From the NCBI RefSeq assembly GCF_025965085.1, contig NZ_JAOPXP010000037.1:1-43120 (forward strand): 43,120 bases of DNA, read 5' to 3'. A program made the translations under genes and the position numbers. Positions 1 to 43,120 of the stretch are shown here, in pieces; the first letter of the stretch is position 1, and every line of letters begins with the position of its first letter. Origin of the DNA: Marmoricola sp. GTDB lineage: Bacteria > Actinomycetota > Actinomycetes > Propionibacteriales > Nocardioidaceae. A model generated the notes under the pieces. The model had not been told where the DNA came from. It worked only from the letters and a program-made list of their open reading frames with translations, and did no database searches.

Positions 1-744
1 GTGGTCTACCTCGGCGACACCGCGCGCCAGCCCTACGGCCCCAAGCCCATCTCCGAGGTCCGCGAGTACGCCCTCGAGTGCCTCGACCATCTCGTCGCCG
101 AAGGCGTGAAGGCGCTCGTCATCGCCTGCAACTCCGCCAGTGCCGCCATGCTCCGCGACGCCCGTGAGCGCTACGACGTACCCGTCGTCGAGGTGATCCT
201 GCCGGCCACCCGCCGGGCGGTGGCCGCCACCCGCACCGGCCGCATCGGCGTCATCTGCACACGCGCGACCGCCCAGTCGCTGGCCTACGACGACGCGTTC
301 GCAGCGGCACCCCAGGTGACCCTGTCGACGCAGGCCTGCCCGCGCTTCGTGGACTTCGTCGAGCAGGGCGTGACCGGCGGCCCCGAGCTGCAGGCAGCCG
401 CCCTCGACTACCTCGGTCCGCTGGTCGAGGCCGACATCGACACCCTCATTCTCGGGTGCACCCACTACCCGTTGCTGACCGGTGTGATCTCCATGGTCAT
501 GGGTGACGGGGTGACGCTGGTGAGCAGCGCCGAGGAGTGCGCCAAGGACGTCTACCGGATGCTGGTGCAGCACGGCATCGAGCGCGACCCGCTGGGCACC
601 CCCGCCGGGCACCAGCCCGTGCACCGCTTCCTGACCACCGGTCAGCCCGAGGAGTTCGCCACGACGGGTCGGCGGTTCCTGGGGCCGGAGCTCGAGAGCG
701 TCACGCAGTTCGCGGGTGGCGTCCGGGCGGTGGGGGCGTCATGA
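1..744 (+). CDS. murI: Glutamate racemase, 5' end outside the window
   Basis: Glutamate racemase interconverts L- and D-glutamate to supply D-Glu for peptidoglycan. The visible 247 residues hold both catalytic cysteines: Cys43 in ACNSAS and Cys153 in LGCTHYP. The family normally begins with a glycine-rich segment (FDSGVGGLT) about 30 residues upstream of the [11 protein letters not shown] motif. Here that motif starts at residue 3, so the GTG at position 1 is probably an internal Val codon and the gene starts before the window. The gene ends just upstream of an MBL-fold hydrolase, and rph and rdgB follow, an arrangement often seen in actinobacteria. Confidence 0.93.
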
Positions 745-796
745 TCACCGCACGACCCTGCACGCCCCACCGCCTCCCACCGCCTCGGGACCGCTC

Positions 797-1555
797 ATGC
801 GACTGACCGTCATCGGCAGCTCCGGCTCCTATCCGGGGCCCGACTCGGCGGCGAGCTGCTACCTGCTCGAGGCCGAGCACGACGGCCGCACCTGGCGGGT
901 GCTCCTCGACCTGGGCAACGGTGCGCTGGGCTCGCTGCAGAAGTACTCCGACGCCCGGGCGATCGACGCGGTGTTCCTCTCGCACCTGCACGCCGACCAC
1001 TGCCTCGACCTGTGCGGCTACTACGTGATGCGCAAGTACCACCCGGACGGGGCACTTCCGCGGATCCCGGTGTGGGGCCCGGCGGGCACGGCGCGCCGGA
1101 TGGCCAAGGCCTACGACCTCGACGAGGACCCCGGGATGACGGAGGAGTTCGAGTTCATCCCCTACACCCCCGTTCCGGTGCAGTTCGGCCCGTTCACCGT
1201 CAGCGTCCGCGAGGTGGTGCACCCGGTGACGGCGTACGCCCTGCGGGTCGAGGCAGGCGGTCGCACGCTCGCCTACTCCGGGGACAGCGGCACCTGTGCC
1301 GGCCTCGAGGACACCGCGCGCGACGTCGACCTCTTCCTGTGCGAGGCGTCCTTCATGGAGGGCGCTCCGAACCCGCCTGACCTTCACCTCACCGGCGCAG
1401 AAGCCGGAAGGACGGCGACCGAGGCCGGTTCCCGCCGCCTGCTGCTGACGCACATCCCGCCGTGGCACGACCCTGAGAAGGTGCTGGCCGAGGCGATCGG
1501 GACCTACGACGGCCCCGTCGAGCTCGCGGTCCCGGGCACGGCGTACGACGTCTGA
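797..1555 (+). CDS. MBL-fold metallo-hydrolase (RNase Z-like)
   Basis: A 252-residue metallo-beta-lactamase-fold protein. The dizinc motif HxHxDH is visible as SHLHADHCLD, with a later YSGDSG segment (Asp ligand) and a C-terminal LLTHIPP histidine. The fold and N-terminus (RLTVIGSSGSYPGPDS) resemble the ribonuclease Z/cAMP phosphodiesterase-like hydrolases found beside murI and rph in actinobacteria. The substrate is not known from sequence. The ORF stays open upstream to 716, but the ATG at 797 begins directly at the conserved strand and is preferred. It lies 52 bp after murI. Confidence 0.88.
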   Translation: MRLTVIGSSGSYPGPDSAASCYLLEAEHDGRTWRVLLDLGNGALGSLQKYSDARAIDAVFLSHLHADHCLDLCGYYVMRKYHPDGALPRIPVWGPAGTARRMAKAYDLDEDPGMTEEFEFIPYTPVPVQFGPFTVSVREVVHPVTAYALRVEAGGRTLAYSGDSGTCAGLEDTARDVDLFLCEASFMEGAPNPPDLHLTGAEAGRTATEAGSRRLLLTHIPPWHDPEKVLAEAIGTYDGPVELAVPGTAYDV

Positions 1556-1670
1556 GCCCGGCTGCGGGCGCGCCGGGTCCCGGAACCGAAGGCCGCCTTC
1601 GGCATGATGTGGCCATGAGGTCACCCCAGCAGGCTGCTCGCTCCGCCCACGTCCGGGCGGGCTCCGCGAG

Positions 1671-2585
1671 ATGATCACGCTCGAGAACGTCACGAAGCGC
1701 TACGGCAAGTTCACCGCGGTCGACGGCGTCTCCTTCGTTGCCCAGCCTGGACGGGTCACCGGCTTCCTCGGTCCCAACGGGGCCGGGAAGTCCACGAGCA
1801 TGCGCATCATGGTCGGGCTGACCCCGCAGGACGGCGGTCAGGCGCTGATCGGCGGCCACCGCTTCGCCGACATCCCGAACCCCTCGCGCCACGTGGGCGT
1901 CCTGCTCGACGCCTCGGCCCAGCACGCCGGCCGCACCGGCCGTGAGGTGCTCAGGCTCAGCGCCGCGACGATGGGCATGGGCAAGGAGCGCGTCGAGGAG
2001 ATGCTTACCCTGGTCGGTCTCTCCGGCAGCGAGGCCAAGCGGCGCGTGCGCAACTACTCCCTCGGCATGCGTCAGCGCCTGGGGATCGCGAACGCCTTGC
2101 TGGGCGACCCGTCGGTGCTCATCCTCGACGAGCCCGTCAACGGCCTGGACCCGGCCGGCATCCACTGGATGCGTGGCCTGCTGCGCAACTTCGCGGCCCA
2201 GGGCGGGACCGTCCTGCTGTCCTCGCACCTCCTGCACGAGGTGGAGATGATCGCGGACGAGATGGTGCTGATCGGTCGCGGCAAGATCGTGGCCAGGGGC
2301 ACCAAGGCCGAGCTGCTGCACACGGCCGGCACCTACGTGAAGCCGGAGGACCCCGCGGCGCTGCTCCAGGCGCTGCACGCGGCGGACATCGCCGCGACTC
2401 CCTCCGGTGACGGAGGCTTCCGCTCCGAGGCGGAGCCGATCGACGTCGGCCGCGCCGCCGCCGCCGCAGGCGTCGTCCTCGCCGAGCTCAAGCGCGCCGA
2501 GGGCGAGGGACTGGAGGAGATGTTCCTGCAGCTCACCTCCGACGACGCCCGCGACAGCATCACCCCTGAAGGAGTCCAGGTATGA
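1671..2585 (+). CDS. ABC transporter ATP-binding protein
   Basis: A 304-residue ABC ATPase of the ABC-2 exporter type. It has Walker A GPNGAGKST (residues 34-42), signature YSLGMRQRLG, Walker B VLILDEP and an H-loop SSHLLHE. About 80 residues follow the nucleotide-binding domain, as in DrrA/CcmA-like drug or antibiotic exporters. The stop overlaps the next start in an ATGA junction, so it is translated with the permease at 2582. The substrate cannot be told. The pair interrupts the usual murI/MBL/rph/rdgB series. Confidence 0.9.
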   Translation: MITLENVTKRYGKFTAVDGVSFVAQPGRVTGFLGPNGAGKSTSMRIMVGLTPQDGGQALIGGHRFADIPNPSRHVGVLLDASAQHAGRTGREVLRLSAATMGMGKERVEEMLTLVGLSGSEAKRRVRNYSLGMRQRLGIANALLGDPSVLILDEPVNGLDPAGIHWMRGLLRNFAAQGGTVLLSSHLLHEVEMIADEMVLIGRGKIVARGTKAELLHTAGTYVKPEDPAALLQALHAADIAATPSGDGGFRSEAEPIDVGRAAAAAGVVLAELKRAEGEGLEEMFLQLTSDDARDSITPEGVQV

Positions 2586-3379
2586 CCACCACCCCCGCCA
2601 CTGTCGGCAAGGCCCCCCAGCGCCACACGCTCGACCTGAGCAACACCTCGACGGTTCCGCTGGGCCGCCTGGTCAAGGTCGAGATGCGCAAGATGGTCGA
2701 CACCCGAGCCGGACTGTGGCTGATCGTCGCGATCGTGGCGATCACGGCGCTGATCACGGTGATCGTGTTCTTCGCGGGCTCCGACAGCGACCACACCTTC
2801 ATCGGCTACATGGGGGGCACCGCCGGCCCCCAGGCCTTCTTGCTCCCGGTGCTGGGCATCCTGCTCGTCACCCAGGAATGGGGCCAGCGCACGGGCATGG
2901 TCACGTTCACCCTCGAGCCCCACCGAGGCAAGGTGATCGCTGCCAAGGTCCTCGCTGCTCTCCTCTTCGGTCTGATCGCCGTGGCGATCGCCGTCGTCGG
3001 GGCGGCACTGGCGACCACGCTGAGTGGCGATCCCGGCGCCTGGGACAACATCGGCCTCGACGACTTCGGAAAGTTCGCGCTGCTCCAGGTGACCGGAGTG
3101 CTGCAGGGGCTCGCGTTCGGCCTGATCTTCCTCAACAGCGCCGCCGCGATCGTCACCTACTTCGTGCTGCCGATCGCGTTCTCGATCGTCACCTCCGTGT
3201 GGTCGGCGCTGAGGGACATCGCACCGTGGGTCAACCTCGGAACGTCCCAGCAGCCGCTGTTCTCGGCACAGCACCTCTCGGGCGAGCAGTGGGCCCAGCT
3301 GGTCACCGGCACCTTGATCTGGGTGGTGCTCCCGTTCCTGGCCGGCCTGATCCGGGTCCTCCGTGCCGAGGTGAAGTAG
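2582..3379 (+). CDS. ABC-2 type transporter permease
   Basis: A 265-residue integral membrane protein overlapping the ATPase gene by 4 bp. After a cytoplasmic N-terminus (LVKVEMRKMVDTRAGLW, a typical ABC-2 permease opening) there are about six hydrophobic segments: one near residues 40-60, one near 78-95, then pairs around 115-140, 155-175 and 195-215, and a last one near 240-258. With the ATPase it forms a likely efflux transporter in the cytoplasmic membrane. Substrate unknown. Confidence 0.87.
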   Translation: MTTTPATVGKAPQRHTLDLSNTSTVPLGRLVKVEMRKMVDTRAGLWLIVAIVAITALITVIVFFAGSDSDHTFIGYMGGTAGPQAFLLPVLGILLVTQEWGQRTGMVTFTLEPHRGKVIAAKVLAALLFGLIAVAIAVVGAALATTLSGDPGAWDNIGLDDFGKFALLQVTGVLQGLAFGLIFLNSAAAIVTYFVLPIAFSIVTSVWSALRDIAPWVNLGTSQQPLFSAQHLSGEQWAQLVTGTLIWVVLPFLAGLIRVLRAEVK

Positions 3380-3419
3380 CGCCGATCCGGGCGGCGTACG
3401 TCGTCGGTAGGGTCGCGGC

Positions 3420-4169
3420 ATGACTTCCTCCGACCTTGCCCCTGCCGCTGCCCGCGCTGACGGCCGCGCCGACGACGAGCTGCGGCCCATCAAGATCACC
3501 CGCCACTGGCAGGACCACCCGGCCGGCTCGGTGCTCGTCGAGTTCGGCCGCACGCGAGTCCTGTGCGCTGCCTCCGCCTCGACCGGCGTGCCGCGGTGGC
3601 GCAAGGGCTCGGAGCTGGGCTGGGTCACGGCCGAGTACGCCATGCTCCCGTCCGCGACCAACACCCGTTCGGACCGCGAGTCGGTCAAGGGGCGCATCGG
3701 TGGGCGCACCCACGAGATCTCCCGCCTGATCGGGCGATCGCTGCGGGCGATCATCGACTACAAGGCTCTCGGCGAGAACACGATCGTCCTCGACTGCGAC
3801 GTGCTGCAGGCCGACGGCGGCACCCGCACGGCGGCCATCACGGGCGCCTACGTCGCGCTGGCCGATGCCGTCGCCCACCTCCGCGGGGAGGGCGCACTCA
3901 CGGGGGACCCGCTGACCGGGTCGGTCGCCGCGGTCTCCGTCGGAATCATCGACGGCGTGCCGCGCCTGGACCTTCCCTACGAGGAGGACGTCCGCGCCGA
4001 GACCGACATGAACGTCGTGATGACCGGGACGGGCAAGTTCGTCGAGGTGCAGGGCACAGCCGAGGGCGCGGCCTTCGATCGCGCAGAGCTGGACTCGCTC
4101 CTCGCCCTGGCGGAGAAGGGGTGCGCCGACCTGACCCGCATGCAGCAGGAGGCACTGGCTCTTGGCTGA
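3420..4169 (+). CDS. rph: Ribonuclease PH
   Basis: A phosphorolytic 3'-5' exoribonuclease that trims the 3' end of tRNA precursors using phosphate. The 249-residue product matches the family in length. Visible family segments include [21 protein letters not shown], the basic [20 protein letters not shown], the core [17 protein letters not shown], and [12 protein letters not shown]. It is 40 bp after the ABC permease and overlaps rdgB by 8 bp, the usual rph-rdgB coupling. Confidence 0.96.
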
Positions 4170-4821
4170 ACCCGTCGAGGCGGAGACGGGGCAACCTCTC
4201 GCAACAGGGCGACCCCGCGTGTTCCTTGCCTCTCGCAACGCCAAGAAGATCGAGGAGATGCGACGCATCCTCGACGAGCACCTGCCCGGTATCGAGGTGC
4301 TCGGGCTGGACGACGTCGCGGCGTACGACGAGCCGGTGGAGGACCAGCCGACGTTCGAGGGCAACGCCCTCCTCAAGGCACGAGCCGGCGTCGAGGCGAC
4401 CGGGCTGCCCACGCTCGCCGACGACAGCGGCCTGTGCGTGGACGCGCTCAACGGCATGCCCGGGGTGCTCTCGGCCCGGTGGTCCGGCCCGCCGAAGGAC
4501 GACGCCCGCAACAACCGGCTGCTGCTCGACCAGCTGGACGACGTACCCGGTCATCGGCGGGGCGCGGAGTTCCGCTGCGCCGTGGCGCTGTGCCTTCCCG
4601 ACGGGGCGCAGCAGGTGACCACGGGCGAGATGCGCGGGCGGATCATCCGGGAGCTGCGGGGGAGCGGTGGCTTCGGCTACGACGTGCTCTTCGTGCCCGA
4701 CGACCAGGACGGTGAGCTGACTGCCGCGGAGATGACGGCGGAGGCGAAGGACCGGATCAGCCACCGGGGCCACTCGCTGCGCGCCATCGCCCCGGTGGTG
4801 GCCGACCTGCTCAGGTCGTGA
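4162..4821 (+). CDS. rdgB: RdgB/HAM1 family XTP/dITP pyrophosphatase
   Basis: Hydrolyses non-canonical purine nucleotides (XTP, dITP, ITP) to monophosphates, keeping them out of DNA. The 219-residue product shows [13 protein letters not shown] (substrate-binding N-terminus), FEGNALLKA, the acidic core [12 protein letters not shown], and [12 protein letters not shown], then the C-terminal SHRGHSLRA. The TTG start at 4162 is chosen because AGGAGG lies at 4146-4151 about 10 bases upstream; it overlaps the end of rph. The first 18 or so residues before RPRVFLAS are poorly conserved in type, so a GTG within that stretch is an alternative. Confidence 0.94.
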
Positions 4822-4831
4822 CGTCGGAGGT

Positions 4832-4853
4832 GCGGCGCGGTCGACCGCGCCGC
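4832..4853. terminator. Perfect palindrome between convergent genes
   Basis: A perfect 22-bp inverted repeat folds as a 9-bp stem (GCGGCGCGG with CCGCGCCGC) and a TCGA loop. It sits between rdgB and the convergent symporter gene, so it may terminate both. There is no T-run, as is usual in high-GC actinobacteria. Confidence 0.6.
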
Positions 4854-4892
4854 GATGGTCATCCGCGCACGCGGCGCCGGGCTCGGCAGAGA

Positions 4893-5777
4893 TCAGGCAT
4901 GAGTCGTCTCGGCTGGCGCGGCGACCGGCGCTGACCGGCGGGAGACGAACGAGCCCCAGAGGCCGGCGAGGACGAACATGAAGACCGAGTACACCGCGGC
5001 GGGGATCGAGATCTCGGTCTCCTCGAGCACCTCGACGGCCACGAAGATCGCGAGGGTCGCGTTGTGCACGCCGATCTCCATCGAGGAGGCGATCGCCTGG
5101 TCGTCCTGGATGCCGGCGGCCTTGGGCACGACGTACCCCACGACGAGGCTGATGGCGCAGAACAGGCCGGCCGCCAGGCCGACGTCGGCGAGGTAGCTGC
5201 CGACGTTCTCGCTCTGGTCGAGCAGGATGCCCAGCACCAGCACGGCCAGGATGACCGCCGAGCCGATGCGGACCGGACGCTCCATCCGCCCGGCGAAGGC
5301 GGCCGCCCGCGCACGCACCACCATCCCGATCGCCACCGGCACCAGGACGATCGCGAAGACCCGTGCCACCTCGACGACGGGCAGCGCGACGTCCTCCCCG
5401 CGGTCGTAGTAGCTGATCGCGAGCCCGGTGATCAGCGGCAGCGTGAACAACGCGATGACCGAGTTGATGGCGGTCAGCGTGATGTTGAGGGCGACGTCGC
5501 CCCGGAACAGGTGGCTGAACAGGTTGGCGCTCGTGCCACCAGGTGAGGCGGCCAGCAGCAGCATGCCGATGCCGAGCAGTGCGGGCAGGTCGAGCAGCAC
5601 GACCAGTCCGAAGCAGACCGCGGGCAGCAGCAGGAGCTGGCAGGCCAGCGCCACCCCGACGGCGCGAGGGTGGCGACCCACCCTGCGGAAGTCGTTGGCG
5701 GTGAGGTCGAGTCCCAGGCCGAGCATGATGATCGCCAGCGCGATCGGCAGCCCGACAGTGGTGAGCACGGAGTCCAT
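4893..5777 (-). CDS. Bile acid:sodium symporter (BASS) family protein
   Basis: A 294-residue membrane protein with eight to nine hydrophobic segments. Family signs are an N-terminal LPIALAIIMLGLGLDLT helix with the M(L/G)xLGL pattern and the conserved AASPGGTSANLFSHLFRGDVALN crossover region, which in the family forms sodium and substrate contacts. BASS proteins move organic anions (bile acids, pantoate, pyruvate and others) with sodium; the substrate here is unknown. The start ATG at 5777 is preceded by no convincing Shine-Dalgarno site. Confidence 0.9.
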   Translation of the reverse strand: MDSVLTTVGLPIALAIIMLGLGLDLTANDFRRVGRHPRAVGVALACQLLLLPAVCFGLVVLLDLPALLGIGMLLLAASPGGTSANLFSHLFRGDVALNITLTAINSVIALFTLPLITGLAISYYDRGEDVALPVVEVARVFAIVLVPVAIGMVVRARAAAFAGRMERPVRIGSAVILAVLVLGILLDQSENVGSYLADVGLAAGLFCAISLVVGYVVPKAAGIQDDQAIASSMEIGVHNATLAIFVAVEVLEETEISIPAAVYSVFMFVLAGLWGSFVSRRSAPVAAPAETTHA

Positions 5778-5832
5778 GGACGGACTGTAGGGGTTGCCGG
5801 GCTCGCCGCGGGGGAGGTCAGCGCGGTGCGGG

Positions 5833-5906
5833 TACGCCCGGCGAGACTCGAACTCGCACTGGCCAGGACCTAAACCTGGTGCCTCTACCTATTGGGCTAC
5901 GGGCGC
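5833..5906 (-). tRNA. tRNA-Leu(UAG) with short variable region
   Basis: A 74-nt tRNA folds on the minus strand. The acceptor is GCGCCCG with CGGGCGT (first pair G-U), the anticodon arm CCAGG-TTTAGGT-CCTGG has anticodon TAG (reads CUA), and the T arm is GCGAG-TTCGAGT-CTCGC. The discriminator base is A, as for leucine. The D arm (AATAGGTAGA between GCC and GGC) and anticodon arm resemble E. coli tRNA-Leu(UAG). However, the variable region is only CCAGT, where leucine tRNAs normally have a long arm. No CCA is encoded. It is downstream of bcp on the same strand (25-bp gap). Confidence 0.9.
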
Positions 5907-5931
5907 GCGGCGGCAAGTCTAGGGCTCGCCG

Positions 5932-6420
5932 TCAGTCGAGGCCGAGGTCCTTGCGCAGCTTGGCGACGTGTCCGGCGGCCTTGACGTTGTACTGCGCCAG
6001 TGAGACCTTTCCGTCCTCGTCGACGACGATCGTGGAGCGGATCACGCCCTGCACGACCTTCCCGTACAGCTTCTTCTCGCCGAAGGCGCCGTAGGAGGTC
6101 ATCACCGACCTGTCCTCGTCGGCGGCGAGCGTGATCGAGAGGGCGTCGCGCTCGCGGAACTTCGCCAGCTTGGCGGGCTTGTCGGGGGAGATGCCGACGA
6201 CCTCGTAGCCCTCTCCCCGCAGCGACTCGAGCGAGTCGGTGAAGTCGCAGGCCTGCGTGGTGCAGCCCGGAGTCATCGCCGCCGGGTAGAAGTAGACGAT
6301 CACCCTGCGGCCCCGCAGGCCGGACAGGGAGACCTCGCCGCCGGTGTCGGTCGGAAGGGTGAAGTCAGGCGCGTTGTCGCCGGGGGAGAGGCGGCTGGGC
6401 GCCGGCTGGGTGTCGGTCAT
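5932..6420 (-). CDS. bcp: Thioredoxin-dependent peroxiredoxin, Bcp/PrxQ type
   Basis: Reduces hydrogen peroxide and organic hydroperoxides using thioredoxin. The 162-residue product has the thioredoxin-fold motif YFYPAAMTPGCTTQACDF with peroxidatic Cys53 and resolving Cys58 five residues on, the atypical 2-Cys BCP arrangement. The frame is open far upstream, but the ATG at 6420 begins at the family's normal N-terminus. It is divergent from the nickel/cobalt importer, and the shared 64-bp region holds a candidate Nur box, so both directions could be affected by that regulator. Confidence 0.95.
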   Translation of the reverse strand: MTDTQPAPSRLSPGDNAPDFTLPTDTGGEVSLSGLRGRRVIVYFYPAAMTPGCTTQACDFTDSLESLRGEGYEVVGISPDKPAKLAKFRERDALSITLAADEDRSVMTSYGAFGEKKLYGKVVQGVIRSTIVVDEDGKVSLAQYNVKAAGHVAKLRKDLGLD

Positions 6421-6450
6421 GGTGTGGCTCCTGTTCCATGGGGCAAGTAG

Positions 6451-6467
6451 TTGCGAACAACTTGCAA
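6451..6467. promoter_or_regulatory. Candidate Nur (nickel-responsive Fur family) box
   Basis: The sequence TTGCGA-ACAAC-TTGCAA matches the described Streptomyces Nur pattern TTGCAA-N5-TTGCAA with one changed base. It lies 17 bp upstream of the cbiM start and 30 bp upstream of bcp. In this family, nickel-bound Nur represses nickel-uptake transporters, which would fit the operon it precedes. No nur gene is in the window. Confidence 0.6.
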
Positions 6468-6484
6468 TAACGTATCGTGGCGCC

Positions 6485-7198
6485 ATGCACGTTCCCGACG
6501 GCTTCCTCGACGCGCCCACGTCCATCGCGACCGGCGCCGTCGCCGCCGGTGGGCTGGCCCTCGCCCTGCGGGGAGCGCGCCGGGAACTCGACGACCGTAC
6601 CGCGCCGATGGCAGGGCTCGTCGCGACGTTCGTCTTCGCCGGGCAGATGATGAACTTCCCGGTCGGGGCCGGGACCAGCGGCCACCTGCTCGGGGGCGCC
6701 ATGGCCGCGGTGCTGGCGGGCCCGTGGACCGCGATGCTCTGCATCAGCACCGTCCTGCTGGTCCAGGCCCTCTTCATGGCCGACGGCGGCATCACCGCGC
6801 TGGGGACCAACATCACCCTGATGGGGCTGGTCGGCGTCGGTGTCGGCTGGCTCGTCTTCCGGGCCGTCCGTGCCGTGCTGCCGGACAGGCTCGGGTCGGT
6901 CGCCCCGGCCGCAGCGGTCGGAGCGCTGCTGAGCGTGCCCGTGGCAGCCGCGGTGTTCTCGCTGCTGTTCGCGGTGGGCGGGACCGCTCCCGTCTCCTCG
7001 GAGAAGGTCTTCGTGGCGATGGTGTCCTGGCACGCCGTCATCGGTGTCGGCGAGGCGTTGATCACCTTCCTCGTCGTCGCCTCCGTGGTCGGCGTACGCC
7101 CTGACCTCGTGTACGGCGCGCGGTCGGCGCTGCGCGCCCGTGCCCTCGAGATCAGGGGCCCGGCGCCCGCAGCCATTCCCGCAGCGGAGACCCCATGA
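6485..7198 (+). CDS. cbiM: ECF-type Co/Ni transporter, CbiM/NikM substrate subunit
   Basis: The substrate-specific membrane component of a cobalt or nickel energy-coupling-factor importer. The 237-residue protein opens with MHVPDGFL, whose N-terminal Met-His is the metal-binding end in CbiM/NikM; this fixes the ATG at 6485. Family segments AGQMMNFPVGAGTSGHLLGG and ALFMADGGITALGTN are present. It overlaps the PDGLE gene in an ATGA junction. The upstream Nur-like box favours nickel over cobalt, but sequence alone does not settle this. Confidence 0.94.
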   Translation: MHVPDGFLDAPTSIATGAVAAGGLALALRGARRELDDRTAPMAGLVATFVFAGQMMNFPVGAGTSGHLLGGAMAAVLAGPWTAMLCISTVLLVQALFMADGGITALGTNITLMGLVGVGVGWLVFRAVRAVLPDRLGSVAPAAAVGALLSVPVAAAVFSLLFAVGGTAPVSSEKVFVAMVSWHAVIGVGEALITFLVVASVVGVRPDLVYGARSALRARALEIRGPAPAAIPAAETP

Positions 7199-7566
7199 GC
7201 ACGGCGGTCAGGCTCAGCAGCACGCGCAGGTTCTTCGCGATCTTCCTGCTCAGTGCCCTCCTGGTCGCCGGGGTCGGCAGCTACTACGCGAGCACCCATC
7301 CCGACGGGCTGAACTTCGTCGCGCACAGGGCCGGGTTCGGTGACGAGGCGAAGGCCTCACCGACCTCCGACAGTCCGTTCGCCGGCTACTCCACCAAGGG
7401 CATCGGCAACCAGCGGCTCAGCGGCGGCGTCGCCGGCGTCGCCGGATGCCTGCTGGTCCTGGGCATCGCGGGCGGACTCTTCCGGGTGCTGCGACGCCGG
7501 GAGCCGGGGTCCGCGAACGCCGGCGCCGGTCCGGCGCACGGCCCTCCCACGACCTCGGGCCTCTAG
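7195..7566 (+). CDS. PDGLE domain protein (CbiN/NikN-like accessory subunit)
   Basis: A 123-residue protein with two membrane segments (roughly residues 12-30 and 75-97) flanking an extracytoplasmic loop. The loop contains the family motif STHPDGLNFVAHRAGF and ends SPFAGYSTKG. Such small subunits assist CbiM/NikM in metal loading. It starts inside the end of cbiM (ATGA) and is followed 3 bp later by cbiQ. The Gly/Ala/Pro-rich C-terminal tail is unremarkable. Confidence 0.85.
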   Translation: MSTAVRLSSTRRFFAIFLLSALLVAGVGSYYASTHPDGLNFVAHRAGFGDEAKASPTSDSPFAGYSTKGIGNQRLSGGVAGVAGCLLVLGIAGGLFRVLRRREPGSANAGAGPAHGPPTTSGL

Positions 7567-7569
7567 CCG

Positions 7570-8289
7570 GTGGGCGCCGGGCACGGCCATCGCCTGCACT
7601 ACCACGGGCACAGCGTCCTCCACCGCGCTCCGGCGCACCTGAAGCTCGTCACGCTGGTGACGTTCATGCTCGTCGTCGTGTCCACCCCCCGCGGCTGGTT
7701 CCCTGTCTTCGCGGGCTACCTGCTGCTCCTGCTCGGGCTGGTGGCGCTGAGCAGGGTGCCGTTCGGCTACATCGGCAAGCGGATGCTGGTCGAGACGCCG
7801 TTCCTGCTGTTCGCCGTGCTCGTCCCGTTCATCGCCGCCGGCCCGCGCGTCGTGGTGCTCGGGCTGTCGGTCTCCGAGCCGGGACTGCTGGCGGCATGGG
7901 GTCTGGTCGCGAAGGGCTCCCTCGGGGTGCTCGCCTCGCTGACGATGGCAGCGACCACCGATCCCCAGGACGTGCTCACCGGACTCCGCCGGCTGCGGAT
8001 GCCGGACCTGATCGTGCAGATCATGGGCTTCATGCTGCGCTACCTCGACGTGGTGTCGGCCGAGATGGGCCGGATGATGACGGCCATGAGGTCACGGGGG
8101 TGCGACCCCAGGTCGCCACGGCACTGGCCGGTCCTGGCGCGGTCGCTGGGGGCGCTGTTCATCCGCTCCTACGAGCGTGGCGAGCGGGTGCACCTGGCCA
8201 TGCTGGCGCGCGGGTACGACGGCACCCTTCCGGCCTCCTCCCCGCGGGTGGCCAGCGGTGCCCGTGTCGGTCAGGGGGCGCACCGATGA
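7570..8289 (+). CDS. cbiQ: ECF transporter transmembrane subunit CbiQ
   Basis: A 239-residue membrane subunit that couples ATP hydrolysis to metal uptake. The C-terminal half carries the CbiQ signatures: GLRRLRMPDLIVQIMGFMLRY and the two coupling motifs AMRSRG and AMLARGYDG, which contact the ATPase. The start is the GTG at 7570. The N-terminus is histidine-rich (GHGHRLHYHGHS, six His in about 15 residues), suggesting metal handling. It overlaps cbiO by ATGA. Confidence 0.93.
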   Translation: MGAGHGHRLHYHGHSVLHRAPAHLKLVTLVTFMLVVVSTPRGWFPVFAGYLLLLLGLVALSRVPFGYIGKRMLVETPFLLFAVLVPFIAAGPRVVVLGLSVSEPGLLAAWGLVAKGSLGVLASLTMAATTDPQDVLTGLRRLRMPDLIVQIMGFMLRYLDVVSAEMGRMMTAMRSRGCDPRSPRHWPVLARSLGALFIRSYERGERVHLAMLARGYDGTLPASSPRVASGARVGQGAHR

Positions 8290-9050
8290 CGGTCCCCGTC
8301 CTCGACGTGCGCGGACTGGCCCACGCCTACCCCGACGGCAACCAGGCGCTGTTCGGGGTGGACCTGCACGTCCACGAGGGGGAGCGGGTCGCCCTGCTCG
8401 GTCCCAACGGTGCCGGGAAGACCACGCTGGTGCTGCACCTCAACGGCATCCTGACCGCCGGTGCGGGCACCGTCGCGGTCTCCGGGATGCCGGTGGAGAA
8501 GGCCAACCTCAAGGAGATCCGCCGCCGCGTCGGCATCGTCTTCCAGGACCCCGACGACCAGCTGTTCATGGCCACCGTGCGCCAGGACGTGGCGTTCGGC
8601 CCCGCGAACCAGGGCCTGCGCGGCGAGGAGCTCGACGCCCGGGTGATGGCGGCGCTGGATCAGGTCGGGATGGGGGAGTACGCCGACCGCCCGCCGCACC
8701 ACCTCTCCTTCGGCCAGCGGCGTCGGGTGGCCGTGGCGACGGTGCTGGTGATGGAGCCCGAGATCCTGGTGCTCGACGAGCCCTCCTCCAACCTCGACCC
8801 GGCGTCGCGGCGCGAGCTGGCCGACATCCTGCGCTCGCTCGACGTGACCGTGCTGATGGTCACCCACGACCTGCCCTACGCCCTCGAGCTGTGCCCCCGG
8901 TCCGTCGTACTCCACGACGGGCAGGTGGTGGCCGACGGCAGGACCTACGACCTGCTCACGGACCCCGAGCTGATGCGCCGCCACCGCCTGGAGCTGCCGT
9001 TCGGGTTCGATCCGGCGACCATCCCCGGCATTGGTAACCTTCCAGCCTGA
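8286..9050 (+). CDS. cbiO: ECF transporter ATP-binding subunit CbiO
   Basis: A 254-residue ATPase powering the importer. It has Walker A GPNGAGKTT (residues 39-47), Q-loop VFQDPDDQLF (typical of ECF ATPases), signature LSFGQRRR, Walker B ILVLDEPSSNLDP and an H-loop VTHDL. The start ATG overlaps the cbiQ stop (ATGA), fixing the reading. It closes the four-gene operon cbiM-PDGLE-cbiQ-cbiO. Confidence 0.95.
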   Translation: MTVPVLDVRGLAHAYPDGNQALFGVDLHVHEGERVALLGPNGAGKTTLVLHLNGILTAGAGTVAVSGMPVEKANLKEIRRRVGIVFQDPDDQLFMATVRQDVAFGPANQGLRGEELDARVMAALDQVGMGEYADRPPHHLSFGQRRRVAVATVLVMEPEILVLDEPSSNLDPASRRELADILRSLDVTVLMVTHDLPYALELCPRSVVLHDGQVVADGRTYDLLTDPELMRRHRLELPFGFDPATIPGIGNLPA

Positions 9051-9108
9051 ATGCCCGTCCTCGCCCGAGGGCACGGCCGCACGCGTGACCGAGAAGGAGC
9101 CAAGGACT

Positions 9109-9354
9109 GTGTCCGACCAGGTGTCGTCCCTCGAGAACGAGATCGAGCAGACTCGTGAGCGCCTCGGCGCCACGATCGACCAGCTCGTCCATCGCGCCAG
9201 CCCCAAGACGGTCGCGCGGCGTGAGATCGCCTCGGTGAAGGCCTACTTCGTGGACCCCAGCGGGGCTCCTCGCCAGGACAACATCCTCAAGGTTGCCGGC
9301 GGTGTGGCGGGGGTCGTCGTCCTGTTCGCGATCGTGCGCAAGCTCGTCAGGTGA
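9109..9354 (+). CDS. DUF3618 family membrane-anchored small protein
   Basis: An 81-residue protein beginning SDQVSSLENEIEQTRERLGATIDQL, the hallmark of DUF3618. One hydrophobic helix sits at the C-terminus (about residues 58-75), followed by a basic end (RKLVR). The GTG at 9109 is preferred because GAAGGAG lies about 10 bp upstream; an in-frame GTG at 9085 is possible. DUF3618 proteins accompany envelope stress proteins in actinobacteria, but the molecular role is unknown. It overlaps the GroES-like gene by GTGA. Confidence 0.82.
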   Translation: MSDQVSSLENEIEQTRERLGATIDQLVHRASPKTVARREIASVKAYFVDPSGAPRQDNILKVAGGVAGVVVLFAIVRKLVR

Positions 9355-9719
9355 TCAACCGCAGCATCGCGGAGGTCGGTGGTGCGACAGGGGCCGCCGG
9401 TGACAAGGCCGCGATCCGCATGCTGCACGACCGCGTGCTGGTGGCGGTCGACCTCGAGCAGGGGGAGCGCCGCTCCAGCGGTGGCATCCTGATCCCGGCG
9501 ACGGCCGCCATGGGCGCCCGCCGGCTGGCCTGGTGCCGGGTCGTCGCCGTCGGGCCGCACGTCCGCTCGATCGAGGTGGACGACCGCGTGCTGTTCGACC
9601 CCGAGGAGAAGGCCGAGGTCGAGGTGGCCGGCGAGCTCTACGTCGTGCTGCGGGAACGTGACGTCCACGCCGTGGCGGCCGAGCGTCTCGGTGAGAGCCA
9701 CACCGGTCTCTACCTCTAG
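9351..9719 (+). CDS. GroES-like (Cpn10 fold) protein
   Basis: A 122-residue protein with Cpn10 features: MLHDRVLVAVDLEQGERRSSGGILIPATA (including the GGI mobile-loop segment) and YVVLRERDVHAV at the end. Authentic GroES is about 97 residues and pairs with groEL. This one has an extra N-terminus and replaces the conserved central KVGDxVLF-type segment with IEVDDRVLFDPEEKAEVEV. No groEL is nearby. It starts in the stop of the DUF3618 gene, so the two are probably co-translated. It may be a paralogous co-chaperone. Confidence 0.8.
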   Translation: MINRSIAEVGGATGAAGDKAAIRMLHDRVLVAVDLEQGERRSSGGILIPATAAMGARRLAWCRVVAVGPHVRSIEVDDRVLFDPEEKAEVEVAGELYVVLRERDVHAVAAERLGESHTGLYL

Positions 9720-9724
9720 CGCCG

Positions 9725-11824
9725 CTAGGACTGCGCCTGGCTGGTGCGCCGGACGGGACGTGCCGACCGGGTCTCGGGTACGACGGGCCGCGCATCGACC
9801 AGCGGGACGGTGAACACGAAGGTCGTGCCCTCGCCCGGGAGTGACTCGAACTCGATGCGACCGTTGTGGGCCTCCGCGATGGACCGGACGATGTGCAGCC
9901 CGAGTCCGGTGCCCTGGATGGCGTGCTCGGTGGCGAGCGAGGACCTGAAGAACCGCTGGAACAGCCGGTCCTGCTCTTCGAGCGGGATTCCCATGCCGGT
10001 GTCGGCGACGCGCAGCTGGGCCACGTCGCCCGTCACTGCGAGGCTGACGTCCACGGTGCCCCCTGCGCCGGTGAACTTCACCGCGTTGCTGACGAGGTTG
10101 AGCACCAGCCGCTCGAGGTAGGCGGGGTCGCCCTGGAGCGTCACCGGCTCGGGGGGAACCACGACGCCGAGGGTGACCCGACCCTTGTGGGCGGCGTGGC
10201 TGACCTCGTCGGTGGCCCCCCGCACGGCGGCGCGCAGGTCGGTCTCGACGCGCTCCAGGGACAGGCTTCCCTCCTCGACCCGGGCGAGGGTCAGGAGGTC
10301 TTCCACGAGGTGCAGGAGGCGGTCGCCGTTGCGGCCGATCCGCTCGACGAGCTGGTGCTGCTCGGGGGTCAGGTTCTCGGACAGGTCGTCGGCGAGCAGC
10401 TCGGTGTAGCCGACGATGCTGGTCAGCGGCGTACGCAGCTCGTGGCTCACCGCCGAGACGAACTCGCCCTTGGCGCGGTCGAGCTCGAGCATGCGCTGGT
10501 TCGTCTCGCGCTCCTTGTCCAGGGCGAACACCAGTGCCTGCTCGGCGGCCCGGCGGTCGGTCACGTCCCGCACGACGCTGAGGTAGCTCAGGGGCCGGCC
10601 ATCGTCGTCGCGCACCGCCGTCACGCTCAGGGAGACGGTCAGCCTGCTGCCGTCGCGGCGTACGTAGGTCCAGTCCCGGGTGTCCTGCTCGGCGTCCCCG
10701 CGCTCGACCGGACCGGTCACCGCGCGGTAGCCCGCGGTGGTGCCGAGCTCCTCGGCGCGCGCGGCCAGCTCGCGCCTCTCGTGGAACGGCACGGGGGTGA
10801 TGCGTCCGACCACCTCCTCGCCGCTGTAGCCGAGGAGCTGCTCGGCCCCGGGGCTGAACCAGGTGACCAGGCCGTCGAGGTCGGTGGCGATGAACGCCGT
10901 ACCGCTGGCGGAGTCCAGGAGCTGGCTGAGCTGTAGCTCGTTCTCGCGGTTGCGGCGGACGGACTCGCGCAGATGCCCCATCGCCACCGAGAAGGCGACG
11001 GAGGTGACGGCGCCGACGGCGACGAAGGTCTGGGAGCTGGCGGCGATGTCCAGGGCGCTCGAGTCCGAGGTGACGACGCCGAAGGGGCCGCGTTGCAGCG
11101 CAGCGAGGACGGCCATGCCGACGGACATCGCCAGCAGCTCGAGGTTCGCCCAGCGGGAGGTGAAGCGGGCAGCAGCCCACATCAGCAGCGGCAGCAGCAG
11201 GAAGGCCACCGGCTCGGACGCGTCGGCGTTGACGCAGATGAACGCGCCGAGAGCGAGCAGGGCGAGGTGGCTGGCGATCTCCACCGCCGAGACCTTGACC
11301 TTCAGCCGGGTCTGTCGCATGACGAGGGGAAGGGCGACCGTCTGGGCGCCCAGGTGGGTGATGGCAACCCACAGGAACGGACGCCACAGATGCTCGGTGC
11401 CGCCGAGTCCCATCGCCGTGGCCAGGATCGCAGCGGCCGTGCAGCTGGCCACGGCGATTCCGAGAAGCCAGCGCCGGTAGTCGACCCAGGTGCGCAGCTG
11501 TGGACGTTCCAGCTCCGAGCCGGTGAGCCAGCGGACCACGATCAGCGCTTCCACGACGTTCGCCAGAGCGAAGCCGAACGCGAAGAACGGTGCCCGGCCG
11601 GCCACTACGCAGGCCGTGAGGAACAGCACGCCCGTGAGCGCGGCGAGAGCGCGCCTGTGCCGCGGTGGCGCCATGATGAGCATGACGGTGGTCAGGGCGG
11701 TCGCGGGCCAGGCGCGTGCCACCAGGTCGGGATCGGGCGCCATGCGCAGCGCGTGGACAGCAAGGAGCAAGGCAGACGTCGCCAGACCTGCGGTCAGCAG
11801 GGCGTTCGAGCGTGAGCCGTGCAC
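9725..11824 (-). CDS. Membrane sensor histidine kinase (MASE1-like, PAS, HisKA, HATPase)
   Basis: A 699-residue kinase. The first 280 residues hold about eight hydrophobic segments, resembling MASE1-type sensory domains. Then come a PAS domain (LLDSASGTAFIATDLDGLVTWF, ending SYLSVVRDVTDR), a dimerisation domain with phospho-acceptor His461 in SHELRTPL, and an ATPase domain with N box NLVSNAVKF, G1 DTGMGIP and G2 GTGLGLHIV. No response regulator is adjacent, so its partner is unknown. The GTG at 11824 is chosen because upstream residues do not look like protein. It converges with the GroES-like gene, 5 bp apart. Confidence 0.9.
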   Translation of the reverse strand: MHGSRSNALLTAGLATSALLLAVHALRMAPDPDLVARAWPATALTTVMLIMAPPRHRRALAALTGVLFLTACVVAGRAPFFAFGFALANVVEALIVVRWLTGSELERPQLRTWVDYRRWLLGIAVASCTAAAILATAMGLGGTEHLWRPFLWVAITHLGAQTVALPLVMRQTRLKVKVSAVEIASHLALLALGAFICVNADASEPVAFLLLPLLMWAAARFTSRWANLELLAMSVGMAVLAALQRGPFGVVTSDSSALDIAASSQTFVAVGAVTSVAFSVAMGHLRESVRRNRENELQLSQLLDSASGTAFIATDLDGLVTWFSPGAEQLLGYSGEEVVGRITPVPFHERRELAARAEELGTTAGYRAVTGPVERGDAEQDTRDWTYVRRDGSRLTVSLSVTAVRDDDGRPLSYLSVVRDVTDRRAAEQALVFALDKERETNQRMLELDRAKGEFVSAVSHELRTPLTSIVGYTELLADDLSENLTPEQHQLVERIGRNGDRLLHLVEDLLTLARVEEGSLSLERVETDLRAAVRGATDEVSHAAHKGRVTLGVVVPPEPVTLQGDPAYLERLVLNLVSNAVKFTGAGGTVDVSLAVTGDVAQLRVADTGMGIPLEEQDRLFQRFFRSSLATEHAIQGTGLGLHIVRSIAEAHNGRIEFESLPGEGTTFVFTVPLVDARPVVPETRSARPVRRTSQAQS

Positions 11825-12237
11825 GAGCCTCGTCCTTGTCGTCGGGTGAGTCGGTTCGGTGGTTCCAGCCAAGGTTTCCGAGCACCCTGCGTCGCCCCGA
11901 CCGTAGGGGAGATTTCGGACCTCGTACGTCGTATGGACCAATTTATGACGCGGGTAGCACGGTACCCGGGGCCGGGCAACGCTGATCCGCAGAGTGTCGG
12001 TGAACCTCACCGTGAAGACGGACCCGGGGCTCGGGGCGGGGTGGCGCTGATCCGGGGGGGGTGCGAGACCGCTCGGACAGCTGCCGCGGGCGAGGTCGAT
12101 GTCCGAGGACTCATCCTGGTCTCCGGGACGCCACATGGCCGGGCACCCCGATGGGTGCCCGGCCATGTGGCGCACTCAGATCTGGTCGAGCCTCAGGTAG
12201 CACTCGAGGGGACGACCGTCTCCGGCCCGGGCTGCAC
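11825..12237. other. Non-coding stretch upstream of the kinase
   Basis: About 413 bp with no gene supported. It should contain the kinase promoter (minus strand) and the 3' end of the transcript from 12696. The only strong structure seen is the perfect hairpin at 12131-12170. The region around 11920-11950 is locally A/T-richer (ACCAATTTATGACG), a plausible promoter zone. Confidence 0.5.
12131..12170. terminator. 40-nt perfect hairpin, likely terminator
   Basis: Two exact 18-nt arms (CCACATGGCCGGGCACCC and its complement) flank a CGAT loop. It lies about 68 bp past the stop of the minus-strand gene at 12238, fitting an intrinsic terminator without a T-run. Confidence 0.65.
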
Positions 12238-12696
12238 CTAGCTGGTCGGGCCGGTGTGGCCGGGGTCTGGTCGGTTGCCCCTCTGGCGATCGCCGCTCTG
12301 CGTGTCCGGGCCGGGCTCCTCGGCACGGTGGCCGGGGGCGCCGTCGAGGTTGGGCCGGTAGTCGTCGGAGCGATGGTCGACGTCCGGGTCGAGCCGATCG
12401 GCCTCGCGGACGGCGTCCTCCTGCTGGGCGCGCGTCTGGTCGTAGGACGTGCGCTCCTGGGCCGCACGGGCGTCGAGCGTGTCGGCCTGGGCGCGGGCAC
12501 GCTCGGCCTCGGCCTCGGCCTCACGGGCCCGGGCCTCCTGCTCCTTCTTGGTGGCGGCGGTCTGGGCGGCGTCCGAGCGCAGCTCACTGGCGCGCTCACG
12601 CGCGACCTGTTCCTTCTTCCGCTTCGTGGCGACGGTGATCACCGCGGCCACCACGATGACGGCCAGGATGATCAGGATGATGATGACCCAGTTCAT
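12238..12696 (-). CDS. Hypothetical membrane-anchored coiled-coil protein
   Basis: A 152-residue protein. The N-terminus [19 protein letters not shown] is one membrane helix (residues 2-22), followed by a basic KRKK patch. A long Ala/Glu/Arg/Gln-rich stretch to about residue 105 is predicted coiled coil by its heptad-like composition, and the tail is polar, Asp/Arg/Pro-rich and probably disordered. The ATG at 12696 has GGGAG 7 bp upstream. The function is unknown; the shape suggests a membrane-tethered scaffold or envelope protein. Confidence 0.72.
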
Positions 12697-12836
12697 GGAT
12701 GCTCCCTGGTTGCGGCGCCCGCACCTCACGGGCGACTGGTTTCTCCCCTATGAGGACGTACCCGGCGCATGAGGCGTCGAAACCGTCGCCGCTCCCCGGT
12801 GCATCGTTGTGCCTGCCCGGGCCGCGTGGCAAACTG

Positions 12837-12858
12837 TTACTGACCGATCGGTCGGTAA
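12837..12858. promoter_or_regulatory. Palindromic TetR (PaaR-type) operator before paaA
   Basis: A 22-bp near-perfect palindrome: TTACTGACCGA followed by TCGGTCGGTAA. Only one symmetric position differs. It resembles the described corynebacterial PaaR site (ACCG and CGGT half-sites around a central CG). It ends 14 bp before the paaA start and would block the operon when bound. The likely ligand protein is the TetR encoded at 16714-17337. Confidence 0.75.
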
Positions 12859-12872
12859 TTATGGGAGGACCC

Positions 12873-13877
12873 ATGACGACGGCTCAGGACGAGGATCTGC
12901 TCGCCGGCTTCGAGGCCACCCTGGCGCGGCACGAGCGCATCGAGCCCCGCGACTGGATGCCGGAGCGGTACCGCCGCACCCTGGTCCGGCAGATCGCGCA
13001 GCACGCCCACTCGGAGATCATCGGCATGCAGCCCGAGGGCAACTGGATCACGCGGGCGCCTTCCTTGCGACGCAAGGCGATCCTGCTGGCCAAGGTGCAG
13101 GACGAGGCCGGCCATGGGCTCTACCTCTACTCCGCCTGCGAGACGCTCGGCACCTCCAGGCGCGAGCTGACCGAGATGCTGATCTCGGGGAAGCAGAAGT
13201 ACTCCTCGATCTTCAACTACCCGACGCTGTCGTACGCCGACGTCGGCACCATCGGCTGGCTGGTCGACGGCGCGGCCATCTGCAACCAGGTGCCGCTGTG
13301 CCGGACGTCGTACGGACCCTACGGTCGGTCGATGATCCGGATCTGCAAGGAGGAGTCCTTCCACCAGCGCCAGGGCTTCGAGCTGCTCGCGACGATGATG
13401 CGTGGCAGCGACGAGCAGCGGGCCATGGTCCAGGAGTCGGTCGACCGGTTCTGGTGGCCGGCGCTGATGATGTTCGGGCCGCCCGACGCCGAGTCGCCGA
13501 ACACCGCGCAGTCGATGGCGTGGGGCATCAAGCGCGACACGAACGACGAGCTCCGACAGAAGTTCGTCGACATGTCCGTGCCACAGGCCCGGGCGCTCGG
13601 CGTGACGCTGCCCGACCCCGACCTGGTGTGGAACCAGGAGCGAGGACACCACGACTTCGCTCAACCCGACTGGGAGGAGTTCGCTGCAGTGGTGGCGGGA
13701 GGCGGCCCGTGCAACGCCCAGCGCGTCGCCCACCGCCGAGAGGCGCACGAGAACGGCGCCTGGGTCCGCGAGGCCGCCGCGGCCTTCGCCGCCAGGCAGT
13801 TCCCGGTGGCTGAGGAGCCAGCCCCGGCGAGCGCCTCGAAACCACCCCAGGAGCAGGAGCAGGAGCGGGAGTCATGA
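12873..13877 (+). CDS. paaA: 1,2-phenylacetyl-CoA epoxidase catalytic subunit PaaA
   Basis: The di-iron catalytic subunit of the multicomponent monooxygenase that epoxidises phenylacetyl-CoA in aerobic phenylacetate degradation. The 334-residue protein has the ferritin-like helices with iron-ligand motifs: [13 protein letters not shown] (Glu and His) and [16 protein letters not shown] (ExxH). The ATG at 12873 has GGGAGGA 5 bp upstream. The last 30 residues are Pro/Glu/Gln-rich, an extension. It overlaps paaB by ATGA. Confidence 0.97.
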
Positions 13878-14167
13878 GCGAGATCCTGGACGAGTGGCCC
13901 CTCTACGAGATCTTCGTGCGGGGCAGGCGCGGGCTCAACCACGTCCACGTCGGCTCCCTGCACGCGGCCGACGACGAGATGGCGCTGCGGCACGCTCGCG
14001 ACGTCTACACCCGCCGCAATGAGGGAGTCAGCATCTGGGCGGTGCGGTCCGACGCGATCGCGGCGTCGAGCCCGGACGAGAAGGACCCGCTGTTCGCTCC
14101 CAGCTGCGACAAGGTCTACCGCCACCCGACCTTCTACGACATCCCCGAAGACGTCCCCCACATGTGA
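13874..14167 (+). CDS. paaB: 1,2-phenylacetyl-CoA epoxidase subunit PaaB
   Basis: A 97-residue small structural subunit of the epoxidase complex. The typical opening [24 protein letters not shown] and the segment [15 protein letters not shown] are visible. It overlaps paaA by 4 bp, is 7 bp before paaC, and belongs to the paaABCDE transcript. Confidence 0.96.
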
Positions 14168-14174
14168 GCGCCTG

Positions 14175-15113
14175 ATGACCCCGGCCGACGACTTCCACGA
14201 CTCCGCGTACGACGGGCTCCTGGACCACCACACCGTCGCGGACGACTCCCAATGGGCGTTCGGGACCGAGTTCGAGGATCCGCTGGCAGGGGTGGACACG
14301 ACTGTCCCGGCCGGCGAGGACCCGCACGCGCTGGCGGCGTACTGCCTGATGATCGGGGACGACGCACTCGTCAATGCCCACCGCCTCTCGGAGTGGTGCA
14401 GCCGGGCGCCCGACCTCGAGGAGGACATCGCGCTCGCCAACATCGCGCTGGACCTGCTCGGTCAGGCGCGGCTGCTGCTGGCGCGGGCGGCGACCGCCTC
14501 CCCGGACGTGGTGCCCCCGCTCCCGCCCGGGTCGCCGGTGCCACCAGAGGATGCGCTGGCGTTCTTTCGTGACGACGCGGCCTTCCGCAACGTACGTCTG
14601 GTCGAGGGGGACAACGGGGACTTCGCGGTGACGATCGTCCGCCTGCTCCTCTTCTCCACCTGGCGGCTGGCGCTGCTCGAGCGGCTCCAGTCGTCGCGTG
14701 ACCAGGTGCTCGCCGCCGTCGCGGCGAAGGGCGTCAAGGAGGTCACCTACCACCGCGACTACGCGGCCCGGTGGTTCCTCACACTGTCGCGAGGGACCGA
14801 GGAGTCGCGCTCGCGAGTGCTCGCCGGACTCGACGCGGTGTGGCGGTTCCACGACGAGCTGTTCGTGCCGACCCGGATCGAGGCATCGTTGGCCGACTCG
14901 GGGGTCGGCGTGGATCCGGCGACGGTCGCCGAAGAGGTGGCGGGGCTGCTCGACGAGGTGTTCTCGGTGAGCGGCGTGGACCGGCCGGACCTGCCCCAGG
15001 TCGGTGCGGTCGCCGGCGGCAGGGGACGCGACGGCCGCCATACCGAGGCCTTCTCACACCTGCTGGCGGAGATGCAGTCCGTGGCCCGCGCGCACCCGAG
15101 TGGACGGTGGTGA
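14175..15113 (+). CDS. paaC: 1,2-phenylacetyl-CoA epoxidase subunit PaaC
   Basis: A 312-residue structural partner of PaaA with a ferritin-like fold lacking a full metal site. Family segments AAYCLMIGDDALVNAHRLSEWC, ALDLLGQARLLL and VKEVTYHRDYAARWFL are present. The first 45 residues before DPHALAAY are a longer, acidic leader than usual. The start is the ATG at 14175; the stop overlaps paaD (GTGA). Confidence 0.95.
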   Translation: MTPADDFHDSAYDGLLDHHTVADDSQWAFGTEFEDPLAGVDTTVPAGEDPHALAAYCLMIGDDALVNAHRLSEWCSRAPDLEEDIALANIALDLLGQARLLLARAATASPDVVPPLPPGSPVPPEDALAFFRDDAAFRNVRLVEGDNGDFAVTIVRLLLFSTWRLALLERLQSSRDQVLAAVAAKGVKEVTYHRDYAARWFLTLSRGTEESRSRVLAGLDAVWRFHDELFVPTRIEASLADSGVGVDPATVAEEVAGLLDEVFSVSGVDRPDLPQVGAVAGGRGRDGRHTEAFSHLLAEMQSVARAHPSGRW

Positions 15114-15616
15114 GCGTGGAGACGACCATGCGCGAGGTCCGCGCCCTCGCCGCCTCGGTCACGGACCCGGAGATGCCGATGCTCACGCTCGAGGACCTCG
15201 GCGTGCTGCGGTCGGTGTCCGTGGAGGATGACGGCCTGGTCGTGGTGACGATCACGCCCACCTACTCGGGCTGTCCGGCCATGGCCACGATGCGCGACGA
15301 CCTGGTGCATCGTCTCGCGGACCACGGACTGCGGGCCGTCGTCCGGGTGAGCCTGGCGCCTGCCTGGTCCAGCGACTGGATCACACCGCGCGGGCGGCAG
15401 CTGCTCGCGCAGCACGGCATCTCGGCGCCTCTGGCCGTGCCACCGAGGAGCGGGCCGGTGCCGATCGCGCTGCGGCCGCTCCCGCGCGACCTGACCTGCC
15501 CCCGATGCGGCAGCGACGGCGTCGTGCTGGCCTCGGAGTTCGGTCCCACGGCGTGCCGGGCGATGTACGGCTGCACCGACTGCCTGGAGTCCTTCGAGCA
15601 CGTGAAGGAGATCTGA
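15110..15616 (+). CDS. paaD: PaaD, DUF59-domain assembly protein for phenylacetyl-CoA epoxidase
   Basis: A 168-residue protein needed for epoxidase activity, thought to help iron-sulfur assembly. It has a DUF59/MIP18-like part (VTDPEMPMLTLEDLGVL, with PTYSGCPA as the conserved Cys motif) and a C-terminal four-Cys zinc-ribbon-like part (CPRCGSDGV and YGCTDCLE). The GTG at 15110 overlaps the paaC stop as GTGA and is preferred; GTG at 15116 and ATG at 15128 are alternatives. Confidence 0.94.
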   Translation: MSVETTMREVRALAASVTDPEMPMLTLEDLGVLRSVSVEDDGLVVVTITPTYSGCPAMATMRDDLVHRLADHGLRAVVRVSLAPAWSSDWITPRGRQLLAQHGISAPLAVPPRSGPVPIALRPLPRDLTCPRCGSDGVVLASEFGPTACRAMYGCTDCLESFEHVKEI

Positions 15617-16698
15617 TGGTCGCGGCCGTCACCGAGACCCGCACGCCGCGGGCGCCGTTCCACCTTCTGACGGTGGCGGCCGTCGACCGGCTGTGCGACG
15701 ACGCGGTCGCGGTCACCTTCGACGTGCCCGAAGCCCTCCGGTCCGCGTACGACTTCGAGGCGGGCCAGTCGCTGACCCTGCGACGGATGATCGACGGCGA
15801 GGATCACCGTCGTGACTACTCCATCTGCGCTCGGGTGGGGGAGCGGCCGCGCGTGGGTGTCCGGCTCATTCCGGGCGGCAGGTTCTCCCAGTGGCTGGTG
15901 CACGAGGTGCGGCCCGGAGACCGGGTGGAGGTGCAGACGCCGCGGGGCAGCTTCCGCGCCTCGCCGGACGGGGGTCGGCACCTGTGCATCGCCGCCGGTT
16001 CGGGGATCACCCCGATGCTGTCCATCGCCTCGACCGTGCTGACCCATCCCTCCTCCCGCGTGACCCTGCTCTACGGCAACCGGACCACGGCCTCGGTGAT
16101 GTTCGCCGAGGATCTGGCCGACCTCAAGAACAGGTACGGCGCGCGCTTCGACCTCACCCATGTGCTCTCGCGCGAGCCACGGGACGTCGAGCTGTTCTCC
16201 GGGCGGCTCGAGGCCTCCCGGCTTCGCCGCTTGCTCACGGCGCTGGTGCCCCTGCGCGCGGTCGACGACGTGTGGCTGTGCGGTCCGTTCGGGTTGATCA
16301 CCGGCGCCCGAGCCGTGCTGGAGGAGCTCGGGGTCCCGCGCGAGCGGGTGCACTTCGAGCTGTTCTACGTCGACGAGCCGCCCCCGGAGGTACGCCGCCC
16401 GGACGTCGTGGTGACGGGGGAGACCAGCAGCGTGACCGTCGTGGTCGACGGACGAAGCACGACCTCGGCGATGCCGAAGGACCAGTCGATCCTCGACTCC
16501 GCCCAGGTGATGCGGGCTGACCTGCCGTTCGCCTGCAAGGGCGGCGTGTGTGGCACCTGCCGGGCGCATCTGACCTGCGGTGAGGTCGACATGCGGCGCA
16601 ACTACGCGCTCCAGGACGACGAGGTCGAGCGTGGGTTCGTGCTCACCTGCCAGAGCCATCCCGTCTCCGACGAAGTGACGGTCGACTTCGACGCCTGA
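15616..16698 (+). CDS. paaE: 1,2-phenylacetyl-CoA epoxidase reductase PaaE
   Basis: The 360-residue reductase passes electrons from NAD(P)H through FAD and a 2Fe-2S cluster to PaaA. It has an FAD-binding motif (RRDYSIC), a nucleotide-binding motif (AAGSGITPMLSIA), WLCGPFGL, and a C-terminal plant-type ferredoxin domain with cluster cysteines CKGGVCGTC plus a distal Cys in VLTCQSHP. The start overlaps the paaD stop (TGATG). It is the last gene of the paa operon and converges with the TetR gene 15 bp away. Confidence 0.96.
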   Translation: MVAAVTETRTPRAPFHLLTVAAVDRLCDDAVAVTFDVPEALRSAYDFEAGQSLTLRRMIDGEDHRRDYSICARVGERPRVGVRLIPGGRFSQWLVHEVRPGDRVEVQTPRGSFRASPDGGRHLCIAAGSGITPMLSIASTVLTHPSSRVTLLYGNRTTASVMFAEDLADLKNRYGARFDLTHVLSREPRDVELFSGRLEASRLRRLLTALVPLRAVDDVWLCGPFGLITGARAVLEELGVPRERVHFELFYVDEPPPEVRRPDVVVTGETSSVTVVVDGRSTTSAMPKDQSILDSAQVMRADLPFACKGGVCGTCRAHLTCGEVDMRRNYALQDDEVERGFVLTCQSHPVSDEVTVDFDA

Positions 16699-16713
16699 CC
16701 GCCCGGAGCGCGT

Positions 16714-17337
16714 TCAGGCGGTGAGCCCGTCGAAGGCGAGATCGACGATGGCCCCGGAGAGCTCCGCGACGCTGACCGGCCCGTCGGGGCGGTACCACTC
16801 CACCAGCGAGTTGACCATGCCGAACACGAGCCGAGTGATCAGCTCCGGTGGGATGTCGACGCGCAGCGACCCCTCGTCCGCGGCCGCCCGCACCAGGCTC
16901 GCCAGCTTGTCATCGATGACGCGACGACGCTCCAGTGCGGCCAGCTCCACCTCGCTGTTCCCACGGACGCGCAGCAGCAGGGTGACGGCCGGCAGGTGGG
17001 CGACGAGGATCTCGACCGACTGGCGCACGGCGGTGCGGAGCCGCTCGTTGGCGCTGATCCCCGGCGCGCCGTTCGTGGCCTGGTCGATGGCGACCGAGAG
17101 GCCGTCGAGGGCCTCGTCCAGCGCCGCGGAGAGCAGCGCTTCCTTGCTGGGCACGTGGTGGTAGATCGCTGACTTGCTCAGTCCGAGCTCGCGGGCGAGG
17201 TCCCCGATGCTGGTCGCCTCGTAGCCCTGCCGGTTGAACACCTCGATCGCGCGGCGCAGCACCGTCGGGGCGTCGTACCCGGGGCGTCCTCGTCGTGGCG
17301 ACGGCTCGTCGAGCCGTGGTTCAGGCATGGGGCTCAT
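16714..17337 (-). CDS. TetR family regulator, probable PaaR
   Basis: A 207-residue TetR repressor. The N-terminal helix-turn-helix reads TSIGDLARELGLSKSAIYHHVPSKEALL, and the C-terminal ligand domain is the type seen in PaaR and acyl-CoA-responsive regulators (ERLRTAVRQSVEIL, FGMVNSLVEWYRPDGP). It lies next to paaE, and a matching operator precedes paaA, so repression relieved by phenylacetyl-CoA is the likely scheme (inference). The ATG at 17337 is chosen; ATG at 17328 is possible. Confidence 0.9.
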   Translation of the reverse strand: MSPMPEPRLDEPSPRRGRPGYDAPTVLRRAIEVFNRQGYEATSIGDLARELGLSKSAIYHHVPSKEALLSAALDEALDGLSVAIDQATNGAPGISANERLRTAVRQSVEILVAHLPAVTLLLRVRGNSEVELAALERRRVIDDKLASLVRAAADEGSLRVDIPPELITRLVFGMVNSLVEWYRPDGPVSVAELSGAIVDLAFDGLTA

Positions 17338-17479
17338 GGTGCCACGGGGACCCGTGTGCCCCCTGAGGGATGCATGTCTTCTGGGCAAGTGGGCGAAAAC
17401 GCATTTATGTGCGAAAAGGGACATAGCGCTCTACCGTGGTGGCGGTAAGTGTCTGATTTCCCCCGAACTGGATGTCCCC

Positions 17480-19030
17480 ATGATGCGTCGCGCTACCCGG
17501 GTCCTGATCGCCCTCCTGTGCACCCTGCTCATTGTCAGCTTGGGTGCGACCGCTGCCGAGGCCAGGAAGGGCAGGGGCAAGAAGTCCATGCGCGTCTCGG
17601 CCGTCACGAGAGCAGGGCAGGACTGGTACCACGCCAAGCTCCTGGTCAAGTGGCGGGCCGTTCCGGGCGCGTCGTACGAGATGCGCTGGGCCTACACCCC
17701 GGCGAAGCTCTCGGAGAGCAGCCTGGTCCGCTCAGGCACCTCCGGCGGGACCTACACGGGCAGCCTGGACCGCGGCAAGGTCTGGTACGTCCAGGTCCGC
17801 GCCGTGCGCAACGGCGTGGCCGGCCCCTGGTCCAGGACGCGCGGCCTGCGCTTCGTCAACTACTGGCCCAAGCCCCCCGTGCTCTCGCGTGCCGGCCTTC
17901 CCGGCGCCGTCCAGTTCACGTGGAACTACACCCCCTACGCCTCGCGCTACCGCGTCCGCTGGTCTCCCGCCTGGTACGGCCAGTGGCCGAGCGGTCCGAG
18001 CTACGTCGACCGCAGCTCCGGCGGCTGGGTCGGCCAGGCCGCGCGACGGTCGACCTTCCAGGTGCCCTCGCGTCCGGCCCCCGGCGACAACTACCTGGCC
18101 GTCGACTACGCGAACCCGGTCTTCGCTCAGATCGAGGCCAACAACGCCTTCAGGCCCGGTGCCAGCCAGCGCTCGAAGTGGGTCGCGGCATTCCCGGTCC
18201 CGCCCACGCCGCCTCCCGGTGACCCGGTGCGCATGGGCACCTACAACGTCATGCTCTTCCCGACCGGCAGCAGGGCGGCTGCGATCGCGAAGAACATCAG
18301 CACCCACGGACTGACGGTGGTCGCACTGCAGGAGGCCAACTCCGCCACGGCGAACGCTGTGGCCTCCTACCTGGGCGGTGGCTGGCGCGCAGCGGCCTCG
18401 GGCCTGAGCTCCGGGGTGGGCCAGCAGATCCTCTACCGCAGCGACAAGTTCTCGCTCGTCGGCAGCGGGCGCTTCGACGTCCCGAACCCGAAGGTGCCCT
18501 CCCAGCCGTTGTCGACGCCGTGGGTGCGCCTCTCGGCGAACGGTCGCGACAGCCAGAACTTCTGGGTGGTCTCGGTGCATTTCGCCGAGGACCCGAGCAA
18601 GTCCCCCCTGGAGAAGAACCGCGACACCGGCCTGGCGGCCCAAGCGGTGATGCGTCACATGGACGCGCTCAACTACGGCGACGAGCCCGTCGTGGTGGCT
18701 GGCGACCTGCGCTACGGCCGCGAGCCCTACGGAGACCCTGCGGGATACACCGCTGCACAGCCGACCTTCGTCCGCGGGGGGTACTACGACGCCATGGCGG
18801 CGGTGAAGAAGACCAACGTGCAGTACTCGATCGTCAACGCCGAGAACGGCAAGCCCAGCGCCCACCAGTCCGTCCATCCGTCAGGGCTGGGCCCGCGCTC
18901 CGACCACATCCTGGTCAAGGGGTTCAGGGGCAGCAGCCAGTACGTGAACGTCGTGAACTGGTCCACCGGTGGGCTCGTTCCCTCCGACCACAACCTGGTG
19001 TACGCCGACATCGCGATCCCCTTCCGCTAG
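17480..19030 (+). CDS. Secreted endonuclease/exonuclease/phosphatase-fold protein with Fn3-like N-terminus
   Basis: A 516-residue exported protein. A signal peptide spans about residues 1-28 (RRATRVLIALLCTLLIVSLG, then AEA). Two fibronectin-III-like segments follow (about 35-110 and 120-215, with paired YEMRWAY/YRVRWSP strands). The C-terminal half from GTYNV carries EEP motifs: VVALQE (metal ligand Glu), WVVSVHF, VVVAGDLR and GPRSDH. The GDLN motif reads GDLR here, so activity may differ. Possible roles are extracellular nuclease or phosphodiesterase. Confidence 0.82.
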   Translation: MMRRATRVLIALLCTLLIVSLGATAAEARKGRGKKSMRVSAVTRAGQDWYHAKLLVKWRAVPGASYEMRWAYTPAKLSESSLVRSGTSGGTYTGSLDRGKVWYVQVRAVRNGVAGPWSRTRGLRFVNYWPKPPVLSRAGLPGAVQFTWNYTPYASRYRVRWSPAWYGQWPSGPSYVDRSSGGWVGQAARRSTFQVPSRPAPGDNYLAVDYANPVFAQIEANNAFRPGASQRSKWVAAFPVPPTPPPGDPVRMGTYNVMLFPTGSRAAAIAKNISTHGLTVVALQEANSATANAVASYLGGGWRAAASGLSSGVGQQILYRSDKFSLVGSGRFDVPNPKVPSQPLSTPWVRLSANGRDSQNFWVVSVHFAEDPSKSPLEKNRDTGLAAQAVMRHMDALNYGDEPVVVAGDLRYGREPYGDPAGYTAAQPTFVRGGYYDAMAAVKKTNVQYSIVNAENGKPSAHQSVHPSGLGPRSDHILVKGFRGSSQYVNVVNWSTGGLVPSDHNLVYADIAIPFR

Positions 19031-19186
19031 ACCGACGCAGCCACCACCGGTGCCGAGGATCGGCGGGTTCCCGGATCCGGCCTCCACGGCGCATGAGGAA
19101 GACCGGCGTGGTCACGTCTGGTGCGCCGGACGCCTCATCGACCCGGCACGGTGCATGCGGTGGGGCCTCCCGGGTACCCCGGTCAC

Positions 19187-19735
19187 ATGGGCGACGACGC
19201 CGTCGAGCAGTCATTCCCGCATGGTCCGGCCCCGACGACCGCGGCCGTCGACCGACTCCTGATGTGGGCGAGGGCGGGGCTGGTGCGCGTGGAGCCCGAG
19301 GACCTGGCGGCCGAGCTCGCCGCCGGCGCGCTGGTGGTCGACATCCGGCCCGTCGAGCAGCGCATGCGTGACGGCGTACTCCCGGGGGCGGTGGTGGTGG
19401 ACCGCAACATGCTGGAGTGGCGGCTCGATCCCACGTCTCCGCATCGGTGGCCCGAGGTCACCGGACCGGATCACCGGGTCATCGTGGTGTGCGACGAAGG
19501 CTTCAGCTCGAGCCTGGCGGCCGCCACCCTGAGTCGGCTGGGGCTGGACCGGGCCACCGACCTGGTGGGCGGGTACCAGGGGTGGCGAGCGGCGTCCGGG
19601 GGAGCTGGTGCTGCCGGCGGAGGTGGGCTATCCCCGCACGCGGCGGCGGTCGTCGGGGAGCCTGACGGTGCGACCGGTGCGGTCCAGATGGGCCAGCAGG
19701 GGCAGCACGACGCGGCGGCTCGAGCCGAGCAGTGA
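19187..19735 (+). CDS. Rhodanese-like domain protein
   Basis: A 182-residue protein. The single rhodanese domain spans about residues 35-140, with LVVDIRPVEQRMRDGVLPGAVV and the active-site loop VVCDEGFSSSLAA, whose Cys would carry a persulfide or perselenide. YQGWRAA closes the domain. The final 40 residues are low-complexity and are read from the strand opposite the selB 3' end; the two coding regions overlap by 108 bp. Its place beside the Sec genes suggests selenium or sulfur delivery, which is inference. Confidence 0.75.
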   Translation: MGDDAVEQSFPHGPAPTTAAVDRLLMWARAGLVRVEPEDLAAELAAGALVVDIRPVEQRMRDGVLPGAVVVDRNMLEWRLDPTSPHRWPEVTGPDHRVIVVCDEGFSSSLAAATLSRLGLDRATDLVGGYQGWRAASGGAGAAGGGGLSPHAAAVVGEPDGATGAVQMGQQGQHDAAARAEQ

Positions 19736-21361
19736 ACGTGCCTGGCTCACGGTGAACGGCTGGGGAAGGCCGGCGAGCAGGTGGGCGGCGTGGTCGTCCG
19801 CGTGGGGAAGCAGGAGGATTCCGTCGGCGAGGCGCAGGAGGTGTCCGGCGTGGGCGAGAGCGCCCAGGTCGGCGCGGTTCAGCCCGAGCTCGTCCAGGCG
19901 ATCGGCGTCGGGGGCGGCGAAGGGCCGGGCGAGGAGGTCGTCGCGGATCGCATCGAGCGCGCGTCGCAGCCGCGTCGGAAGGTCGGCTTCGACCGGTTCC
20001 ACCATTCCGCGATCGACCCGCAACGGCGGCCTGACGAGCGCCGCCACCAGCGCCTCGTCGGGCAGCCCCAGCACCCTGGCGACCTGCGCGACGGGGACCC
20101 CGGGCCGTTGCGGGGTGCCTGCCTCCTGCACGAACCGGGCGAGCTCGGCACTGAGGGCGCGGGCGTGGGCGCCCGAGACCAGCCATGGTCCGACCTGAAC
20201 CGCGTCGGGCGGCACCGCACCCGTTGTCCCGAGGCGGCGCAGCAGTGCCCGTTGGACGAGACCGCGGCGTTCCAGCTCCGCGCCCAGGGAGCCATCGGCC
20301 CGCTCGAGCTCGACGGCACGTGACGCTGCTGCGCCCCGCCGACGGAGCCGGGGTGGCGCGGGGTCGAGCACCTGCACGCCCCAGAGCCGGCGGCTGCCGG
20401 GGTCGCGGAGCACTGCCCGGTCCCCGATCCGCAGTGGCAGCGAGCGCTCGAGTGCCAGCCGGGCGAAGTCCCGGGAGAGGGGACGGGCGTGCACGGTGAG
20501 GGCGGCCGCGCCGACGTGCAGGACGGGTCGCTCGGGCAGCCGGGCCTCACCGATCAGACGTACGTCGACCACGGCGCAGGCTTCGAACGCTCCCTGAGTG
20601 ACGAGGACGCTGCCGCGTTCGAGCTCGTCGGGTGCCTTGCCGGCCAGGGCGAGCGCGACCCTGGACACGCCCACGGCGGAGGTCACCGGTCGTCCGAGGC
20701 ACTCGATGCCACGCACCCGGACCCGGCGATCGTCCGAGAGCAGGGTGTCACCGCAGCGGATGGTTCCCGCCGGAAGCGTCCCGGTCACGACGGTCCCGGT
20801 GCCCCGGACGTGGAACCGACGATCGACCCACAGCCGCACGTCGGCTTCCGGATCCGCCGGTGGGACGGCTCGCAGCAGGGCGGCGAGCTCGGTGCGCAGG
20901 GTGTCCAGCCCCTCGCCGGTTCGGCCGCTCACCACCACCGCGCGTGCTGCGTGCAGCGAGGTCCGCGCCAACTCGGCGCGCGCACGGGCGAGAGCCGGCA
21001 GGGGATCGGCCAGGTCGCTGCGCGTGACCACGAGCAGGGCGTGCTCGACACCGAGGCCGTCGAGGGCGGCCAGGTGCTCGGCCGCCTGCGGCATCCAGGG
21101 GTCGTCGGCCGCGACCACCAGCATCACGGCGGGCACGGGACCCACTCCTGCAAGGGTGGTGGTGATGAACCGTTCGTGGCCCGGGACGTCGACGAACGCC
21201 ACCTCGCCGAGGCCGGGGAGCCGGGTCCAGCAGTAGCCGAGCTGGATCGAGAGCCCGCGTCGGCGTTCCTCCTCCAGACGGTCGGGATCCTGGCCGGTGA
21301 GCTCCCGGACGAGGGTGGACTTCCCGTGGTCCACGTGACCAGCGGTGGCGACGACGTACAT
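19628..21361 (-). CDS. selB: Selenocysteine-specific elongation factor SelB
   Basis: A 577-residue GTPase that brings selenocysteyl-tRNA to a UGA followed by a SECIS hairpin. The N-terminal GTPase shows G1 GHVDHGKS (residues 8-15), G3 DVPG (58-61) and a TRSD motif (113-116) at the position of the usual NKxD. EF-Tu-like barrels follow, and the C-terminal part has winged-helix-like repeats (RDDLLARPFAAP, FTVSQARSLLGSSRRVVLPLL) that bind SECIS RNA in the family. The start ATG is one base after the selA stop (TGA-G-ATG), so the two are coupled. The 3' end overlaps the rhodanese gene. Confidence 0.96.
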   Translation of the reverse strand: MYVVATAGHVDHGKSTLVRELTGQDPDRLEEERRRGLSIQLGYCWTRLPGLGEVAFVDVPGHERFITTTLAGVGPVPAVMLVVAADDPWMPQAAEHLAALDGLGVEHALLVVTRSDLADPLPALARARAELARTSLHAARAVVVSGRTGEGLDTLRTELAALLRAVPPADPEADVRLWVDRRFHVRGTGTVVTGTLPAGTIRCGDTLLSDDRRVRVRGIECLGRPVTSAVGVSRVALALAGKAPDELERGSVLVTQGAFEACAVVDVRLIGEARLPERPVLHVGAAALTVHARPLSRDFARLALERSLPLRIGDRAVLRDPGSRRLWGVQVLDPAPPRLRRRGAAASRAVELERADGSLGAELERRGLVQRALLRRLGTTGAVPPDAVQVGPWLVSGAHARALSAELARFVQEAGTPQRPGVPVAQVARVLGLPDEALVAALVRPPLRVDRGMVEPVEADLPTRLRRALDAIRDDLLARPFAAPDADRLDELGLNRADLGALAHAGHLLRLADGILLLPHADDHAAHLLAGLPQPFTVSQARSLLGSSRRVVLPLLAHLDRTGRTVRLPDDRRRVRG

Positions 21362-21362
21362 C

Positions 21363-22676
21363 TCAGGGCGCCTGGGTGCCGGCGTCCGCGAGAGCGCGGC
21401 GGATCGCGTCGAGCAGCGCCTGGTCCTGCTCCGGGGGGACCGCGACGAGGTCGAGCAGGAGGCGGCCGTCGACGAGGTGACCGACCACGGCGGGATCTCC
21501 GCGGCGCAGTGGTCCGGCGAGGTGCGCAGGCAGAGCCACCGCGGCGCTGTCCAAGGAGACTCCGGGCGCTCCTCCACCACCCACTGCCGCGTGCGAGGAG
21601 ACTGCCTCCGCGACGCCGCCGCCGAGCGCCGTGGCCAGGTGACGGGCTCGCGCCAACAGGTCGTCCGGGGTCGCCCGCAGGAAACCGGTGACTGGGGGCA
21701 CCGGACCCGCCAGCGTGGCCTCGAGCGCGGCCAGCGTCAGCTTGTCCACCCGCACGGCCCTGGCCAACGGGTGCCGTCGCAGGCGTCGCACGAGCTCCGC
21801 CTCGCCGAGCAGGAGTCCGCACTGGGGTCCGCCCAGCAGCTTGTCGCCGGAGGCGGTGACCAGGTCGGCGCCCATGCGAAGGTACGTCGAGGCGTCGGGC
21901 TCCTCCGTGAGCCGACGATGGGGTGTCAGCAGGCCCGACCCGATGTCGGCCACCAGGGGCACGTCGAGGGTCGCCAGGGCGGACACGGGGACCGAGGAGG
22001 TGAACCCCTCCACCCGGAAGTTCGACGGGTGCACCTTGAGCACGAAGGCCGTCTGCTCCCCGAGCGCCGCGGCGTAGTCGGAGAGCCGGACCCTGTTCGT
22101 GGTCCCCACCTCCCGTAGCCGAGCGCCCACCGACTCGAGGAGCTCGGGGATGCGGAAGCCGTCCCCGATCTCGACCATCTCCCCACGCGCGACCACGACT
22201 TCGCGGCCGCCGGAGGCCAGGGCGCAGGCCGCCAGGGCCAGCGCGGCCGCACCGTTGTTCACCACGTGGACGTCGCCGGCGTCAGGTACGGCGGCCGCCA
22301 GCGCGGCACGCGCGCCTGCACCGCGCGGGCCACGGCGGCCGGTCGCGAGATCGAGCTCGACGTCGGTGACACCGGCTGCGAGGACCACGGCGTCGACGGC
22401 CGCCTGCGAGAGGGGAGCACGCCCCAGATTGGTGTGTACGACGACACCGGTGCCGTTCACCACCGTGCGCAGCGTCGTCGCGGACCGCGGGAGGGTGTCC
22501 CGTACGACGCCGACGACGTCCTCCGGGCTGACGCTGCCCCTGCGGCAGGCCTCGAGCACGGCGACGACGGTCTGCTTCACGGTCGACCGGCCCAGGCGCT
22601 CGACCTCGCCGGCGAGCTGCGGATCGGCCAGCACCACGTCGGTGCGCGGCGTACGACGTCGGCGGTCATCGTCCAC
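21363..22676 (-). CDS. selA: L-seryl-tRNA(Sec) selenium transferase
   Basis: The PLP enzyme that converts seryl-tRNA(Sec) to selenocysteyl-tRNA(Sec) using selenophosphate. The 437-residue product has the family core INxTG/NLGRAPL (here VNGTGVVVHTNLGRAPLS), a VNNGAAALALA loop, and the PLP lysine Lys279 in SGDKLLGGPQCG. The frame is open further upstream through the tRNA gene, but a GTG at 22676 has AGGAGG 4 bp before it and is the evident start. It lies 34 bp after tRNA-Sec on the same strand. Confidence 0.97.
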   Translation of the reverse strand: MDDDRRRRTPRTDVVLADPQLAGEVERLGRSTVKQTVVAVLEACRRGSVSPEDVVGVVRDTLPRSATTLRTVVNGTGVVVHTNLGRAPLSQAAVDAVVLAAGVTDVELDLATGRRGPRGAGARAALAAAVPDAGDVHVVNNGAAALALAACALASGGREVVVARGEMVEIGDGFRIPELLESVGARLREVGTTNRVRLSDYAAALGEQTAFVLKVHPSNFRVEGFTSSVPVSALATLDVPLVADIGSGLLTPHRRLTEEPDASTYLRMGADLVTASGDKLLGGPQCGLLLGEAELVRRLRRHPLARAVRVDKLTLAALEATLAGPVPPVTGFLRATPDDLLARARHLATALGGGVAEAVSSHAAVGGGGAPGVSLDSAAVALPAHLAGPLRRGDPAVVGHLVDGRLLLDLVAVPPEQDQALLDAIRRALADAGTQAP

Positions 22677-22710
22677 GGAGCCTCCTCGAGGAGGTCGAAC
22701 CCTCACCTGG

Positions 22711-22802
22711 CGGAGGCGGACGGGAATCGAACCCGCCTGACCGAGGTGCTCGGCCACTACGGTTTTGAGGACCGCGCCCGTCACCAGACGAGGAACGCCT
22801 CC
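22711..22802 (-). tRNA. selC: tRNA-Sec(UCA)
   Basis: A 92-nt class II tRNA followed by an encoded CCA (22708-22710). The acceptor starts GGAGGCG and ends CGCCTCC. The D stem has six pairs (CTCGTC with GACGGG) around a four-base loop, typical of bacterial tRNA-Sec. The anticodon loop CCTCAAA gives TCA, which reads UGA, and the variable arm is a 7-bp hairpin (GGCCGAG with CTCGGTC). The T loop is TTCGATT and the discriminator is G. The eighth acceptor pair appears non-canonical (T and C). Confidence 0.96.
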
Positions 22803-22831
22803 ATGGCGCACTCTAGACGCAGGTCCGTGAC

Positions 22832-22848
22832 AGATCGCGGAGATCGCG
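22832..22848. repeat. Tandem AGATCGCG repeat in the tRNA-Sec/fdhA intergenic region
   Basis: AGATCGCG occurs twice with a 9-bp period in the 113-bp region between the divergent tRNA-Sec and formate dehydrogenase genes. It could be a regulator site or chance; nothing else supports it. Confidence 0.3.
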
Positions 22849-22915
22849 TTTACGGTGGAGAGATCTGGAAACCTCACGGCAACCGGGCGTGGTGAGCCGA
22901 AGGGTGGGGCCGAGC

Positions 22916-25900
22916 ATGGGTGCGAAGAGCTTCGTCAGCTCCTGGTCGCTGCTGCGCCAGCTGCGCGGTCGGGACCTGCTCGGACGCGGCTCGGCGGCGA
23001 TGTCGGCCCGCAGCGCCCACCTGGAGCCCCGCACGTCCACCGCCGACAACGTGGTCAGCTCGGTCTGCCCCTTCTGCGCTGTCGGCTGTGCCCAGAAGGT
23101 CTTCGTGAAGGACGGACAGGTCACCCAGATCGAAGGGGACCCGGCGAGCCCGATCTCCCGGGGCCGGCTGTGCCCCAAGGGCAGCGCCAGCAAGCAGCTG
23201 GTGACCTCGCCGAGCCGGGTGACCAAGGTTCGCTACCGGCGCCCGCACGGCACCGAGTGGGAGGAGCTCGACCTCGCCACCGCCATGGACATGATCGCCG
23301 ACCGGGTGATCGAGACCCGCAAGCAGTTCTGGGAGTGGGAGGCCGACGGAAGGCGCACCCGCCGTACCCTCGGCATCTCCAGCCTCGGAGGAGCGACCCT
23401 CGACAACGAGGAGAACTACCTCATGAAGAAGCTGTACACGGCCATGGGAGCGATCCAGATCGAGAACCAGGCTCGTATTTGACACTCCTCGACGGTTCCC
23501 GGTCTGGGGACCTCGTTCGGCCGCGGTGGGGCCACCACCTTCCTGCAGGACCTGAAGAACAGTGACTGCATCCTGATCGAGGGCTCCAACATGGCCGAGG
23601 CGCACCCGGTGGGCTTCCAGTGGGTGATGGAGGCCAAGCGGCGGGGGGCAACGGTGATCCACGTGGACCCGCGCTTCACCCGCACGTCCGCTGTGGCCGA
23701 CCTGCACGTCCCGATCCGCGCCGGTTCCGACATCGCCTTCCTCGGCGGCCTGGTGAACCACGTGCTGAGCAACGACCTCGACTTCCGGGAGTACGTCGTG
23801 GCCTACACGAATGCCGCGAGCGTCATCGACTCCGGTTTCCAGGACACCGAGGACCTCGACGGGCTGTTCTCCGGCTTCGACCCCGAGATGCGGCTCTACG
23901 ACCCGCTCACCTGGCGCTACGAGCCTCCCGAGAACCCCAACGAGGAGGAGCAGGAGCGGATCGGGGAGTTCGCGCGGGCCGAGCGTGACACCGGCGAGCA
24001 GAAGCGCTCGCACCAGGCGGCGCAGTCGGAGAGCCACGGCTCCGGCGGCGCCCCGGTCAGCTGGAAGGGCCGTCGCGACGAGACCCTGCGGCACCCGCGC
24101 TGCGTCTTCCAGATCCTCAAGAGGCACTTCGCCCGCTACACCCCCGAGATGGTCCAGGCGGTCTGCGGGATCGAACCGGACCAGTTCCGGGAGGTCGCGG
24201 ACTCGCTGACCCGCAACAGCGGCGCGGACCGCACCACCGCGTTCGCCTACGCCGTCGGCTGGACCCAGCACGCGACCGGTGCCCAGATGATCCGCACGGC
24301 TTCCATCCTGCAGCTGCTCCTCGGCAACATCGGTCGCCCGGGCGGCGGCATCATGGCGCTGCGCGGACATGCCAGCATCCAGGGCTCGACCGACATCCCG
24401 ACGCTGTTCAACATCCTCCCCGGCTACCTGCCCATGCCGCACTCGGAGCAGCACCAGAGTCTGGACGAGTGGGTGCGCGACGACGAGGGCAAGGCCGGCT
24501 TCTGGGGCAACGTGCGGTCGTACTCGGTCAGCCTGCTCAAGGCCTACTGGGGCGATGCCGCCACCCCCGAGAACGACTTCTGCTTCGACTACCTGCCGCG
24601 GGTGAGCGGGGACCACTCCAACTACACGACCGTGAAGGCCCAGATCGAAGGTAGGTGCAAGGGCTACTTCCTGGTGGGGGAGAACCCCGCCGTCGGCTCC
24701 AGCAACGGCAAGATGCAGCGGCTGGGGATGGCCAACCTCGACTGGCTGGTCGTGCGCGACCTGCAGATGATCGAGTCGGCCACGTTCTGGAAGGACGGAC
24801 CGGAGATCGAGACCGGCGAGCTGGTCACCGAGGACATCGGCACCGAGGTGTTCTTCCTGCCGGCCGCCTCCCACGTGGAGAAGGCGGGCTCGTTCACCCA
24901 GACCCAGCGCATGCTGCAGTGGCGCGACAAGGCGGTCGACCCGCCGGGTGACTGCCGCAGCGAGCTGGACTTCTACTACGAGCTCGGCCAGCTGATCCGC
25001 GAGAAGCTCGCGGGCTCCACCGACGAGATGGACCGTCCGCTGCTCGACCTGGCCTGGGAGTACCCGGTCGACGAGCACGGCGACGTGGACGGGCAGGCGG
25101 TGCTGCGCGAGATCAACGGCACGGGTCCGGACGGGACAGCGCTCTCGGCGTACACGCAGCTCGCGGCCGACGGCTCGACGTCCTGCGGCTGCTGGATCTA
25201 CTGCGGGGTGTACGCCGACGAGGTGAACCAGGCCCGGCGCCGCAAGCCGCACTGGGAGCAGGACGACGTGGCGCTCGAGTGGGGCTGGGTGTGGCCGGCC
25301 AACCGGCGCATCCTCTACAACCGGGCCTCGGCGGCACCGGACGGCTCGCCCTGGAGCGAGCGCAAGAAGCACGTCTGGTGGGACTCCGAGCAGGGGAAGT
25401 GGGTCGGCGCCGACGTGCCCGACTTCGTGCCCGACCGACCGCCCGACCACGTGCCGGAGGACGGCGCGAAGGGACCCGACGCGATCGGCGGCACGGACCC
25501 GTTCATCATGCAGACCGACGGGAAGGCGTGGCTGTTCGCGCCCATCGGGTTGGCCGACGGGCCGATGCCGGTGCACTACGAACCGCCGGAGTCGCCGGTG
25601 CACAACTCGCTCTACGCGCAGCAGAACAACCCGGCGCAGCGCAGGGTCGAGCACCCCACCAACCCGATCAACCCGAGCTTCGGCGAGACCTTCCCCTACG
25701 TCTTCACCACCTACCGGCTGACCGAGCACCACACCTCCGGCGCCATGAGCCGGACGCTGCCCTACCTGACCGAGCTGCAGCCGGAGCCGTTCTGCGAGGT
25801 CTCGCCGAGGCTGGCCCGGGAGCGTGGGCTCGAGCATCTCGGCTGGGCCACCATCGTCACCGCCCGCACGGCGATCGAGGCACGGGTGCTGGTGACCGAC

Positions 25901-26173
25901 CGGCTGCGCTCGCTGCGGCTCGGCGACCGGTTCGTGGAGCAGGTGGGGCTGCCCTACCACTGGGGGGTCAACGGGATCACCCGCGGAGACTCGCCGAACG
26001 ACCTGGTGAACGTGACGATGGACCCCAACGTCTACATCCAGGAGAAGGTCGGCACCTGCGACATCCAGCCGGGGCGCCGTCCGCGAGGGCCGGCCCTGAC
26101 GGCGTACGTCGATGACTACCGACGGCGCGCCGGCGTACACATCCACCCAGATGAAGGAGGTGCCGGCCGGTGA
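22916..26173 (+). CDS. fdhA: Selenocysteine-containing formate dehydrogenase, alpha subunit
   Basis: A 1085-residue molybdopterin oxidoreductase that oxidises formate to CO2. Read straight through it is two ORFs in one frame, split by a TGA at 23480-23482; reading TGA as Sec189 gives IENQARI-Sec-HSSTVPGLGTSFGRGG, the family's active-site context. The N-terminus has 4Fe-4S ligands Cys51, Cys54, Cys58 and Cys86 (CPFCAVGC and LCPKG). The ATG at 22916 follows AGGGTGG by about 6 bp; GTG at 22889 is an alternative. No twin-arginine signal is visible, unlike E. coli FdnG. The start of fdhB overlaps its stop. A charged insert sits near residues 340-390. Confidence 0.95.
23480..23520 (+). promoter_or_regulatory. 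Sec codon (TGA) and bacterial SECIS hairpin
   Basis: The in-frame TGA at 23480-23482 is followed, 11 bases later, by a perfect 7-bp stem (GGTTCCC at 23494-23500 with GGGGACC at 23506-23512, one G-T pair) closing a GGTCT loop (23501-23505). The E. coli fdhF element has the same GGTCT in its loop at nearly the same distance (about 17-18 bases after the TGA). This is the signal SelB would bind. Confidence 0.92.
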
Positions 26174-27108
26174 CGAACTCCCTGTGGGGCCGGTTGGACG
26201 ACGTCAGTGGCGACGCGGGCTACGAGGAGCACCCGCCGCGGATGGGCTTCTTCACCGACACCTCGGTCTGCATCGGCTGCAAGGCGTGCGAGGTGGCGTG
26301 CAAGGAGTGGAACGAGCTTCCTGAGGACGGCTACCAGCTCACCGGCATGTCCTACGACAACACCCAGCAGCTCGGGGCGAGCACGTGGCGCCACGTCGCC
26401 TTCGTCGAGAAGCCGCTCCATCCGACGACAACCGACCTCGGGCTTCCCGGGATGGGCCCACCCGGCTGGGACACGCACGAGAGCGGGCTGCCGCAGGCGG
26501 CGCCTTCCGGAGAGGACCAGGCCACGGAGTCCGGTGAAGGTGGGATTCGCTGGTTGATGTCCTCCGACGTCTGCAAGCACTGCACGCACGCCGCGTGCCT
26601 CGACGTGTGCCCCACCGGTTCGCTGTTCCGGACCGAGTTCGGCACGGTCGTCGTCCAGCCCGACATCTGCAACGGCTGCGGTTACTGCGTGCCGGCCTGC
26701 CCCTACGGCGTCATCGACCTGCGCAAGGAGGACGGCCGGGCATTCAAGTGCACGCTGTGCTACGACCGGCTCAAGGACGGTCAGACGCCGGCCTGTGCGC
26801 AGGCGTGCCCCACGCAGTCCATCCAGTACGGCGAGGTCAGCGAGCTGCGGCAGCGAGCCGACCTCAGACTCGCCGAGCTCCTCGACAAGGGCGTCGACGT
26901 GGCCCGCCTCTACGGACGCGACCCCGACGACGGGGTGGGCGGGGACGGTGCGTTCTTCCTGCTCCTCGACGAGCCCGAGGTCTACGGGCTGCCGCCCGAC
27001 CCGGTCGTGACGACCCGCGACCTCGTGACGATCTGGAAGCACGTCGGGGCCGCCGCGGTGACGCTGGCCGGACTCGGCGTCGCCTCCTTCTTCGGGAGAC
27101 GCTCGTGA
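26170..27108 (+). CDS. fdhB: Formate dehydrogenase iron-sulfur (beta) subunit
   Basis: A 312-residue electron-transfer subunit with four 4Fe-4S binding groups: CIGCKACEVACKEW (about residue 37), CKHCTHAACLDVCP, CNGCGYCVPACPYG, and CTLCYDR with CAQACP. A C-terminal hydrophobic stretch (AAAVTLAGLGVASFF) may anchor it to the membrane, as in FdnH-like subunits. The GTG at 26170 overlaps the fdhA stop (GTGA) and has AAGGAGG about 9 bp upstream. An acidic Gly/Pro-rich insert (residues about 85-125) separates the first and second groups. Confidence 0.95.
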   Translation: MTNSLWGRLDDVSGDAGYEEHPPRMGFFTDTSVCIGCKACEVACKEWNELPEDGYQLTGMSYDNTQQLGASTWRHVAFVEKPLHPTTTDLGLPGMGPPGWDTHESGLPQAAPSGEDQATESGEGGIRWLMSSDVCKHCTHAACLDVCPTGSLFRTEFGTVVVQPDICNGCGYCVPACPYGVIDLRKEDGRAFKCTLCYDRLKDGQTPACAQACPTQSIQYGEVSELRQRADLRLAELLDKGVDVARLYGRDPDDGVGGDGAFFLLLDEPEVYGLPPDPVVTTRDLVTIWKHVGAAAVTLAGLGVASFFGRRS

Positions 27109-28082
27109 GTGAGCGCAGCATGGTCCCTGAGGCGGAGTTCGAGTCCTACTACGGGCGCCAGATCGTCAAGACCCCCACGTGGAAGAGCCCGGACGTCCCC
27201 CTCTACCTCTTCTTCGGCGGGATGGCGGGCGCCTCCGCGCTGCTCGCGGAGGGTGCGGCCCTCTCCGGCGACCTGCAGCTGGAGCGCGTGGCGCGGACGG
27301 TGGCGGCCTCGGGTGCCGGCGTGGGAACCGTCTTCCTGATCCACGACCTGGGGCGTCCGGAGCGCTTCCTGCACATGCTGCGGGTGCTGAAGGTCACCTC
27401 GCCGCTGTCGGTGGGTTCCTACGTCCTGGCTCCCTTCAGCGCCCTGGCGTCGGCCGCCGCCGCCGCCCAGCTCACCGGCCGGCTGCCGCGCATCGGAAGG
27501 CTCGCTGGTGTGGGGGCAGCGGTCTTCGGGCCGTTGCTGACCACCTACACCGCGGCGTTGTTCTCCAACACCGCGGTGCCCGCCTGGCACGAGGCCTACC
27601 GCGAGCTGCCCTTCGTCTTCGCAGGTTCGGGAGCCGCCGCAGCGGGTGGCGCCGCGATGCTGCTGACCGCGCCGGCCCAGAGCGCCCCCGCGCGACGCAT
27701 GGCGCTGGCCGGTGCGGCGTTGGAGCTCTCGGCGGCCGAGCTCCTGAAACGGCGGTTGGGGATGCTGGCGGAGCCCTATGAGCGGGGACGTCCAGGCCGG
27801 TTGATGCGCACGGCCTCGCGCCTGACGGCCTTGGCGGCCGTCGCCTCGCTGTTCGCCGGCCGTTCCCGCGCGGTCTCCATGATGTGCGGGGCGACGTACC
27901 TGACGGCCTCGACCCTGACTCGGTTCGGGGTGTTCGAAGCGGGTCTTGCCTCGGCTCGGGACCCGAAGTACACCGTCGTCCCCCAGCGCGAGCGGATTGC
28001 CCGACGCCAGGCAGCGGGCCGCGCTGCCGATGAGGGGAAGGGGTCGTCCGCGACTCACACGGCGACGGCGCCCGGGTCGTAG
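27105..28082 (+). CDS. NrfD-family membrane subunit of formate dehydrogenase
   Basis: A 325-residue membrane protein of the NrfD/polysulfide-reductase family, with about eight hydrophobic segments. The start SYYGRQIVKTPTWKSPDVPLYLFFGGMAGAS and IHDLGRPERFLHMLRVLKVTSPLSVGSY match the family. It probably passes electrons to the quinone pool in place of the haem-b subunit FdnI. The GTG at 27105 overlaps the fdhB stop (GTGA). It is 10 bp before selD. Confidence 0.9.
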   Translation: MSERSMVPEAEFESYYGRQIVKTPTWKSPDVPLYLFFGGMAGASALLAEGAALSGDLQLERVARTVAASGAGVGTVFLIHDLGRPERFLHMLRVLKVTSPLSVGSYVLAPFSALASAAAAAQLTGRLPRIGRLAGVGAAVFGPLLTTYTAALFSNTAVPAWHEAYRELPFVFAGSGAAAAGGAAMLLTAPAQSAPARRMALAGAALELSAAELLKRRLGMLAEPYERGRPGRLMRTASRLTALAAVASLFAGRSRAVSMMCGATYLTASTLTRFGVFEAGLASARDPKYTVVPQRERIARRQAAGRAADEGKGSSATHTATAPGS

Positions 28083-28092
28083 ATTGGGCGCC

Positions 28093-29088
28093 ATGGCCTC
28101 GGTGACGTCGTCCATCCGGCTGACGCAGTACGCCGCCGGAGGCGGCTGTGCGTGCAAGGTCCCGCCCGGTGAGCTCGAGGCGGTCCTGGCCGGGTTGCCC
28201 CTGGGGCGCGCGCACGACGATCTCCTCGTCGGTCTCGACGACGGTGACGACGGGGCGGTGGTGCGCATCGACGGCGACCGTGCGTTGGTGATGACCGCGG
28301 ACTTCTTCACCCCTGTGGTCGACTCGGCGTACGACTGGGGGCGCATCGCAGCGGCCAACGCGCTCTCGGACGTCTACGCGATGGGCGGCGAACCGTTGGT
28401 GGCCGTCAACCTGCTGGCCTGGCCCCGCGACCGGATCCCGTTCGAGCTGGCCGCCGAGGTGCTTCGCGGTGGCGCCGAGATCTGCGCGGAGGCGGCCTGC
28501 CACCTCGCCGGCGGGCACAGCATCGATGACCGGGAGCCGAAGTACGGACTGGCCGTCACCGGCCTGGCGAGCCCGGATCGGCTGCTGCGCAACGACGCTG
28601 GGTTCGCGGGTATGCCGCTGACCCTCACCAAGCCGCTCGGTCTCGGCGTGCTGAACAACCGGCACAAGACGACAGGTGAGGTGTTCGAGGACGCCGTCAG
28701 GACCATGACCACGCTCAACCGCGACGCGTCGCAAGCCGCCCTGGGGGCAGGCCTCACCTGCGCGACCGACGTCACCGGCTTCGGCCTGCTGGGACACCTG
28801 ATGAAGCTGTGCCGTGCCAGCGGTGTGAGCGCGGTCATCGAGGCCGACGCAGTTCCCTACCTCGAAGCGACCCGGGCCTCCCTCGAGGCCGGTTTCGTGC
28901 CGGGAGGCAGTCGGCGCAACCTGGAGTGGGTGCGACCCCACCTCTCCTCCCGCGTCTCCGACGACGAGCTGCTGCTCCTGGCCGACGCACAGACCTCGGG
29001 AGGCCTGCTCGTTGCCGGCGAGCTGCCCGGGCATCCGGTCATCGGGGAGCTCGTCGCGGGCGGTGGTCTCCTGCTCTCGGTGCGCTGA
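28093..29088 (+). CDS. selD: Selenide, water dikinase (selenophosphate synthetase)
   Basis: Makes selenophosphate from selenide and ATP, the selenium donor for SelA. The 331-residue product has SIRLTQYAAGGGCACKVPP with Cys19 and Lys22, equivalent to E. coli Cys17 and Lys20, so it is a Cys form and not itself a selenoprotein. Later segments ADFFTPVVDSAYDWGRIAAANALSDVYAMGG and LAGGHSIDD carry the ATP/metal residues. It follows the formate dehydrogenase genes by 10 bp and is probably in the same transcript. Confidence 0.97.
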   Translation: MASVTSSIRLTQYAAGGGCACKVPPGELEAVLAGLPLGRAHDDLLVGLDDGDDGAVVRIDGDRALVMTADFFTPVVDSAYDWGRIAAANALSDVYAMGGEPLVAVNLLAWPRDRIPFELAAEVLRGGAEICAEAACHLAGGHSIDDREPKYGLAVTGLASPDRLLRNDAGFAGMPLTLTKPLGLGVLNNRHKTTGEVFEDAVRTMTTLNRDASQAALGAGLTCATDVTGFGLLGHLMKLCRASGVSAVIEADAVPYLEATRASLEAGFVPGGSRRNLEWVRPHLSSRVSDDELLLLADAQTSGGLLVAGELPGHPVIGELVAGGGLLLSVR

Positions 29089-29140
29089 GCCCGGTTCCAC
29101 GGATTGACGGCCGCGGGCGACGTCGGGGGTGGACACGCAA

Positions 29141-29174
29141 GAGGCCCTTCTCGATGGTGATCGAGAAGGGCCTC
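29141..29174. terminator. Hairpin terminator after selD
   Basis: Two perfect 14-nt arms (GAGGCCCTTCTCGA and complement) around TGGTGA, 52 bp after selD and 19 bp beyond the 3' end of tRNA-Lys. It can serve both convergent transcripts. Confidence 0.8.
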
Positions 29175-29193
29175 CGACCCGTGGGTCGTCAAG

Positions 29194-29266
<73 letters not shown>

Positions 29267-29428
29267 GTGAAGCGAGTGAACCTTAGCAAGGTGAGGGCAG
29301 CGCCGCCAAAACGGGGGACGCCTGCCGCCGGTGGCCGTGGAGCGGGGGTCAACGGCCCGACGGCCGCGGCAGCGGTGAGCCACGATCGGCACGTCCGCAC
29401 TTCGCTCCCCCTCGGGCAGGCCAGCGGG

Positions 29429-29443
29429 GAAGATTTAATCTTC
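29429..29443. promoter_or_regulatory. Palindrome upstream of pirin gene
   Basis: GAAGAT-TTA-ATCTTC, a perfect inverted repeat in an otherwise GC-rich leader, 45 bp before the pirin start. The shape (TTGAA-like half-sites) resembles MarR-type operators, and its A/T richness also suggests a promoter element. No cognate regulator is nearby. Confidence 0.45.
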
Positions 29444-29487
29444 AACTAGCGTTGGGGGCATACTCGAACCATCCCCGGAGGTGCGCG

Positions 29488-30474
29488 ATGCCAGCTGTGA
29501 CCGTTGACGACCTGACCGTCCTGAACCGCCTGAAGGCTCCTGGGTTGGGCGACACCGTTCGCCCGGTCAAGCAGCTCATCGAGGCGCCCAAGGGCTACGA
29601 GGGCGACGGGTTCCCGGTACGCCGGGCGTTCGCAGGCGTGGACCTGCGCGACCTCGACCCGTTCGTCCACATGGACCAGATGGGGGAGGTGGAGTACGCC
29701 CCCGGTGAGCCCAAGGGCACGCCGTGGCACCCGCATCGCGGTTTCGAGACCGTCACCTACATCATCGACGGCGTCTTCGACCACCACGACAGCCACGGCG
29801 GCGGCGGCACGATCACCAACGGCGACACCCAGTGGATGACGGCCGGCTCCGGGCTGCTGCACATCGAGACACCGCCCGAGTGGCTGGTGCAGAGCGGCGG
29901 GCTGTTCCACGGAATCCAGCTCTGGGTCAACCTGCCGCGCGACGCCAAGTGGAACCCCCCTGCCTACCAGGACATCCGCAGTGCCCAGGTCGGCCTAGCC
30001 ACCTCGGCCGACGCAGGCGCGCTGGTGCGGGTGATTGCCGGTGATGTGGGGGGCAGGAGGGGTCCCGGGTCGACGTACACGCCGATGACGATGGTGCACG
30101 CCACCATTGAGCCCGGCGCCCGGCTCGACCTGCCGTGGGCGGTCGACTACAACGCGCTCGTCTATGTGCTGTCGGGCCGGGGGGCCGTGGGGGACGAGCA
30201 GACCGCCGTCCGCACCGGCAACCTCGCCGTGCTGGGTGCGGGCGACTTCGTGACTGTCCGGGCAGCGGGCAGCCAGGAGAGCCGGACGCCGGCGCTGGAC
30301 GTCCTGGTCATCGGCGGCCGACCGATCCGGGAGCCGGTGGCGTGGGCCGGGCCGTTCGTGATGAACACCAAGGCGGAGGTCATGGCCGCGTTCGAGGACT
30401 TCCAGAAGGGCCGCCTGGGCACCATTCCGAGCGTCCATGGAGCGCCGACGACGCCGGTGACGACCGGGGAGTGA
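29488..30474 (+). CDS. Pirin family protein
   Basis: A 328-residue bicupin. The N-terminal cupin carries the metal ligands His81, His83, His125 and Glu127 in WHPHRGFETVTYI and LLHIETPPE, as in human pirin and quercetinase-like bacterial homologues. The second cupin spans about residues 190-280 (ARLDLPWAVDYNALVYVLSG). Bacterial pirins include quercetin dioxygenases and regulators of metabolism; this one's role is unknown. The ATG at 29488 has GGAGG 7 bp upstream. Confidence 0.9.
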   Translation: MPAVTVDDLTVLNRLKAPGLGDTVRPVKQLIEAPKGYEGDGFPVRRAFAGVDLRDLDPFVHMDQMGEVEYAPGEPKGTPWHPHRGFETVTYIIDGVFDHHDSHGGGGTITNGDTQWMTAGSGLLHIETPPEWLVQSGGLFHGIQLWVNLPRDAKWNPPAYQDIRSAQVGLATSADAGALVRVIAGDVGGRRGPGSTYTPMTMVHATIEPGARLDLPWAVDYNALVYVLSGRGAVGDEQTAVRTGNLAVLGAGDFVTVRAAGSQESRTPALDVLVIGGRPIREPVAWAGPFVMNTKAEVMAAFEDFQKGRLGTIPSVHGAPTTPVTTGE

Positions 30475-30775
30475 GCAACCGCTCACCGAGACGGACACCT
30501 TCTTCGTGCCCCAAGACGTCTTCGTAGCGAAGCGCCCGGGAGCTGGGCAGTGGAACGGGCAGGCCCGCGCAGGTGCAGATCGCCTGCCAACCTGGTTGTC
30601 GCGGATGCCGTCCACGTGCCGGAGCGTCTGAGGGCGCACGAGGCGGACTGAGGGCGATCACACGGCGCGCTGGAGGCCGTCTGCGTCTCGTGGTGCAGAC
30701 CCAGCCGGACCTTTGCGTGGGTTTGCGCGAGTGCTTTGATTGTGGTATCGGCACGCAACGGAAGGGAGAGGGGAC
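30475..30775. other. Non-coding stretch between pirin and DUF6131-like gene
   Basis: About 300 bp with no coding sequence supported. CTGAGGGCG occurs twice (30628-30636 and 30648-30656, 20 bp apart). The lower-GC part near 30730-30750 (TTTGATTGTGGTAT) is a likely promoter for the small gene that follows. Confidence 0.4.
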
Positions 30776-30922
30776 ATGGTTGTCCTGGGCGTGATTCTGC
30801 TGCTCATCGGACTGTTCGTGGCAAGCCTGAAGATCCTCATCACGATCGGCGCCATCCTGGTGGTGGTGGGCCTGATCATCAACTTGGTCCCGATCGGCGG
30901 CACCCGTCGGCGGGTCTTCTAG
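30776..30922 (+). CDS. Small hydrophobic protein, DUF6131-like
   Basis: A 48-residue protein almost entirely hydrophobic (LGVILLLIGLFVASLKILITIGAILVVVGLIINL as two membrane segments) ending in basic TRRRVF. Size, layout and the Gly-spaced helices match DUF6131 miniproteins of actinobacteria. The ATG at 30776 has GGGAGAGGGG 4 bp upstream. The role is unknown. Confidence 0.7.
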   Translation: MVVLGVILLLIGLFVASLKILITIGAILVVVGLIINLVPIGGTRRRVF

Positions 30923-31073
30923 CCAGCATCGCACCAGACGAGGGCGCCCCAGCAGCTTCGTGCGGGGCCCGCCCAGCGCTGCCCGATGTGCACAGCCCGA
31001 CGTCGGCGACACGGCCGGGTGGGGGCAACGGCTCCTGACGCTCGTAGGCGGCACCGCGGGCCGCATGTGAGCC

Positions 31074-31115
31074 ATCGAGCCCCCGACCTGAAATCGTGCA
31101 GGTCAGGGGCTCGAT
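31074..31115. terminator. Long hairpin beside tRNA-His
   Basis: 17-nt arms (ATCGAGCCCCCGACCTG against its near complement, one mismatch) flank an 8-base loop, 8 bp past the 3' end of the minus-strand tRNA-His. Likely terminator. Confidence 0.7.
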
Positions 31116-31123
31116 GCTGTTGG

Positions 31124-31197
31124 GGTGAGTAACGGGACTTGAACCCGCGACATCCGCCACCACAAGGCGGCGCTCTACCAGCTGAGCTATACCCACC
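31124..31197 (-). tRNA. tRNA-His(GUG)
   Basis: A 74-nt tRNA on the minus strand, including the extra 5' G (G-1) that marks histidine tRNAs and faces C73. The anticodon arm is CCGCC-TTGTGGT-GGCGG with anticodon GTG; acceptor GTGGGTA pairs with TACTCAC. It is 34 bp past the end of orn on the same strand. Confidence 0.96.
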
Positions 31198-31231
31198 AGG
31201 GGATCTTGCGAGGCAAGAGTGTAGCGGTTCC

Positions 31232-31861
31232 TCAGCCGTTCTCCGACACCGGGCGTTCTCCGGTCAGCGAGCCTTGGTACTTGGCCGCGATCGCCTTCGC
31301 GGTGGCCGAGTCCGGGCCGGGCCGCGGCACGAACACGGTCTCGCGGTAGTAGCGCAGCTCCTCGATGCTCTCCCTGATGTCGGCGAGGGCGCGGTGGTTG
31401 CCACCCTTCGAGGGAGCGTTGTAGTAGGCGCGGGGGAACCAGCGGCGCGAGAGCTCCTTGATCGAGGAGACGTCGACGATCCGGTAGTGGAGGTATTGCT
31501 CGAGCTGGGGCATGTCGCGCGCGAGGAAGGCGCGGTCCGTGGCGACCGTGTTTCCGGCCAGTGGCGGGCGGCTGCCCTCGGGGCAGTACTCCTTGACGTA
31601 GGCCAGGACCTGCGCCTGGGCGTCGTCCAGGGTGGTGCCGCCGTCGAGCTCCTCGATGAGTCCCGACGTGACGTGCATGTTGCGCACGAACTCCACCATC
31701 TGGTCCATCGCCTCCGGGGGCGGCTTGATCACGATGTCGACGCCGTCGCCGAGGACGTTGAGGTCGAAGTCGGTCACCAGCGCCGCGACCTCGATCAAGG
31801 CGTCCGCCACGATGTCGAGCCCGGTCATCTCACAGTCGATCCAGACGAGTCGGTCATTCAC
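31232..31861 (-). CDS. orn: Oligoribonuclease
   Basis: A DEDD-family 3'-5' exonuclease that degrades two-residue RNA (including pGpG). The 209-residue product has the catalytic WIDCEMTGLD (Asp and Glu), the conserved LAGNTVATDRAFLARDMP, and NHRALADIRESIEELRYYRE (His and Asp). The family begins NDRLVWIDCEMTG, so the GTG at 31861 is preferred over the GTG at 31873; neither has a clear ribosome site. Confidence 0.94.
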   Translation of the reverse strand: MNDRLVWIDCEMTGLDIVADALIEVAALVTDFDLNVLGDGVDIVIKPPPEAMDQMVEFVRNMHVTSGLIEELDGGTTLDDAQAQVLAYVKEYCPEGSRPPLAGNTVATDRAFLARDMPQLEQYLHYRIVDVSSIKELSRRWFPRAYYNAPSKGGNHRALADIRESIEELRYYRETVFVPRPGPDSATAKAIAAKYQGSLTGERPVSENG

Positions 31862-31950
31862 AACGAGCCACACTACTCAACGACCCAGCGAGCAGCCGCG
31901 TCGTCGTACGTCCTCACGCCTGGCGGGCACCCGACTCCTAGGCTGGGTGC

Positions 31951-32661
31951 ATGTCTGCCGAGCCCCCCGCCATGCCCTCCTCGGACGTCGAGGAGCCAGA
32001 GGAGCGCAACCGGCGGCTGCTGATGGTCCTCGGAGTCGTCGTCGCGGTGTCGGCCCTCGTCGCGGGGGCGGTCGTCTTCTCCAGCGGTCCCTCGCCGAAA
32101 CCGCAGGTCGACCCCCAGGCCCCGGTGCGCGCGAGCGACACCACCCTGGTCGTGGGGCAGCCGTCGGCGAGGACCAAGGTCGTCGTCTACGAGGACTTCA
32201 CAAGCACCGGGAGCAGGGAGTTCGAGATCGCGTCGCGCGACTTCCTCCGGGTCGAGGCTGGACAGGGTCACGCGCTGGTGGAGTACCACCCCGTGACGCT
32301 GGGCGGTCCCAGGGCTGCTGGTGTCCCGCTGGCCGCCTGGAAGGCCGTCGTGGAGGCAGGAAGTGCCAGACAGGCTCTCGCCCTCCACGACCTCATGTTC
32401 GACCGGCAGATCGCGGGCGGGGACGTGTCGGCCGCGGACCTCGTCGCGCTGGCCAAGAAGGCCGGGGTGAGGAGCAGCCAGGTGCTCGAGACCGTCGGCG
32501 CGCTCGACGTGTCGCCACCCGCGTCCACGCAGCCGGCGGCCGTCCCCGCCGGAGTGCGTACGACGCCGACCGTGCTCGTCAACGGCGAGCCGGTCACCGC
32601 CCCGTCCCCGACGGCCCTGGCCGACGAGGTGCAGCGCACGGTCCTGGCGGCCGATCGCTGA
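31951..32661 (+). CDS. Membrane-anchored DsbA-like thioredoxin-fold protein without catalytic cysteines
   Basis: A 236-residue protein: cytoplasmic N-terminus (1-22), membrane helix (23-44), then an exported thioredoxin-fold domain with VVVYEDF, LVEYHPVTLG and TPTVLVNGEPV, the last being the cis-Pro loop. In DsbA/disulfide-interchange relatives a CPYC motif follows YEDF; here residues 83-90 are TSTGSREF with no cysteine. It should fold like DsbA but cannot do dithiol chemistry. A binding or scaffold role is possible. Confidence 0.82.
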   Translation: MSAEPPAMPSSDVEEPEERNRRLLMVLGVVVAVSALVAGAVVFSSGPSPKPQVDPQAPVRASDTTLVVGQPSARTKVVVYEDFTSTGSREFEIASRDFLRVEAGQGHALVEYHPVTLGGPRAAGVPLAAWKAVVEAGSARQALALHDLMFDRQIAGGDVSAADLVALAKKAGVRSSQVLETVGALDVSPPASTQPAAVPAGVRTTPTVLVNGEPVTAPSPTALADEVQRTVLAADR

Positions 32662-32676
32662 CGGCGAGGAGAGCGA

Positions 32677-32745
32677 GTGGTGGAGGCCGAGCCGGTGCAG
32701 CCGTGGATGATGTACCTCGCCGTGGGCATGGCCGGCATCGTCTGA
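32677..32745 (+). CDS. Possible 22-residue small membrane protein
   Basis: GTG-initiated reading frame with GGAGAG 4 bp upstream, encoding a polar start (VEAEPVQPW) and a short hydrophobic end (MMYLAVGMAGIV). It lies between the DsbA-like gene and adenosine deaminase. Coding support is weak: size and ribosome site only. Confidence 0.25.
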   Translation: MVEAEPVQPWMMYLAVGMAGIV

Positions 32746-32786
32746 CCTGCCTTCCGCACCGGGCGGCTGCTGACATGCTGTGCGCC

Positions 32787-33797
32787 ATGTCAGCACTCGC
32801 CGGTTTCATCTCCCGCCTGCCCAAGGCCGAGCTGCACGTGCACCACGTCGGCTCGGCCTCACCGCGCATCGTCTCCGAGCTGGCGGAACGCCACCCGGGA
32901 ACCGTGCCCAGCGATCCCGAGCGGCTGACCGAGTTCTTCGCCTTCCGGGACTTCGCGCACTTCATCGAGGTCTATCTCGCGGTGGTGGACCTCATCCGCA
33001 CACCGGAGGACATCCGGCTGCTCACCTACGAGATTGCCCGCGAGATGTCGCAGGTGCAGCAGGTGAGGTACGCCGAACTGACCTGCACACCCCACACATC
33101 GGTGCTGGCCGGCATCCCCATCGAGGCCTACACCGAGGCCGTCGAGGACGCCCGCGTGGCCTCCGAACGGGACTTCGGGATCGTCTACCGCTGGATCTAC
33201 GACATTCCCGGCGAGCTGGGACTCGCGGGGGCCGACGCGACGCTCGGCTACGTGCTCAACCACGCGCCGGACGCGCTCATCGCGCTGGGCCTCGGCGGCC
33301 CCGAGATCGGCGTACCGCGGGCCCAGTTCAAGCCCCACTTCGACGCGGCCCGCGCTGCGGGCTTCCACAGCATCCCGCATGCCGGGGAGACGACCGGCCC
33401 CGAGACCGTCTGGGAGGCCCTGCGCGAGCTCGGCGCGCAGCGCATCGGGCACGGCACCTCGTCAGCACAGGACCCCGAGCTGCTGAAGCACCTGGCGGCG
33501 ACCGGGATCCCGCTCGAGGTCTGCCCGTCCTCCAACGTCGCCACCCGCGCGGTTGCCACGCTCGACGAGCACCCGTTGCGCGCCTTTCGCGATGCCGGTG
33601 TCGTGGTGACGATCAACAGCGACGACCCGCCCATGTTCGGCACCTCGCTCAACCGGGAGTACGAGATCGCCGCGGAGCTGCTCGACCTCGACGAGACCGG
33701 CCTCGCCGACCTCGCCCGCACGGCGGTCCGCGTCTCGTACGCGCCGGAGGACGTCAAGGCGCGCGTGCTGGCCGAGATCGACTCCGTCGCTGGTTGA
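32787..33797 (+). CDS. add: Adenosine deaminase family protein
   Basis: A 336-residue metal-dependent amidohydrolase that deaminates adenosine or a related nucleoside. Metal ligands HxH are at residues 17 and 19 (KAELHVHHVGS), with HAGE, RIGHGTS and NSDDPPMFGT as later family motifs. The HVHH and SASPRIVSELAERHPG N-terminus resembles an actinobacterial branch that may act on aminodeoxyfutalosine in menaquinone synthesis; this cannot be settled from sequence. The ATG at 32787 begins the family-like opening. A repeat-like sequence overlaps the stop. Confidence 0.88.
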   Translation: MSALAGFISRLPKAELHVHHVGSASPRIVSELAERHPGTVPSDPERLTEFFAFRDFAHFIEVYLAVVDLIRTPEDIRLLTYEIAREMSQVQQVRYAELTCTPHTSVLAGIPIEAYTEAVEDARVASERDFGIVYRWIYDIPGELGLAGADATLGYVLNHAPDALIALGLGGPEIGVPRAQFKPHFDAARAAGFHSIPHAGETTGPETVWEALRELGAQRIGHGTSSAQDPELLKHLAATGIPLEVCPSSNVATRAVATLDEHPLRAFRDAGVVVTINSDDPPMFGTSLNREYEIAAELLDLDETGLADLARTAVRVSYAPEDVKARVLAEIDSVAG

Positions 33798-33830
33798 GGA
33801 GCGAGGGCCAGCGAGCGTCTCGAGACCAGC
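33790..33830. repeat. REP-like imperfect palindrome at the add stop codon
   Basis: Reads CTGGTTGAGGAGCGAGG, then CCAGCGAGCGTCTCGAGACCAGC. The ends pair (CTGGT with ACCAG) and interior parts match in inverted order. The style recalls a dispersed GAGGAGCGAG-containing element I recall from Nocardioides-type genomes, but only one copy is visible here. The add stop TGA lies within it. Confidence 0.4.
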
Positions 33831-33843
33831 CCGGCATGCCAAA

Positions 33844-33872
33844 GGCCCTGCGGTCTCATACTCCGCAGGGCC
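33844..33872. terminator. Terminator after adenosine deaminase
   Basis: Perfect 10-nt arms (GGCCCTGCGG and CCGCAGGGCC) around a 9-base loop, with flanking AAA and TTT. About 47 bp past the add stop. Confidence 0.75.
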
Positions 33873-33979
33873 GTGTCCTTTGTACGACGCACCGAACCGT
33901 CCTCCGGCCAGCGACACGCTCAGCCTGTGAGCCGGATCACGAGAGGTGTCTCGGTCTGCGGCCGGACTAGGGTCATCCC

Positions 33980-34414
33980 ATGACCGAGCGCCCCGGACCC
34001 CTCGATCGTTGGCACCACGTGCTCGAGTCGAAGGACCCCGCTCTCCTCGACGGTCTTCTCGCCGACGACTGCGTGTTCCGATCCCCCGCGGTGCACACCC
34101 CGCAGGAGGGCAAGGCACTGGCCTCGGCGTACCTCGGCGCCGCGATCGTGGTCCTCGGGCCGACGCTCCGCTATGAGCACGAGTGGTGGGACGACGGGTC
34201 GGCCGTCCTCGAGTTCGTCGCCGATCTCGACGGCCTCACGGTGCACGGCATCGACATGATGCGGTGGGGGAGCGACGGCCGGCTGGTCGAGTTCACCGTG
34301 ATGGTCCGGCCGTTCAAGGGCCTGACCGAGCTGATGAGGCTGATGGCCTCGGAACTCGAAGCCCAGCGCACGAGGAGTGTCGCGCCCCTGGCAGGAATCG
34401 AACCTGCGACCTAG
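33980..34414 (+). CDS. NTF2-like (SnoaL-type) fold protein
   Basis: A 144-residue protein. The first 125 residues look like the cone-shaped NTF2/SnoaL fold (WHHVLESKDPALLDGLLADDCVFRSPAVHTP, then VEFTVMVRPFKGLTEL); the fold includes polyketide cyclases and isomerases, and no substrate can be named. The last residues (APLAGIEPAT) are translated from the opposite strand of tRNA-Arg, so the real stop lies inside the tRNA gene or the true end is earlier. The ATG at 33980 lacks a strong Shine-Dalgarno site. Confidence 0.75.
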   Translation: MTERPGPLDRWHHVLESKDPALLDGLLADDCVFRSPAVHTPQEGKALASAYLGAAIVVLGPTLRYEHEWWDDGSAVLEFVADLDGLTVHGIDMMRWGSDGRLVEFTVMVRPFKGLTELMRLMASELEAQRTRSVAPLAGIEPAT

Positions 34415-34456
34415 AGATTAGAAGGCTCTTGCTCTATCCAGCTGAGCTACAGGGGC
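34383..34456 (-). tRNA. tRNA-Arg(UCU)
   Basis: A 74-nt tRNA on the minus strand: acceptor GCCCCTG with CAGGGGC, D arm GCTC-AGCTGGATA-GAGC, anticodon loop CTTCTAA with anticodon TCT (reads AGA), T arm GCAGG-TTCGATT-CCTGC, discriminator G. The loop-closing pair of the anticodon stem is C-T (non-canonical). Confidence 0.95.
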
Positions 34457-35019
34457 GGGGGGTCGGAACTTACATCGGGTCGAACATAGGGAAGACAGCG
34501 GTGTGATCTAGGCCCAGGCCCACCGGCGCAAAGTATGGCACCGAACTCGAGGTGCCGGGCTGACTCCAAGGTTGGACCAACGACGGCTTCTGCATGTTGC
34601 GCGGGAGATAGGCAGGTGGCCGCACCCCCAGTGGATCTGACCACGTTGGGATGTGGAAGGCCGCACATCCCGCTCAGATTGACGCAGCCCAAAGTAATCG
34701 ACACGCCGGGCGCGCTGCCAAGCCGACGAGCGCAGACGTGCCACCCAAGAAAGCTGCAGCCGCTATCGCGTCTGTAGTACGCGGCGCCCTGGAACCATAA
34801 GGTGCCACCGACGAGCTCGGCGGCCGCCTGGGCGGCATCGAGGTCGCCGTCGAACTTCTCGCACGTGTCGCATCGTCGGATGCCGCCAGGGAAGTCCACG
34901 TCGGTCAGCACGCCGGGCATGACGCTGCCGCAGTCGTAGTCGTAGCAGTCGAACTCGTCGACTTCCTCGATCTCAGCGGCCCCGGCTGGGCTGGTCGTTC
35001 TGTTCAACTCGGTGGCCAT
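34447..35019 (-). CDS. Hypothetical Cys-rich protein
   Basis: A 190-residue ORF. The first 80 residues look like real protein: acidic start, CYDYDCG and RRCDTCEKFDGDLDAA (two CxxC-type pairs, possibly a zinc knuckle), then AAAELVGGTLWF. The later part is less protein-like, with several Cys and Gly/Ser-rich tracts in lower-GC DNA, so a frameshift or random extension is possible. The ATG at 35019 has GGAGG 4 bp upstream; ATG at 35037 is an alternative. It ends inside tRNA-Arg. I do not recognise it. Confidence 0.45.
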   Translation of the reverse strand: MATELNRTTSPAGAAEIEEVDEFDCYDYDCGSVMPGVLTDVDFPGGIRRCDTCEKFDGDLDAAQAAAELVGGTLWFQGAAYYRRDSGCSFLGWHVCARRLGSAPGVSITLGCVNLSGMCGLPHPNVVRSTGGAATCLSPAQHAEAVVGPTLESARHLEFGAILCAGGPGPRSHRCLPYVRPDVSSDPPPL

Positions 35020-35185
35020 GGGACCTCCGGAGGTCATCGGTTGAGTGTGCCACCCACCGTCGCCGCCTGCGCCGCCAGGCAAACGGCTCGGTCGAGGCGC
35101 CCGTCCAGCCGCCATGATCCCCGCCCCGGCAGGTGCCGCGTTGCGGTCCTGTCGGGGCTGGGCTCAGGTGCGGACGCCTGAGTAC

Positions 35186-38038
35186 TCAGGTGACTCGCAG
35201 GCGCAGCGTGTGGAGGGCACCGGCGTACTTCACGCCGACGTTCCACAGCGGGTACCGGCGCATCCCGCCGTTGATCGTGACGCCCAGCGCCCAGCGGTCG
35301 TGCCCGGCCTTGCGGAAGCCCTGACCGTGCCCGGTCGGCTTGCGCGGGTAGACGGCCGCGTCGTAGTACACGGGGCGGTCCGCGGAGGTCACGACCAGGG
35401 TGTAGGTACGGCCGGCGTGCACGACGAACGCTCCCTTGCGGAACGGCGCGCCCTCCACGACAGCTGTCAGCTGCTGGTATCGGCCGGTCCTGACAGTGCG
35501 GTTGCCTGCCCGGTCGAACGCGACCGCGGTGTAGGCGTAGCTCTTCACCAGGCCGCGGCCACCGACTGCCTTGCGGGTGACCCGGCAGGAGGCGACCCCT
35601 GAGAGGGCATCGGTGGCTCGGCACGCCAGCTCCGGTGCGGCCCTGTAGGTGCCTCGGTCACGGACGCCGAGCACCCGTACAGCCGGGGTCGACTGGTCGA
35701 TGTCGATGCCGGAGACGTTCACGGTGGCAACGCCGCCGTCGGTGGCGCGGATGGTCCGTGCCAGGCTCTGGGCACCGCCGTTGCGGGCCAGACGGACCGG
35801 GGCCGGGCACGGTCCTGCCAGCGTGGCGCCGTGGGTGGAGCAGGTGAACCGCACGGTGACCGGGGTGCGGTACCAGCCCGAGCGGCTCTTCGGCTGGGCC
35901 GAAGACACGCGCGCGAGGATCGTGGGGTCCTGACGCACCGTCGAGTCCGAGGACTGGGTCCAGTTCTGCGAGCCGGTGAAGGTCGCGGACACGCTGCGCT
36001 GGGCGCCGGACGGCACCGTGTAGGCGAGGGTGGCGACCCCGTCGTTCAGGGTGGCGGTCCCCACGTTCTCCTGACCGAGGTAGAAGGACACCGTTCCGGT
36101 CGGGGTGCCGTGACCCTGGCCTGCGGCGGTGACGGCGGCCGTGATCGCCGATGGCGTGACCGTGACCTGGGTCATGGTGCCGGCCGGGTTGATGACCAGC
36201 GGGCTGGCAGTGTGCGCGGTGGCGTGGTTGGCGTCGTTCGGGGTGAACGTCACCTCCACCTGGTGGGTGCCCGCGGGAAGCGGGTCACCTGACGCGGTGG
36301 CCAGTGTGACGTCGGCGGCGCCATGGGTGGTGGTCGTCTCGGGCAAGGCGTTGCCATCGACCAGGACGTGCGCCGTGCCGTCAAGCGGGTCACCGGTAGC
36401 GGTGTCGGTGCCGAGGACGTGCGCTGTTCCCGCCTGACCGAAGACGAGGTCGCCGGGGGCGAACGTCACCGCGACCGACGCCGGTGCTTTGCTCACGGTG
36501 ACCTGCTGGGTGACCTGGTCAGCCGCGGTGTAGGAGTCGTCGCCGGGCTGGTCGTAGCGGATCTCGCAGACGCCGGGGGCGTCGTAGGTCACCGTGGCGC
36601 CGTCTAGGTGGCAGACCGCAGCCGAGGCCGGGGCGCGCGTCACTGCGACGGGCAGGTTCGAGGTCGACGTGGCGGTCGGTGTGTAGGTGTCGCCGGGGTG
36701 CGGGGCCCCGGCGTCGGAGGTCACCGTGATGGTCTGCGGGCTCGCGACTGGGACGACCGGCTGCCACTGTGCGTACAGGGTGGTGTCGGAGGTCATCGGG
36801 GTGGCGAAATCCCATGTGGTGCCGCTGGTCGGTGCGGTGAACCAGCCGGTGAACGTATACCCGTCACGAGTCGGGTCGCTCGGTGCAGCCGCTGCGCAGC
36901 CGGTGTCGACGAACTGGGTGGCCGGGGCGGTGCTGCCGCCGGTGGTGTCGAAGCTGGTGACCGCAGTCGGTGTCCACGTGAGAGTGACCAATCCGTCGCC
37001 GCGGTGGGTGGAGACGTTGGACTTGGCGTGGGCGCTGTAGGAGGTGCCGCCGGCGCCCCCAGTGCCGCTGTACACATTGGCTTGGCCGGTGAACCCGCCA
37101 CCGCCTCCGGTGAACCCGCCGCCTCCGCCTCCGCCGGCACCCCCGACGAAGCCGCCGTTGCCGCCACCACCGCCGCCGCCGTAGCCTCCAGCAGTCCCGA
37201 AGTTGGGCTGTCCCTGAAGGCTCACGAAGCCACCGGCACCCCCGCTGAACGAGGGAGCGGTGCTGCCGCCGGTGCCGCCGGTGGCCGGGTACCAGCCGTT
37301 GCCCCAACCCGGCCCGCCGGCTGCGCCGTCGCTGAGCAGACCAGCGCCGCCGCCGCCGCCAGAGTCATCGCCTCCGCCGCCGCCGGGTCCGCCCTGACCG
37401 TCGCCGGCTGGTCCGTCCTGGGCGTCGTTGCCGGGCACGTTAGTGCTGCCACCGCCACCGCCTCCAGCGGCAGCGAGAAGGCCGGCCTGGGTCGGTGTCG
37501 TGTAGACGAAGGACCCTCCGCCGCCACCTTGACCCCTCCAGGAGTCGTTGACCGTGGGGGTGACGCCGGCGCCTCCGACCACGATCGTGAGCTCCTGACC
37601 GGGGGTGACGTCACCAATCGTGGTGAAGGCAAGACCAGAACCGCCCGGGGCGCGCCGCTCGGGAATGATCCTCGGCGGGTCCCACGGGAAGATCCCGCCG
37701 GGAAGGACCTGTTGCGGCTGAAAGTAGTCGCCGCCGGAGGCGCCGGCGATCGTGATGTCCACGGCGTGCACCGAGTCCGGGACGGTGAACGTCTGCGGGG
37801 CGCCGGTGTAGTCGAAGGTCATGTTGGATGAGGGCGCGACACAGGTGTTGTCCGGCGGTGGGGTGGCGTTCGCTGGTGCGACCATCAGAACGCTGGACCC
37901 GACGGTGGCCGCCAGGGCTGCGGCGAACGGCGCCGTCGCTCGACCAGCGCAGGCAGCGCTAGGCGAGAGGACCCGGGCCAGGGAGGCGCGCAGGTTCAGC
38001 CGCCTGTTGGGCTTGGACTCGGGCAGGGGGGTGTTCAT
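35186..38038 (-). CDS. Large secreted glycine-rich surface protein with InlB-like and Ig-like repeats
   Basis: A 950-residue exported protein. The signal region is about residues 1-58 (a hydrophobic stretch ending in ANA). A glycine-rich domain (about 140-300) has long Gly runs and resembles glycine-rich ALK-like domains. An InlB-type repeat follows (GYTFTGWFTAP, then TLYAQW), then repeated Ig-like segments (about 400-750) with PSVAVTFAPGDLVFGQAGTAHV-style strands. The C-terminal part (about 760-950) holds bacterial Ig-like motifs. No LPXTG sorting signal is seen. Probably adhesive or structural; the start ATG at 38038 precedes the usual signal region. Confidence 0.82.
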   Translation of the reverse strand: MNTPLPESKPNRRLNLRASLARVLSPSAACAGRATAPFAAALAATVGSSVLMVAPANATPPPDNTCVAPSSNMTFDYTGAPQTFTVPDSVHAVDITIAGASGGDYFQPQQVLPGGIFPWDPPRIIPERRAPGGSGLAFTTIGDVTPGQELTIVVGGAGVTPTVNDSWRGQGGGGGSFVYTTPTQAGLLAAAGGGGGGSTNVPGNDAQDGPAGDGQGGPGGGGGDDSGGGGGAGLLSDGAAGGPGWGNGWYPATGGTGGSTAPSFSGGAGGFVSLQGQPNFGTAGGYGGGGGGGNGGFVGGAGGGGGGGFTGGGGGFTGQANVYSGTGGAGGTSYSAHAKSNVSTHRGDGLVTLTWTPTAVTSFDTTGGSTAPATQFVDTGCAAAAPSDPTRDGYTFTGWFTAPTSGTTWDFATPMTSDTTLYAQWQPVVPVASPQTITVTSDAGAPHPGDTYTPTATSTSNLPVAVTRAPASAAVCHLDGATVTYDAPGVCEIRYDQPGDDSYTAADQVTQQVTVSKAPASVAVTFAPGDLVFGQAGTAHVLGTDTATGDPLDGTAHVLVDGNALPETTTTHGAADVTLATASGDPLPAGTHQVEVTFTPNDANHATAHTASPLVINPAGTMTQVTVTPSAITAAVTAAGQGHGTPTGTVSFYLGQENVGTATLNDGVATLAYTVPSGAQRSVSATFTGSQNWTQSSDSTVRQDPTILARVSSAQPKSRSGWYRTPVTVRFTCSTHGATLAGPCPAPVRLARNGGAQSLARTIRATDGGVATVNVSGIDIDQSTPAVRVLGVRDRGTYRAAPELACRATDALSGVASCRVTRKAVGGRGLVKSYAYTAVAFDRAGNRTVRTGRYQQLTAVVEGAPFRKGAFVVHAGRTYTLVVTSADRPVYYDAAVYPRKPTGHGQGFRKAGHDRWALGVTINGGMRRYPLWNVGVKYAGALHTLRLRVT

Positions 38039-38552
38039 CGGGGTGGCGCCTTTCCTTCTCCAGACGGCGCAGCGGAGAGGTGCCCGAGGCGCGCACGTGA
38101 ACGTGTCACAGAATGTGCCGATTAAACCATTTGACCAACTTGCCTGCACACGATCAGCGACATCGAACCCTCCGGTCTCAACGGCTTGAACACGGCTCGT
38201 GTCCCGGCCGAGATTCCGCGCGAGGGCCGGGACGAGAATGGACCCCGTCTGTCGGGTCTCGGGTGGGTGCGGGGAAGCGCGCATCCCTGCTGGCCCCGGT
38301 CATCACCCGGCTCACCCCGGTCCGATGGCCGGGATACGCGAGGCTGTGGCGCCCGGGTGACCCGCTGACGAGTGTGTCGAGGACGGCAGGGCGTCCTGCC
38401 CGAAGACGTTCGCCGCGCGCCATCGCGCCGTCCCCGCGCTCCTGGGCGTCACATCTAGGTGGTCATCAGACGATGCCGACGTTCATGAGCACGTCGCGAG
38501 ACGTCCTCTCATGTCGATGTGACCTGCAGTCCGGGGCGTACCGTCGACAGGC
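38039..38552. other. Non-coding divergent region
   Basis: About 510 bp with no gene supported; short frames read as random. It holds the leaders of the glycine-rich protein gene (minus) and the MFS gene (plus). Structures seen: a small hairpin (GGCAGG-GCGT-CCTGCC, 38385-38400), and a nested inverted repeat near 38484-38513 (CATGAG and CTCATG ends, ACGTC-GCGA-GACGT inside) that could be an operator for the MFS gene. Confidence 0.45.
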
Positions 38553-39707
38553 ATGATCGAGCCGTCGTCGGAGCGACTGCTGACGCCCGCGTTCGTGGCG
38601 CTGACTCTCTCGGACCTGGCCTATTTCTCCTGCACGGGCATCTTGCTCGCGGTGACCCCACTGTTTGTGGCTGGGCCCTTGGGGGCGGGGGACGCAGGCG
38701 TTGGTCTGGCTATGGGCTCGTTCAGCGTGACGACGCTAGTACTTCGCCCACTGGCCGGAAGGTGGAGCGACCGGCGCGGCCGCCGCGCGTTGCTGGTCGG
38801 TGGGGCGGCCCTGTTCGCGGTGGGAGTGCTGGGTCACTACCTGGTGACGGGCATGGTGACGCTCGTCGCCCTGCGGCTCTTCCTGGGGGCGGCAGAGGCG
38901 TTGTACTTCGTGGCGGGCTTCGCCGCCTTGGCGGATCTGGCGCCTGCCGGGAGAGAGGGCGAGGCACTCAGCCTGAACTCGTTGGCCCTTTACCTCGGTG
39001 TCGCGATCGGCCCCTTGCTGGGTCAAGGGCTGATGCGCTGGGGAGGTTTCAACCTTGCTTGGGCAGGGGCAGGTGCGTTGGCCGCGCTGGCAGTCGTGCT
39101 GGCCGCCCGGGTTCCAGAGACTCGACCCCCGGTTGCTCCCGGTGCCGCACCAGGGACACTCCTGCATCGCACAGCAATTGTTCCTGGGCTGGGATTGTTC
39201 TGCGGTGTTGCAGGAGTGTCGGGCTTCTTGGCCTTTGCCGTCCTGCAGGCGCGCGCCGTGGGCATGGACGCTTGGAGTGTGGTCCTGCTTGTGTTCGGAG
39301 CCACGGTGGTTCTGTGTCGGGTGGCCTTCGCCAGATTGCCAGACCGAGTACCTCCGTTGCTCGTGGCGGCAGCGGCGCTGGGGGCCGCCTCGACGGGCTT
39401 TCTGGCGATCGGAACCATACGGACCCCGGCCGGTCTCGTGGCGGGAGCCGCCATCCTCGGCGTCGCGAACGCGTTTCTGACGCCCGCCGTCTTCGCGGCA
39501 GTCTTTGCCGCCGTAGCGGCGGCCGAGCGGGGCAGCGCAGCCGCGACGACAAGCATCTTCATCGATCTGGGGCTCGGCGGTGGACCCATGCTGGTGGGCC
39601 TCATAGCTGCCGCGACCAGCGTCCCTGCGGCATTCGTCGTGCTGCCGGCTCTACCGATCGCCGGGGGCATGGTGCTGCTGACAGCTGCAACTCGGAAACC
39701 GCTATGA
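38553..39707 (+). CDS. MFS transporter, 12-TM type
   Basis: A 384-residue transporter with about 12 hydrophobic segments. The second cytoplasmic loop carries PLAGRWSDRRGRRALLVGG, the MFS motif A, and motif-C-like LYLGVAIGPLLGQGL lies in helix 5. DHA1-type drug efflux is likely; no substrate can be named. The ATG at 38553 is the first in frame. It converges with the histidine kinase gene. Confidence 0.88.
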   Translation: MIEPSSERLLTPAFVALTLSDLAYFSCTGILLAVTPLFVAGPLGAGDAGVGLAMGSFSVTTLVLRPLAGRWSDRRGRRALLVGGAALFAVGVLGHYLVTGMVTLVALRLFLGAAEALYFVAGFAALADLAPAGREGEALSLNSLALYLGVAIGPLLGQGLMRWGGFNLAWAGAGALAALAVVLAARVPETRPPVAPGAAPGTLLHRTAIVPGLGLFCGVAGVSGFLAFAVLQARAVGMDAWSVVLLVFGATVVLCRVAFARLPDRVPPLLVAAAALGAASTGFLAIGTIRTPAGLVAGAAILGVANAFLTPAVFAAVFAAVAAAERGSAAATTSIFIDLGLGGGPMLVGLIAAATSVPAAFVVLPALPIAGGMVLLTAATRKPL

Positions 39708-39798
39708 GCTGAGCGAGTGCCTACAGGAGTCCTCTGAGTGCCACGGCGAGTTGAAGCCACCCACGGAAAGGTCGTCTTCCCTCGCCTTTCGCCAAACC

Positions 39799-39816
39799 CC
39801 GGCGGGACAGCGCCGG
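39799..39816. terminator. Hairpin between convergent MFS and kinase genes
   Basis: CCGGCG-GGACAG-CGCCGG, a 6-bp GC stem in the 131-bp convergent gap. Weak as a terminator, but the position fits. Confidence 0.45.
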
Positions 39817-39838
39817 CAAGGTCCTCACGAGCCCGATG

Positions 39839-41275
39839 TCAGGCAGATACATGGGTATCGGCGGGATCCGTGGGATCAGCGGCGGGAATGTTGCCTGGCA
39901 CTGGTTGCGGCAGCACGACGGTGAAGGTGCTGCCGACGCCTTCGACGCTCGTCACCTCGATGGAGCCACCCATCAACTCGACGAGTTCCTTGCAGATCGC
40001 CAATCCGAGCCCAGTTCCACCATATCGGCGGGTGATCGAGGGATCGGCCTGACTGAACGACTGGAAGAGTCCGCCGATCTGCTCTTCGGTCATGCCGATG
40101 CCGGTATCGGACACTGCGAAGCTCACCCCCCGGACCGCGCGGTCCAAGGGGGTCGTGACACGAAGCAGAACTGATCCGGAGTCGGTGAACTTGGTGGCGT
40201 TCTCGAGCAGGTTGGTCAGCACTTGGGCGATCCGGGCGTGGTCTCCGACCATGGTGCACGGGACATCCGGGTCGACCGTGCAGTTGAAGTCCAGACCCTT
40301 GCCCTCTGCGTTGTGCCGGGCGCACTCGGCGACCTCGGCCACCATGGGCTGCAGGTCGAACTCGAGCGCCTCGACGTCTACCTTGCCGGCCTCGATCCGG
40401 GAGAAGTCCAGGATGTCTTCGACCAGCCGCAGCAGACGTTGGCCCGGGCGATCGATGTACTCCAGCAGGCTGAGCTGCTCGGGGGCAGGGTCGGTGTCCC
40501 GAAGCATCTCGCTGGCCGCGAGCACACTTGTCAGCGGCGTCCTCAGCTCATGACTCATGTTGGCCAGGAACAGCGACTTCGCCACGCTGGCCTGCTCGGC
40601 CTCCGCCCGAGCACTCTCCAGTTCCCGCTGCATCTGGTGGGCGGCGGTGACGTCCTCGGCGATGCCGTACATGCCCATCACCTCGCCGTTCACGATGATG
40701 GGCACTCCGGTGATCCGGAGCTCGATCTTGTGGCCGTCCTTGCCGCGGATGGTTGTCTCGAACTCATGACCCCGTGCGCTGGCGATCTCCTCGACGGTGG
40801 CCCGGGCCATTTCCGCGTCGTCCGGTGCGGACAGCACGGTGGAGTCCATACCGCGGAGGTCGGCCTGGGAATAGCCGGTCAGACGCTCGCAGGCGGGGTT
40901 GACGTCCACGAACCGGCCCTGAAGGTCGAGGGAGTACACCGCGTGCGGGTGGTACTGGAACAATGACCTGATCCGCTGGTTGCTCTCAGCGAGAGCTCGC
41001 TCTGCCAGATCCCGCCGAAGGACCTCTGCCCCGGCCACGCGGTGCCGCTGCCAGGAGTAGCCGGCCATTGCAGAGACCCCTAAGAGCGCAGAGATGCCCA
41101 GCGCCGTGAGGCCGAGGTGTTCGTGCATCCTGCGCAAGTGGTCGAACGCATCGACGAGCTGCAACTCCCAGGTCACGATGAAGCCGAGGAATGCACCCAC
41201 CGCCAGCGGGACGAGCTCCCGCGGCCACGCGCGCAGGTTCGCAACACCGGGCCTACTCGCCTCCAACCGATCCAC
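39839..41275 (-). CDS. Sensor histidine kinase (PAS, HisKA, HATPase)
   Basis: About 478 residues. Two hydrophobic segments near the N-terminus ([14 protein letters not shown] and [14 protein letters not shown]), a PAS domain ([31 protein letters not shown]), phospho-acceptor His242 in SHELRTPL, and an ATPase part with N box [10 protein letters not shown]1 DTGIGMT and G2 GGTGLGLAI. The frame is open to an ATG at 41398, but residues upstream of GTG 41275 look unlike the rest; TTG at 41266 (after GGAGG) is a second alternative. No response regulator is adjacent. Confidence 0.88.
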
Positions 41276-41624
41276 TCCTCCCAGGTGTCTGGAGCGACCT
41301 TCGGCGGTGCCGACCTGCAGGTCAACCCGGCGGGCGGTGCATGCGCCATCACGTCGCAGGGCGGACAGGGCGCGGCGCTTTACGGCCATCAGCGGCATGT
41401 GGGAATCGTGATCCCGGCCGAGGTGTGGCAGCGAGCATCACTCCTGCTGGTGCCGGCGCCCACGTCAGGGAGCGGGGGTGCCACGCGATCGGCCTCTTGC
41501 GGGACGGGTCCGCCCCGGTGACGGTGTCGCCCGCTCCCAGGACGCCGAGGAACGGCCGGCCACTGATCCGACACACGTTCCAGGGGCGGGTAGCGTGATG
41601 GGAGGAGGGCTGCGGAGGCACGTC

Positions 41625-42806
41625 ATGACCATCACCGAACGCTGGAACACCCACCCGGAACAGTTCTGGCTACGGGGAGAGCAACCGCCAGAGCCGGTTC
41701 GCTTCGACGCGGAGAAGGGCATCTGGCACGTCTACGGCCATCCGGATGCCCAGCGCGTGTTGGCCGACACCCAGACGTTCTCCTCGCACACCGGTCGTCT
41801 GGTTCCCGAGGCTGAGGAGTTCTCCGCGGGAAGCCTCACGCAGCTCGACCCACCCCGGCACACCAAGCTGCGAAAGCTGGTCAACCAAGCATTCACACCC
41901 AGAGTCGTCGCCGGACTTGAACCTCGCATCACCACGGTGGCCACGGACCTCCTCGAGGCGGCTGACCGGGACCACATCGACCTCGTCGCCGACTTCGCCT
42001 ACCCGCTGCCGGTGATCGTGATCGCCGAGCTCCTCGGGGTGCCCAGCAGCGACCGCGACCGGTTCCACCGGTGGGTCGACGCGATGTTGTCGCGATCGTC
42101 GGAGTTCTCGCTGCACGAGCGAAACGAAAGAGAGCAACAAGAGCTCCAAGAATCGCTGCGTCCTGTGAAGGAGATGAGCGCCTACATCGCCGAACACGCG
42201 GCGCGCCGCCGCCGTGAGCCCCGCGAGGACCTGCTCACCCGGCTCGTGGAGGCCGAGGTGGACGGGGTCCGGCTGACCGACCAGGAAGTGGTCAACTTCG
42301 CCAACCTGCTGCTGATCGCCGGACACATCACCACCACCATGCTGGTCGGAAACACGGTCATGTGCCTGGACGCCCACCCTCAGGAACGGGCCAGGGTGCA
42401 GGCCGACCGCTCGCTGGTTCCGGCCGCGATCGAGGAATCACTGCGAGTGCTGACCCCCTTCCCGGTGGTCGCCCGTGTGACCAACGCGGAAACAGTCGTC
42501 GGTGGGCGAGCGATCGGCGCCAATCAACTGGTCATGGTGTGGGTCGGGGTCGCAAACCGCGATCCCCGCCAGTTCCTCCATCCGGACCGGTTCAGCCTCG
42601 ACCGCGAGCCCAATCCGCACCTGGCCTTCGGACGGGGCATCCATTTCTGCGTGGGCGCACCCCTGGCCCGTCTAGAAGGGAAGGTGGCGACGAATCTGCT
42701 GTTGGACCGCCACCCCCACTTGCGAGGCGATCCGCAAGACCCGCCAGCCTTCCTGCCGACTCCGAACATGACGGGCGCCCGGAGACTGCCGGTGCTCCTC
42801 ACATGA
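41625..42806 (+). CDS. Cytochrome P450
   Basis: A 393-residue soluble bacterial P450. The haem ligand is Cys342 in FGRGIHFCVG; the I-helix AGHITTT carries oxygen-activation threonines, the acid seen in AGxET types being absent. LDPPRHTKLRKLVNQAFTP and the ExxR motif (EESLR) are present. The ATG at 41625 has GGAGG 6 bp upstream; ATG at 41598 is an alternative. No ferredoxin or reductase gene is next to it, so redox partners must come from elsewhere. Confidence 0.93.
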   Translation: MTITERWNTHPEQFWLRGEQPPEPVRFDAEKGIWHVYGHPDAQRVLADTQTFSSHTGRLVPEAEEFSAGSLTQLDPPRHTKLRKLVNQAFTPRVVAGLEPRITTVATDLLEAADRDHIDLVADFAYPLPVIVIAELLGVPSSDRDRFHRWVDAMLSRSSEFSLHERNEREQQELQESLRPVKEMSAYIAEHAARRRREPREDLLTRLVEAEVDGVRLTDQEVVNFANLLLIAGHITTTMLVGNTVMCLDAHPQERARVQADRSLVPAAIEESLRVLTPFPVVARVTNAETVVGGRAIGANQLVMVWVGVANRDPRQFLHPDRFSLDREPNPHLAFGRGIHFCVGAPLARLEGKVATNLLLDRHPHLRGDPQDPPAFLPTPNMTGARRLPVLLT

Positions 42807-42938
42807 CTCGAACACCACCCCTCGGCTACCTGGGCCGGGCGCCTCGACGTCCAGGGGCATGGGCTCGATGCCCAGACGGGCGCCGATGAGCCCCGTCCGG
42901 GTCGGGCGAGAACAGCACCGCGCAAGGGGAGGCGGCGC

Positions 42939-43118
42939 TCAGAGGACCGCGCCGCGGGGCGCGACTTCCACGGCGGCGACCCCCCTTGCGTAGAGCACCA
43001 GGAGTCGATCGCCGTGTCGACAGCGCAGCACGCCGGAGTCCTCCGACAGCGTGGAGACGACGTGGTCGATGACCTCGCCTTCGCTGCCCGCATCGTGCCA
43101 CTCGAAAGTGACATCCAT
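42939..43118 (-). CDS. Hypothetical small protein, possibly truncated by the window
   Basis: A 59-residue frame (begins MDVTFEWHDAGSEGEV, includes LRCRHGDRLLVLYARGVAAVEV) with a protein-like alternating polar/hydrophobic pattern. The ATG is 2 bases from the window edge, so the gene may start outside. It converges with the P450 gene. I do not recognise it. Confidence 0.45.
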   Translation of the reverse strand: MDVTFEWHDAGSEGEVIDHVVSTLSEDSGVLRCRHGDRLLVLYARGVAAVEVAPRGAVL

Positions 43119-43120
43119 GC

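Follow-up and report, generated by a model that had tools for sequence, protein, structure and literature searches.

The window analysed here, the whole stretch of 43,120 nucleotides of Marmoricola sp. DNA, contains the genes for an ECF-type importer on the plus strand. The first of these is cbiM (6485..7198), better described as nikM-like, which encodes the substrate-binding membrane subunit or S component (PF01891, 1.7e-55). It is followed by a small subunit with a PDGLE domain in a NikN-like position (7195..7566), for which PF13190 (6.5e-19) was the sole Pfam family, by cbiQ/nikQ encoding the ECF T component (7570..8289; PF02361, 1.3e-39; TIGR02454 above cut-off) and by cbiO/nikO encoding the ECF ATPase (8286..9050; PF00005, 4.9e-32; TIGR01166 above cut-off). 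The nearest solved chains for the CbiM protein were 4M58 (1.9e-22) and 4M5B (3.1e-21), while the cobalt protein CbiM 5X3X was matched with only 2.3e-6. The deposit 4M58 is labelled CbiM, and we take it to be the nickel protein NikM; proteins of the PDGLE type are presumably NikN. The Pfam scan gave no CbiN match for the small subunit, and NCBIfam returned weak matches to models named CbiN, all of them below cut-off. Riboswitches, including the B12 type, were not detected in the window at Rfam gathering scores. Elsewhere in the window, the translations point to a likely selenocysteine region (19628-29088) with SelB-like, SelA-like and SelD-like proteins, a formate dehydrogenase-like alpha subunit and an iron-sulfur subunit; Rfam places a tRNA-Sec at 22712-22802.

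Divergent from cbiM, bcp is encoded on the minus strand (5932..6420) and specifies a thioredoxin-dependent thiol peroxidase (PF00578, 1.8e-36; NF006960 above cut-off), with the Shine-Dalgarno sequence AGGAG at 6428..6432 on the same strand. Between the two genes lies a candidate Nur operator, TTGCGAACAACTTGCAA (6451..6467), an imperfect palindrome of the form TTGC-N9-GCAA without strand assignment, whose like is conserved before cbiM, NiCoT and sodF genes. The gap is 17 bp to the cbiM start codon (ATG at 6485) and 30 bp to that of bcp (ATG at 6420, minus strand), and these coordinates agree with the original prediction, in which a nickel-regulator box had been proposed at this site. The prediction had also put the box one base away from the published Nur pattern, and this is borne out by the printed consensus tTGCaa-N5-ttGCAA (PMC3919588), from which TTGCGAACAACTTGCAA deviates by a single mismatch in a lower-case position (a to g), leaving a G at box position 5. 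A second inverted repeat (10-bp) at 6443-6465 overlaps the box and is not kept in the upstream sequences of relatives L021-L023.

The strict palindrome TTGCRAN5TYGCAA occurs in a single copy in the 3.55-Mb source genome, a 243-contig assembly that is about 96% complete, and its reversed control has 0 copies. With a looser pattern, 2 matches were obtained in the window, which represent one site read on both strands, against 0.28 expected; this is modestly unusual. When up to two mismatches were allowed, the genome yielded 47 sites compared with 65 for the control pattern and thus no excess. In the search for more boxes that the prediction had suggested, the strict form proved unique, and looser matches were present without exceeding the control. 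Among the 19 of 47 two-mismatch sites that were scored, the best further candidate is a look-alike at C64:16983 (L405 1983-1999, G000:C64:16983; score 21.6), located some 80 bp in front of a gene for a sugar-type ABC binding protein. The frequency of looser matches in the genome would be compatible with a chance palindrome, but the window box reaches a profile score of 27.0 as opposed to a maximum of 14.7 among 1600 shuffled upstream sequences, and it is conserved across genera. Because of this conservation in relatives the box is considered to stand above chance, and a chance origin is given a negligible likelihood.

Four Fur-family proteins are encoded in the same genome. One of them (G000:C185) is a 95-aa fragment truncated by the contig end. 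Its best solved match is S. coelicolor Nur (3EYY, 2.8e-25; next 3.9e-16), and in the tree it falls within the Nur clade (support 96/85) and outside those of Zur and FurA/CatR, so that the Nur homologue called for by the prediction is present. We take the metal ligands of Nur to be His70, His72 and His126 in the Ni-site and His33, His86, His88 and His90 in the M-site. In the alignment, the fragment has His at 70, 72, 86, 88, 90 and 126, that is, 6 of the 7 expected ligands; position 33 lies beyond the contig end and is occupied by His in 16/16 Nur rows of the tree. The fragment adjoins a GCV_T/YgfZ-like protein, and Nur is described as co-located with YgfZ in S. coelicolor (PMC4531530). Of the other three Fur proteins, C182 clusters in the tree with 3MWM and 2O03, both Zur chains, and an apparent metal ABC ATPase and permease were read from the sequence upstream of it; C14 and C112 are FurA/CatR-like. 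The occurrence of two FurA/CatR-like proteins and the nature of bcp as a peroxide gene would allow for a FurA/CatR/PerR-type peroxide sensor as the binder of the box, with bcp as its true target. However, reading by eye revealed an element, CTTGACTNNTTCCAGA, ahead of the likely starts of C14 and C112 that is unlike the box. FurA/CatR was set aside as the box binder because its own genes are preceded by this different element. Furthermore, across genomes the box is associated with nickel importer genes and sodF, and it is retained before cbiM in loci that lack bcp, which makes a peroxide sensor a highly improbable explanation.

The distribution of the box was analysed in 98 genomes (own genome included), of which 69 belong to families f1 and f4 and 16 to f3. 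CbiM relatives were found at E <= 0.001 in 64/98 genomes and close ones in 54 (f1, f3 and f4). Distant CbiM matches with E above 1e-60, mainly in family f2, were not counted as cbiM, nor were weak NicO matches (E above 1e-12) counted as NiCoT; two weak CbiM places were kept in the list used for box assignment, and neither took a box. Within f1 and f4, close cbiM genes are present in 38/69 genomes, and 32 of these 38 have an upstream site scoring at least 15, a proportion that is partly circular as 21 of the boxes were used to build the profile, from which f3 loci were excluded. Summed over the 98 genomes, 58 strict boxes were counted against 15 for the control pattern. A total of 41 precede cbiM (24), NiCoT nickel transporter genes (14) or sodF (3), and 17 lie elsewhere; 12 of the 24 cbiM boxes belong to f3, where Nur is absent. 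Strict boxes at L388-L390 (three f3 genomes) and at L202 and L203 were taken as chance occurrences because they lie inside likely reading frames.

Within the genus of the window, represented by 24 genomes including its own, 8 have cbiM only, 15 have NiCoT only, 1 has both and 0 have neither. Three of the 16 NiCoT genomes have no strict box before the NiCoT gene, and the sites found there score 27.9 in G006, 26.0 in G020 and only 8.3 in G013. The same operator before two unrelated importer types in one genus would mean that the job of the regulator was kept while the transporter was exchanged. A separate set comprised the best 80 of 255 relatives, which may share genomes with the 98-genome set. 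Its closest listed member is Marmoricola sp. Leaf446 (82%), and it consists mostly of Nocardioides with a few Janibacter, Knoellia, Pedococcus and others. A site of at least 15 precedes cbiM in 56/80 of these loci and is lacking in 24/80, 10 of which have bcp.

Three further arrangements were observed among the boxed loci. In G053 (f1, genus g9; L158 3006-4584), bcp is followed by the box-like TTGCGAGCGACTCGCAA and then by a gene for a ZnuA-like binding protein that replaces cbiM, possibly a third type of nickel importer under Nur. In G002 (L140 1435-4790), a strict box is flanked on one side by genes for a FecCD-type ABC permease and its binding protein and on the other by a MetE-like gene; the FecCD-type system is a possible importer of nickel or a nickel chelate. 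In G066 (L386, L211; G066:C1:1691012-1693124), sodF and a NiCoT gene come in this order on the same strand downstream of a single box, perhaps two Nur-type targets in one operon.

The box was compared with the occurrence of Nur, called at E <= 1e-20, and of nickel superoxide dismutase (Ni-SOD). Kinship of the genomes was ignored in all counts; as the genomes are related, the p values given here are too good and serve as a guide only. Nur and Ni-SOD occur together in 50 of the 98 genomes, Nur only in 4, Ni-SOD only in 3 and neither in 41. In f1 and f4, a cbiM box was found in 30/32 genomes with Nur versus 2/6 without (p 0.003). The two boxed genomes in which Nur was not found are fragmented assemblies, namely G023 (540 contigs, 93% complete) and G031 (150 contigs, 82%). 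Conversely, G059 and G073 possess Nur and lack a cbiM site of at least 15 (6.0 in G073). The Nur protein of G059 (L252) is degenerate and has lost His at 70, 72 and 126; Ni-SOD was not found in this genome, and both cbiM and sodF are unboxed; the nickel switch may have been lost naturally in G059.

The sodF genes provide an independent test, since they were not used in building the profile. They were scored in 30 fetched loci as well as in G013, G015, G059 and G081. Among the genomes with both Nur and sodF, 5/6 have a sodF box, with scores of 24.0 (G013), 29.3 (G015), 17.0 (G066), 21.1 (G073) and 20.1 (G081, where sodF was read as two pieces); the exception is again G059 (0.3). For sodF from genomes without Nur, 0/28 fetched loci have the box, and nothing above 8.4 was seen across the fetched stretch. 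In 12 more Nur-less genomes with sodF, the strict whole-genome search, the only one applied to them, gave no match at sodF; the second sodF copies of G030 and G052 were likewise covered by the strict search only. No box was detected near sodN in the 5 kb searched (best score -3.7, in L205), in agreement with published work in which sodN is controlled by way of a small RNA (PMC3919588).

The original prediction had concluded from the box that the importer takes nickel, and the distribution of metal enzymes supports this view. Every one of the 32 f1 and f4 genomes with a boxed cbiM has Ni-SOD, and the cobalt chelatase CobN is present in 9 of them and was not found in 23. Over all 69 f1 and f4 genomes, an importer (cbiM or NiCoT) and Ni-SOD occur together in 49, the importer only in 7, Ni-SOD only in 4 and neither in 9 (p 9e-5). 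The same comparison with CobN gave 22 genomes with both, 34 with the importer only, 5 with CobN only and 8 with neither (p 1.0). In the own genome Ni-SOD and CobN are both present, while searches for Fe/Mn-SOD, urease and NiCoT gave no hit in this approximately 96% complete assembly. A cobalt importer controlled by a cobalt sensor and serving B12 would be in line with the CobN gene and with the family-library names, which designate cobalt transporter subunits. Against it stand the absence of detectable CobN from 23/32 boxed genomes that all have Ni-SOD, the independence of importer presence from CobN, the PDGLE subunit in place of CbiN and the boxes before sodF, and this reading is therefore regarded as very unlikely. 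As importer presence follows Ni-SOD and not CobN, nickel appears to be the better reading of the cargo, a view to which the interchange of cbiM and NiCoT downstream of this box, the sodF boxes and the type of small subunit also contribute. Because CobN is encoded in the own genome as well, cobalt could be carried as a side cargo.

A different situation was encountered in f3, where all 16 genomes have cbiM and CobN (16 each) and 11 have urease, with 0 for both Nur and Ni-SOD. The box before cbiM reads TTGCGATC-N2-GTCGCAA in 7/16 of these genomes and takes variant forms in the others; four of these variants end in GCAG. Each of six f3 genomes searched has a Fur-family protein that forms a clade with two g7 proteins (support 99/97), a grouping for which the tree tool warns of long branches meeting. 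The observation of this sister Nur-like clade and the shifted f3 box covers L201, the f3 loci L248, L251, L253, L255, L256 and L262, and the g7 loci L250 and L258. The f3 and g7 proteins carry His at 33, 70, 72, 81, 88 and 90, which preserves the majority of the metal-site histidines, and differ in the sequence of the recognition helix. In the g7 genome G029, cbiM is followed at a distance of about 2 kb by the Nur-like gene, which has the same orientation. The f3 Nur-like protein may be the one that reads the f3 box. The strict-type cbiM boxes of f3, which occur without Nur or Ni-SOD, and the 17/58 strict boxes elsewhere are points against a Nur operator.

The promoter anatomy was inspected with regard to both divergent genes. 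Directly after the box, the sequence TAACGTA reads as TAACGT in one direction and TACGTT in the other, and it would provide a putative -10 element for cbiM (6468..6473, plus strand), immediately 3' of the box, and an overlapping one for bcp (6469..6474, minus strand). The cbiM mRNA would then be nearly leaderless. No promoter matching the sigma-70 consensus was detected. On the cbiM strand, the form TANNNT follows the box in 36/56 boxed loci of the 80-locus set and in 15/33 of another set of 33 loci, from which f3 was left out. On the bcp strand of the 80-locus set, TANNNT is found in 27/49 loci with bcp versus 1/7 without (p 0.10), and the looser YANNNT in 41/49 versus 1/7 (p 0.0006). The corresponding values for the 33-locus set, 11/24 versus 1/9 for TANNNT (p 0.11) and 12/24 versus 2/9 for YANNNT (p 0.24), are not significant.

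These observations bear on the suggestion of the original prediction that bcp shares the control of cbiM. In this extension of the Nur operator, the two promoters would overlap on TAACGTA, one dimer would block both, and nickel shortage would raise importer and peroxiredoxin together. The gene bcp is divergent from cbiM in 59/80 loci of the best 80 of 255 relatives, and G053 keeps the bcp-box pair despite the ZnuA-like gene on the far side. In 12/49 loci with box and bcp in the 80-locus set, a single base separates the bcp Shine-Dalgarno sequence AAGGAG from the box, so that the bcp transcript would be expected to start within or beyond the operator and bound Nur would consequently block bcp too. 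However, this adjoining Shine-Dalgarno sequence occurs in 0/24 loci of the 33-locus set, and the contrast in -10 elements is significant solely for the looser form in the 80-locus set. Moreover, bcp accompanies only one of the strict boxes away from cbiM (1/20 loci fetched, that of G053) and none of the f3 cbiM loci (0/16). The promoter anatomy is therefore compatible with the suggestion, while the absence of bcp beside NiCoT-gene and f3 boxes leaves shared control a plausible option, with a likelihood that we place slightly short of even. Such control would constitute a testable link among nickel supply, Ni-SOD and peroxide removal.

Taken together, the coupling of the box with Nur and sodF, the Ni-SOD genes in 32/32 boxed genomes and the lack of detectable CobN in 23 of them argue that the box is very probably an operator for Nur, the nickel-sensing repressor of the Fur family, on a NikMNQO-type ECF importer. 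With ample nickel, dimers of Ni-Nur would occupy the palindrome beside the cbiM -10 element and the importer would be shut off; when nickel falls, apo-Nur would leave, and the importer would be made and Ni-SOD supplied. A more far-reaching proposal holds that one Nur dimer over both divergent promoters couples import with the peroxiredoxin, and that the f3/g7 regulator and the shifted box changed together. Under nickel starvation and with Ni-SOD failing, importer and peroxiredoxin would both be raised. This combined proposal is put forward tentatively and is rather doubtful as a whole.

A survey of 40 actinobacteria from 2009 lists, in the column CbiMNQO/NikMNQO/NikKMLQO of its Table 2, 0 nickel importers, 2 cobalt importers and 13 of unclear specificity, and the word Nur does not occur in its main text (PMC2667541). 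With 13 of 15 actinobacterial Cbi/NikMNQO importers left unclear in this survey, the conserved Nur box offers a route from sequence alone to the calling of nickel importers in the family of the window and its neighbours. No account of a Nur box upstream of an ECF importer was found among the open-licence papers searched, and an earlier prediction may exist. The importer resembles NikMNQO in having M, Q and O subunits and a separate small PDGLE subunit that is not CbiN by Pfam. Importers controlled by NikR, in which nickel represses import (PMC7055735), would follow the same logic of nickel repression, although NikR belongs to a different protein family. A further close parallel is the Nur regulon of S. 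coelicolor, where Nur represses sodF and nikABCDE (PMC7055735). Box spacing and core are alike, the regulator belongs to a common clade, has His at the six ligand positions that the fragment covers and likewise neighbours YgfZ, sodF is a predicted target in 5 relatives, and Ni-SOD acts as a nickel user. In contrast to S. coelicolor, where the target is the ABC importer nikABCDE, the target here would be an ECF importer, and the window box has a G at position 5 and is placed between divergent genes together with bcp.
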